Assembly (NCBI GenBank): GCA_019752925.1
Contig: JAIELP010000005.1
Coordinates: 62,001 to 126,000 of the forward strand
Length of the DNA stretch: 64,000 nucleotides
Reading direction: 5' to 3'
DNA from: a bacterium
GTDB taxonomy: Bacteria > Bdellovibrionota > Bdellovibrionia > Bdellovibrionales > Bdellovibrionaceae
The notes under the pieces are model-generated. The model had not been told where the DNA came from and did not search any database. It was given only the letters and a program-made list of their open reading frames with translations. A program made the translations under genes and the position numbers. Below are positions 1 to 64,000 of this stretch, one piece after another; within the stretch, counting starts at the first letter, position 1, and each line of letters starts with the position of its first letter.

Positions 1-3000
1 TCGCGATTGTCGAAAAGCTTTGCGAAAAATTCTAAAGAACTGTTCATATTTTTTACAGAATATAAAGCTTTTGCTTTGCCATAATTAACTAATGAACTGT
101 TTTCTATTTGGCCTGATTTCTCCAATAACCAGAGAGCTTTTTCGTAATCAGATTCAGCATCGGCAATCAGAGCTAAATAGTACAAGCCGATAGCGCGATT
201 TTCTTGAGTTGATGATATCTGTAGTGCGAGTTTTTCGGCGTCGTCTAATTTTTTATTTTGAATGCATGCATTTATGCTGGCTGCAGATAGATTTTTAACA
301 TCACATCTGTTTGCTGATGCTGTCGAACGTGTATTAAATGATGATTTTAATGAAATTTCATTAGGGTAGTAAGAATTGAGCTTACTAATATCTGGGTACT
401 TCACGCGCGGCTCCACAGTGTTTTCAATGCTGTGCTCATCCCATGCTATGATGTGGTTTTCATTAGAAGATAACTTTGAAATCTGTTTTAATGCGGAGTT
501 ATTGTTTTTGCGTTTTTCGGCAAAGGGCTCGGTAAGTTTTACTAATTCGGACTTAAGTGTTTTTTTATCTGCAGCACTTAAAGTTTCAGGCAAGGGCATA
601 TTACTGATGGCATCTATAAAGTGTGAGTAGACTCGGTCAATACCCTGTAATCCGCGCAATTGAATGGCATCTGATTTTGACATTTTAATTGCTGAAGAGA
701 AAGCGGTGAAGGCTTTATCCATTTTTTCGGTTTTCATTGCAATCACCATAGAAAATTTGCTTTCACGGGTTTTAACACTTTGGCTGACAAACTCCTGCTC
801 CAGTATCTGTGCCTGAATAAGCCGTGCTTCGGCTCTGAAGTCGGCATCCACAGGACGACTGTTGATTTTTAAACTTAAATTAAATGCTGAGGTGTAATCC
901 TTCTTTTCTAATAATTTTTTAGCCTGATTAATCAGTATTTCGGTAGCAAAAGGTTCTATGTTGGAAGAGAGAATTTGATTTTGTATCTCCAGATATTCAG
1001 AGTTGTTCTGATTATCAAAGGTTTTCATCATCTTAGATAAAATTTCTACTTTTTTAGATTTGTCAGCAATCGCAAAAATTACTTTATAACATTTACGTGA
1101 ATCTGCTAACTGGCGATTGATTTTAAGTAAATCACAGATCAATTCTTGGTGTTTGAGAGCTTGAGCTTTATCAGCGATAACTAAATCCTTTAAAGTACTG
1201 ATTGCTAAATTAATATGGCCTGAATCAACATAGGTTTTTGCGGCTTCTTTAAGTGCGTCTAAATTACGTTTATCGTCGGGATACTGCTTGATAAAAGATA
1301 AACTTAAATTGGCTCCGTTAACATCCAAGCCTTTTGCGTACGATAATGAAATAGCCTGCCAGTAAGCATCCTGTGCCAGCTTGCTTTGTTTGTGTTCTTC
1401 TGAAAACTTAACCAGTAAATCAATTTGCTTTTGAACAGCTAAATTTTTTGAATCTATCTGTATTTGCGAGTAGTGAGATTCTTCTGCAATTTTTTTCAGC
1501 GCCTGCTCTCGCTTAGAATTTGATGTGCGTTTTAAAATATCCTGAGATATTTTTTGGATTGTAACATAATCTTTTTTGATGTTGTAAATATCTAGAACCA
1601 AGTCTTCTGATTTAAGTTTGATCTCTTCAGAGGCTTTGGTCATTAAAGGTTTAACATAGTTGAGTGAAAGATCGTAATCGTTCTGTTTATAGGCGATATA
1701 ACCCAGTTTGTACTGGATTTCGCTAGCGTGTTCTCCTGAGCTAAATTCTTTAATATAGCGTATGCCTAAAGTTTTTTGTTTTTCGGTGTAGGCAGCGTTT
1801 TCTTTTTTATCGAGAATTTTTTCTATAGAAAATAAAGCGGCATATAGCGAATCATGGGCCAGAGCTTTGTCTAAGCCTGGGTGTGTTGAAACCTGTTCGT
1901 AGTTTTGTGCCGCTTGTTCAAATTTAGATTGTTGGAAAAGTAATTCGGCAAATGCGTAACGGGATTTTGAATCGGGTTGTGTAGAGGTGTCGGTTGAAAG
2001 TAGATTTTCAAAGGCCTGTTCAGTTAAAGCTGAAAACTCGGCATTTTTTTTGTTTTTAAGCCAGATTTCCCACCATTTTTTTGAAATCTCTAGGCTCACC
2101 TTACGGAACTCTGTATAGCACGACGGATCTACTTTATCTTTTTTACAGAACTGAGACATTTCAGTTAAGTTTTCGATAACTTTAGGTCTGAGTTTTAGAG
2201 TTTCATTGGTTTCAATTAATTTAGTATAACACTTTGGTGCCTGTGAGCTCAGTGGGTGTGCTTTTATAAACTGGTAAGTAAATACGCTGATCTCTTTAAA
2301 GCGTGAATGTGATTCGTAAAGCCCCGCTAAAGCGATAATAATTTCGCCCAACTCTTCAGGGGTAGTGATTTTTTCGAAAAATCCGTAGACTTCATTAGGT
2401 TCAAGAGTTTCACCTACGAATAATGTTAAATCCCTTAAAGCTTCTTTACGCAGATTGTATTTGCGGTCATTTTTACTATCGGCAGGATTTTGTTTCACAA
2501 CGATAAGCAACTGATCAATGGCTGCATCGGTATTTTTCATATTATATAAACACCAAGCAGATTTATATAAACCATAAGGATAAGCTTTTGAGTTTGGATA
2601 TTTTTCCAGTTGTTTGAATTTTTCAAGAGCTGTATTGAAGTTCTGCTGATTGTAATAGATTTCGCCTAATTCAAGTAAAGCGTCCGGTAAAAGGCTTGAT
2701 CGCTGGTACTGGCTAATAAGTTGAGTGAAAAGGCTTTTAGCTTTTTCTGTTTCTTTCATCTGTAAGCGGGCTAAAGCACTGTTAAACAGTACAAAATCAA
2801 GATCCTCGAATTTAGGGAAGCGGCGTTGGATTTCGTCGTATATTTTAAGAGCATCTTTTAAAGAAGCCTGTGTTTTTTCATTGGCGAAACCTTGCTTTTT
2901 TAAACGGTCCTCAAAGCGCTGGTCTAAGTCGAAGAAGCGTCCTGATTTTGATCTACGCATGTAAAGTTCGGCTAAACGGAAAAGTAAGCTCACTTCTTCC

Positions 3001-3227
3001 GGAGTGTTGTAGTTTTTTTTGATGATCTTTTTCAGGGTATCAATAGCTTTGTTTTCGGTTTTAGTTATTAAAACTTCAGACTGAAAAGATTTTTCCTGAT
3101 TTTTGTCTTCGTTATCTTTAGTTAAAGAAACTTCTGGAAGCAGACCTTTTGTCTCTTCTGATAAAGCTACAGCGTGAGTGGCTGCTAAACTTAAGATAAT
3201 AATCAGGTTCAGAACATGGCGCTTCAT
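1..3227 (-). CDS. TPR-repeat protein with signal peptide, partial (runs off the left edge); Agl/YbgF-like
   Basis: Not in the ORF track because it is open to the window edge. Reading the minus strand from ATG at 3227 gives MKRHVLNLIIILSLAATHAVALSEETKG..., then a long helical TPR-like sequence (e.g. LLPDALLELGEIYYNQQNFNTALEKFKQLEKYPNSKAYPYGLYKSAWCLYNMKNTDAAIDQLL). GGAG Shine-Dalgarno upstream; last gene of the ExbB/ExbD operon. Confidence 0.85.
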   Translation of the reverse strand, partial: MKRHVLNLIIILSLAATHAVALSEETKGLLPEVSLTKDNEDKNQEKSFQSEVLITKTENKAIDTLKKIIKKNYNTPEEVSLLFRLAELYMRRSKSGRFFDLDQRFEDRLKKQGFANEKTQASLKDALKIYDEIQRRFPKFEDLDFVLFNSALARLQMKETEKAKSLFTQLISQYQRSSLLPDALLELGEIYYNQQNFNTALEKFKQLEKYPNSKAYPYGLYKSAWCLYNMKNTDAAIDQLLIVVKQNPADSKNDRKYNLRKEALRDLTLFVGETLEPNEVYGFFEKITTPEELGEIIIALAGLYESHSRFKEISVFTYQFIKAHPLSSQAPKCYTKLIETNETLKLRPKVIENLTEMSQFCKKDKVDPSCYTEFRKVSLEISKKWWEIWLKNKKNAEFSALTEQAFENLLSTDTSTQPDSKSRYAFAELLFQQSKFEQAAQNYEQVSTHPGLDKALAHDSLYAALFSIEKILDKKENAAYTEKQKTLGIRYIKEFSSGEHASEIQYKLGYIAYKQNDYDLSLNYVKPLMTKASEEIKLKSEDLVLDIYNIKKDYVTIQKISQDILKRTSNSKREQALKKIAEESHYSQIQIDSKNLAVQKQIDLLVKFSEEHKQSKLAQDAYWQAISLSYAKGLDVNGANLSLSFIKQYPDDKRNLDALKEAAKTYVDSGHINLAISTLKDLVIADKAQALKHQELICDLLKINRQLADSRKCYKVIFAIADKSKKVEILSKMMKTFDNQNNSEYLEIQNQILSSNIEPFATEILINQAKKLLEKKDYTSAFNLSLKINSRPVDADFRAEARLIQAQILEQEFVSQSVKTRESKFSMVIAMKTEKMDKAFTAFSSAIKMSKSDAIQLRGLQGIDRVYSHFIDAISNMPLPETLSAADKKTLKSELVKLTEPFAEKRKNNNSALKQISKLSSNENHIIAWDEHSIENTVEPRVKYPDISKLNSYYPNEISLKSSFNTRSTASANRCDVKNLSAASINACIQNKKLDDAEKLALQISSTQENRAIGLYYLALIADAESDYEKALWLLEKSGQIENSSLVNYGKAKALYSVKNMNSSLEFFAKLFDNR

Positions 3228-3238
3228 TTGATCTCCGC

Positions 3239-3727
3239 TCAGTTACCTGCAACAGTAACTAGTTTTAAATTCGGAAAGCCGGCCTGTGAGGCGGTGTACA
3301 TGACTTTACGTAGAGTTGCGTAGGGAAGTTCTTGATCCGCTTGAAATAAGATACGGCCGAGTTTGTCTTTTGACGTGGATTCGTTGTTGATTTTTTGTAG
3401 TGCAGTAAATAATGGCTTAATAAAGTTGGAATCGTTGTTGTCGATAGAGCCTGATTCAAACTCATTGTTTTTTACATGAGCCAGAATGGTCTGGTCCAAC
3501 TTTAACTCATCCTGACTCAACGAAATTTTAACACCATAAACCGGATTTTTTTCGGTGTTGGATGAAGGAAGTCTCAGTCCCATGACATTTTCAATCTGAA
3601 CTTCAGATGTATTGTAAGTCTGCAATAAGAAAACCAGCAATATGGTAAACATATCTGTCATTGAAGTAATGTTCAGTGCAAAAGTCTGATTTCTTTTTAT
3701 TTCCGGTTTGTATCTGGTTCTACGCAT
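3239..3727 (-). CDS. ExbD/TolR family protein (with conserved TM Asp)
   Basis: ORF 162 aa; N-terminal TM 'FALNITSMTDMFTILLVFLL' matches the ExbD/TolR TM with proton-carrying Asp. Confidence 0.8.
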   Translation of the reverse strand: MRRTRYKPEIKRNQTFALNITSMTDMFTILLVFLLQTYNTSEVQIENVMGLRLPSSNTEKNPVYGVKISLSQDELKLDQTILAHVKNNEFESGSIDNNDSNFIKPLFTALQKINNESTSKDKLGRILFQADQELPYATLRKVMYTASQAGFPNLKLVTVAGN

Positions 3728-4273
3728 TTAGCCCTCCAGCGTATTAGCAAAAATGACTTCGGGGAACATATAGTCGGTATTGCTCAATTGACCTGTTTTT
3801 TCGTCTTTCACCGGAAAGCGGATGTCATTGGATTTGGTTTTACGAACTTCGTCCATGATTTTAACAATATCTTTGTAGCTGACATCAGCTGAGGGATTAA
3901 ATTCTATTTTAAAAATTTCTGGATGTAGCTTTTTAATTTCTTGAATTGCTAAATGAATTTTTTCAAAATCAAATTCGTTTTTAGGCAGCATTGAAATTTG
4001 TTTTATCTTTTCGTTCCCGGCTTCGTTAACAATAATATTAACACCTTGCTTTTTATCGATCTCCATACTGATTGTCACTTTAGGATTTATGTCCTGTTTA
4101 GCTAAGGCCTGCTGAACCACCTGGGGTAGTTCAGTTTCTATAATCATCATTTGTACGAATGCTGAAGATACAAGTAACACGGGTACAAGTTTAACCATTA
4201 CGGCCAGCAACGGCGCCAGATCCAGCTCGAATTCGGAATTGTGATTGATGTTGGGTTTATAGCGTCCTGCCAT
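3728..4273 (-). CDS. ExbD/TolR family protein (variant TM lacking the conserved Asp)
   Basis: ORF 181 aa; 'LDLAPLLAVMVKLVPVLLVSSAF' aligns to the ExbD TM; adjacent to a second ExbD and TolQ. Confidence 0.75.
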   Translation of the reverse strand: MAGRYKPNINHNSEFELDLAPLLAVMVKLVPVLLVSSAFVQMMIIETELPQVVQQALAKQDINPKVTISMEIDKKQGVNIIVNEAGNEKIKQISMLPKNEFDFEKIHLAIQEIKKLHPEIFKIEFNPSADVSYKDIVKIMDEVRKTKSNDIRFPVKDEKTGQLSNTDYMFPEVIFANTLEG

Positions 4274-4282
4274 AATGACTCC

Positions 4283-4999
4283 TTAAGATACTTTCGTATT
4301 GGTTGGAGGAGGTGCGGCTTTGCCGTTTTTCAAATTCGGATTTTCGGGATAAACCAATTCTTTATTTAGACCCTGCATGTGCGAATTAGTGAGAACCTCG
4401 GTTAGTTTAGAACATTTTTCGGTTAACTGTTCGAGTAATTCATTTTGTTTGGAGGTTAAAAATGAGAAGGCCACCATGGCCGGAATTGCAACCGCTAATC
4501 CTAAAGCTGTCGTATACATCGAAACGGCGATACCACTGGCTAACATGGCTTGTTTTTGTGCGGGATCGGCTTGGGCTACCGCTTGGAAGGAAAGAATAAG
4601 ACCATGAATGGTACCTAACAGACCAAGAAGGGTGGCCACGTTGGCTAGCATCGATAAATAGTGAAGACGTTTTGTGTAAAGAGGAACGATTTCAGCCATG
4701 GCTATATCTTGAGCCTGAAAAATTGTTTCATCATCACGGTCGGATTTTTCTAGAATAACTTTAAAGGCTTTGGCTAATGGTTTATCTTCCATCTGTGCGC
4801 ATAATACGATAGCTTCTTCGTGCTTGCGGCCTAGAACAAAACTTTGTACTCGGCTTGTGAATTCATCTACGTTCAGGGCATATTTAAAATACAGCGTGCG
4901 AGAACGCTCGATGATGAGTGCTATTACAACAGCACCGGTAAACATAATGATCCAACCTACTACACCTGATTGTACTACGAAGTTTAAAAAACCTGACAT
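4283..4999 (-). CDS. MotA/TolQ/ExbB proton channel family protein
   Basis: 238 aa; 'LSMLANVATLLGLLGTIHGLILSFQAVA...ASGIAVSMYTTALGLAVAIPAMVAFSFL' is typical TolQ/ExbB. Confidence 0.9.
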   Translation of the reverse strand: MSGFLNFVVQSGVVGWIIMFTGAVVIALIIERSRTLYFKYALNVDEFTSRVQSFVLGRKHEEAIVLCAQMEDKPLAKAFKVILEKSDRDDETIFQAQDIAMAEIVPLYTKRLHYLSMLANVATLLGLLGTIHGLILSFQAVAQADPAQKQAMLASGIAVSMYTTALGLAVAIPAMVAFSFLTSKQNELLEQLTEKCSKLTEVLTNSHMQGLNKELVYPENPNLKNGKAAPPPTNTKVS

Positions 5000-5048
5000 G
5001 TATCCTCCTTGATTAGTAACTAGCTATTCCTCAGCTAATAAAATTTAA

Positions 5049-5606
5049 TTATGCAGCTTTATCGATCCACTTTTTGATCTGTTCAACACCTATATTTTGT
5101 ATTTCATTAAATCGAACAGCATAGTAAAGTCCTGATTTAGAATTTAAACGTTGTTTGGAATAATTTTTACGTATAATTTCGCATTCTACGTTAAACGAAT
5201 CACTATCAACCGGTTTAACATGAATTTTAATCTGATCACCGACTTGAACAAGTGGAGAATTTAACAAGCAAAGTGCGCCACTTTCAGATATCGATACAAT
5301 TTCACCGTCAAAAAAGCGTATTGAGTTGTGACCGATAATTGGAATTTTAACTTCTACGCGCTGACCTTTACGTTTGATAAATGAAGACAAGTATTCAGAT
5401 TCTTTTTGCAGTAATAATTCAAAGCGATCTTTGCTGAACTCTTCCAGTTGGTAAATAGGTGTCCAGGCTTCCAGATGTTCAGCCCATACGTAGTTAAAAT
5501 CCATTAGCTGGTTGGACTGGATCATCTGAATTACGGTTTTATAATCATAAGGACCGTATTTTTGTTCACCTATTAAGACAAACCAAGATGTGTTTTCGCT
5601 TTTCAT
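5049..5606 (-). CDS. GYF_2-domain + PilZ-domain protein
   Basis: Probable start at ATG 5606 (AGGAGA SD upstream) rather than 5639. N-term 'WFVLIGEQKYGPYDYKTVIQMIQSNQLMDFNYVWAEHLEAWTPI' resembles GYF_2; C-term 'RKGQRVEVKIPIIGHNSIRFFDGEIVSISESGALCLL' resembles PilZ. Confidence 0.75.
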   Translation of the reverse strand: MKSENTSWFVLIGEQKYGPYDYKTVIQMIQSNQLMDFNYVWAEHLEAWTPIYQLEEFSKDRFELLLQKESEYLSSFIKRKGQRVEVKIPIIGHNSIRFFDGEIVSISESGALCLLNSPLVQVGDQIKIHVKPVDSDSFNVECEIIRKNYSKQRLNSKSGLYYAVRFNEIQNIGVEQIKKWIDKAA

Positions 5607-5616
5607 CCGCAATCTC

Positions 5617-6666
5617 CTAGTTAACACTTTCAGGGTCAAAGTTAATTGTTACGTTGGCGCCAGCACTTGGCACGTAAGTACCATGTATTGAAACCGAATT
5701 GGTTACTGAATCATAAGTCCAACCATTAGTTGCATCCTGAGGAACAACCACTCCTTCACTGATCACGCGTATTGAGGAAAGTATCGGTGTGCGTGTTAAG
5801 AAGAATTGCGCTTTAATTTGGTCGGCAATGTGAGTACTGATATTGTTCAGCACTGTATCGAAGTTAGAGCACAGTGAATTTTTAGACCCGCCGGTAGCAT
5901 CGGCCAATTGCATATAACGAGTGCCGATTTTGCGTCCCGATCCTAAAGCTGAACGACAGGTGGCATCTAAAATTGAAATAGTGGAAACTGCAAAGTCAGT
6001 AATGGCTTTCCCACTGGTAAATGTTTCTAAAAAGGTTTTATAACTCGTTACTGAATGTAATGTAGGCTGTGAGTAAGACTCGTTTAAATTAATATCGTCA
6101 TGCGAAAAATCTTCCTCATCCGAAACTATAATAACTGAAAGATAAGCAGAGCTGCGGTGAAAGCCTGTGTTGTAAGAGCTATTAAGTGCAGCTTTAAAGC
6201 TCGAGAAAGCACGTTCGTCTCCGCTACCGCTGGTACCAACATTTACATTTTGTGCAAACACAGATTCTAGATTGGGTGTGTTGGTATCGATTACATAAAT
6301 TCTTGGTGTGGTTCCAGATCTGAATCGTGCTTGTTGGGTATTGCAAAGTGAACAGCCTGAAGTTACGAACTGATCACCGTAAAAGGCATCACTTGTAGTG
6401 ACTGCAATTTTAAAATCGTAGCCGCGGTTTTTAAAGTAGTTAATAAATGACGGAAAATTATTGGCTAAGCTGGTTTGTGATGAACTCATTGAGCCGGAAT
6501 TGTCCACAACAAACAAAACGTCAAGTTTGCGCGGTTCAAATGTGGCTTGCTGCTGGTATTGGGCTGATTCGGATAAAACCGAAAACTGACTTCCACCTTT
6601 ATCGCAAGCAGACAATAGCAATAGCGAACTCATCATACTGATGTGTGCTAAAGGGTTTAAGTTCAT
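5617..6666 (-). CDS. von Willebrand factor type A domain lipoprotein
   Basis: Start at ATG 6666 with AGGAGG SD; lipobox 'SSLLLLSAC'; MIDAS 'LFVVDNSGSMSSS'. Confidence 0.8.
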   Translation of the reverse strand: MNLNPLAHISMMSSLLLLSACDKGGSQFSVLSESAQYQQQATFEPRKLDVLFVVDNSGSMSSSQTSLANNFPSFINYFKNRGYDFKIAVTTSDAFYGDQFVTSGCSLCNTQQARFRSGTTPRIYVIDTNTPNLESVFAQNVNVGTSGSGDERAFSSFKAALNSSYNTGFHRSSAYLSVIIVSDEEDFSHDDINLNESYSQPTLHSVTSYKTFLETFTSGKAITDFAVSTISILDATCRSALGSGRKIGTRYMQLADATGGSKNSLCSNFDTVLNNISTHIADQIKAQFFLTRTPILSSIRVISEGVVVPQDATNGWTYDSVTNSVSIHGTYVPSAGANVTINFDPESVN

Positions 6667-6814
6667 TGTATCCTCCTGATACCTCATCGCTATATTCATA
6701 AATTTCTTATCGTCTAAGAAAGGCATAGCCGAGAGTGAATATCAGTGTATTCGTAACTTTTTTTAATGCGAGTTTGGGCTTAACATGGTGTTTTGCCTTT
6801 GTTTTTCGGAAAAC

Positions 6815-6831
6815 TGTTTCAAATTGAAACA
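6815..6831. promoter_or_regulatory. Perfect 17-bp palindrome, candidate operator upstream of the VWA/TolQ operon
   Basis: TGTTTCAA-A-TTGAAACA in the only sizeable intergenic region of this operon. Confidence 0.4.
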
Positions 6832-6966
6832 ACCTAGGTGATTGATATTACTGGAATTGAGTAAATTTCACAGAAATATAAAAAAAATGTTTGATTACAA
6901 GATAGACACTATTTTTTAATTTAAAATAGTAAATCGTTTTTTTTGTAAATAAAATGAACGGAAAAG

Positions 6967-7770
6967 CTAATTTTGTTGTTTAGCAACATGCCATAGTTTT
7001 TCTTTTTCGTTAGCGGGCAGTGCAATAAAGTCCTCTAAAGAGTTTTTCAGCGAAATCATTTTTTCAAAACGTGAAATAAAGCGGCGATTGGCTTCGCGCA
7101 AATCGGATTCGGGCTCAGTGTTTAGATGGCGAGCCAATTGAGCAGCCGAAAACAAAACATCTCCCATTTCATGTCGGATATGTTGCTGCTTTTGAGGTGA
7201 GTTTTGTTCTTTAAGAGCTTCTTCAAGCTCCGTAATTTCTGCCTTGAGTTGGGCGATTACCTGAGTCGGCTCACTCCAGTCAAATTTGTATTTTTCCGTT
7301 TTCTCACCGATTTTGTGTGACTTCTGTAAAGCAGGCAAACTTTTCGGAATATCAAAAAGTGTGGAGGAAGGTTTTTTATTTTTCTTTTCCTGTTTTTTAA
7401 TTTCATCCCAGTTTTTCATTACATCCTCAGCGCCACTTACCTTGGTGTCTGAAAACACATGGGGATGACGTCTAACAATTTTACTATTGATGGACTCGAT
7501 AACATCGAAAATATCAAAGGCGTTACGTTCCTTGGCTAATTGTGCGTGCAAAATAACCTGAAATAATACATCACCTAACTCTTCACACATGTGGGCGTCA
7601 TCGCCACTTTCAATGGCTTCAGCCATTTCGTGGGTTTCTTCAATGGCATAGGGAGCAAGGCTTTTATGGGTTTGCTCTTTATCCCAAGGGCAACCATCCG
7701 GACCGCGAAGGTCTTTAATAATTTGCAATAGAGCTTCAAAATTGTTGAGTGTTTTAGGTGCTTGAGGCAT
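6967..7770 (-). CDS. mazG: Nucleoside triphosphate pyrophosphohydrolase MazG
   Basis: 267 aa; 'DLRGPDGCPWDKEQTHKSLAPYAIEETHEMAEAIESGDDAHMCEELGDVLFQVILHAQLA' is classic MazG with a second MazG-like domain. Confidence 0.95.
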   Translation of the reverse strand: MPQAPKTLNNFEALLQIIKDLRGPDGCPWDKEQTHKSLAPYAIEETHEMAEAIESGDDAHMCEELGDVLFQVILHAQLAKERNAFDIFDVIESINSKIVRRHPHVFSDTKVSGAEDVMKNWDEIKKQEKKNKKPSSTLFDIPKSLPALQKSHKIGEKTEKYKFDWSEPTQVIAQLKAEITELEEALKEQNSPQKQQHIRHEMGDVLFSAAQLARHLNTEPESDLREANRRFISRFEKMISLKNSLEDFIALPANEKEKLWHVAKQQN

Positions 7771-7784
7771 ATTGGGATTGTTGC

Positions 7785-8306
7785 ATGAAACTAAACATAG
7801 TCAATGAATCTCCAGAACGTAAAGCGTCTAAAGAAATGCTCTCAAAAAAAGAGCTGCAGACTGCAATTGATAAGATTCGTACGAACCTGCTTAAATATAA
7901 AGTGCGCAACTCTATTTTGCTGAAACAGAAGAAAGAACTTACCGTTGTTTTTTTAAACTCAAAGCAGATGAAAAAAATTAATCATCAGTTTCGCAAAAAA
8001 AATAAGCCCACAGATATTTTAAGTTTTAGCAGCGAAGATCCCGATTCGCTCGGTGAGCTGCTTATTTGTACTGAAGTTTTAAATAAGCAAGCTATCGATC
8101 AAGGTCACACTTTAAAACATGAAAGCGTGTATATGCTGATTCATGGAGTGCTACATTTGCTCGGATATGATCACGAACTCTCTCTTAAAGAAGAGAAGTT
8201 GATGTTTAAACTACAAGATTGTTGCTTTAGCGATTTAGGTCTAGTCCAGAACCCTAAAACAGGCTCAAAAAACAACGGAATTTTAGTTAAATTTCGTTTA
8301 AAATAA
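7785..8306 (+). CDS. ybeY: Endoribonuclease YbeY (16S rRNA maturation)
   Basis: 'FRKKNKPTDILSFS...LGELLICTEV...HGVLHLLGYDHE' metal-binding motif. Probable ATG at 7785 rather than 7758. Confidence 0.93.
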   Translation: MKLNIVNESPERKASKEMLSKKELQTAIDKIRTNLLKYKVRNSILLKQKKELTVVFLNSKQMKKINHQFRKKNKPTDILSFSSEDPDSLGELLICTEVLNKQAIDQGHTLKHESVYMLIHGVLHLLGYDHELSLKEEKLMFKLQDCCFSDLGLVQNPKTGSKNNGILVKFRLK

Positions 8307-8340
8307 ATCCATACTCAAAAGAATTTTTACGAGGTCAAAT

Positions 8341-10065
8341 ATGAAGATTTTAGCCGGTCTGTTATTTTTATTTTCAACAACAGCTTACTCTTACAAAGTA
8401 GAGATTAAAACTTACGATACAGTTCGTAAAATTGCAGGAGCTGCAGACAAAGTAGATGAAGTTGAGCAATCTTTGCTGGTTTATGACTCGCCCGATTCAA
8501 AACTTAAAAACAAAACCTATATGCACACGGTGGAAAGCTGGGCAACAGCGAAAAATCAGGAACGCACTCGTTTAGATTATTTAATGAAGATGTTTTACGC
8601 TAATACAAAAGACTTTTCAAACAAAGGTCAGCGTCATGCCGGCTGCTTTTTGGGTGAAGCTGAAAACGTTGCGCGTTCATTTTTTAACGACAATTTACCT
8701 ATAGCGTTTGTCGATGATGTATACATTACAGTCAGCGAAGACCGTAAAATGTTAGGCGTTGAATTTAAATACGCCAATACTGTTCCTAAAAACGGAACGC
8801 TTCACTTCAGAATGCCTCACTGTATTCATGGAGGAAAAGCCCCGCTACTTCACTTAGAAAAAATTAAGACTGCTCAAATTCCCTCGCCGGTAAATTCGCG
8901 CTCTGTAGCCAGTGCACCGGTAGTGCGGGGACCTGCGGCGGCAAAAATTGCAGAAAATGGATTTGATATTTACGACAAGCCGAGCAAGGCGGATTTAAAT
9001 ACCGAGATGCAAAAAAAACTTCCGGTGTTTAAGTTGCGCGCCGACTATGACCAGATCGTTCCCAAAGCTACGAGCCGCCCTTGGAAGGGTATGGATATCA
9101 GCACGGAGGCGGGAGGACAGAAGTTTGCTCAATTGGTTCTGGATTTTTTCTATGACAGTTTAGTTCAGGATTTAAAAAACAATAATAACAATTTTATAGC
9201 TCAGAATATTGCGCCAGATAAATCTCAGTGGTGTCATATGCCATGGTTGAATGTGGGCGATTCCGGCCGCGAAATGGTTCACGGTTTAACTAAAGAGCGT
9301 GATTTGGAAAGATCAGAAATTTATCCTGCAGTGGGAACTTCAAAAGAAAAAGAAGGTTCGGACTGGGGAATCGGTTTTTACAATGATATCGCCTGTGCAT
9401 CTATTCACAATGTATTCGGCTCGCAGCCCCGCACTTTAGAAGCTCCGGATTTTTCAAAAAAATGGTTTCCAGATGGAAGTGTTTCGGTGAAAATTCTTTT
9501 CACGACAGCTCAGTTAGACGAATTGAACGGAAGTTTCACATGGACCGCCAATGTGAGCCTGGCTAAATCAACTTCCCGCAAGTTACGCGATGTTAAAATG
9601 GTTCAGATCGACATCGCCGTAAAAGATTCCAGCCTTATCGGTGCCCGTAAAGAAGTAGATGGTTGGGTTATGACAACTTTCTATTACGATGCTTCCTACA
9701 AAGCCGCGTCTAAACACAATTATCCGGCTAACTTAGCGGGACTTTTAAAAATGCGTCCAATCGGAATTCAAACTGGATTTGATCCTAAAACATCTCTTAT
9801 CTTTAAAGGTTCAAAAACTAACAGTGCCGACAATGTTTACTACGGAGCACGTCCGATGCTCATGAACGGACCGGCTGATAATCCTAAAGGTTCATGTATG
9901 TCGTGCCATGGCGCTGCAGGTACAACAGTTAAAATGGTTCCGGGTATGAAAGACTTTAATGAATATGTAAAACACCGTGATGTAGGTTTAGACTTCAGTC
10001 AGCAAATGGCGCTTGCTAAACGTAACTATGAAACACGTTACGGTCAGAAAAAAGCTACGAGATAG
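8341..10065 (+). CDS. Secreted protein of unknown function with one c-type haem motif near the C terminus
   Basis: 574 aa, signal peptide MKILAGLLFLFSTTAYSY; 'GSCMSCHGAAG' CxxCH motif. Confidence 0.7.
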   Translation: MKILAGLLFLFSTTAYSYKVEIKTYDTVRKIAGAADKVDEVEQSLLVYDSPDSKLKNKTYMHTVESWATAKNQERTRLDYLMKMFYANTKDFSNKGQRHAGCFLGEAENVARSFFNDNLPIAFVDDVYITVSEDRKMLGVEFKYANTVPKNGTLHFRMPHCIHGGKAPLLHLEKIKTAQIPSPVNSRSVASAPVVRGPAAAKIAENGFDIYDKPSKADLNTEMQKKLPVFKLRADYDQIVPKATSRPWKGMDISTEAGGQKFAQLVLDFFYDSLVQDLKNNNNNFIAQNIAPDKSQWCHMPWLNVGDSGREMVHGLTKERDLERSEIYPAVGTSKEKEGSDWGIGFYNDIACASIHNVFGSQPRTLEAPDFSKKWFPDGSVSVKILFTTAQLDELNGSFTWTANVSLAKSTSRKLRDVKMVQIDIAVKDSSLIGARKEVDGWVMTTFYYDASYKAASKHNYPANLAGLLKMRPIGIQTGFDPKTSLIFKGSKTNSADNVYYGARPMLMNGPADNPKGSCMSCHGAAGTTVKMVPGMKDFNEYVKHRDVGLDFSQQMALAKRNYETRYGQKKATR

Positions 10066-10069
10066 TTTC

Positions 10070-10486
10070 GTGATCAAAGAAATTCCCGAAAATGAAATTA
10101 TGAGTGTATACGCAGTTTTAAAAGAACTGCGTCCGCATATTACTGAAGAAGAATTCAGTGAAATCTATCATCATGCACGCAAGGCCGATGATTATACTTT
10201 TTATGGCTACTTTGTAGGCCCGGAATGTGTTGGCCTTATGGGGCTAAGATACATTAACGATTACGTCCACAGGTTCCATCTTTACATTGATGATTTAGTT
10301 GTCTCAAAGGATCATCGATCGCAGCAAATAGGAGCAAAATTACTCAAGTTTGCTGAAACTTTGGCGCAGGAAAAAAACTGTACAGGTTTAAGGCTCTGTA
10401 CCGGTGTTGATAATAAAGACGGCATGCGTTTTTACGAGCGTGAACACTGGGCTTTAAGAGCCGTGGCGTATAAAAAGAAGGTTTAG
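10070..10486 (+). CDS. GNAT family N-acetyltransferase
   Basis: 'LYIDDLVVSKDHRSQQIGAKLLKFAETLAQEKNCTGLRLCTGVDNKDGMRFYEREHW' GNAT acetyl-CoA motif. Start uncertain (GTG 10070 or the upstream ATG 10013). Confidence 0.85.
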   Translation: MIKEIPENEIMSVYAVLKELRPHITEEEFSEIYHHARKADDYTFYGYFVGPECVGLMGLRYINDYVHRFHLYIDDLVVSKDHRSQQIGAKLLKFAETLAQEKNCTGLRLCTGVDNKDGMRFYEREHWALRAVAYKKKV

Positions 10487-10528
10487 AAGTTCTTGACCTG
10501 TTAGCGATCCTCACCCAGACTGTGGTCT

Positions 10529-11681
10529 ATGTCTTTAGTAGCAGAACTTTCAGAAGTTAAAAAAGAAATCATCGCATTAGAAAAGTTTTCGGCGGAGCTT
10601 CGGGGGTATCTTTGACCTCGATCGCAAGAAAAAACGTTTAGACGAACTGGCATTGGCATCGGAAAATCCGGCCATCTGGGGTAAGCCTCAGGAAATGCAA
10701 AAACTTAATAAAGAAAAATCAATTCTCGAAAAATCAGTTAATGAGTGGAGCGATTTCAACGGTAAGCTGGAAGACGTAAAAGTTCTTCTGGAAATGTCAG
10801 TGGAAGCTCACGATGAAGATACTTTTAAAGAAGTTAAATCCGAAATTAAAGAAATTCAGAAAATCGGCGAAGCGCTTGAATTAAAACGCGTGTTAAGCGG
10901 CGAGCTCGATGCCAACAGTGCCTATGTTTCGATTAACTCAGGAGCGGGCGGAACGGAAAGCTGTGACTGGGCTCAGATGTTATTTAGAATGTACACGCGC
11001 TATGCAGATATGCACGGCTACAAGTGTGAAATTCTTGATATGACTGACGGTGAAGAGGCCGGAATTAAATCCTGCACTCTGTTGATCTCAGGCGAATATG
11101 CCTATGGTTACTTAAAATCAGAATCTGGAGTTCACCGTTTAGTGAGAATTTCTCCGTTTGACTCAAATGCACGACGACATACTTCGTTTGCGTCGGTGTT
11201 TGTGTGGGCCGAAGTAGACGATGATATCAATATCGAAGTAAAACCAGATGATATCGTGGTTGAAACCTACAGATCCAGCGGCGCCGGCGGTCAGCATGTT
11301 AATAAAACAGACTCAGCCGTTCGTATGCGCCATTTACCTTCGGGAATAGTTGTGGCGTCGCAAACTCAGCGTTCACAGATTCAAAATCGTGAAAAAGCTA
11401 TGAAAATGTTAAAAGCTGCTCTTTACGAAAAAGAAGTTGAAAAACGCAATCGTGAAAAAGATGAAATGAACTCTCAGAAAAAAGCCAATGAGTGGGGCTC
11501 GCAGATCCGATCTTACGTTATGCACCCTTACCAAATGGTAAAAGATCACAGAACATCGCATGTGACCAATCAGGTTAACAATGTGATGAATGGTGAGCTG
11601 GATGATTTTATCATGTCTTATCTTAAAGCTCAGTTAGCCGGAACTCTTGGGCAAAATGCTGGTGGAGACGATCTCGAATGA
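10529..11681 (+). CDS. prfB: Peptide chain release factor 2, programmed +1 frameshift: join(10529..10612,10614..11681)
   Basis: ATG 10529 reads MSLVAELSEVKKEIIALEKFSAELRGYL then TGA at 10613-10615 in the context CGGGGGTATCTTTGAC; +1 shift continues DLDRKKKRLDELALASENPAIWGK into the 10653 ORF. 'SSGAGGQHVNKTDSAVRM' GGQ motif. Confidence 0.97.
10601..10616 (+). promoter_or_regulatory. prfB programmed frameshift site (SD-like GGGGG + TAT CTT TGA C)
   Basis: CGGGGGTATCTTTGAC matches the canonical RF2 autoregulatory frameshift element. Confidence 0.95.
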
Positions 11682-12892
11682 GATTAAACTTTTGGATTGC
11701 CTACAGGCTTCTTTTTTCAAGACAAATTTTGTTCGGCGGTTCTGCTCCGTTATCATTTTTGGGTTTAGTGCTTGGCGTAGCGGCGCTTGTGGCTTCTATG
11801 GCCGTTATGAGTGGCTATGTTGAAACTCTGAAATTGGCTATGACAGACGTAACCAGTGATTTGCAAGTTGTAAGGCGCGGTAAGTTGGTCGAAGATTGGG
11901 CGACCTTTTCAAAAAAAATAAAAGAGCAGGAACCCCGCATTGAAAGTATGATGCGTTTTGGATACGCCGAAGCGGTAATGGCACGTAAAGGACAGGTATC
12001 AGGAGTATTATTTCAGGGGGTAGAAGAGGCTGAACTGGCTAAAGTTCTGAATATAACAAAGCGTGTGAAGCACGGGCAATTACAACTGGGCCCGGATCAA
12101 ATTGCCATAGGGATCGGACTTTCTAAAAAATATAACGTAGTTGTCGGTGAAAAAATTTATCTCGTTGTGCCGCTCGCTACACCTTTTGATTCTTCCGGAT
12201 TTAAAAGACAATCCAAAGAGTTTGTGGTAACAGCAGTTATTGATTTTGGCAAAAACGACTGGAATGAGCGCTTGGTTATTGGCAACCTTAAATCCCTTCA
12301 ACAGTTAACTGAAATTGGTGATCGTTATACCGGAGCCTTTATCAAGTTGAAAGATCGGGAAACTGCGAATGAGGCAGCTATAAATTTGGAAGCTAAATTA
12401 GGTACCGGTTTTTCAGTTATGACCTGGTACGATGTCAACCGCAATATTTTTGAAGCTGTTGTCATAGAACGAGCCGTTATTTTCTTTGTTGTGCTACTCA
12501 TTGTTATTGTCGCTGCTTTTAATATTTCAAGTACATTGTATGTATTTATCCGTCAGAAATATTCCGATATTGCAATTCTCAAAACACTGGGCCTCAGTCA
12601 GAAAAAAATACGGCTTATTTTTTTAAGCCAAGGTTTAATTGTAGGAACATTGGGAACTATCATTGGAGTTATTATTGGTTATGATTTGTGTTTTGCATTT
12701 ATGTATTTACAGGATCACTATGCTTTGATTTCCGGTTCAGTTTATAAAATCGATAAAATTTATACCGACATCAGATTTATAGATCTGTTTGCAATATGTG
12801 CTGCTACTCAGTTGATTTGTTTAGTGGCCACATATTTTCCGGCCTACAAGGGCAGCCAACTTGAAGTGGTAGAGGGATTAAAAAATGGATAA
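11678..12892 (+). CDS. LolC/LolE (LolF-like) lipoprotein-releasing ABC transporter permease
   Basis: 'FLGLVLGVAALVASMAVMSGYVETLK', C-terminal FtsX/MacB TM region 'IFVVVLL...FNISSTLYVFIRQKYSDIAILKTLGLSQKKI'; followed by a LolD ATPase. Confidence 0.9.
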   Translation: MRLNFWIAYRLLFSRQILFGGSAPLSFLGLVLGVAALVASMAVMSGYVETLKLAMTDVTSDLQVVRRGKLVEDWATFSKKIKEQEPRIESMMRFGYAEAVMARKGQVSGVLFQGVEEAELAKVLNITKRVKHGQLQLGPDQIAIGIGLSKKYNVVVGEKIYLVVPLATPFDSSGFKRQSKEFVVTAVIDFGKNDWNERLVIGNLKSLQQLTEIGDRYTGAFIKLKDRETANEAAINLEAKLGTGFSVMTWYDVNRNIFEAVVIERAVIFFVVLLIVIVAAFNISSTLYVFIRQKYSDIAILKTLGLSQKKIRLIFLSQGLIVGTLGTIIGVIIGYDLCFAFMYLQDHYALISGSVYKIDKIYTDIRFIDLFAICAATQLICLVATYFPAYKGSQLEVVEGLKNG

Positions 12893-13580
12893 TACCGTTT
12901 ATAGTTTTAAGAAAAGTATTATTGAAGTCGCCAATTTAACTAAGACGTACTCAACAGGAGCTTCCGAGCTTGAAGTTTTAAAAGATATCAGCTTCAGCAT
13001 TCAGCAGGGTGAAGCTGTTTGTTTGCTGGGTGCTTCTGGTGCAGGTAAGTCGACCTTGCTGCAAATTATAGGTACATTAGATCGTCCGACGTCGGGCTCT
13101 GTGGTTTTTCAGGGTGAGGATGTATTTGCTCTGAATGATGAAAATTTAGCGCAATTCCGAAACAAGAAAATGGGGTTCGTATTTCAGTTTCATCATCTGA
13201 TTCAGGAGATGACGGCTCTAGAAAATATCATGTTGCCTGCGCTTATAGCAGGAGATGATCCTGAAGAAAGCAAAGCAGAAGCTTTGAAGTGGCTCGACTT
13301 CATGGGATTAGGTGAAAGAGCTGAACATTTCCCGCCGCAATTGAGCGGTGGAGAGTTGCAGAGAGTTGCTATTGCACGTGCTTTAATCAAAAAGCCTGAA
13401 GTTTTGCTTGCAGATGAGCCAACTGGCAACTTAGATTCTGAAAACTCACAAAAAATACAAGACCTGTTTTTTGAGCTTCGAAACAAACTTGGGTTGACTC
13501 TTGTTGTGGTTACTCACGACATGGCTTTTGCCAATAAATTTCCCCGTGTCTTTAAAGTCAAAGATGGACGTTTTGCGTAA
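12885..13580 (+). CDS. lolD: LolD lipoprotein-releasing ABC transporter ATPase
   Basis: Walker A 'GASGAGKSTLLQIIGTLDRPTSG', 'LSGGELQRVAIARAL', 'LLADEPTGNLDSENS'. Confidence 0.92.
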   Translation: MDNTVYSFKKSIIEVANLTKTYSTGASELEVLKDISFSIQQGEAVCLLGASGAGKSTLLQIIGTLDRPTSGSVVFQGEDVFALNDENLAQFRNKKMGFVFQFHHLIQEMTALENIMLPALIAGDDPEESKAEALKWLDFMGLGERAEHFPPQLSGGELQRVAIARALIKKPEVLLADEPTGNLDSENSQKIQDLFFELRNKLGLTLVVVTHDMAFANKFPRVFKVKDGRFA

Positions 13581-13646
13581 TAATCCGAGTTGAAATTTCG
13601 GCCCTTCTTTGACATCGACCTAGACTCTCGTTAGCCTTGTGGAGTT

Positions 13647-16028
13647 GTGCATAATAAGTTATTAAAAAAATTAGCTTTTTTGACTATTTTCGCGTTTGTG
13701 ATCCAGATCATTATGCCTTCAGTTCTGCATGCTCAATCTGTAAAATCTTCTAAGACTTTGCCAATCATTAAAGAAATTATTATTACGGGTTCCAAAAAAA
13801 TTGAAAAAGAAGCAATTATTGCACGCTTAATTTCAAAAGTAGGTGAAGCTTATTCTGAAAAAAATATTGCTGAAGATATTAAAACCGTATTTAAAATGGG
13901 ATTCTTTCTTGAAATTGAAGTTTCTAAAGATGATACACAGGGTGGCGTATCACTTGAATATAAAGTTGTAGAAAAACCAACAGTTTCGGAAATTATTTTT
14001 GAAGGCAATGAGGATGTAAAAACTGAAGACTTGGAAACCCAGATTCCTATCAAGCCTTACGAAATTTTAAATCACGCCAAAATTAAAGAGTCTGTCGTTA
14101 AGCTTGAAAAGTACTATGAAGAAAAAGGATTTTACCTTGTTAAGATTGAACCGGTCGTAGAAGAAGTTAAAACTGAGGAAACTGTTAAATTAAAATTCAG
14201 CATTACTGAGAGCGATAAAGTTAAGGTAAAAAAAATCACAATTATCGGAAATAATAAACTTAAAGATTCGTACTTAAAACCTTTGTTGTTAATTAAAGAA
14301 GCTGGTTTTTTTTCCGGCATGAGCAGTTCGGGTGCATTTAAGCAGGAAGCTTTTGAGCGCGACATAGCGGCCTTAAAATTTATTTACTGGAATCAAGGAT
14401 ACATCGAAGTAAAAGTAGACCGTCCATTGATTACGGTAACGCCCGATAAAAAATCTATTTACATTACTTACCATATTGAAGAAGGCGAGCAGTTCAATGT
14501 GGGCGAGATTGATTTCACAGGTGACTTACTGTTTGATAAATCAGAGCTTATGCAATCCGTTAAAATTAAAGATAACGGAATATTTTCTGTTGAGGTTATG
14601 CAAAAAGACATCGCGGATTTGCAATCTAAGTACGGCGACCTTGGATATGCGTTTACTAACGTAATCCCGCGCTACGACGTAGTTCGAAAAGACAGAATTG
14701 TTAATTTAGTTTTTGATTTTGAAAAAGGTAATAAGGTTTACTTTGGCACAATCAATGTTGTTAACAATAGTAAAACGCGCGACAAAGTTGTCAGACGTGA
14801 GCTTAAAATTCGTGAGGGCGAGCTTTACAATGAAACTCGCAAAAGGCTGTCTCAGGAAAATATCCAACGTTTGGGTTTTTTCGAAGAAGTAAATTTTAAA
14901 ACCAGTACGCCACCGGAAAGACCTGATGAGCTCAATATCGACATCGTCGTAAAAGAACGTAATACGGGGCAACTGCAGTTAACTGCCGGTTACGGTAATA
15001 TTCAGGGATTGAGTATCGGTGGGTCAATCCAACAGAATAACTTTCGTGGTTTAGGTCAAACTCTCGGCGCACGAATTGATGCTACAAAAAACCGTCAAGA
15101 TTATTCTCTTAGCTTAACTGAGCCTTATATATACGACAGCTTATGGTCTGCGGGTTTTGATGTTTTTTATACTGAAAATAAAGAACGAATCAATTACGAC
15201 AACCGCGTAACAGGTGCCGCCGTTAGATTCGGTCATCCTATTTGGGGTGATGATGTCCGCGCCTACATCCGGTATAAATTGGATAAAACAGATTTGTTTG
15301 CAAATGATTATACAGATCCGTTGCTGTTCCCCTTGTCGACTGCTCGCGGAACACGAAGTTCAGCTACGCTGACTCTTGAGTACGACACTCGTAATGACAG
15401 ATTCACTCCTTCAAAAGGTGTACTGGCTGATATATCTTACGAGTTTGCGGGTCTTGGTGGAGACCTTAAGTATCAGGAGCTGTCGACTCACTTAAGATTT
15501 TATAAAAATGTATTTCTTGATGTGGTGTGGAGAAATAACTTAGCTTTCTCTATGCTTCAGTCTTTAAACGATAACGAAGTTCCTTTCACACAGCGCTATC
15601 AAATGGGTGGAGCTTACACGTTGCGTGGTTTTGGTTCAGGAACTGTCGGGCGTAGATTGTTCTCGCAGTACCGTTACAATCAGATTGGTACTAATGATGG
15701 AAACCCTTTCTACGCTCCGGGTATTAGTGAAGCTGAACGCCAAAGACGTTCGAATCTGATTTTTGGTGGTACTAAACAAATGATTTTCCAAACGGAAATG
15801 CAGTATCCATTAATCAAAGAAGCCGGTCTTAACGGGGTGTTTTTCTACGACATAGGTCAGGCCGAAGACGAAATTATTAATACAAAGTTTGTGAGTGACA
15901 TAGGATTAGGTTTCAGATGGCAGTCACCATTAGGTCTGTTAAGATTCGAATGGGGATATCCGGTTAATTCCGATGATTTAGACAGAGACTCGGTCAATTT
16001 CGAATTTTCGATTGGACCGCCGTTTTAA
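13647..16028 (+). CDS. bamA: Outer membrane protein assembly factor BamA
   Basis: 793 aa; POTRA repeats, Omp85 barrel 'YQMGGAYTLRGFGSGTVG' and C-terminal 'FEFSIGPPF'. GTG start. Confidence 0.95.
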   Translation: MHNKLLKKLAFLTIFAFVIQIIMPSVLHAQSVKSSKTLPIIKEIIITGSKKIEKEAIIARLISKVGEAYSEKNIAEDIKTVFKMGFFLEIEVSKDDTQGGVSLEYKVVEKPTVSEIIFEGNEDVKTEDLETQIPIKPYEILNHAKIKESVVKLEKYYEEKGFYLVKIEPVVEEVKTEETVKLKFSITESDKVKVKKITIIGNNKLKDSYLKPLLLIKEAGFFSGMSSSGAFKQEAFERDIAALKFIYWNQGYIEVKVDRPLITVTPDKKSIYITYHIEEGEQFNVGEIDFTGDLLFDKSELMQSVKIKDNGIFSVEVMQKDIADLQSKYGDLGYAFTNVIPRYDVVRKDRIVNLVFDFEKGNKVYFGTINVVNNSKTRDKVVRRELKIREGELYNETRKRLSQENIQRLGFFEEVNFKTSTPPERPDELNIDIVVKERNTGQLQLTAGYGNIQGLSIGGSIQQNNFRGLGQTLGARIDATKNRQDYSLSLTEPYIYDSLWSAGFDVFYTENKERINYDNRVTGAAVRFGHPIWGDDVRAYIRYKLDKTDLFANDYTDPLLFPLSTARGTRSSATLTLEYDTRNDRFTPSKGVLADISYEFAGLGGDLKYQELSTHLRFYKNVFLDVVWRNNLAFSMLQSLNDNEVPFTQRYQMGGAYTLRGFGSGTVGRRLFSQYRYNQIGTNDGNPFYAPGISEAERQRRSNLIFGGTKQMIFQTEMQYPLIKEAGLNGVFFYDIGQAEDEIINTKFVSDIGLGFRWQSPLGLLRFEWGYPVNSDDLDRDSVNFEFSIGPPF

Positions 16029-16048
16029 CTTTAATAAAAGGAGAGTTT

Positions 16049-16558
16049 ATGAAAAACTTTTTAGTAGTAGTAGCAGTATTATTGGCCGCATCTTTTGCAT
16101 CAGCTGAATTTAAATTAGCTTATGTTGACGTTCAAAAGGCAATCGAACAAACATCTCTTGGTAAAAAAGCCAAAGAAGAAATGAAAAAAGAAGCCGATAA
16201 GAAAAATAAAGAGCTTGAAAAGAAAAAAGCCGATGTCGACAAAATGCGTGAAGACATCGAGAAAAAAAGATCGGTATTAGCGGAAGAAGCTTTTCAAAAA
16301 CGCGCTGAAGAACTTCAAATGGAAATGCAAAAATTCAACCAAATAGCTGCTAAAGCCCAGGCTGAATTACAGAAAAAAGAATCTGAACTTTTAGAGCCGA
16401 TAGTTAAAAAAATGAAAACTGTGATTGAAAAATTAGCCAAAGATAAAGGTATTTCTATGGTTATTCAAAGTAACCAAAATGCACAGATCGTTCTTTACGC
16501 TAATGCTGATACAGATTTAACTGACGATTTAGTTAAAGCGGTTGATAAAGAAAAATAG
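16049..16558 (+). CDS. skp: OmpH/Skp family periplasmic chaperone
   Basis: Signal peptide, 'KLAYVDVQKAIEQTSLGKKAKEEMKKEADKK' coiled coil; between bamA and lpxA. Confidence 0.88.
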   Translation: MKNFLVVVAVLLAASFASAEFKLAYVDVQKAIEQTSLGKKAKEEMKKEADKKNKELEKKKADVDKMREDIEKKRSVLAEEAFQKRAEELQMEMQKFNQIAAKAQAELQKKESELLEPIVKKMKTVIEKLAKDKGISMVIQSNQNAQIVLYANADTDLTDDLVKAVDKEK

Positions 16559-16559
16559 T

Positions 16560-17372
16560 ATGAAAATTCATCCTTCGAGTGTTTTATCATCTGACGTCGT
16601 GTTGGATGATGACGTTGAAATAGGTCCTTATTGTAACATCCAAGGCCAAGTAAAAATTGGACGCGGCACGTTTGTAGAGGGCCATGTAACTATAGGTTCC
16701 CGTCACGGCATAGTGGAGATTGGAAAAAACAATCACATTGCGCCAGGTGCAGTAATTGGTGGTCCTCCACAGGATATCGGTTACAAAGCTGAACCGACAA
16801 AGTTGATTATCGGTGACAATAACGTGATCCGCGAATTTTCTACTTTAAATATCGCTACCAGTAAAGGTGACGGTGCAACTGTGGTTGGTAACAACTGTTA
16901 TTTCATGGCTTATTCGCACGTTGGGCATGATTGCAAAATCGGAAACAACGTAATTGTAGCCAATAACTCTCACTTCGGTGGGCATTGCTATGTTGAAGAC
17001 AATGTGGTGATCGGCGGAGTGTGCGCATTTAATCAATTCAGTCGTATCGGTAAAAACTCTTTCGTAGCCGGCGGAAGCACGGTTAATAAAGATATTTTAC
17101 CTTTTTCGCGGGCTGGTGGAAATTGGGCACTTGTAAGAGCTACAAATAAAGTAGGACTTCTCCGAAAAGGTTTTTCTAAAGAAGAAGTCTCTAATATTCA
17201 TAAAGCCATTCGCATTGTGATTATGGGTTCGGCTACTTTAGATGAAGCTTACGAACGCATTGAAAAAGAATGCAGTCCTTCGGAAAACATTTCTTATTTG
17301 GTTAATTTTATTAAAACTTCTAAACGTGGTATCGCTATTTCACGTGGCGCAAGTTCGCCTTCGGAAGAGTAG
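16560..17372 (+). CDS. lpxA: Acyl-[ACP]--UDP-N-acetylglucosamine O-acyltransferase (LpxA)
   Basis: Left-handed beta-helix hexapeptides; 'GGPPQDIGYKAEPTKLIIGDNNVIREFSTLN', 'AYSHVGHDCKIGNNVIVANN'. ATG at 16560. Confidence 0.95.
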   Translation: MKIHPSSVLSSDVVLDDDVEIGPYCNIQGQVKIGRGTFVEGHVTIGSRHGIVEIGKNNHIAPGAVIGGPPQDIGYKAEPTKLIIGDNNVIREFSTLNIATSKGDGATVVGNNCYFMAYSHVGHDCKIGNNVIVANNSHFGGHCYVEDNVVIGGVCAFNQFSRIGKNSFVAGGSTVNKDILPFSRAGGNWALVRATNKVGLLRKGFSKEEVSNIHKAIRIVIMGSATLDEAYERIEKECSPSENISYLVNFIKTSKRGIAISRGASSPSEE

Positions 17373-17375
17373 TTT

Positions 17376-18296
17376 ATGAAATTACGCGCTGGTGTTGTTG
17401 GGGTTGGTTATTTAGGAACTTTTCATGCGCAAAAAATTAAAGCGCATGCTGAAGCTGAGCTAGTTGGAGTTTGCGATTACTCATTTGCGCAGGCCGAAAA
17501 AGTGGCTCATGATCTCGGCACTCAGGCGTTTCATAAACCTGAAGATTTGATCGGCAAGGTGGATTATGTTCACATTGCCGCATCTACTCAGTCTCACTAT
17601 GACCTGGCTCATTTGTTTTTACACAATAAAATTCCTGTATTAGTTGAAAAACCTATTGCGGCAAGTGTTGAGCAAGCCGAAAAACTTTGTGATCTGGCTG
17701 AAAAAAATAAAACTCTCTTAACAGTAGGCCATATTGAAAGATTCAACCCGGCATTCGCCTATTTAAAAGAAAACATCACAGCTGTGAGCTATTTAGAAAT
17801 AAATCGTTTGGCTCCTTTCAGAACCCGAGGCAGCGATGTGAGTGTACTTCATGATTTAACTATTCATGATATTGATCTGGTTCATTGGTTATTTGATAGC
17901 GCTATTGAGAGCTATGAAGTTGCCGGTAAAAAAATCATCAAAAATACATTTGATGATGTCTCTATTCGTTTAAAACTTAAAAATGGAACTCAGGTTACAA
18001 TTAATAACTCCCGCGTAAGTCCGCAGATCGTAAGAAACTATAGAGCGGTTGCTCCTCATCAGGTGATTGCAACTAATACGGCAACACTTGAAGCAGAAAT
18101 TCTAAAGCCTATAAATGCCGAGCCTTACCATACCGTTGAAAAAGTTCAAATCAATAAGGTCGATTCGCTCGCTTTGGAAGCCGATCACTTTATTCAGTGT
18201 ATTTTAGGTAAAAAACAACTGGCAATAACAGGCCAAGAGGCCATGTTAGCGCTGAAAAATGTTGAGAAATTTGTTTCTCATCTTGAGGGAAAATAG
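17376..18296 (+). CDS. Gfo/Idh/MocA family oxidoreductase (GnnA-like candidate)
   Basis: 'RAGVVGVGYLGTFHAQKIKAHAEAELVGVCD', 'PVLVEKPIAASVEQA', 'VGHIERFNPAF'; sits between lpxA and lpxB. Confidence 0.88.
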   Translation: MKLRAGVVGVGYLGTFHAQKIKAHAEAELVGVCDYSFAQAEKVAHDLGTQAFHKPEDLIGKVDYVHIAASTQSHYDLAHLFLHNKIPVLVEKPIAASVEQAEKLCDLAEKNKTLLTVGHIERFNPAFAYLKENITAVSYLEINRLAPFRTRGSDVSVLHDLTIHDIDLVHWLFDSAIESYEVAGKKIIKNTFDDVSIRLKLKNGTQVTINNSRVSPQIVRNYRAVAPHQVIATNTATLEAEILKPINAEPYHTVEKVQINKVDSLALEADHFIQCILGKKQLAITGQEAMLALKNVEKFVSHLEGK

Positions 18297-19439
18297 TTGA
18301 AGCCGCAGATAATGATTATTGCAGCAGAAGCCTCAAGTGCCCACTATGCATTAAAGCTGATGGACCATTGGAAAACGCAAGGTAAGGATTATACTTACTT
18401 CGGTGTAGGTTCAGATGCGATGGAAGCAGTTGGTTTTGAACGTCTCGGTAAATCAGAAGAAATGGCAGTTGTAGGCGCAGCTGAAATTTTTGCGCAGTAC
18501 TCTCATCTTAAGGGTGTATTTAATAGTTTGGTGGCAGAAGCTACTAAGCGACGACCTAATGTTATTATCTTAATGGATTATCCCGAATTCAATCTGATGC
18601 TGGCAAAAAAAATGCACAAGATCGGATTAAAAAGTTTTTACTATATATCGCCACAGGTTTGGGCTTGGCGTAAGGGCCGTGTTGAAACTATTAAAAAGTA
18701 TTGTGAAAAAGCCTTTTTACTTTTTCCATTTGAAGCTGAATTTTACAAATCACGTCATGTTCCTTATGAATTTGTTGGACATCCTTTATTGGATGAATTC
18801 AGTGAAGAGCTGTTAGATCCTGTAAAAATTCAGTACAATAAAGAAAAATACGGAATTAAAAAAACTGAAAAGCTTCTGGCATTAATGCCGGGTTCTCGCC
18901 GTGGTGAGCTTAATCAGCATTTAGATATTCAGCTTGAAGTGGCCAGACGTTTACTTAAAAAATACGATCACTTACGCCTGGCTATCTTTGTGGCCCCTAC
19001 AATTAAAAAAGAAGAAATGCTCAGTCGTCTTGAGGATTTTAAATCGCCTTATATTCTATTACAAGATGATCCAAATAAAATGATTAGTTTAGCAGATTAT
19101 GTACTGGTGGCCTCAGGCACAGCGACCTTAATGGTTGGGCTGCTTCAAAAGCCTATGGTTATTATGTACAAACTTAAATGGCTCACTGGTGTATTCGGAG
19201 CTATTTTTATTAAAATCAAATATTTCGGTTTAGTTAATTTGATTTTAGATAAAGAAGCCGTACCGGAAAGAAAACAGGGCGAAGCTAACCCTGACGAGCT
19301 ATTTAAATTGATGGACCGTTACCTGAGTGATCCAACCTACACTCAGTCGGTTATTGAAGATTTAAAAAAAATACCTCAATACCTCGGTGAAAAAGGGGCT
19401 ACAAAACGGGTAGCAGAGAGCTTAGAAACTTATTTATGA
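18297..19439 (+). CDS. lpxB: Lipid-A-disaccharide synthase
   Basis: 'IIAAEASSAHYALKLM', 'YYISPQVWAWRKGRVETIKK', 'FVGHPLLDE', 'LMPGSRRGEL'; TTG start. Confidence 0.95.
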   Translation: MKPQIMIIAAEASSAHYALKLMDHWKTQGKDYTYFGVGSDAMEAVGFERLGKSEEMAVVGAAEIFAQYSHLKGVFNSLVAEATKRRPNVIILMDYPEFNLMLAKKMHKIGLKSFYYISPQVWAWRKGRVETIKKYCEKAFLLFPFEAEFYKSRHVPYEFVGHPLLDEFSEELLDPVKIQYNKEKYGIKKTEKLLALMPGSRRGELNQHLDIQLEVARRLLKKYDHLRLAIFVAPTIKKEEMLSRLEDFKSPYILLQDDPNKMISLADYVLVASGTATLMVGLLQKPMVIMYKLKWLTGVFGAIFIKIKYFGLVNLILDKEAVPERKQGEANPDELFKLMDRYLSDPTYTQSVIEDLKKIPQYLGEKGATKRVAESLETYL

Positions 19440-20413
19440 TGAGTTTAAAGCCTATAGAAAAAATATATCATTTGCTGGTGGCTTCTAAAAACTACCTATA
19501 TGCTCAAAATTATTTTTCGATTAAAAAACTTCATGTACCGGTTGTTTCTGTAGGTAATTTATCTTTTGGTGGAGTCGGCAAAACCCCATGTATTATTTTT
19601 TTAGCAGGTGAGCTTTCTAAAAATAAAAAAATAAATATTATTACCAAAAGTTATAAAGCCAAGCTGAAATTTCCGGCAGCTGTAGATCTTGAAAACCCAT
19701 CGGCTGCCGCCATTTTTGGAGATGAAGCCTGTTTGATTCAAACTAAGCTGCCACAATGCCGTGTTTGGTCTGGTCCAGTCAAAGCCGATACAGCCCATGC
19801 GAGCTTGTTAGAAAGACCTGATATTTTGTTGTTAGACGACGGGTTCAGTCACCGTAAGCTTCACCGTAATTTTGATCTTGTACTTATCGATGCTACTCAA
19901 GGTTTTGATGATTATTTGCGTGAACCTATTTCCAGTTTGGTTCGTGCCAACGCAGTGTTGATCACAAAAGTCAATTTGGCTGATGAACAAAAAGTAATGA
20001 AAATAAAAGAAGCTGTGGCCACCTATGTACCTAAGTTAAAAAACAAAATATATTTAGCAAGAGCAAGAGCCGAGTTGGGATTTTCAAATCAACATCCTAT
20101 TTTTTTATTTTGCGGGCTGGCACAGCCCCAGAGTTTTGCTGAAGATTTGCAAAAGCAAGGCTACCGAATAGTTAAGTTTGAGTTTTACCCGGATCACCAC
20201 GCCTATTCGTCTTCAGATCAAAAAAAAATATTTGCATCCTACAAAAAAGAACTACAGTCGCAGCCGATGCTTAAGTTGGTTTGTACGCAAAAAGATTTTG
20301 TTAAATTGTCAGATGAAGATTTAAAAAACTTTATTAGCATTGCCGATTTGAGCTTTGAAATGCCAAACGACCAAAAGGAGGATCTGCTTGGAAACATCAG
20401 GAAATCTCTTTAG
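19436..20413 (+). CDS. lpxK: Tetraacyldisaccharide 4'-kinase LpxK
   Basis: 'VPVVSVGNLSFGGVGKTPCIIFLA', 'LLLDDGFSHRKLHRNFDLVLID'. Confidence 0.92.
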   Translation: MMSLKPIEKIYHLLVASKNYLYAQNYFSIKKLHVPVVSVGNLSFGGVGKTPCIIFLAGELSKNKKINIITKSYKAKLKFPAAVDLENPSAAAIFGDEACLIQTKLPQCRVWSGPVKADTAHASLLERPDILLLDDGFSHRKLHRNFDLVLIDATQGFDDYLREPISSLVRANAVLITKVNLADEQKVMKIKEAVATYVPKLKNKIYLARARAELGFSNQHPIFLFCGLAQPQSFAEDLQKQGYRIVKFEFYPDHHAYSSSDQKKIFASYKKELQSQPMLKLVCTQKDFVKLSDEDLKNFISIADLSFEMPNDQKEDLLGNIRKSL

Positions 20414-21263
20414 TCGTGTCATGGCTTTTTTATGGAACTTTTTTCCGTGGAGAATGAACTATTACTTTGCCAAAATACTGGCCTTCGTATGGATTGATAT
20501 ATTTCGTATTCGCCGGGAAGTGATTTATTCCAATATCGAAAGAGTCTTCCCTGGAATGAGCGATGAAAAAAAAAGACTGATTGCAAAAAAGTCCATGATT
20601 GCTTTATGTCGCAGTTTTTATGATGTTATGCGTATTCCTTATTTGACCGATGCTTGGATAAGTCAAAATGTAATTTTTGAAAATCCTGAAATATTTAAAA
20701 AAATCAAAGAGCAAAATGAAGGGATATTTTTTCTTTCATTACATCTTGGAAGCGGAGATTTAGCTGCGGCAGTTGTGAGCCGTACTTATAAGCCGATTAC
20801 AATTATAAGTAAACGTTTTGTGAATCGTTTTTTGGATGCTTTTTGGTTTGGGTTGCGAGAAAGATCACAGACACTTTTTATCAATGCGCACGCTAAAAAT
20901 AATGCATTTGAAATTTTAGCTGCCTTGAAGAAAAAAAGAGGTGTGGCATTTGTTCTTGATCAGTTTATGGGTAAACCCTATGGCGTCGAAACACAGTTTT
21001 TTGGAGTACCAACAGGCACAGCCTATGGTCTAGCTCTATTCAGCAAAAAAACCGAGCGCCCTGTATATCCACTTTATACATACTGGGACGATAGCTATAA
21101 GCTTCATGTTGTGGTAGACGAAGCAATTGATTTGAGTCGCGAACTAAGTGAAACTAACGAAGTGATTACGAACAAATTCAATGCGGTGCTTGAAAAAATA
21201 ATTTTAAAGCATCCAGAGCATTGGATGTGGGTTCATAAACGTTGGAAGACATTTAATGATTAA
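20388..21263 (+). CDS. LpxL/HtrB-family lysophospholipid/lipid A acyltransferase
   Basis: TTG start at 20388 preceded by AAAAGGAGG; 'FFLSLHLGSGDLAA' (H-x4-D), 'GVAFVLDQFMGKPYGVETQFFGVPTGTAYG'. Confidence 0.85.
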   Translation: METSGNLFSRVMAFLWNFFPWRMNYYFAKILAFVWIDIFRIRREVIYSNIERVFPGMSDEKKRLIAKKSMIALCRSFYDVMRIPYLTDAWISQNVIFENPEIFKKIKEQNEGIFFLSLHLGSGDLAAAVVSRTYKPITIISKRFVNRFLDAFWFGLRERSQTLFINAHAKNNAFEILAALKKKRGVAFVLDQFMGKPYGVETQFFGVPTGTAYGLALFSKKTERPVYPLYTYWDDSYKLHVVVDEAIDLSRELSETNEVITNKFNAVLEKIILKHPEHWMWVHKRWKTFND

Positions 21264-22305
21264 AAATATTTTCTTTATTACTTTATGCAGCTTATTTATT
21301 TTGTCGTGCTCAAGCTTATTGAAGTATGACAAATCTCAAAGCGAATTTAAACACGAAGAATTTGATAAAAAAGTAAAAATTGTTGAGCCTGAAGAAGAAC
21401 CTGCTGAGCAAAAAAATACGGTTGAAACTGCTCCGCAAATGCCGGTGGTGGTTCCAGAAAAAATTCCTACTAAAACACCGATAGTTTTAGCTAAACCCAA
21501 AGCTTCTAAAAAAGTACCTAAAATTGCAGTCGCAGCTAAACCACTCAAGCGTCAGCCGGATATCGAAGACTCGGAAGGTTTTGAAAACCAGCGCCGCCCA
21601 CTTATTGACCCGTTCAAAGTAGGCGAGAAGGTTACACATGAAGTGAGTTACCTAGGAGCCACTGCAGGGGAATTAGTTTTGTGGGTTAAGCCTTATGCGA
21701 TGGTTAACGGACGTAAAAACTATAATTTCTTTATTGATGTAAAATCGACTTCGTTTTTTTCGAGAGTTTATGCTGTAGATGATCAGATTCAAACCTATGT
21801 TGATTTTGAAAATTTGGTTCCTGGCGTATTTAAACTGAATATCCGTGATTCTGGTCAGGTAAAAGAAGCCAAGTCTTACTTTGATTTTAACTCCCTTAAA
21901 GCTGATTACTGGGAGCATAAATATACTGAAAAAGACGGTCATCAAGAAAAAAAAATAAACTGGAGCATACTTCCATACTCACAAAATCCGTTCAGTGCTA
22001 TTTTTTATATGCGCGTGTTTAAATGGGTTGTAGGTAAAGAATATTCGTTCCGCGTTGCTGACGATGAAAAGAATGTTATATTTAAGGCTAAAGCTCTTGA
22101 AAAAACCAAGCTCAATACCGATGCTGGAGTCTTCAATGCCATTAAACTCAAAGCTGAAGTTGTTTCACGCGGGAATCTAGCGAAAGCTTCAGATTTTTAT
22201 ATGTGGCTTTCAGATGATGATCATAAATATGTTTTACGTATTGAAGTTAAGTTACCAGTAGGTTCGTTAGTTTCTGAAGTAACTGAAATTAAAGAGGGTA
22301 AGTAA
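21256..22305 (+). CDS. DUF3108-domain lipoprotein
   Basis: Lipobox 'LFILSC'; 'FKVGEKVTHEVSYLGATAGELVLWVKPYAMVNGRKNYNFFIDVKSTSFFSRVYAVDD'. Confidence 0.8.
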   Translation: MIKNIFFITLCSLFILSCSSLLKYDKSQSEFKHEEFDKKVKIVEPEEEPAEQKNTVETAPQMPVVVPEKIPTKTPIVLAKPKASKKVPKIAVAAKPLKRQPDIEDSEGFENQRRPLIDPFKVGEKVTHEVSYLGATAGELVLWVKPYAMVNGRKNYNFFIDVKSTSFFSRVYAVDDQIQTYVDFENLVPGVFKLNIRDSGQVKEAKSYFDFNSLKADYWEHKYTEKDGHQEKKINWSILPYSQNPFSAIFYMRVFKWVVGKEYSFRVADDEKNVIFKAKALEKTKLNTDAGVFNAIKLKAEVVSRGNLAKASDFYMWLSDDDHKYVLRIEVKLPVGSLVSEVTEIKEGK

Positions 22306-22307
22306 AA

Positions 22308-23351
22308 TTGAGTTTAAAACACAATCTTGTGATTCAAACTGCTTTCTTGGGTGATTTAATTTTATCTATTCCTACTTTAAAGCGAATCCGTGAAATTTAT
22401 CCTGAAGATAAGCTTATTGTCGTATGCAAAAATGGTCTTGGCGATTTTTTACTTAAGCAAAAAATTGTTGATCAGGTTATAGAGGTTGAAAAATCCAGTT
22501 CACAAAGCTATTCATCGGCTGCAAACCAGCTTAACCAGTTAAAAATACGTAATATATACTGTTTACATCGTTCGGTGAGAAGTCAGCTTTTTTCTGCTAA
22601 AATTTCGGCTCAGAAGAAAATAGGTTTTTCTTCATTGCTAGGCTTTTGGGTTTTTGATGATGTAATTGATTTTGTTCCAGAAAACCCCGAAGTCATCCGC
22701 CAGTTTAAAATACTTGAAAGCACGGATGAAAAAACATATCTCGAATTTAAAGATGCCGACTTCCATTTTTTGAATACACCTGATCACAACGGACATTTGC
22801 CAGCTGTTCCTGAGTATTTTTCTTTTCATCATTCTGTAAATAAACACATTTCAGCGCACAAGCGTATTGCTATTTTTCCGGGAAGCGTTTGGGCCACAAA
22901 AAGGTGGACTCAGGTAGGCTTTACACAGCTTGCAGAAATGTTTTTAAAGCAAAACTACCAAGTTGATTTACTCGGTGGGCCTGCTGAAGGCGATTTGTGC
23001 CGTGATATTGCGTCTCAAGCAGTTGGAGCACGTGTATTAGCTGGAACCCTGAGTATTGCCGAATCTATAGAAAAACTTTCGGAATATGATTTGGTCATTT
23101 CGAATGACAGTGCATCCACCCACATGGCCGCTTATAACAACATTCCTGTGGTGAGTATTTTTGGACCTACTACAGTGGCCATGGGATTCAGGCCTTGGAG
23201 CAATAATTCGTATATAGTTGAAGAAAAAGATCTGGAGTGCCGTCCTTGTGGTAAGCATGGACATAATATATGTCCACTCGGTCACCATAATTGTATGAAA
23301 CAAATTTCATCTTCGCAGGTTTATCAAACAGCTGCGAAGATTCTAGGTTAA
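22308..23351 (+). CDS. Glycosyltransferase family 9 (heptosyltransferase-like)
   Basis: 'IAIFPGSVWATKRWTQVGFTQLAEMF', 'DLVISNDSASTHMAAYNNIPVVSIFGPT'; TTG start. Confidence 0.88.
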   Translation: MSLKHNLVIQTAFLGDLILSIPTLKRIREIYPEDKLIVVCKNGLGDFLLKQKIVDQVIEVEKSSSQSYSSAANQLNQLKIRNIYCLHRSVRSQLFSAKISAQKKIGFSSLLGFWVFDDVIDFVPENPEVIRQFKILESTDEKTYLEFKDADFHFLNTPDHNGHLPAVPEYFSFHHSVNKHISAHKRIAIFPGSVWATKRWTQVGFTQLAEMFLKQNYQVDLLGGPAEGDLCRDIASQAVGARVLAGTLSIAESIEKLSEYDLVISNDSASTHMAAYNNIPVVSIFGPTTVAMGFRPWSNNSYIVEEKDLECRPCGKHGHNICPLGHHNCMKQISSSQVYQTAAKILG

Positions 23352-23352
23352 T

Positions 23353-24774
23353 CTAGCTAAAGTCTTTTACGTTAATAGAGTATTTTCTAATTTTTCTGAG
23401 TAAAGTATTTTTTGGTATATTAGCCTGGGCAACAGTCTGATTAATTTTACCTTTGTTGGCTTTAAGAGCGCTTATAATAAATTCTTTTTCAGCTTGCTCC
23501 TTGAATAATTCAAAATTCAGAGGTTCCGAAGACGTAGCTGCAGTTGCAGGTTTTGTGCTCGCACTCGGCGCCACTGTATTAATCGTAGAGTCGACTTTAA
23601 TCTGATCCGGCAAACTGGTTTTTGTCATAACAGATGAAGACTCCACGATGAAAGCGCGTTCAACTATATTTTCAAGCTCACGGATATTTCCAGGCCAACG
23701 GTATTTTTTCATCAGCTCTAGGCATTCAGGATCGATGGAATTAATCTGCTTACCGTGTTCTTTAGAAAACTTCTGTAAAAAGCTGGTAGCTAAAACCGGA
23801 ATGTCATCAGGTCTTTCACGTAAAGGCGGAAGAAAAATCGGCATAACATTTAAACGGTAAAATAAATCTTCACGGAACTCCAAGGTTTCCATCATTTTTT
23901 CTAAATTACGATTAGTGGCTGCAATAATGCGGGCGTTAGTTTTAACTTCGCGGTTGCTGCCAACAGGAGTAAATTTTTTCTCTTGCAGAGCTCTTAAAAT
24001 TTTAACCTGCATCTCAGGTTTTAATTCGCCAATTTCATCTAAAAATAAAGTGCCGTTATTGGCTAACTGGAATTTACCGATTTTTCTTTCTACAGCTCCG
24101 GTAAAGGCACCTTTTTCGTGACCGAAAAATTCAGATTCCATTAAATTTTCAGGAATCGCGCCACAGTTGATTGCAACAAAAGCGCCACTTTTGCGAGGGG
24201 AGTTGAAGTGAATGGCACGGGCAACTAACTCTTTGCCGGTACCGTTTTCACCTCTAATTAGAACAGTGGTTTCAACTTTACAAAGTTTGTAAATTAAATT
24301 GAAAACCTCTTTCATTTTTGTATTGTTGCCAACAATTTCACTCTCGATATCATCGTCAAAAATAGGATTAGAGGCGGTTAAGTTAGAGATCATTTCATGA
24401 GCTTCTAAACTTTTTCTTACGATGTCGGTTAATTTCTCAGGGCTTACCGGTTTTTCTACATAGTCGTAGGCGCCGTCCTTAATAGCGAGAACTGCATCAT
24501 TCAAATTAGAATGCGCTGTCATAATAACTACGAATGTGCGTGGATCATGTTCTTTGATTTCTTTTAATGCATCAAGGCCGTTCATTTCCGGCATACGCAC
24601 ATCCATCAGAATTAAATCAAAAGGATGTTGCTTTACTTTATCAAGAGCTTCTTGGCCATTGCTGGCTTCTTCGATATCAAAATCAATTTGCAGATTAGTA
24701 TTTTTAAGAATAGAAACTACCGATTTTCTCAGTTCTGCTTCGTCATCCACAATAAGTGTTTTTAATTTCACCAT
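23353..24774 (-). CDS. NtrC-family sigma-54-dependent response regulator
   Basis: Receiver 'LIVDDEAELRKS...LILMDVRMPEMNG', AAA+ 'GENGTGKELVARAIH', 'ESEFFGHEKGAFTGA', C-terminal HTH. Confidence 0.95.
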   Translation of the reverse strand: MVKLKTLIVDDEAELRKSVVSILKNTNLQIDFDIEEASNGQEALDKVKQHPFDLILMDVRMPEMNGLDALKEIKEHDPRTFVVIMTAHSNLNDAVLAIKDGAYDYVEKPVSPEKLTDIVRKSLEAHEMISNLTASNPIFDDDIESEIVGNNTKMKEVFNLIYKLCKVETTVLIRGENGTGKELVARAIHFNSPRKSGAFVAINCGAIPENLMESEFFGHEKGAFTGAVERKIGKFQLANNGTLFLDEIGELKPEMQVKILRALQEKKFTPVGSNREVKTNARIIAATNRNLEKMMETLEFREDLFYRLNVMPIFLPPLRERPDDIPVLATSFLQKFSKEHGKQINSIDPECLELMKKYRWPGNIRELENIVERAFIVESSSVMTKTSLPDQIKVDSTINTVAPSASTKPATAATSSEPLNFELFKEQAEKEFIISALKANKGKINQTVAQANIPKNTLLRKIRKYSINVKDFS

Positions 24775-24792
24775 GTTTTACCTCTGTACGTT

Positions 24793-26643
24793 TTAAGTAC
24801 TATTTGTATCAGTTGTTTCAATAGGCAGCTTTACCAAAAATGCAGTGCCTTTTTTCAGCTCTGATTTCATTGAAATCTGTCCACCGTGAAGCTCAATAAA
24901 GTATTTCACCAAATATAAACCAAGTCCAGTGCCCTTGGTTTTGTAATCCTGTGATTTTCCTCTAACAAATTTTTTCCAAACCAATTCCTGATCTTCAGGT
25001 GCTATGCCTTCACCGCTGTCTTCTATTTCAACGCAGACATCAGTATCAGTTTCAAAAGACCGTATTGTGACGCGTCCTGATTCAGGAGTGTACTTGATAG
25101 CATTTTCAATAATATTTAAAAAAACTTCTGTCATGAGCGTAACGTCTATTTCGATCAGAAACATAGGTTCCAGATTAAGATAGAGCTCTATTTTTTTAGA
25201 GCGGGCTAGCGGGCTTAAGCGTTCAACTACATTTTCAATTATGCCGTTAATGTCTGCTGTTTCTTTTAAAATTTTAAAATCACGCGATTCAACACGCAAT
25301 ACTTTTAAAATAGACTGGATGTAACGGTTCAGTTCTTCGGAGTAGTCTTTAAGGCTGGATAAATCCGACTGTAGTTCCGGAGTCAACGGGCCTTGAGCAA
25401 GCACTCGATCCAGTACTGCTTGAATTTTAGCAATTGGAGTTTTCAGGTCGTGACTGATAAGGCTAACGAAATTATTTTTAAGCTGTTCTAGTTCGGCTAA
25501 ATAATTTTGCTGCTGTTGCAGGCGGGCATGAGCTTGTTCTATTTTTAAAGCCTGGTGGCCGATGAAGAGTACCCATACAAAAATAAATAGACTCATAGGG
25601 CTTACAATTGGTATCCAGATGTAGAAGCCATCAAATATCCATGCTGAAAAGGCGGCGCTCAGTGTTGCAAGCCAAACTAAAAAGAACAATGCGATGGCTT
25701 GTGGGTAGCTTGTGATAATTAAAATCGCAAAACACGTAAGGATTAGTAAAAAACCGGCATAAACTCCGCTTGAAAGTTTTTTAATAAAGCTGTGTGATAC
25801 AATATTTTCAGTAACTGTGGCCCAGAATTCATGGCGTGATAAAACCCCGATTGGTGTTTGTACCTGTGAGTTAATAGATTTCTCAGCACCTATAATGACA
25901 ATTTTATTTTTAAAAAAATCTTTAGGTAAATCGTTGCTTAAGACGTCTGAAAGAGAAACTTCCTGAAAAAGATGATGCCCCTTGTAATTAATTATCGGCA
26001 GACTTGAGGTCGTATGCTTGGTCAATACGGGCAGCATGCGTTCAGCAATGTTAGGAATAATGGAGTCGGGTGAAACGATTAAGCGTCTAACAACTCCGTC
26101 ATCGTCTTTCACTGTGTCGATATGTGCAATATTGGAACGGTCGGCTTTGGTAGCGATAGGAAGTGATAATTTTTCCGGTTCGTTGGAGTTGGCAGCCCAA
26201 ATAACTCTTGGGTCTTTGAAGGCTATAATTTCCTGAGTGGTTAAGCGAAGCTGGCCAACGTTGTCGCCGAAATAAAGAGTAATTCCCACTTTGGCGGGAT
26301 TGTCGGCCAGAACTTTTGTTAGAAGATCTTTCCAGAGGTCTCGGTCCCAGTAAAAGCTGTCGCTTAAATCCGATAGCTCGTTGGTGTTAATCAAACTGCT
26401 GGTTTTCAGATCATACATCTTAGAAAACTCAGTGTTTTTCAGGGTAATCAGTATAATGTTTTGAGATACTTTTTGGTCACCACGTAGTTGATAGCGGATG
26501 TCGTAGTTACCGTTTTCGTCGAACATTAGGAAAAAAAGCGAAAAAACCCAACAAAGGAGGGCTCTGAGCAAAAAGCCGCGTCTTTGATACAGCCAGCGCA
26601 TCCAAATAGAGATTCGAGATAAAGATTTTTTCACGCAACGCAA
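24793..26643 (-). CDS. CHASE2-domain sensor histidine kinase
   Basis: N-terminal CHASE2-like region plus 3 TM; 'LISHDLKTPIAKIQAVLDRV', 'NIIENAIKYTPESG', 'GTGLGLYLVKYFIELHGG'. Confidence 0.9.
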   Translation of the reverse strand: MRCVKKSLSRISIWMRWLYQRRGFLLRALLCWVFSLFFLMFDENGNYDIRYQLRGDQKVSQNIILITLKNTEFSKMYDLKTSSLINTNELSDLSDSFYWDRDLWKDLLTKVLADNPAKVGITLYFGDNVGQLRLTTQEIIAFKDPRVIWAANSNEPEKLSLPIATKADRSNIAHIDTVKDDDGVVRRLIVSPDSIIPNIAERMLPVLTKHTTSSLPIINYKGHHLFQEVSLSDVLSNDLPKDFFKNKIVIIGAEKSINSQVQTPIGVLSRHEFWATVTENIVSHSFIKKLSSGVYAGFLLILTCFAILIITSYPQAIALFFLVWLATLSAAFSAWIFDGFYIWIPIVSPMSLFIFVWVLFIGHQALKIEQAHARLQQQQNYLAELEQLKNNFVSLISHDLKTPIAKIQAVLDRVLAQGPLTPELQSDLSSLKDYSEELNRYIQSILKVLRVESRDFKILKETADINGIIENVVERLSPLARSKKIELYLNLEPMFLIEIDVTLMTEVFLNIIENAIKYTPESGRVTIRSFETDTDVCVEIEDSGEGIAPEDQELVWKKFVRGKSQDYKTKGTGLGLYLVKYFIELHGGQISMKSELKKGTAFLVKLPIETTDTNST

Positions 26644-26695
26644 AAATAGCGAATTTCTGTCGTTATTTCAACTGGTTAATAGGTAAAATAGGGGC

Positions 26696-27628
26696 ATGAA
26701 ATGGATACGTTCACAGGATGAGGCCATCCCTCACTTTAAATCGTCAGTATTGACTATAGGAAGCTTCGACGGAGTTCACTTAGGTCATCAAAAGCTATTA
26801 AGTACGTTAGTGAGAGTGGCGAAGGAAAATAATACAGACTCTGTAGCTCTTACATTCCGCCCACACCCCCGTGAGATACTTCGCCCAGACCAGCCTCACA
26901 ATCGCATGTTTGACCATAAAGATCAGGTTGAAATGATGGCTCAATTAGGTGTTTCTTGTCTGGTTGAAGAAAAGTTCAGTAAAGATTTTTCTCTGATGAG
27001 TGCCGATGAATTTTTAACGGGTTATGTAGAAAAAATATTTAATCCCGTTCATATAGTTGTCGGTTACGATTTTAGTTTTGGTAAATCTCGCGATGGTAAC
27101 ATTGAATCATTAACGGCATACTGTTTGAAGCGCGGCATAGGCCTTACAATAGTAGAAGCTTGTGAGTTGGGTGGCCAGATTGTTTCGTCTTCACAAATTC
27201 GCAATTTTCTTGAAGTAGGTGAGCTAGAAAAGGCTATGGAATTTTTAGGTCGTCCGTATTACTTACGAGGACCAGTGCGGGTTGGTTACAAGCGCGGGCG
27301 TGTGCTTGGGGTTCCGACCGCAAACATCAGTCCTGAAATCGTATTTGTACCGCGCAAAGGCGTGTATTTTACGTGGGCTTATCTTGGCGACAAAAAGTTT
27401 CCTTCCATTACCAACATTGGCTACAATCCTACCTTTGAAACTTCAGACTCTTACCTGAAAGTCGAAACACATATTTTTAATTTTGATCAAGATATTTACG
27501 GCGAGCATATGAAAGTTGAATTATGTAAGTTTCACCGAGATGAAATGAAATTTAACTCGATTGATGCGTTGAAGTCTCAAATTTTCAGCGACCTTCAAGT
27601 TGCAAAAAAATATTTCGGTATTATATGA
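26696..27628 (+). CDS. ribF: Bifunctional riboflavin kinase/FAD synthetase
   Basis: 'LTIGSFDGVHLGHQKLLSTLV', 'YDFSFGKSRDGN', 'GVPTANISPE...VPRKGVYFTWAYL'. Confidence 0.95.
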   Translation: MKWIRSQDEAIPHFKSSVLTIGSFDGVHLGHQKLLSTLVRVAKENNTDSVALTFRPHPREILRPDQPHNRMFDHKDQVEMMAQLGVSCLVEEKFSKDFSLMSADEFLTGYVEKIFNPVHIVVGYDFSFGKSRDGNIESLTAYCLKRGIGLTIVEACELGGQIVSSSQIRNFLEVGELEKAMEFLGRPYYLRGPVRVGYKRGRVLGVPTANISPEIVFVPRKGVYFTWAYLGDKKFPSITNIGYNPTFETSDSYLKVETHIFNFDQDIYGEHMKVELCKFHRDEMKFNSIDALKSQIFSDLQVAKKYFGII

Positions 27629-28389
27629 AATATAAAATTTATAATTTGCTTGATCCGCGTGAAATTGAAAAAAATAAAAATGTAAAATGTGTTAAAGAAA
27701 ATTTCGAAATTATATCTGATGGCGAAATGCCGGCGGCGGCACTCATTGCAAAAAAATATAGTGCTATTGAAATTTCAGGTGAAAAATTTAACGAATTCGA
27801 ACCTTATATTACGGCAGTTGACTGGCGCACCAGCCAGGTTTCAACTCTAGATTGCTTAATTTTACAGAATGGAAAGTATAAAGCTTATCATCTGCTTGCA
27901 GATTCTATTTTACGAATTTTAAAAAAAATGCCTGACCGGGTAAACTCACAGCGTCCAGTTATTGTTATTGGTGACATATATTTTTTATACAGTGTTGTAA
28001 CTAAGTTGGCTTTGAGTGGATTTGTAGAAATTATTGTATCCCTGACTGATGAAGAAGATGCAATGCTTAAAGTGTTTGAGCAAAGAATTAAATCTTTTGT
28101 TTTTGATTTAAATCTTAAAACAGTTTCGATTAATGATCTGACAACAACAGAGCAGGCGGGTTATCTTTTGATATCAAACTTCCGCAAGGAAGATAACAAA
28201 GATGCCTATGAGCTTTTAACCTATTTTAACTTCCTTGCTGAAGGGGCTATTTTTATGGACTGTAACTCGATAAATGACAGTTATTTAGTCGATGATGCAA
28301 GGAAAGCAGAGATCTTTGTCATCGATGAAGAGCAGGTCCTGGAAAGTAAATATGATTACTTGCTTGAAATATTAAAAAACTCACCCTAA
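27625..28389 (+). CDS. Uncharacterised protein, possibly a degenerate shikimate-dehydrogenase-like fold
   Basis: 254 aa; ATGA overlap with ribF. Layout loosely resembles AroE (N-terminal domain, then 'RPVIVIGDIYFLYSVVTKLALSGFVEIIVSLTDEE' in place of the Rossmann GAGG motif). Confidence 0.45.
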   Translation: MKYKIYNLLDPREIEKNKNVKCVKENFEIISDGEMPAAALIAKKYSAIEISGEKFNEFEPYITAVDWRTSQVSTLDCLILQNGKYKAYHLLADSILRILKKMPDRVNSQRPVIVIGDIYFLYSVVTKLALSGFVEIIVSLTDEEDAMLKVFEQRIKSFVFDLNLKTVSINDLTTTEQAGYLLISNFRKEDNKDAYELLTYFNFLAEGAIFMDCNSINDSYLVDDARKAEIFVIDEEQVLESKYDYLLEILKNSP

Positions 28390-28429
28390 GTCCAGTTACA
28401 AAAAACGTCACACTTATTAAAATAATCAC

Positions 28430-30130
28430 ATGTTGCCGAATAAGTTGGGTGAAATTTTAGTTAAGCAAGGAATGTTGCGTCCGGATCAACTTCAAGCTGC
28501 GTTAACAGAAACTCAACGTACTAAAGGCCGACTTGGCCCAACACTTATTGCCGCCGGTATTCTTAAAGATAATCAAATATTACGCGCACTTGAAAAACAA
28601 TATGCTTTGCCTGGCGTTGACGTTTCCCAATTCGAAATTGATCAATCCGTTACAACCCTTGTCAGTCGCGAGTTCTGTGATAAACATTGTGTTGTTCCCC
28701 TATCAAAAGCTGGAACAACACTTGTTGTTGCCTTTTCAGATCCTAGTAATTTGCAAGTACGCGATGACTTGCGCTATTTAAGTAAATGTAAAATTCAGCC
28801 TGTAGTCGCAACTGAATCGACGATTATGCAGGCTATTGCAAAATACTATTCTATCTCTACAGATGAGCTGATTTCTAAGGGTGACGCAGCAGAAGCCGAA
28901 ATTCAGCTAAGTACAAAAACATCTACTGTTGAGGTGGGTGGCTCAGCCGCTGACGACGCGCCGGTAGTTAAATTCGTGAACGGAATTTTGCTGGAGTCAA
29001 TTCGCCGCAGAGCTTCTGATATCCATTTTGAAATTTATGAAAAAAAATACCGCGTAAGATTCCGTATCGATGGTAACTTGGTTGAAGCAGCATCGCCGCC
29101 AATCACTTCGGGTGCCGCGATCAGTTCACGTATTAAAATCATGTCCAAAATGGACATTGCCGAGAAACGCCGTCCGCAGGATGGTCGTTTAAAAATCGTT
29201 CTAAATAAAGAAAATCGCGAAATGGATTTTCGTGTGAGCTCTGTGCCGACAATGTGGGGCGAAAAAATCGTTATGCGTCTTCTTGATAAATCTAATCTTC
29301 AGCTTGATATGACAAAGCTTGGTTTTGAAGAAGAAGATCTTAAATTGTTTAAAGATTGTATTAATTTGCCTCAGGGAATGGTGTTGATTACAGGGCCTAC
29401 GGGTTCGGGTAAAACGACAACAATTTATTCTGCATTATCTGAACTAAATAAAATTGATGTGAATATCAGTACGGCTGAAGATCCTATCGAGTTCAACCTT
29501 GAAGGTATCAATCAGGTACAGATGAATTCCGATATTGATCTGACCTTCTCCAATGCTCTTCGTGCTTTCTTACGTCAAGATCCCGATGTTATTATGGTGG
29601 GGGAGATACGTGACTTAGAAACAGCCGAGATTGCTTTTAAAGCGGCCTCAACAGGTCACATGGTTGTAAGTACTCTGCATACTAACGATGCTCCGACAAC
29701 TATTACACGCTTAACTGAAATGGGAGTTCCTTCATACCTCATCACTTCAACTTTAAATTTGGTTGTAGCTCAGCGTCTTGTTGGGCGTATGTGTGAATCA
29801 TGTAAAGAACCTGTAAAAGTACCTGATGATATACTTTTAAAATTAGGTGTAGCTCACGAAGAGTTACATAAATTTAATGTTCACAAAGCCAAAGGTTGTA
29901 ATGCCTGTAATAACACCGGGATAAGAGGTCGACTGGCTATTTACGAGCTTATGCCTATTAATGAACAGATTAAGGACGCTATTCTGAGAAATGCCAGCAG
30001 TAATGAGCTTCGTAACATTTGTCGTACGATTGGCGTGCGCACATTGAGACGTAGTGCTTTATTAAAATTAGCTCGCGGACAAACATCAATTGAAGAAGTA
30101 ATCAATGCATCAGTAAGGGACGACGTATGA
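28430..30130 (+). CDS. pilB: Type IV pilus extension ATPase PilB (GspE/PulE family) with N-terminal MshEN-like domain
   Basis: 'LITGPTGSGKTTTIYSAL', 'DPDVIMVGEIRDLETAEIAFKAASTGHMVVSTLHTNDA', tetracysteine 'CESCK...CNACNNTGIRGR'. Confidence 0.95.
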   Translation: MLPNKLGEILVKQGMLRPDQLQAALTETQRTKGRLGPTLIAAGILKDNQILRALEKQYALPGVDVSQFEIDQSVTTLVSREFCDKHCVVPLSKAGTTLVVAFSDPSNLQVRDDLRYLSKCKIQPVVATESTIMQAIAKYYSISTDELISKGDAAEAEIQLSTKTSTVEVGGSAADDAPVVKFVNGILLESIRRRASDIHFEIYEKKYRVRFRIDGNLVEAASPPITSGAAISSRIKIMSKMDIAEKRRPQDGRLKIVLNKENREMDFRVSSVPTMWGEKIVMRLLDKSNLQLDMTKLGFEEEDLKLFKDCINLPQGMVLITGPTGSGKTTTIYSALSELNKIDVNISTAEDPIEFNLEGINQVQMNSDIDLTFSNALRAFLRQDPDVIMVGEIRDLETAEIAFKAASTGHMVVSTLHTNDAPTTITRLTEMGVPSYLITSTLNLVVAQRLVGRMCESCKEPVKVPDDILLKLGVAHEELHKFNVHKAKGCNACNNTGIRGRLAIYELMPINEQIKDAILRNASSNELRNICRTIGVRTLRRSALLKLARGQTSIEEVINASVRDDV

Positions 30131-31146
30131 TAGAAAACCTGTTAGAAATGTCGGTTTTTAAAAATGGTCATGAGATTTCTTTTATTCTCGGTCATAGAGT
30201 TTTGTCAAAATCGGGACGAGACTGGAATGAAGTTAAGGGTGAACCACTTTCGGTCAATGAATGGGAAGATTTAAAAGATCTTTGTCTTCTTGGTAATGAA
30301 AAAGTACAACTTGAAACCAAGGGTTATGTAGTCGGAGTTTACGAATCTAAAAAGTATAAATGGAAATTTTCATTCATAGAGCGCAAAGACTGCTTTAGGG
30401 CTCACCTGAGTTTGGTTAAAACTCAGGAAGAAACTTTATCGCAAATAGAAAACCCTTTATTTTGGGATACAGTTAAAAAAGAAAAAGGTCTTTTTATTGT
30501 AGCTGGCGAAAGACGTCAGGGAAAAACAGCGTTATTGCACGAGATTATAACGAATGACCAAAAACATAAGTTGTCGCTTGTCGGTATACACTCCGCTGTT
30601 CAAAACCAGAGCTGGGGAGAAATAGATTTAGTTGTGCAACTCGGCATCGATACTTTAGAATTGGATTTTAATCATATTTTGTACGAAGGTGTGGAAAGAA
30701 TTATTGTCGACACCAATTCAATTAAAAACTGGAAAAAATGGATTGAAATTGCAGAACAGGGACAATGTGTAATTTTGACGATAAGTTCAAACTCAGTTAA
30801 AACTATTCTGAATAAACTCACTTCTGAGCTAGACGCAAGCACTGCACTTAGATTATTTAATGTTTTAAATGGAATAGTTGTGCAGAAATTAGTTGGGCCA
30901 ACTTATCATCCCTGCAGCGAAATATTAATTATTAAAGAAAATCAGAAAAATGTTTTTAGCGAGTACCTTCAAAATAAAAACATTTCAGCAATAAATCTAG
31001 GACAGGAATTTAAAGAATCCTATCAGTCGTTGAATCAGGCTATTATCCAGAAACTTATTCGTCGAAAAATCGATGTGCAAGCGGCCTTCGACTCCTCTGA
31101 TGACCCTGAATCATTAGATGCCAATCTTAAGAAAATGGGGCTTTGA
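30127..31146 (+). CDS. PilT-like protein, highly divergent (degenerate retraction-ATPase homologue)
   Basis: Lies in the pilT slot between pilB and pilC; Walker A 'VAGERRQGKTALLHE'; PilT-like tail 'QKLIRRKIDVQAAFDSSDDPESLDANLKKMG'; other ATPase boxes not conserved. Confidence 0.7.
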   Translation: MIENLLEMSVFKNGHEISFILGHRVLSKSGRDWNEVKGEPLSVNEWEDLKDLCLLGNEKVQLETKGYVVGVYESKKYKWKFSFIERKDCFRAHLSLVKTQEETLSQIENPLFWDTVKKEKGLFIVAGERRQGKTALLHEIITNDQKHKLSLVGIHSAVQNQSWGEIDLVVQLGIDTLELDFNHILYEGVERIIVDTNSIKNWKKWIEIAEQGQCVILTISSNSVKTILNKLTSELDASTALRLFNVLNGIVVQKLVGPTYHPCSEILIIKENQKNVFSEYLQNKNISAINLGQEFKESYQSLNQAIIQKLIRRKIDVQAAFDSSDDPESLDANLKKMGL

Positions 31147-31149
31147 TAA

Positions 31150-32379
31150 ATGGCTAATTTTATATATCAGGCTAGAACCATTACAGGAAGCTTAGCAAAA
31201 GGAAAAGTCGAAGCCCGAGATGAAGCTGATGCGCGCATTAAATTGCGTGCTAAGCAATTAATTGTTGTTAAACTGACTGTTGCTACGGCTGATCAGATGA
31301 AGGGAGGCGAGTTTGAAGAAGCCATTAAAAAACTTATGGCTCCTAAGGTTGACACTAAAGAACTTAAAATTTTTACTCGCCAATTTTCTACATTAATTAA
31401 TTCAGGTATTCCTATTGCGGACGCACTTAAAATTCTTTCTGAGGGACAAAGTAGTCGTTTACTTAAAGAAACATTGATACAAATTCGAGCTTCCATCGAT
31501 ATGGGACGTAGACTTTCTGATTCGATGATTATTCATGAGCGTGTATTTGATAGATTATATTGTAATATGATTCAAGCCGGTGAAGAAGCCGGTATTATCG
31601 ATACAATTTTATTACGACTTTCAACCTATATCGAGAAAAATGAAAAAATTAAAAGCCAGGTAAAAGGTGCGCTTGTGATGCCACTATTAATTATGATAGT
31701 AGCGTTCATCGTTATTACTGGTATCATTGTGTTTATTATTCCAAAATTCCAGGAGTTTTACGCAGGTTCCGGAAAGGCGTTGCCTTTATTAACTCAGTTG
31801 ATTATTGATTTATCGAATACCTTGCGTGCTAAATGGTTTGTTTACATCTCGGTACTAGTTGGAGTTATTGGAGCGGTTACATATTATATCAATACACCTG
31901 AGGGTAAGAAAAACCTTGATATTACATTAATCAATGCTCCGGTTATAGGTGATGTGGTTCAAAAATCCAGCGTGGCGCGTATGACACGTACTTTGTCGAC
32001 ATTATTGTCTTCGGGTATCGGTTTAATTGAAGCGATTGAAATCGCATCCAGAACGGCAGGAAATTATGTTATCGAAAAAGCCTTGGCCGATTGTAAAGAG
32101 GCTGTGACTGTAGGTAAACCTTTCCATGTTCCTCTATCAAGACAAAAAGAAATACCCATGATGGTTTCGCAGATGGTTGGTATCGGTGAGCAGTCTGGTT
32201 CTTTGGATATTATGTTAGGTAAAATTGCTGATTTCTATGAGGAAGAAGTTGAAACAGCAGTTAAAGCCATGACATCTTTAATTGAACCTTTAATGATGGT
32301 TTTCCTTGGTGGTCTTATAGCGATTATTCTAGTTGCCATGTATCTGCCGATCTTCAGTCTTGGTGATACAATTGGATAG
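31150..32379 (+). CDS. pilC: Type IV pilus inner-membrane platform protein PilC (GspF family)
   Basis: 'FIYQARTITGSLAKGKVEARDEADA', 'FTRQFSTLINSGIPIADALKIL', 'EPLMMVFLGGLIAIILVAMYLPIFSLGDTI'. Confidence 0.95.
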   Translation: MANFIYQARTITGSLAKGKVEARDEADARIKLRAKQLIVVKLTVATADQMKGGEFEEAIKKLMAPKVDTKELKIFTRQFSTLINSGIPIADALKILSEGQSSRLLKETLIQIRASIDMGRRLSDSMIIHERVFDRLYCNMIQAGEEAGIIDTILLRLSTYIEKNEKIKSQVKGALVMPLLIMIVAFIVITGIIVFIIPKFQEFYAGSGKALPLLTQLIIDLSNTLRAKWFVYISVLVGVIGAVTYYINTPEGKKNLDITLINAPVIGDVVQKSSVARMTRTLSTLLSSGIGLIEAIEIASRTAGNYVIEKALADCKEAVTVGKPFHVPLSRQKEIPMMVSQMVGIGEQSGSLDIMLGKIADFYEEEVETAVKAMTSLIEPLMMVFLGGLIAIILVAMYLPIFSLGDTIG

Positions 32380-32388
32380 GGAGTAGAA

Positions 32389-33948
32389 TTGACTCAAACG
32401 ATGGGGTTTAACTTTTTAGGTAACGCTTATGCAAGACGTATTATACGTATTGTAACGCTGTTTATTTATTTTGTTATATTTCAGTCGTTGATCTTGTTGC
32501 AAAAACCATTTTTACAGTTTGATTTCATCATTGTATTTTATATGGCTTTTGGCGGTTTGTTTGCGCATCATCTGTTTTACCAATTTTTCCGACCTGAAAA
32601 CCTGCATAAAAAAAGTGGAGTATTTTCATACCTTTTTGACTTTCTTATTTTAATACTTTTTATGAAGTATTTCCCGTATTTGTCGAGTTTCATATTAGTG
32701 TTACAGCTTTTCTTGTTATTTGTGGCCAGCTTTGATCTGGATTTTTTTGAGCTTTCGCTACTTGGTTTTATAGCATCTCTAGGCGCTTCAGTTATTAATC
32801 TTTCGACGCATCAGTCAGGCTCTATTCAAAGTATACTTTCACTTACTTTATTTAATCTTTCTTATTTATCTGTGATAATAGTATCGCGACAGTTGCGGGC
32901 TGAATTTTTTAGTTTACAGACCGATCTTACGCAAACTCGTAAAAAATGGAAATCTCAGGAAGAATTTTCAAAAACTCTAATCGAAAAAATTCCTTTCGGA
33001 TTAGCCGTTTTAAATAACAGAGATTTTGTGTTGCAGAACTCTCAGTTAAAAGAAAAATTGAAGTTGTCTGCAAATCGCGTAAACGAGCTGATTGATATTT
33101 ACAGAATGCGCCAAAACAGTAAAAACTCAGATATTTCTCATTTAAATGATTTGTCAGAAAAAAGAATTTTCAGCTTTGATCAAACCCCGTACTTTGATGA
33201 AGAGATTAATGAAAACTTGGATATCTATCTTATCCGCGATGTAACTGAAGTTCGTGCTCTGGAAAATCAGTTGAAGCAAAGTGAAAAATTGGCAGCAGTT
33301 GGAACCTTGGCTGCCGGCATTGCTCACGAAATCCGTAACCCTCTTGCAGGAATTAGCGGAAGTATACAGATGTTGTCGCAAGATTCTTCTGATCCGACTC
33401 AGAGAAAATTAATGGATATAGTGTTGCGTGAAATTGACCGTTTAAATTTACTTATTACTGAATTTTTGGACTATGCTAAGCCTGAAAAAGCTCCGGATAC
33501 GGTTATTAACTTGGCTCAGGTGCTTGAAGAAGTTGTAGCAAATACTCGACGTCATCCTGATGTTTCTGAAAACTTTAAATGGACCGTAGATCTTAAGCCG
33601 GCCAATATTCTGGGTTTTCCTGAAAAACTGAAGCAGTCGTTTTTAAATATTATTATCAATGCTATCCAGGCTATGAAAAATGTAAGCTCTCCGAGTTTGG
33701 AGATTATACTTTCTTCTGATGACAAATACGCAATCTTGCAAATTAAAGACAGCGGTTCCGGTATGACGGAGGAAACCAAGAAAAAGATGTTTGAGCCATT
33801 CCATACCACAAAGCCTAAAGGTACTGGTCTTGGTTTGGCGATTACCCATAAGCTTTTAGAAACACACAGAGCTGAGATTGAAGTTAAAACAGCTTTAAAT
33901 GTTGGAACTGAATTTATAATTAAAATTCCCTTAGCGAAGGGTCTATAA
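32389..33948 (+). CDS. pilS: PilS-like sensor histidine kinase
   Basis: Six N-terminal TMs, 'LAAGIAHEIRNPLAGISGSIQML', 'GTGLGLAITHKLLETHRAEI'; next to pilC and pilR. Confidence 0.9.
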   Translation: MTQTMGFNFLGNAYARRIIRIVTLFIYFVIFQSLILLQKPFLQFDFIIVFYMAFGGLFAHHLFYQFFRPENLHKKSGVFSYLFDFLILILFMKYFPYLSSFILVLQLFLLFVASFDLDFFELSLLGFIASLGASVINLSTHQSGSIQSILSLTLFNLSYLSVIIVSRQLRAEFFSLQTDLTQTRKKWKSQEEFSKTLIEKIPFGLAVLNNRDFVLQNSQLKEKLKLSANRVNELIDIYRMRQNSKNSDISHLNDLSEKRIFSFDQTPYFDEEINENLDIYLIRDVTEVRALENQLKQSEKLAAVGTLAAGIAHEIRNPLAGISGSIQMLSQDSSDPTQRKLMDIVLREIDRLNLLITEFLDYAKPEKAPDTVINLAQVLEEVVANTRRHPDVSENFKWTVDLKPANILGFPEKLKQSFLNIIINAIQAMKNVSSPSLEIILSSDDKYAILQIKDSGSGMTEETKKKMFEPFHTTKPKGTGLGLAITHKLLETHRAEIEVKTALNVGTEFIIKIPLAKGL

Positions 33949-33957
33949 GGAGCACAT

Positions 33958-35364
33958 ATGAAGTCACGCATTTTGGTGGTAGACGATGAAGAATCGATCC
34001 GCGAGTTTTTAGAGATCATGCTGAAAAAAGAAAATTATGAAGTTACTACTGCCGAAGACGGTCTGCGTGCTAAAGAAATTCTGTCAAAAAAATCATTTGA
34101 TATGGTTATTTCTGACATGCAAATGCCGAATATGACGGGTATTGAGCTTTTGAAGTATGTAAAAGAAAGCTATCCCGATATCGTATTTATGATGATTACA
34201 GCTTTTGGCACAACAGAAACTGCTGTAGACGCAATGAAGATGGGTGCTTACGACTACGTGACGAAGCCATTTAAAATCGATGAAGTAAGACTTAATATTG
34301 CGAATGCGTTAAGATCCAAAAATCTGGAAACAGAAGTACGTGTGCTTAAAAAAGAAATGGTCAAAGAGTATTCTTTCCAGAACATGGTGGGTAACTCACC
34401 GGCTATGCACGCAGTATTTGATCTGGTCAAAAGAGTTTCTCAGGCTCCGACAAATATTTTAGTAACTGGTGAATCCGGAACAGGTAAAGAGGTTGTTGCT
34501 AAAGCCATTCACTACAACGGCCCTTTAAAAGACAGACCTTTTGTGACTATTAACTGTGGTGCTATTCCTGAAAACTTAATGGAATCGGAAATGTTTGGTC
34601 ATAAAAAAGGTTCATTTACTGGTACGATTGTAGATAAAGCCGGTTTATTTGAAGTTGCTGACGGTGGTACATTATTCCTAGATGAGGTAGGTGAGTTACC
34701 TATGTCAATTCAGGTTAAGTTACTTCGTGCTATTCAAGAAAGAATTATCCGCAGAGTAGGTGCTACGGATGATATGAAAGTAGATGTACGTATTATCGCT
34801 GCAACCAATCGTAACCTAGAAGACATGGTTGCAAAAGGCAGTTTCCGTCAGGATTTATTTTACCGTTTGAATGTAATCGGTATAAGAACACCGGCGTTAA
34901 GAGAAAGAGCTGAAGATATTCCTCTTTTAGCGAATCACTTTCTGAAAAAATATAATGAAAAGCTGAATAAAGCTATTGCGGGCATTTCAACTGAGGCTAT
35001 GGAAATTTTAAAAGGATATAATTACCCGGGCAATGTGCGTGAACTTGAAAATATGATTGAAAGAACAGTGGCTCTTGAGGCCGGTTCGACAGTATTACCT
35101 GAATCTTTACCACCGATTGTCAATACAACTTCAGGCCGTAAAATGGCTTCCAGTAATGAAATCGAGATGGGAGATAACGGTCTTGATTTAGATAAAGTAA
35201 TGGGTCAGATCGAAAAAGAACTTTTGATTAAAGCCATTCATGCTGCAGGCGGAGTTAAAAAGAAAGCGGCCAAGTTATTACATATTTCATTCAGATCCAT
35301 GCGCTACAGAATTGAAAAATATAATCTCGGTGTTGTGGGTGATGACGAGCTCGATGACGAATAG
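33958..35364 (+). CDS. pilR: PilR-like NtrC-family response regulator
   Basis: 'ILVVDDEESIREFLEIML...MVISDMQMPNMTG', 'GESGTGKEVVAKAIH', 'GHKKGSFTGT'; SD AAGGAG. Confidence 0.93.
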   Translation: MKSRILVVDDEESIREFLEIMLKKENYEVTTAEDGLRAKEILSKKSFDMVISDMQMPNMTGIELLKYVKESYPDIVFMMITAFGTTETAVDAMKMGAYDYVTKPFKIDEVRLNIANALRSKNLETEVRVLKKEMVKEYSFQNMVGNSPAMHAVFDLVKRVSQAPTNILVTGESGTGKEVVAKAIHYNGPLKDRPFVTINCGAIPENLMESEMFGHKKGSFTGTIVDKAGLFEVADGGTLFLDEVGELPMSIQVKLLRAIQERIIRRVGATDDMKVDVRIIAATNRNLEDMVAKGSFRQDLFYRLNVIGIRTPALRERAEDIPLLANHFLKKYNEKLNKAIAGISTEAMEILKGYNYPGNVRELENMIERTVALEAGSTVLPESLPPIVNTTSGRKMASSNEIEMGDNGLDLDKVMGQIEKELLIKAIHAAGGVKKKAAKLLHISFRSMRYRIEKYNLGVVGDDELDDE

Positions 35365-35375
35365 AAAGTTGATAA

Positions 35376-36662
35376 ATGCAAATTGAACATCTGGGGGCGA
35401 CATTTTTTGCGGTAGCCCTTTTACACACATTCTTGGTTTCCTATTTTGCCAAATTAGCAAAAAAATTTGAAAAAGGTTCAGCTGCTGAAGCCTTTTTTCA
35501 TTTATTATCTGAAGTTGAAGTTGTTTTTGGCTTCTGGGCTTTTTTATTTCTTATTTGTTGGTCACTAATTGATGGGATACACCCAGTTATTGAGTATCAA
35601 CAGTCTCTGAATATGACCGAGCCGTTATTTATCTTTTGCATCATGATTGTCGCCTCTACAAGACCGGTAGTAACTGTTGCAAGGCAATTTATTTTACTAT
35701 GCAGTGGTACACTTTTAAAAGTATTTAAGATTAATCCGGTTATGGCTCAATTTTCAGTGCTGCTAATATTAGGACCACTGCTAGGTTCGCTTATCACCGA
35801 ACCTGCTGCCATTACGATTACAGCTTTATTGCTTTACCGCATGCTAGATAAAAATCTGGACAGCTCACTGCTGTACCCACTTATTGCTTTGTTATTTGTA
35901 AATATATCTGTAGGTGGCGCACTCACACACTTTGCTGCACCTCCTATTTTGGTTGTGGCACGAACATGGGGATGGTCGTTGTCTGACGTGTTTATTATGT
36001 TAGGTGAAGCTTCCATTGCCGCCGTAGTTTTAAATACATTAATATTTGCCTTAATATACAGAAAAAAAATAGTTCAGATGCTAATGCCTATTGAAGTCGA
36101 TCAATACCCAATGCCTAAATGGGTTTCATTGAGTCATTTAGTGTTTTTAGCCGCTATCGTAGCGACGTCTCACTACACGCAGGTTTCGTTCGGTATTTTT
36201 TTGATTTTTGTCGGTCTTGTGACAGTAACAAAAAATTATCAGGATCAACTTAAATTTAAAGAAGGATTTTTGGTGGCTTTTTTCTTGTCAGGACTAATTG
36301 TATTTGGGTCCTTTCAGAGATGGTGGTTGGAGCCATTAATTTTAGGTTTAAATAATGTAGCACTTTATTTGGGTGCTATAGGTCTAACAGCGGTTACGGA
36401 TAACGCAGCTTTAACTTATTTGGGTTCACAGGTTCCGAATTTAAGTGACTTATCAAAATGGGCTTTGGTTTCGGGAGCTTTAGTAGGCGGTGGACTTACT
36501 ATTTTAGCCAATGCGCCAAATCCGGCAGGCTTTTCGATTTTAAGTTCTAAGTTTGAAAACTCGTCACTAAACGCTTTCAAATTATTTAAAGCAGCGCTGC
36601 TGCCAACCTTCATAGCGATGCTTTGCTTTTATATAAAAATTTTTATTCTTGCTCAGTTCTGA
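35376..36662 (+). CDS. Putative Na+/H+ antiporter, polytopic membrane protein
   Basis: About 11-12 hydrophobic segments; 'LLILGPLLGSLITEPAAITITALLLYRML', 'LTAVTDNAALTYLGSQVP', 'LTILANAPNPAGF'. Confidence 0.75.
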   Translation: MQIEHLGATFFAVALLHTFLVSYFAKLAKKFEKGSAAEAFFHLLSEVEVVFGFWAFLFLICWSLIDGIHPVIEYQQSLNMTEPLFIFCIMIVASTRPVVTVARQFILLCSGTLLKVFKINPVMAQFSVLLILGPLLGSLITEPAAITITALLLYRMLDKNLDSSLLYPLIALLFVNISVGGALTHFAAPPILVVARTWGWSLSDVFIMLGEASIAAVVLNTLIFALIYRKKIVQMLMPIEVDQYPMPKWVSLSHLVFLAAIVATSHYTQVSFGIFLIFVGLVTVTKNYQDQLKFKEGFLVAFFLSGLIVFGSFQRWWLEPLILGLNNVALYLGAIGLTAVTDNAALTYLGSQVPNLSDLSKWALVSGALVGGGLTILANAPNPAGFSILSSKFENSSLNAFKLFKAALLPTFIAMLCFYIKIFILAQF

Positions 36663-38658
36663 TATAAATCTCTTCTTGAGGTAATTCGGTTTCGGTTAGA
36701 AAAATATCAATGCGAGAAAAATTATTTGTTTTAACTTTTAACTTCAGACGTATGCTGATTTGGGTGTTATTAATGGGGTTAAGCTTATAAACATATTGGT
36801 TCTGTACGAGGAAATAGCCTAAATATTTTTTAGGCGTTAATTCCACATTGTTGGCCTTAACATCTAATACCTCATAATTCGGTTCGTAGGCCGGCCAGTA
36901 TCTTGCATTGTCATCTACCAGTAAATTTAAATATGGATAAGTGCCGCTTTCGGCGTAAAAATCTAAATTAATGATATCTATGTCTTTGAGATTTTTTACA
37001 AATGCAGAAGGCATAATTAAAGCACTATTGTGCCAGTTTTCAAAAAGAAGCATTTTGCCTTGTCTGCTAAAATATGAAATTTTTAATTTCTTAGGTAATG
37101 TTTCAGAACTCATCTCAGTAATTTGTAAGGCATTACTTGGATCGGATTTAAGTCCATTGAGATTTTTAAGCTGAACAAGCCAGTTATCCTGAATTTGCTC
37201 TCTTTTAATTTCCTCAGAGTATTTAACTTGATTGCCTGTGCGCATAGTATAAAGAGAAAAATAGGGAATGGTCTGCGCCCAGTTCATTTCTTTTAAGCGG
37301 AACTTATTCACAGCGCGACCGTGAAGATAATTAAAAGGATCTTCTTTCATATGAACGTTTTTTATAAGAAAATCGTAAAGATATTGTTTGTTTTTTAGAT
37401 TGAGCTCCAAGTTATCGTTATTGGTGTGGTGGCTGCGGCCTGATACTTCCTGTGCTTGAATCATTTTAAAGTTAAAATAGGCATAAAAAATAAAAGTAAA
37501 AACAAAAATATAGCGGACTTTTTGTAAGATAAAACCTTTGGTGGAGAGCCCTAAGTGAAGTCCGTAACTGATAATAATAAATTGTATGGGGTAAAGGCAC
37601 AACCCATAGCGGTAAGGAACCTGTTCTTTGTTTTTCAGTATTAAAATTGAAATGATGAAGAATAAAAAATGTAGAAGTAAGAAAAAATCAAAAGGCTTAC
37701 GGTTTTTACGGTAGCTAGCAATAATATTAGCTAAACCGTAGGCCAGTAGTGCGAAATAAATTATATTCAGCAAAACACTTAAAAATTTGACACTTCCGGA
37801 TGCAATTAAACCCAATTCAGATAGGGTTTTAAAGAAAAGTGTAAACAAATCATAGTCCTTTAGGTCCAGTATATTGAGTGAAATGTGGTAGCTTAAGTCG
37901 AACAATCGCTCTAAAAGGTGAGGGTTGGAGCCATAAAAATTACTGAGCTGAGTATTAAATTCTGGAACAAAATTAAAAAAATACCAAACGATGAGCCATA
38001 CAATCAGCTTTGCCATTACAGCTAGCTGGACTATTTTAATTTTACGCTCAATCTGCTTTGAAGATAAAATCGTAAAAACTATGGCAGAATACATAACTAA
38101 GATAGAAAAGTGAACCTGCATTCCGACAAACGCAGTTGTTGTCATAAGCCATATCCACAAAACACGTGGAGAATTAAGAAATTTTAAAAAAAATATAAGT
38201 TGTAAACTGTTAAAAAGAACTATCAAAGAAGGGTTCCAAAGGTTTCTACTGGTTAAGATGTAAACCGGCATTAAGGAAAACAATAATAAAAAGTCGATTA
38301 ATACATTTTCACCAAGCATTTTTTTTATTTCACGCGTTAGCATTAACAATACGCAATACACGGCTATGCTTTTAACAAAAAGTATAAAAATAACTGAATT
38401 AAAAAGTTTTAAAGGGGCCATTAGCCAGTAGTAGAGAGGGCCAGGCAATTTTTTGTAATCCCAGCCCATTTCTGGTCCGAGCCAGTTAGCTGGATTAATA
38501 TTTAGCCAGTCTTGCGCGCGCGCGAGATCGCGAGCCATATGTGTATTGAACCAAGTGAGATCAATTTTATAGATACAGAATATAAAAGAAATGAAAAGAA
38601 GTAATTGGGGAAGATAACTTTTAAAAGATTTAATTTTTTGAAATATATTCATATTCAT
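36643..38658 (-). CDS. Large polytopic membrane protein, GT39/PMT/ArnT-like glycosyltransferase candidate
   Basis: 671 aa; 'WFNTHMARDLARAQDWL...WLGPEMGWDYKKLPGPLYYWLMAPLKLF' resembles the first loop (acidic/Arg motif) of ArnT-type GTs; many TMs and a C-terminal soluble domain. Confidence 0.65.
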   Translation of the reverse strand: MNMNIFQKIKSFKSYLPQLLLFISFIFCIYKIDLTWFNTHMARDLARAQDWLNINPANWLGPEMGWDYKKLPGPLYYWLMAPLKLFNSVIFILFVKSIAVYCVLLMLTREIKKMLGENVLIDFLLLFSLMPVYILTSRNLWNPSLIVLFNSLQLIFFLKFLNSPRVLWIWLMTTTAFVGMQVHFSILVMYSAIVFTILSSKQIERKIKIVQLAVMAKLIVWLIVWYFFNFVPEFNTQLSNFYGSNPHLLERLFDLSYHISLNILDLKDYDLFTLFFKTLSELGLIASGSVKFLSVLLNIIYFALLAYGLANIIASYRKNRKPFDFFLLLHFLFFIISILILKNKEQVPYRYGLCLYPIQFIIISYGLHLGLSTKGFILQKVRYIFVFTFIFYAYFNFKMIQAQEVSGRSHHTNNDNLELNLKNKQYLYDFLIKNVHMKEDPFNYLHGRAVNKFRLKEMNWAQTIPYFSLYTMRTGNQVKYSEEIKREQIQDNWLVQLKNLNGLKSDPSNALQITEMSSETLPKKLKISYFSRQGKMLLFENWHNSALIMPSAFVKNLKDIDIINLDFYAESGTYPYLNLLVDDNARYWPAYEPNYEVLDVKANNVELTPKKYLGYFLVQNQYVYKLNPINNTQISIRLKLKVKTNNFSRIDIFLTETELPQEEIYIRTEQE

Positions 38659-39334
38659 GTTTTCGCGCTATGCCGCCGGTTGAATTAGTATGATGTATAC
38701 TTTCTGTACTGGGATGAAAAAAGAAAATATCCTGCTGACTTCCCTGAAACTTAAACGACTCAAATATTGTTTCTATGCCCAAATGTCCATTGAACGCTCC
38801 GTATAAGTGGCTATTCGTATTAATTTTATTTACTTGTAAGAGCTTTGTGAAACCCACATTAAAATAAGCAAGGAGATTCAGGTACAGGTAATCACTTAAT
38901 TTTTTGGTACTGCGTATAGTAGTTGGAATGAGGCAAGATCTGATATAAAAATTCTCAGGAATTTTTTGTGTGGCAATAATGCCAATCAGAGATTTGCGTA
39001 TGATGGGGTAGATCTGGCAGTGCATGTGCCCATCTATATAGTTTGGAAAAAAACCAAATTTAAATTTAAAAAGTCGCAGTTGTTCCTTAATTTCAGCATT
39101 CAGAGCTTGCTGATTGAAAATGTATTTTAAATAATTCCCTATAGGGCTTTCTTTGAACAAATCAAGATGTAACCCAATTTTCAATTCAGGACAGTTTTTA
39201 AGGCGAATGGCATCGTACGAACTACATTCTTTAATGAGAACGGAAACAGAACATATTTTTTTCATTTGGATTAAATTTAGTATAGCCGCATTAACCTGCG
39301 GAGCTAGACCATAGTCGTCAGCGCATATATTCAT
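38630..39334 (-). CDS. YdjC/ChbG/HpnK-family carbohydrate deacetylase
   Basis: 'MNICADDYGLAPQVNAAILNLIQMKKICSVSVL', 'KIGLHLDLF', 'YIDGHMHCQIYP'. Confidence 0.88.
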   Translation of the reverse strand: MNICADDYGLAPQVNAAILNLIQMKKICSVSVLIKECSSYDAIRLKNCPELKIGLHLDLFKESPIGNYLKYIFNQQALNAEIKEQLRLFKFKFGFFPNYIDGHMHCQIYPIIRKSLIGIIATQKIPENFYIRSCLIPTTIRSTKKLSDYLYLNLLAYFNVGFTKLLQVNKINTNSHLYGAFNGHLGIETIFESFKFQGSQQDIFFFHPSTESIHHTNSTGGIARKHEYEYISKN

Positions 39335-40376
39335 TTTTATCCTTTTCGATGAACAGTAGTTGCGCCCTGATGTTTACTACCGCCAGATCGTAATTGTACT
39401 TATAATCGGTTTGGCTTTCGGCCTTTAATGCGTTTATCTGCGCATAGGTTTCATTGGAATTTAATATTTTTAAGCCTCTATTCTCGGCAATTAAGCTGTT
39501 AACGTATTGCTCAGAGTGACTCGGTAAGGCTTCAATGAGCGCTTTTTTATTTAAATAAAGACATTCGGTTAAGCTAGATTGACCCGAGTTACAAATAACA
39601 AGTGATGCTGAGATAAGATTGTCGGTATTATCTTTTTGCAATCCGTCAGTTAAAAAAGTGTAACCGGATAATGGCCCCTGATTCAAAAGGGAAATGCCGG
39701 ATTCGACATTTGAGCTGCTCGACATAACCAAAACATGATCATGTGATGTTTGGTTGTGTTTTTGATGTTTATCAATCAGACATTTTCTAATAAGCGGTGC
39801 GCACAGAAGTACTTTTTTGAATGCTGAAGTATTTTCTTCGTTAAAATTATATCCGAGGCACGGGCATACAACATAGTTACAGAATAAATAGTGGGTTAAA
39901 AAATCAACCAGTTCTACAAAAAGAGAAGGGATTAGGCTGAGCTTAATAGTTTTTGGATTTTTAGCGAGGTAAGATAAAACTTCATAGGAGTTATTAACGC
40001 CTACGATATTTTTGTTTCGGATACTCAGTGCATTTAGTATAAAACCGTAATCCGAATCATAAAAAATCGCTTCATACTTTTTTTGAGCCTGAATGTTTTT
40101 TTGAATGCGAAAGTTGCGTACAAGTCTACTGAAAAAGTGCGGCACATATTTCAGATAATATTTAAAGCTGCCGAATTTAATTCTTTGTTGCAGGTTCAGA
40201 TCAATCTGTTTGTACAAATTGGCAATTTTGGAGTTACTTTTGTAGTAGTCATAAGCCTTGTCGGATGTAATTACATCAATATTGTACTGATTGGCTAAAA
40301 TATCCATTAATGAATCACAGCGGGTCGCGTTCCCCATGCCAAAGCCGTTAATAATGAAAAGTACCGATTTATTCAT
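39318..40376 (-). CDS. GT-B (MurG/GT28-like) glycosyltransferase
   Basis: 'VLFIINGFGMGNATRCDSLMDILANQY', 'ASLVICNSGQSSLTECLYLNKKALIEALPSHSEQYVNSLIAENRG'. Confidence 0.82.
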   Translation of the reverse strand: MNKSVLFIINGFGMGNATRCDSLMDILANQYNIDVITSDKAYDYYKSNSKIANLYKQIDLNLQQRIKFGSFKYYLKYVPHFFSRLVRNFRIQKNIQAQKKYEAIFYDSDYGFILNALSIRNKNIVGVNNSYEVLSYLAKNPKTIKLSLIPSLFVELVDFLTHYLFCNYVVCPCLGYNFNEENTSAFKKVLLCAPLIRKCLIDKHQKHNQTSHDHVLVMSSSSNVESGISLLNQGPLSGYTFLTDGLQKDNTDNLISASLVICNSGQSSLTECLYLNKKALIEALPSHSEQYVNSLIAENRGLKILNSNETYAQINALKAESQTDYKYNYDLAVVNIRAQLLFIEKDKNEYMR

Positions 40377-41607
40377 CTATCTTAATGATAAATAGATTAT
40401 TTAAAAAGCCACCATTTATTTTATGGATTTTGTATCTTTTAGCTGATTTATTGAGGCTGAGTGTTAAGCTTGTCTCAATATCGGTATTAAGTCTGCCGGA
40501 TTGGGCATTATGAAACTTCTTATAAAAGAAATAGGGAAAGTTATATTCATTAGGTATAAGTAAAACAACATTGGCTCCCGGTGCGGTTAACGAAAGCAGT
40601 TTATGGAAAAACAGGGGTAGGTCTGATACAAACTCGGCCACGCCCAGCGCAAAGACCAGATCAAATTTTTCAGTGCTGTTAAATTGCTCTAATGAAATTG
40701 GCTTAAAAGAATAGGTTTCTGTATTGAAATGATTTTTGGTGCTAACCGAGGGGTCAATGGCAATTAAAGACAGAGGCTCAAGAGCAACTAGCCAGCGCGT
40801 GTAAAAACCGTAACCTGAGCCTATTTCCAGAACATTTCTATTTTTCACTGGTGGTGCATTCTTTTGAATTAGATTAAATTCTTTTTTCTTCAGAAAACGT
40901 TCAGTTATTCCGTAAACGCCGTTTTTTTCTGAAAAATAGCGATCAATTAAAAATATCCTAAAGTCTGCGTGAAAGCTTTCAGGTAAATTGTGTACAAAAG
41001 AACCGAATGATAGCCGAACATTTTGAATGAACTGTAAATTATTTGCGGGTTGCATTAAAAATTTTATTTGCTCTTGTGAAAAGGTGCGGGGCTGGTATTT
41101 GATATTATTTTTACGACTGATTAAAAAAGAAAACACTTTGTGCAGATTTTTTTTCCATGAATTCGTTTTCAGAGAAAATGAATGTACGTGGAAGCGAAAC
41201 TTATTTTGAGTTAGTAGTGATCTAATTTCTTCATCCGATAGCCAGTCAAATAGACCGGCACTGATAAAATAGTCAGCCTCTATATTTTGAATTTTATCGG
41301 CTTCTTGGCAATGCCATTGGACATGGGGTGATTCGGGATAGTCGTTTTTAGCCGCCTGAATGGCTTCGTGAGAAATATCATAACCGGTAAAGTGTATATT
41401 TTTTTTATTACGTATCAACCCGTAAAGCTTACCGGAACCGCAACCGACTTCAACAACGCGTGAACCTTCAGGTATTTGGTTGAGAATGAAAGCCAGATAC
41501 TCTTGGCGGTATCGAAGGCTGGAATAAAACAGATCTGAAAAGTAGCCCTGATATCTTTGCTTTTCCCATTTAGTGATTTCGGTAATCCAAAAATTCTGCT
41601 GAGCCAT
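40369..41607 (-). CDS. Protein with two class I SAM-dependent methyltransferase domains
   Basis: Two motif I copies: 'RVVEVGCGSGKLYGLI' and 'NVLEIGSGYGFYTRWL', each with downstream methyltransferase features. Confidence 0.82.
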   Translation of the reverse strand: MAQQNFWITEITKWEKQRYQGYFSDLFYSSLRYRQEYLAFILNQIPEGSRVVEVGCGSGKLYGLIRNKKNIHFTGYDISHEAIQAAKNDYPESPHVQWHCQEADKIQNIEADYFISAGLFDWLSDEEIRSLLTQNKFRFHVHSFSLKTNSWKKNLHKVFSFLISRKNNIKYQPRTFSQEQIKFLMQPANNLQFIQNVRLSFGSFVHNLPESFHADFRIFLIDRYFSEKNGVYGITERFLKKKEFNLIQKNAPPVKNRNVLEIGSGYGFYTRWLVALEPLSLIAIDPSVSTKNHFNTETYSFKPISLEQFNSTEKFDLVFALGVAEFVSDLPLFFHKLLSLTAPGANVVLLIPNEYNFPYFFYKKFHNAQSGRLNTDIETSLTLSLNKSAKRYKIHKINGGFLNNLFIIKIDE

Positions 41608-41631
41608 TTATACATTTTGGGGAGCAAAAAT

Positions 41632-41660
41632 AAAAAAGGCAACTGAGAGTTGCTTTTTTA
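41632..41660 (-). terminator. Rho-independent terminator downstream of the EamA gene (may act in both directions)
   Basis: AAAAAAGGCAACTGAGAGTTGCTTTTTTA: 6-bp stem GCAACT/AGTTGC, GAG loop, A/T tracts on both sides. Confidence 0.85.
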
Positions 41661-41681
41661 TTGCACACAGAAAAGCCTCTC

Positions 41682-42590
41682 TTATTCCTTCGAACTCAGC
41701 AAGAGGTCGGCGCGGGACTTGATTTTTTGCGCTGAGCTTTTGAGTGCTGGATAAAATAAAATCAACACCGAAATAAATGTTAATGTGAATGATATCCAGG
41801 CGTATTCGCTGATGTGTTCGCCAAATATAAAATAGGCCATTATGGCCGCCAAAACAGGTTCAAGTTGTTTACCGCAGCTCATCACTGTGAGATTCATATG
41901 ATGAACCAGATAAGTGAAGCTCAGATGTCCCATGAATGTAGGAAGTAGTACTAATCCGGCTACAGCTATCCATGAAATGTCGTCATAGCCAGTCATGTTT
42001 GCCCCAGTTCCCAGAATGCAGAACCAGAACAGTAGGGCGCAAACTGAGTACTGAATCAGAGAGTAGTAGGTGTTGTCGTAGTAGTGACGTGCCTTTTTTC
42101 CAGTCAGCATATAGCAGGCGTAAAACACTGCAGAGGCTACTGCAGACCAGTCTCCGTAATTGACTTGATTGCTCACCTTAAGATCATGGGCCACCAATAA
42201 ATAAACTCCGAACAGGGCCAGCACATAGGCGAAGATGATTCTTTTATTAATGTGTTCTTTGAAAAAAGCGACGGCACCTAGCGAGGCCCATATCGGGTTG
42301 GAAGAAAAAAGAATCATGGTGTTGGAGACGCTGGTGTTTTTTGAGGCGTATTTGTAAGTCCAAAGGTGTAAAAAAAAGAAAGCCCCGGAAACCACGATCC
42401 ATATCATGTTTTTACTGAACTTCGGGCGAGGTGCTGAATGTTTAACGACCATCCACAATCCAACAAGTAACGCCGCAATGAATAAGCGCCAAAACCCGAG
42501 CACTTCGACGGGCATATGATTAAGCTTAGCCCAGTTAGGTGAGCTTGAAAGGCAAAGCAGAGCTAAAAAATAAAGCGATGTGTGCAGCAT
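41682..42590 (-). CDS. EamA/DMT-superfamily transporter
   Basis: 10 TM; 'HMPVEVLGFWRLFIAALLVGLW', 'NTSVSNTMILFSSNPIWASLGAVAFFKEHI'. Confidence 0.88.
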   Translation of the reverse strand: MLHTSLYFLALLCLSSSPNWAKLNHMPVEVLGFWRLFIAALLVGLWMVVKHSAPRPKFSKNMIWIVVSGAFFFLHLWTYKYASKNTSVSNTMILFSSNPIWASLGAVAFFKEHINKRIIFAYVLALFGVYLLVAHDLKVSNQVNYGDWSAVASAVFYACYMLTGKKARHYYDNTYYSLIQYSVCALLFWFCILGTGANMTGYDDISWIAVAGLVLLPTFMGHLSFTYLVHHMNLTVMSCGKQLEPVLAAIMAYFIFGEHISEYAWISFTLTFISVLILFYPALKSSAQKIKSRADLLLSSKE

Positions 42591-42672
42591 GTTATGTGTT
42601 TGAAATCTTAGAGAATTCGATCATGCTTTAGCATTGAAGACAACATTTAAAGTTCAATGAAAGGAACATCAA

Positions 42673-43377
42673 ATGAATAAACTATTAGTAATCGCAGCTG
42701 CAGGTCTTATGTTGACTTTAACGGCTTGTAACAAACCGGATCTTAAATCTGATAAAGGCCAAGCGTCATACGCTATCGGTCAACAAATCGGTAAGAATCT
42801 TAAAGCTCAAAACATTGAAGTAGACCCTAAAACTCTAGCGGCTTCTTTAGCTGATGCGACTCAAGGTAAATCATCTATGACAGATGAAGAAATTCAAAAA
42901 GCCATGATGAAATTACAAGAAATGGCTATGAAAAAACAACAAGAAGAAGGCGAAAATAACAAAAAGAAATCGGCTGAGTTCTTAGAAAAAAACAAAACAG
43001 CTGAAGGTGTTAAAGTAACTGCTTCGGGTTTACAATACCAAGTAATGAAAGAGGGCGAAGGCGCAATTCCTACTAAAGCTGACAATGTTAAATGTCACTA
43101 TGTAGGTACTTTAGTTGATGGAACTAAATTTGACTCTTCTGTTGACCGTGGTCAACCCGCTGAATTCCCAGTTTCTGGAGTTATCCCAGGTTGGACAGAG
43201 GCGTTACAAATGATGAAAGTTGGATCTAAATACAAATTATTCATTCCACCAGAATTAGCTTACGGTCCTGCAGGTCGTCCGGGTATTCCACCAAATTCTG
43301 CTTTAGTATTCGAAGTTGAATTACTGGAAATCGTTAAATCTGCCGCAGCTCCGGCTCCTAAAAAAGGTAAAAAGTAG
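42673..43377 (+). CDS. FKBP-type peptidyl-prolyl isomerase lipoprotein (Mip/FkpA-like)
   Basis: Lipobox 'MLTLTAC'; 'SGLQYQVMKEGEGAIPTKADNVKCHYVGTLVDGTKFDSSVDRGQPAEFPVSGVIPGWTEALQMM'. Confidence 0.95.
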   Translation: MNKLLVIAAAGLMLTLTACNKPDLKSDKGQASYAIGQQIGKNLKAQNIEVDPKTLAASLADATQGKSSMTDEEIQKAMMKLQEMAMKKQQEEGENNKKKSAEFLEKNKTAEGVKVTASGLQYQVMKEGEGAIPTKADNVKCHYVGTLVDGTKFDSSVDRGQPAEFPVSGVIPGWTEALQMMKVGSKYKLFIPPELAYGPAGRPGIPPNSALVFEVELLEIVKSAAAPAPKKGKK

Positions 43378-43383
43378 TAACTA

Positions 43384-43974
43384 ATGAGCTTTGATTTTAA
43401 GAATGATCCTATAGATAATTTCTTAAAATTATATAAAGAGGCTCAGATTAAAGGAGTGCCGGAAGCTAATGCTATGGCACTTGCTACAGTTAATAAACAA
43501 AACCAACCCTCGGTCAGAATCGTCTTTATGAAAGACGTGGATGAGCGGGGGTTTTGTTTTTATACTAACTACGAGGGGCGTAAAGCCCATGATATTGAAG
43601 TTAATAATCAGGTCTCGGCCAATTTCTTCTGGCCTCATCTTGATCAACAAGTTCGTATCGAAGGACAGGTTGAAAAATTAACACGTGAAGAATCTGAAAA
43701 ATATTTTGCAACAAGAGCGAGAAACAGTCAGATAGGGGCCTGGGCATCTAATCAATCTGAAAAACTCGATTCTTATAAAATTTTCCAGCAAAAATTTGAA
43801 GAGTTTGAAAATAAATTTAAAAATAGTCCTGTGCCGTGTCCACCTAACTGGGGCGGTTACCGCATTAAACCTACAGAAATAGAGTTTTGGTTCGGCAAGA
43901 GCGGGCGCTTACACGAGCGCTATGTTTATCATAAAATACCATCTGGCTGGGAAAAGTTTCTCAGATCTCCGTAA
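43384..43974 (+). CDS. pdxH: Pyridoxamine 5'-phosphate oxidase
   Basis: 'NAMALATVNKQNQPSVRIVFMKDVDERGFCFYTNYEGRKAHDIEVN', 'PCPPNWGGYRIKPTEIEFWFGKSGRLHER'. Confidence 0.95.
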   Translation: MSFDFKNDPIDNFLKLYKEAQIKGVPEANAMALATVNKQNQPSVRIVFMKDVDERGFCFYTNYEGRKAHDIEVNNQVSANFFWPHLDQQVRIEGQVEKLTREESEKYFATRARNSQIGAWASNQSEKLDSYKIFQQKFEEFENKFKNSPVPCPPNWGGYRIKPTEIEFWFGKSGRLHERYVYHKIPSGWEKFLRSP

Positions 43975-44561
43975 TGAAAATTTTGGTTACTGGGTTTAAA
44001 CCTTTTTTGGGTCAGCAACTTAATCCTAGCGAATTGCTAGCTACGGATATATCTAAAAAAAATAACAGCGTTGAATCTATAGTTTTGCCAGTTGAATTTA
44101 CAGCCAGTTTTAACATTTTAAAAAAAAAGCTGCAAAGTGATCAATTTGATTATTTGATTATGTTGGGGCAGGCGGCAGGTAGAAACAAAGTTTCACTCGA
44201 AAAGATTGCGCTTAACTGGATTCAAACGGCTAATCAAGATGAAGCCGGACAGGCGCCTATTACAGGTAAAATTAATGAGTCTGAGCCTTTGGCTTATATG
44301 TCTCTATTTCCTATTGATTCAATTTACCAAGAGTTGAAGGCGCAGTTTTTGCCAATTGAAATTTCTTTTTCTGCTGGAGCTTATGTTTGTAACGATTTGT
44401 ACTTCAGAGTTTGTAGCGAATTTAAAAATTTAAAATCTGTGTTTGTTCATGTGCCGTTGATCGAAGAGCAGGTATTGCCACATCAACCGAGGCCTTTTTT
44501 AAAATATGAAGAACAGCTTAAGATTGTATCTTTAATTGTGTCAGAGTTGGAAAAAAAATAA
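43974..44561 (+). CDS. pcp: Pyroglutamyl-peptidase I (C15 family)
   Basis: 'KILVTGFKPFLGQQLNPS', 'LGQAAGRNKVSLEKIALNW', 'SAGAYVCNDLYF', 'VFVHVPL'. Confidence 0.9.
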   Translation: MKILVTGFKPFLGQQLNPSELLATDISKKNNSVESIVLPVEFTASFNILKKKLQSDQFDYLIMLGQAAGRNKVSLEKIALNWIQTANQDEAGQAPITGKINESEPLAYMSLFPIDSIYQELKAQFLPIEISFSAGAYVCNDLYFRVCSEFKNLKSVFVHVPLIEEQVLPHQPRPFLKYEEQLKIVSLIVSELEKK

Positions 44562-44565
44562 ATTA

Positions 44566-44955
44566 TTAATTAACTGCAGATGGTGCAATTAGGTAGAATT
44601 CTGGTATGACGACATCAAAGGTTTCGCCATCTTCGCCAACAAACTGATAAGTTCCACTCATTGTACCTGAGCTGGTTCTAAGTGGGCAGGCGCTGTCATA
44701 TTCAAAAATTTGCCCACCGGTTATTTTTGGTTGTAAACCAACAACGCCGGGGCCACGAACTTCTTCAATGTGCCCGAGGGAATCTGTAATAACCCAATGG
44801 CGACTCATGAGTTGAGCTGTAGAAGTGCCTTGGTTTTTAATTGTAATTTTGTATGCAAAAAAATAGCGATGCTGATCAGGTGCAGATTCTGATTCAACGT
44901 AAACTGTTGTAGCAGTAATTTTGAATTCAGTTTGTTGCGCTTTTTTTAAACTCAT
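44566..44955 (-). CDS. apaG: ApaG-domain protein
   Basis: 'YFFAYKITIKNQGTSTAQLMSRHWVITDSLGHIEEVRGPGVVGLQPKITGGQIFEYDSACPLRTSSGTMSGTYQF'. Confidence 0.95.
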   Translation of the reverse strand: MSLKKAQQTEFKITATTVYVESESAPDQHRYFFAYKITIKNQGTSTAQLMSRHWVITDSLGHIEEVRGPGVVGLQPKITGGQIFEYDSACPLRTSSGTMSGTYQFVGEDGETFDVVIPEFYLIAPSAVN

Positions 44956-44972
44956 CTGTTATTAGGCTCTCA

Positions 44973-46013
44973 TCAAAATTCGATGTTTTCAAGACTAAAA
45001 AAAAGAGGGTAATGATCTGAGGCAAGTTTAGCTTTCTCATCCATGCTCTTGGGTGTATCAAAAGGAAATCCAAACTCATCTTTGTATCGATATATTCTGG
45101 CATCAGTTTTGACGAGCTTATCAAATAAGTTTTTAGAAATAAAACAATAGTCGATTTGCTTACCTTCGGCACGCCCGCCATTCTTTATTTGGTAAAAACT
45201 TGAACGCTTATCAATACTTATATTGGCTATCTCAAGAACATCTTCAAGGTCGGTTTCATTATACAAAGGTAAAAACTCAGGATCTGTATTGGGTTTTCCG
45301 GCGTAACCATTCATGTCACCGGCCAATATTATCGGAGTTTTTGGAAACTGGGTTTGTAATTCTTTATAGATATCCACAGTTGTGCGTAGCTCGGCCGAGC
45401 GTCTTTCTGTGCCACCTGGGTCAATGCGTTCAGGGTCTAGGCGTGACTTTAAATGAGTCAGTAAAAGAATCATAAAGGGCAGCTCTTTTGCTTTAGTAAA
45501 CAAACGAAGCTCAACACAGTCCCGCGAAAAAAACTGCGATTGGCCTTTTATGGGATAGCCGGTTTTTTTAGAGAGGTTTTCATGTGGATATAAAAAATTA
45601 AGCGGGCGGTGCTTGTTACTGGCTATGTCAAAAAAGAATTGGACATCTTTTTTAATCAAAAAGCCCACGTCAATATTACGATCTGAGTTACCTTCAAGGA
45701 GGGCTACATAATACTGATTACCTAGGAATAATTTATTGAAGTTGTTCAGAGACTCAACGCCTCCGACCTCACAAAGCATCATAATGTCGGGATCATTTTC
45801 TTTAATGATCTGCGCTATTGTGGTGCATTTGGCAAGAGCCTTGTTCTCGTAGATTGCGTTGGAGAGTTTTTGCCACTGTGCTTCGTTTAATTTTTGGTAG
45901 TGGGGCGGGACTTCCTGATCAAATATAAGAAATAAATTTTCAGCATTAAACAACCCGAGTTTTAAATTAAGTTTGGCGTTTGAATGGCTGTTATTAGTTG
46001 ATCCTGATGTCAT
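44973..46013 (-). CDS. Endonuclease/exonuclease/phosphatase family protein
   Basis: 'KLGLFNAENLF', 'DIMMLCEVGG', 'PIILAGDMNGYAG', 'IDYCFISKNL', 'ASDHYPLF'. Confidence 0.85.
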   Translation of the reverse strand: MTSGSTNNSHSNAKLNLKLGLFNAENLFLIFDQEVPPHYQKLNEAQWQKLSNAIYENKALAKCTTIAQIIKENDPDIMMLCEVGGVESLNNFNKLFLGNQYYVALLEGNSDRNIDVGFLIKKDVQFFFDIASNKHRPLNFLYPHENLSKKTGYPIKGQSQFFSRDCVELRLFTKAKELPFMILLLTHLKSRLDPERIDPGGTERRSAELRTTVDIYKELQTQFPKTPIILAGDMNGYAGKPNTDPEFLPLYNETDLEDVLEIANISIDKRSSFYQIKNGGRAEGKQIDYCFISKNLFDKLVKTDARIYRYKDEFGFPFDTPKSMDEKAKLASDHYPLFFSLENIEF

Positions 46014-46063
46014 AGTTAAGGCAACATTATATCAAATTACCTTTGTCTAAGATAGGATATTCC

Positions 46064-64000: not shown

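Follow-up and report, generated by a model that had tools for sequence, protein, structure and literature searches.

The pilT slot of the pilB-pilT-pilC-pilS-pilR operon in a Pseudobdellovibrio genome encodes a PilT-family protein, PilT1, that has lost the catalytic boxes of a retraction ATPase other than Walker A, and a degenerate protein of this type is found in the slot throughout most of the taxonomic family. Its substitution pattern indicates that the gene is kept by purifying selection and is not decaying neutrally, and a second, canonical PilT (PilT2, Bd3852 type) is encoded elsewhere in the genome. The explanation we lean toward, by a modest degree, is that PilT1 is a modulator acting at the PilC motor port without hydrolysing ATP, while PilT2 carries out the retraction. 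PilT1 of B. bacteriovorus has already been reported to be without catalytic motifs, and a regulatory role has been proposed for it (Chanyi & Koval 2014); new here are the extent across the family, the intact relatives that occupy the equivalent slot, an ordered erosion with a constant C-terminal tail, and a caveat on the published deletion.

The pilT1 gene and its operon

The analyzed window, the whole stretch of 64,000 nucleotides, contains pilT1 as the second gene of the operon (Table 1). Its ATG overlaps the pilB stop codon as ATGA, and pilC begins 3 bp past its own stop. The first-pass annotation had placed an open reading frame in the pilT slot between pilB and pilC, next to an intact PilB; the frame is real, and the neighboring PilB is a strong match to the type_IV_pilB model. 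Upstream, a 254-aa ORF at 27625-28389, with no Pfam match at E 0.01, lies between pilB and a ribF-like ORF (26696-27628). A CHASE2 sensor histidine kinase adjoining a sigma-54 response regulator (23353-26643, minus strand) forms, shortly before the pilus operon, a second two-component pair.

Table 1. Genes of the pilus operon and features of the encoded PilT1 (positions in the window)
Feature	Position	Strand	Basis
pilB, extension ATPase	28430..30130	+	783 bits to TIGR02538
pilT1, catalytically degenerate PilT-family protein, 339 aa	30127..31146	+	ORF; PilT homology; AlphaFold/Foldseek; family slot clade
N2-like N-terminal domain, residues 1-100, strongly diverged; Arg positions are K78, K80, S95	30127..30426	+	alignment; model secondary structure
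Walker A GERRQGKT, residues 127-134, kept	30505..30528	+	sequence
Asp box (EDPIE position), residues 157-161, lost (A157, V158, Q161)	30595..30609	+	catalytic-position scoring
Walker B strand, residues 191-196, without a GE box (D195 for the Gly, T196 for the catalytic Glu)	30697..30714	+	scoring; strand in model
His-box region, residues 213-220, both His lost (Q213, S220)	30763..30786	+	catalytic-position scoring
PilT4-type C-terminal tail, residues 297-339, best conserved part in the family	31015..31143	+	alignment
pilC, inner-membrane platform protein	31150..32379	+	T2SSF and PilC models
pilS-type histidine kinase	32389..33948	+	HisKA/HATPase; gene order as published for B. bacteriovorus
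pilR-type sigma-54 response regulator	33958..35364	+	Response_reg, Sigma54_activat

Fold and catalytic boxes of PilT1

The homology of the window PilT1 to PilT is remote but significant. The two comparisons with PilT that the first-pass annotation had proposed, by HMM and by structure prediction, both point to the same family: in a profile search residues 2-328 match TIGR01420 with E 5e-9 and 35.9 bits, well short of the curated cutoff of 319.1 bits, and an AlphaFold model (mean pLDDT 87.5) has the predicted two-domain fold of PilT, with PilT4 of Geobacter metallireducens as the best PDB matches in Foldseek (E 6e-22, TM 0.75). The best PDB match by sequence is Geobacter PilT 5zfq (E 1e-6). A Pfam scan of 25 aligned slot sequences for an alternative domain family gave none that was consistent, only weak AAA matches. 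A misassigned remote homolog that is not a PilT is ruled out by the fold, the operon slot and the tree described below.

Ten positions besides Walker A (three Arg, three in the Asp box, the Gly and Glu of the GE box, and two His) were scored against canonical PilT2 and intact slot PilTs, and the window PilT1 keeps none of them, nor therefore any of the eight in the Asp box, His box and Arg set. Its Walker A conforms to GxxxxGK[ST], and the atypical Walker B (Dh4GE) with its catalytic Glu is missing. The picture drawn from the sequence at first reading, of a retained Walker A, lost GE and His boxes, a strongly diverged N-terminal half and a PilT-pattern C-terminal tail, thus holds in each of its parts; the loss of catalysis is wider than was listed, since the Asp box and the Arg residues have gone as well. 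Judged by these residues, ATP hydrolysis by the window PilT1 is very unlikely.

A canonical PilT2 is encoded elsewhere

That a canonical PilT might be found elsewhere had also been suggested, and a genome search locates one in the window genome at G000:C7:148052-149053 (483 bits). TIGR01420 is matched in all 66 family genomes, so that a canonical retraction ATPase is available; the match is above the cutoff in 65 of them, the exception (G019) being a genome that is 88% complete. PilT2 belongs to the same protein family as PilT1 and nearly every family genome carries a canonical copy, but it differs from PilT1 in having all boxes intact and an unlinked locus. Its best PDB match is P. aeruginosa PilT, it is without the PilT4-type tail, and it evolves far more slowly: over long times PilT1 and PilT2 retain, respectively, 72% vs 97% identity (G000-G044), 41% vs 87%, and 23% vs 81%.

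Family-wide distribution and selection

The degenerate slot protein occurs in 62 of the 66 genomes of the family and sits between pilB and pilC wherever both neighbors were fetched. Among the four genomes without a match, G032 and G034 (g9) have pilB followed directly by pilC with no pilT1 remnant; in G033 and G037 pilB was not found above the family cut-off, and therefore the pilus locus is probably missing from those assemblies. Box scoring covered 57 family sequences from 56 genomes, one of which contributed two pieces. At most one of the ten non-Walker-A positions is kept in 53 of these sequences, the Walker A Lys is kept in 26, and a Glu stands at the catalytic column in a single sequence (G035), there without the Gly or His residues. 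The earlier label "degenerate" is accordingly apt as regards the lost boxes, but not if taken to mean a one-off or a decaying gene, since the condition is family-wide, conserved, and already described as PilT1.

Most pairs with usable dS give a pilT1 dN/dS of 0.02-0.16. The four closest Bdellovibrio pairs lie at 0.02-0.03 and two Pseudobdellovibrio pairs at 0.024 and 0.035, close-pair values being within the range of pilB and pilC; values of up to about 0.22 come from distant pairs, where dS is near saturation. The open frames in all fetched genomes together with the low dN/dS rule out a pseudogene. Conservation is concentrated in the tail, residues 297-339, whose mean majority-residue fraction is 0.63 as compared with 0.34-0.46 elsewhere in the protein. 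N303, F321, D331 and G338 are invariant in all 22 full-length slot sequences, and W33, which is new relative to the intact slot PilTs, is present in 21 of the 22. ATP binding is not the common function of the family slot proteins, because several genera have lost Walker A even as selection maintained the gene. The first-pass interpretation, a putative nucleotide-binding pseudo-ATPase or regulatory subunit, is right in outline and supported in part, namely for the loss of catalysis as judged by sequence and for the canonical PilT elsewhere.

Origin and stepwise erosion of the slot protein

In 15 genomes of ten neighboring families of the same order or class the slot PilT is intact, keeping every box as well as the C-terminal tail seen in PilT1, and the four such genomes whose second locus was fetched all have a PilT2-type protein as well. 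An intact neighboring slot PilT scores 456 bits against Geobacter PilT4. The window PilT1 has its fold, operon slot and tail in common with the PilT4/slot PilTs of Geobacter and the neighboring families, but it has lost all of their catalytic boxes except Walker A and is only ~15% identical in a structural alignment. In the tree the degenerate slot proteins form one clade (support 100/100) that is joined to the intact slot PilTs (97/86), with PilT2 apart; the stem branch of the degenerate clade is long (1.01), and attraction artefacts may affect the 97/86 placement. Descent from a duplicated PilT2 was rejected on this placement, with which the shared operon slot and tail agree. The intact slot PilTs of neighboring families and the tree together place the loss of catalysis in this gene at or close to the base of the family.

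Later losses can be counted on a pilB+pilC tree, on which Walker A status needs 4 changes and full, truncated or lost status needs 3: the N-terminal domain disappeared once in g12 and once in g19+g20, and the whole gene disappeared in g9. The reduced slot protein of g12, g19 and g20 is a C-terminal domain of 208-249 aa encoded right after pilB (L062 in G038, L050-L054, L057, L063), and it models as the PilT C-terminal domain (pLDDT 90.1, TM 0.86 to PilT4). This series, from intact to no catalysis, no Walker A, no N-domain and finally no gene, distinguishes the portions of a PilT that hydrolysis requires from those retained for another purpose.

Relationship to Bdellovibrio bacteriovorus Bd1510

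The window ORF is the Pseudobdellovibrio ortholog of Bd1510, the PilT1 described by Chanyi and Koval (2014) in an operon with pilB upstream and pilC, pilS and pilR downstream (PMC4237445). It lies between pilB and pilC and upstream of pilS and pilR; it belongs to the single 100/100 clade that includes g4 (the genus of G003) and stands apart from PilT2 and the intact slot PilTs; and it has lost its boxes in a genome with a separate canonical PilT2. The two proteins are alike in operon slot, clade, lost catalytic boxes and C-terminal tail, but are only 25% identical. Bd1510 was reported to be without Walker A or other PilT domains, the Walker B box excepted, with PilT2 (Bd3852) canonical (PMC4237445); its Walker A segment reads GPGEAGQV, in agreement with that statement, whereas the window PilT1 retains the motif. 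Both pilT genes are present in B. exovorus (PMC4237445).

Deletion of pilT1 in B. bacteriovorus made predation slightly faster and partly restored the biofilm predation of a pilT2 mutant, and pilT1 mutant piliation was 8% by EM and 33% by immunofluorescence (PMC4237445). For Bd1510 a regulatory function, a PilU-like role in stability, or the regulation of a protease was proposed (PMC4237445). In a later screen a pilT2 (Bd3852) mutant was defective in prey attachment and killing (PMC6561027), and both bd1509-1512 and bd3852 are expressed at a lower level in host-independent strains than in attack phase (PMC3818213). The published pilT1 primers exactly match one fetched genome, G003 (L040:1986-3026, B. 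bacteriovorus pilT1), and the primer positions imply an in-frame deletion in which residues 1-46 are fused to the last 31 residues, HLIRRRVDLKTAFEVSRDPDNLDQLLKKVGI. If the primer table is read in this way, the mutant would keep most of the conserved tail, which makes a specific re-test possible.

Possible functions of PilT1

A modulator at the motor port is favored because PilT1 is retained under selection between pilB and pilC with its fold and tail conserved, and because deletion of its ortholog partly suppresses the pilT2 defect. PilT1 would descend from a PilT4-like slot retraction ATPase, which neighboring families keep intact; the hydrolysis machinery of this ancestor would have been lost on or near the family stem, with the unlinked PilT2 keeping the retraction role. 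The PilT-fold body and conserved tail may dock on the PilC platform and/or on PilB or PilT2 hexamers, and docked PilT1 could then bias which motor engages, as a brake or a competitor. An interaction between PilB and PilC has been reported, with PilC proposed as the rotor shared by PilB and PilT (PMC5424180). The missing ATPase activity, the docking and the direction of the effect are what we infer; a regulatory role, which rests on the published genetics of the ortholog, is most likely. The partial rescue of the pilT2 mutant and the slightly faster predation fit an antagonist. Against a modulator count the absence of pilT1 from g9, which makes the gene dispensable in some lineages, and the mild, partly contradictory mutant phenotypes; moreover, the PilU-like stability and protease regulation put forward by the original authors differ from motor competition.

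PilU of Pseudomonas and Vibrio is also a second PilT-like protein beside a working PilT and has a similar fold (9n32), but PilU has intact Walker A and B motifs and a gene adjoining pilT, whereas the window PilT1 has lost Walker B and has pilB and pilC as neighbors. In V. cholerae, retraction by PilU requires PilT, for which an ATPase-dead PilT suffices (PMC6762196). This is a good precedent for an inactive PilT1 that links the active PilT2 with the pilus machinery, and the retained PilT fold and PilT4-type tail would suit such an adaptor; nevertheless we consider it rather unlikely, given that the B. bacteriovorus pilT1 deletion is unlike the pilT2 deletion and partly suppresses it (PMC4237445), and that g9 genomes have PilT2 without PilT1. 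The genetic part of this argument is weakened because the published deletion leaves the last 31 residues.

Two further explanations have a low probability. The far faster evolution of PilT1 than PilT2 (as in the G000-G044 pair), the repeated loss of Walker A, two truncations and one gene loss would all be expected of a relic of the ancestral slot PilT decaying with little or no function, but dN/dS is low in most pairs, the frame is open in all fetched genomes, the tail is nearly invariant across the family, and new near-invariant residues such as W33 have arisen. Improbable to a like degree is a signaling protein acting away from the motor to control predation functions such as secreted hydrolases, as Chanyi and Koval suggested; the faster predation of the pilT1 mutant and the partial suppression of the pilT2 defect (PMC4237445) agree with it, but the gene holds strictly to its pilB-pilC position wherever both neighbors were fetched, and the protein has gained no new domain.

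An acidic residue (Asp or Glu) occupies the GE-box Gly position in 50 of 55 family sequences. It is equally frequent in those without the Walker A Lys (27 of 30), and across the family sequences no association between this acidic residue and Walker A status was seen. Because it is present with or without the Lys, it more probably plays a structural role than forms a restored Mg site. That PilT1 is still an ATPase through shifted residues, with this one as a conventional Walker B Asp beside the intact Walker A of the window protein, is therefore highly improbable, the catalytic Glu, Asp box, His box and Arg residues being absent.

Returning to the modulator, a broader and more tentative proposal may be made: throughout the family, PilT1 possibly regulates the type IVa pilus motor with no need for ATP hydrolysis and, in several genera, with no need for ATP binding or an N-terminal domain either. 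Its essential part would then be the PilT4-type tail, and in this group, some of whose members are predators, a motor ATPase would have been taken apart step by step until a docking module remained. Bdellovibrio predation depends on type IVa pili, and the conserved dead subunit encoded in the motor operon offers a concrete candidate for a regulator.

The window genome also has a second PilB/GspE-like ATPase gene (L002, G000:C9:111111-112766), followed by a PilC/GspF-like gene with none between; this couple is probably a type II secretion pair.
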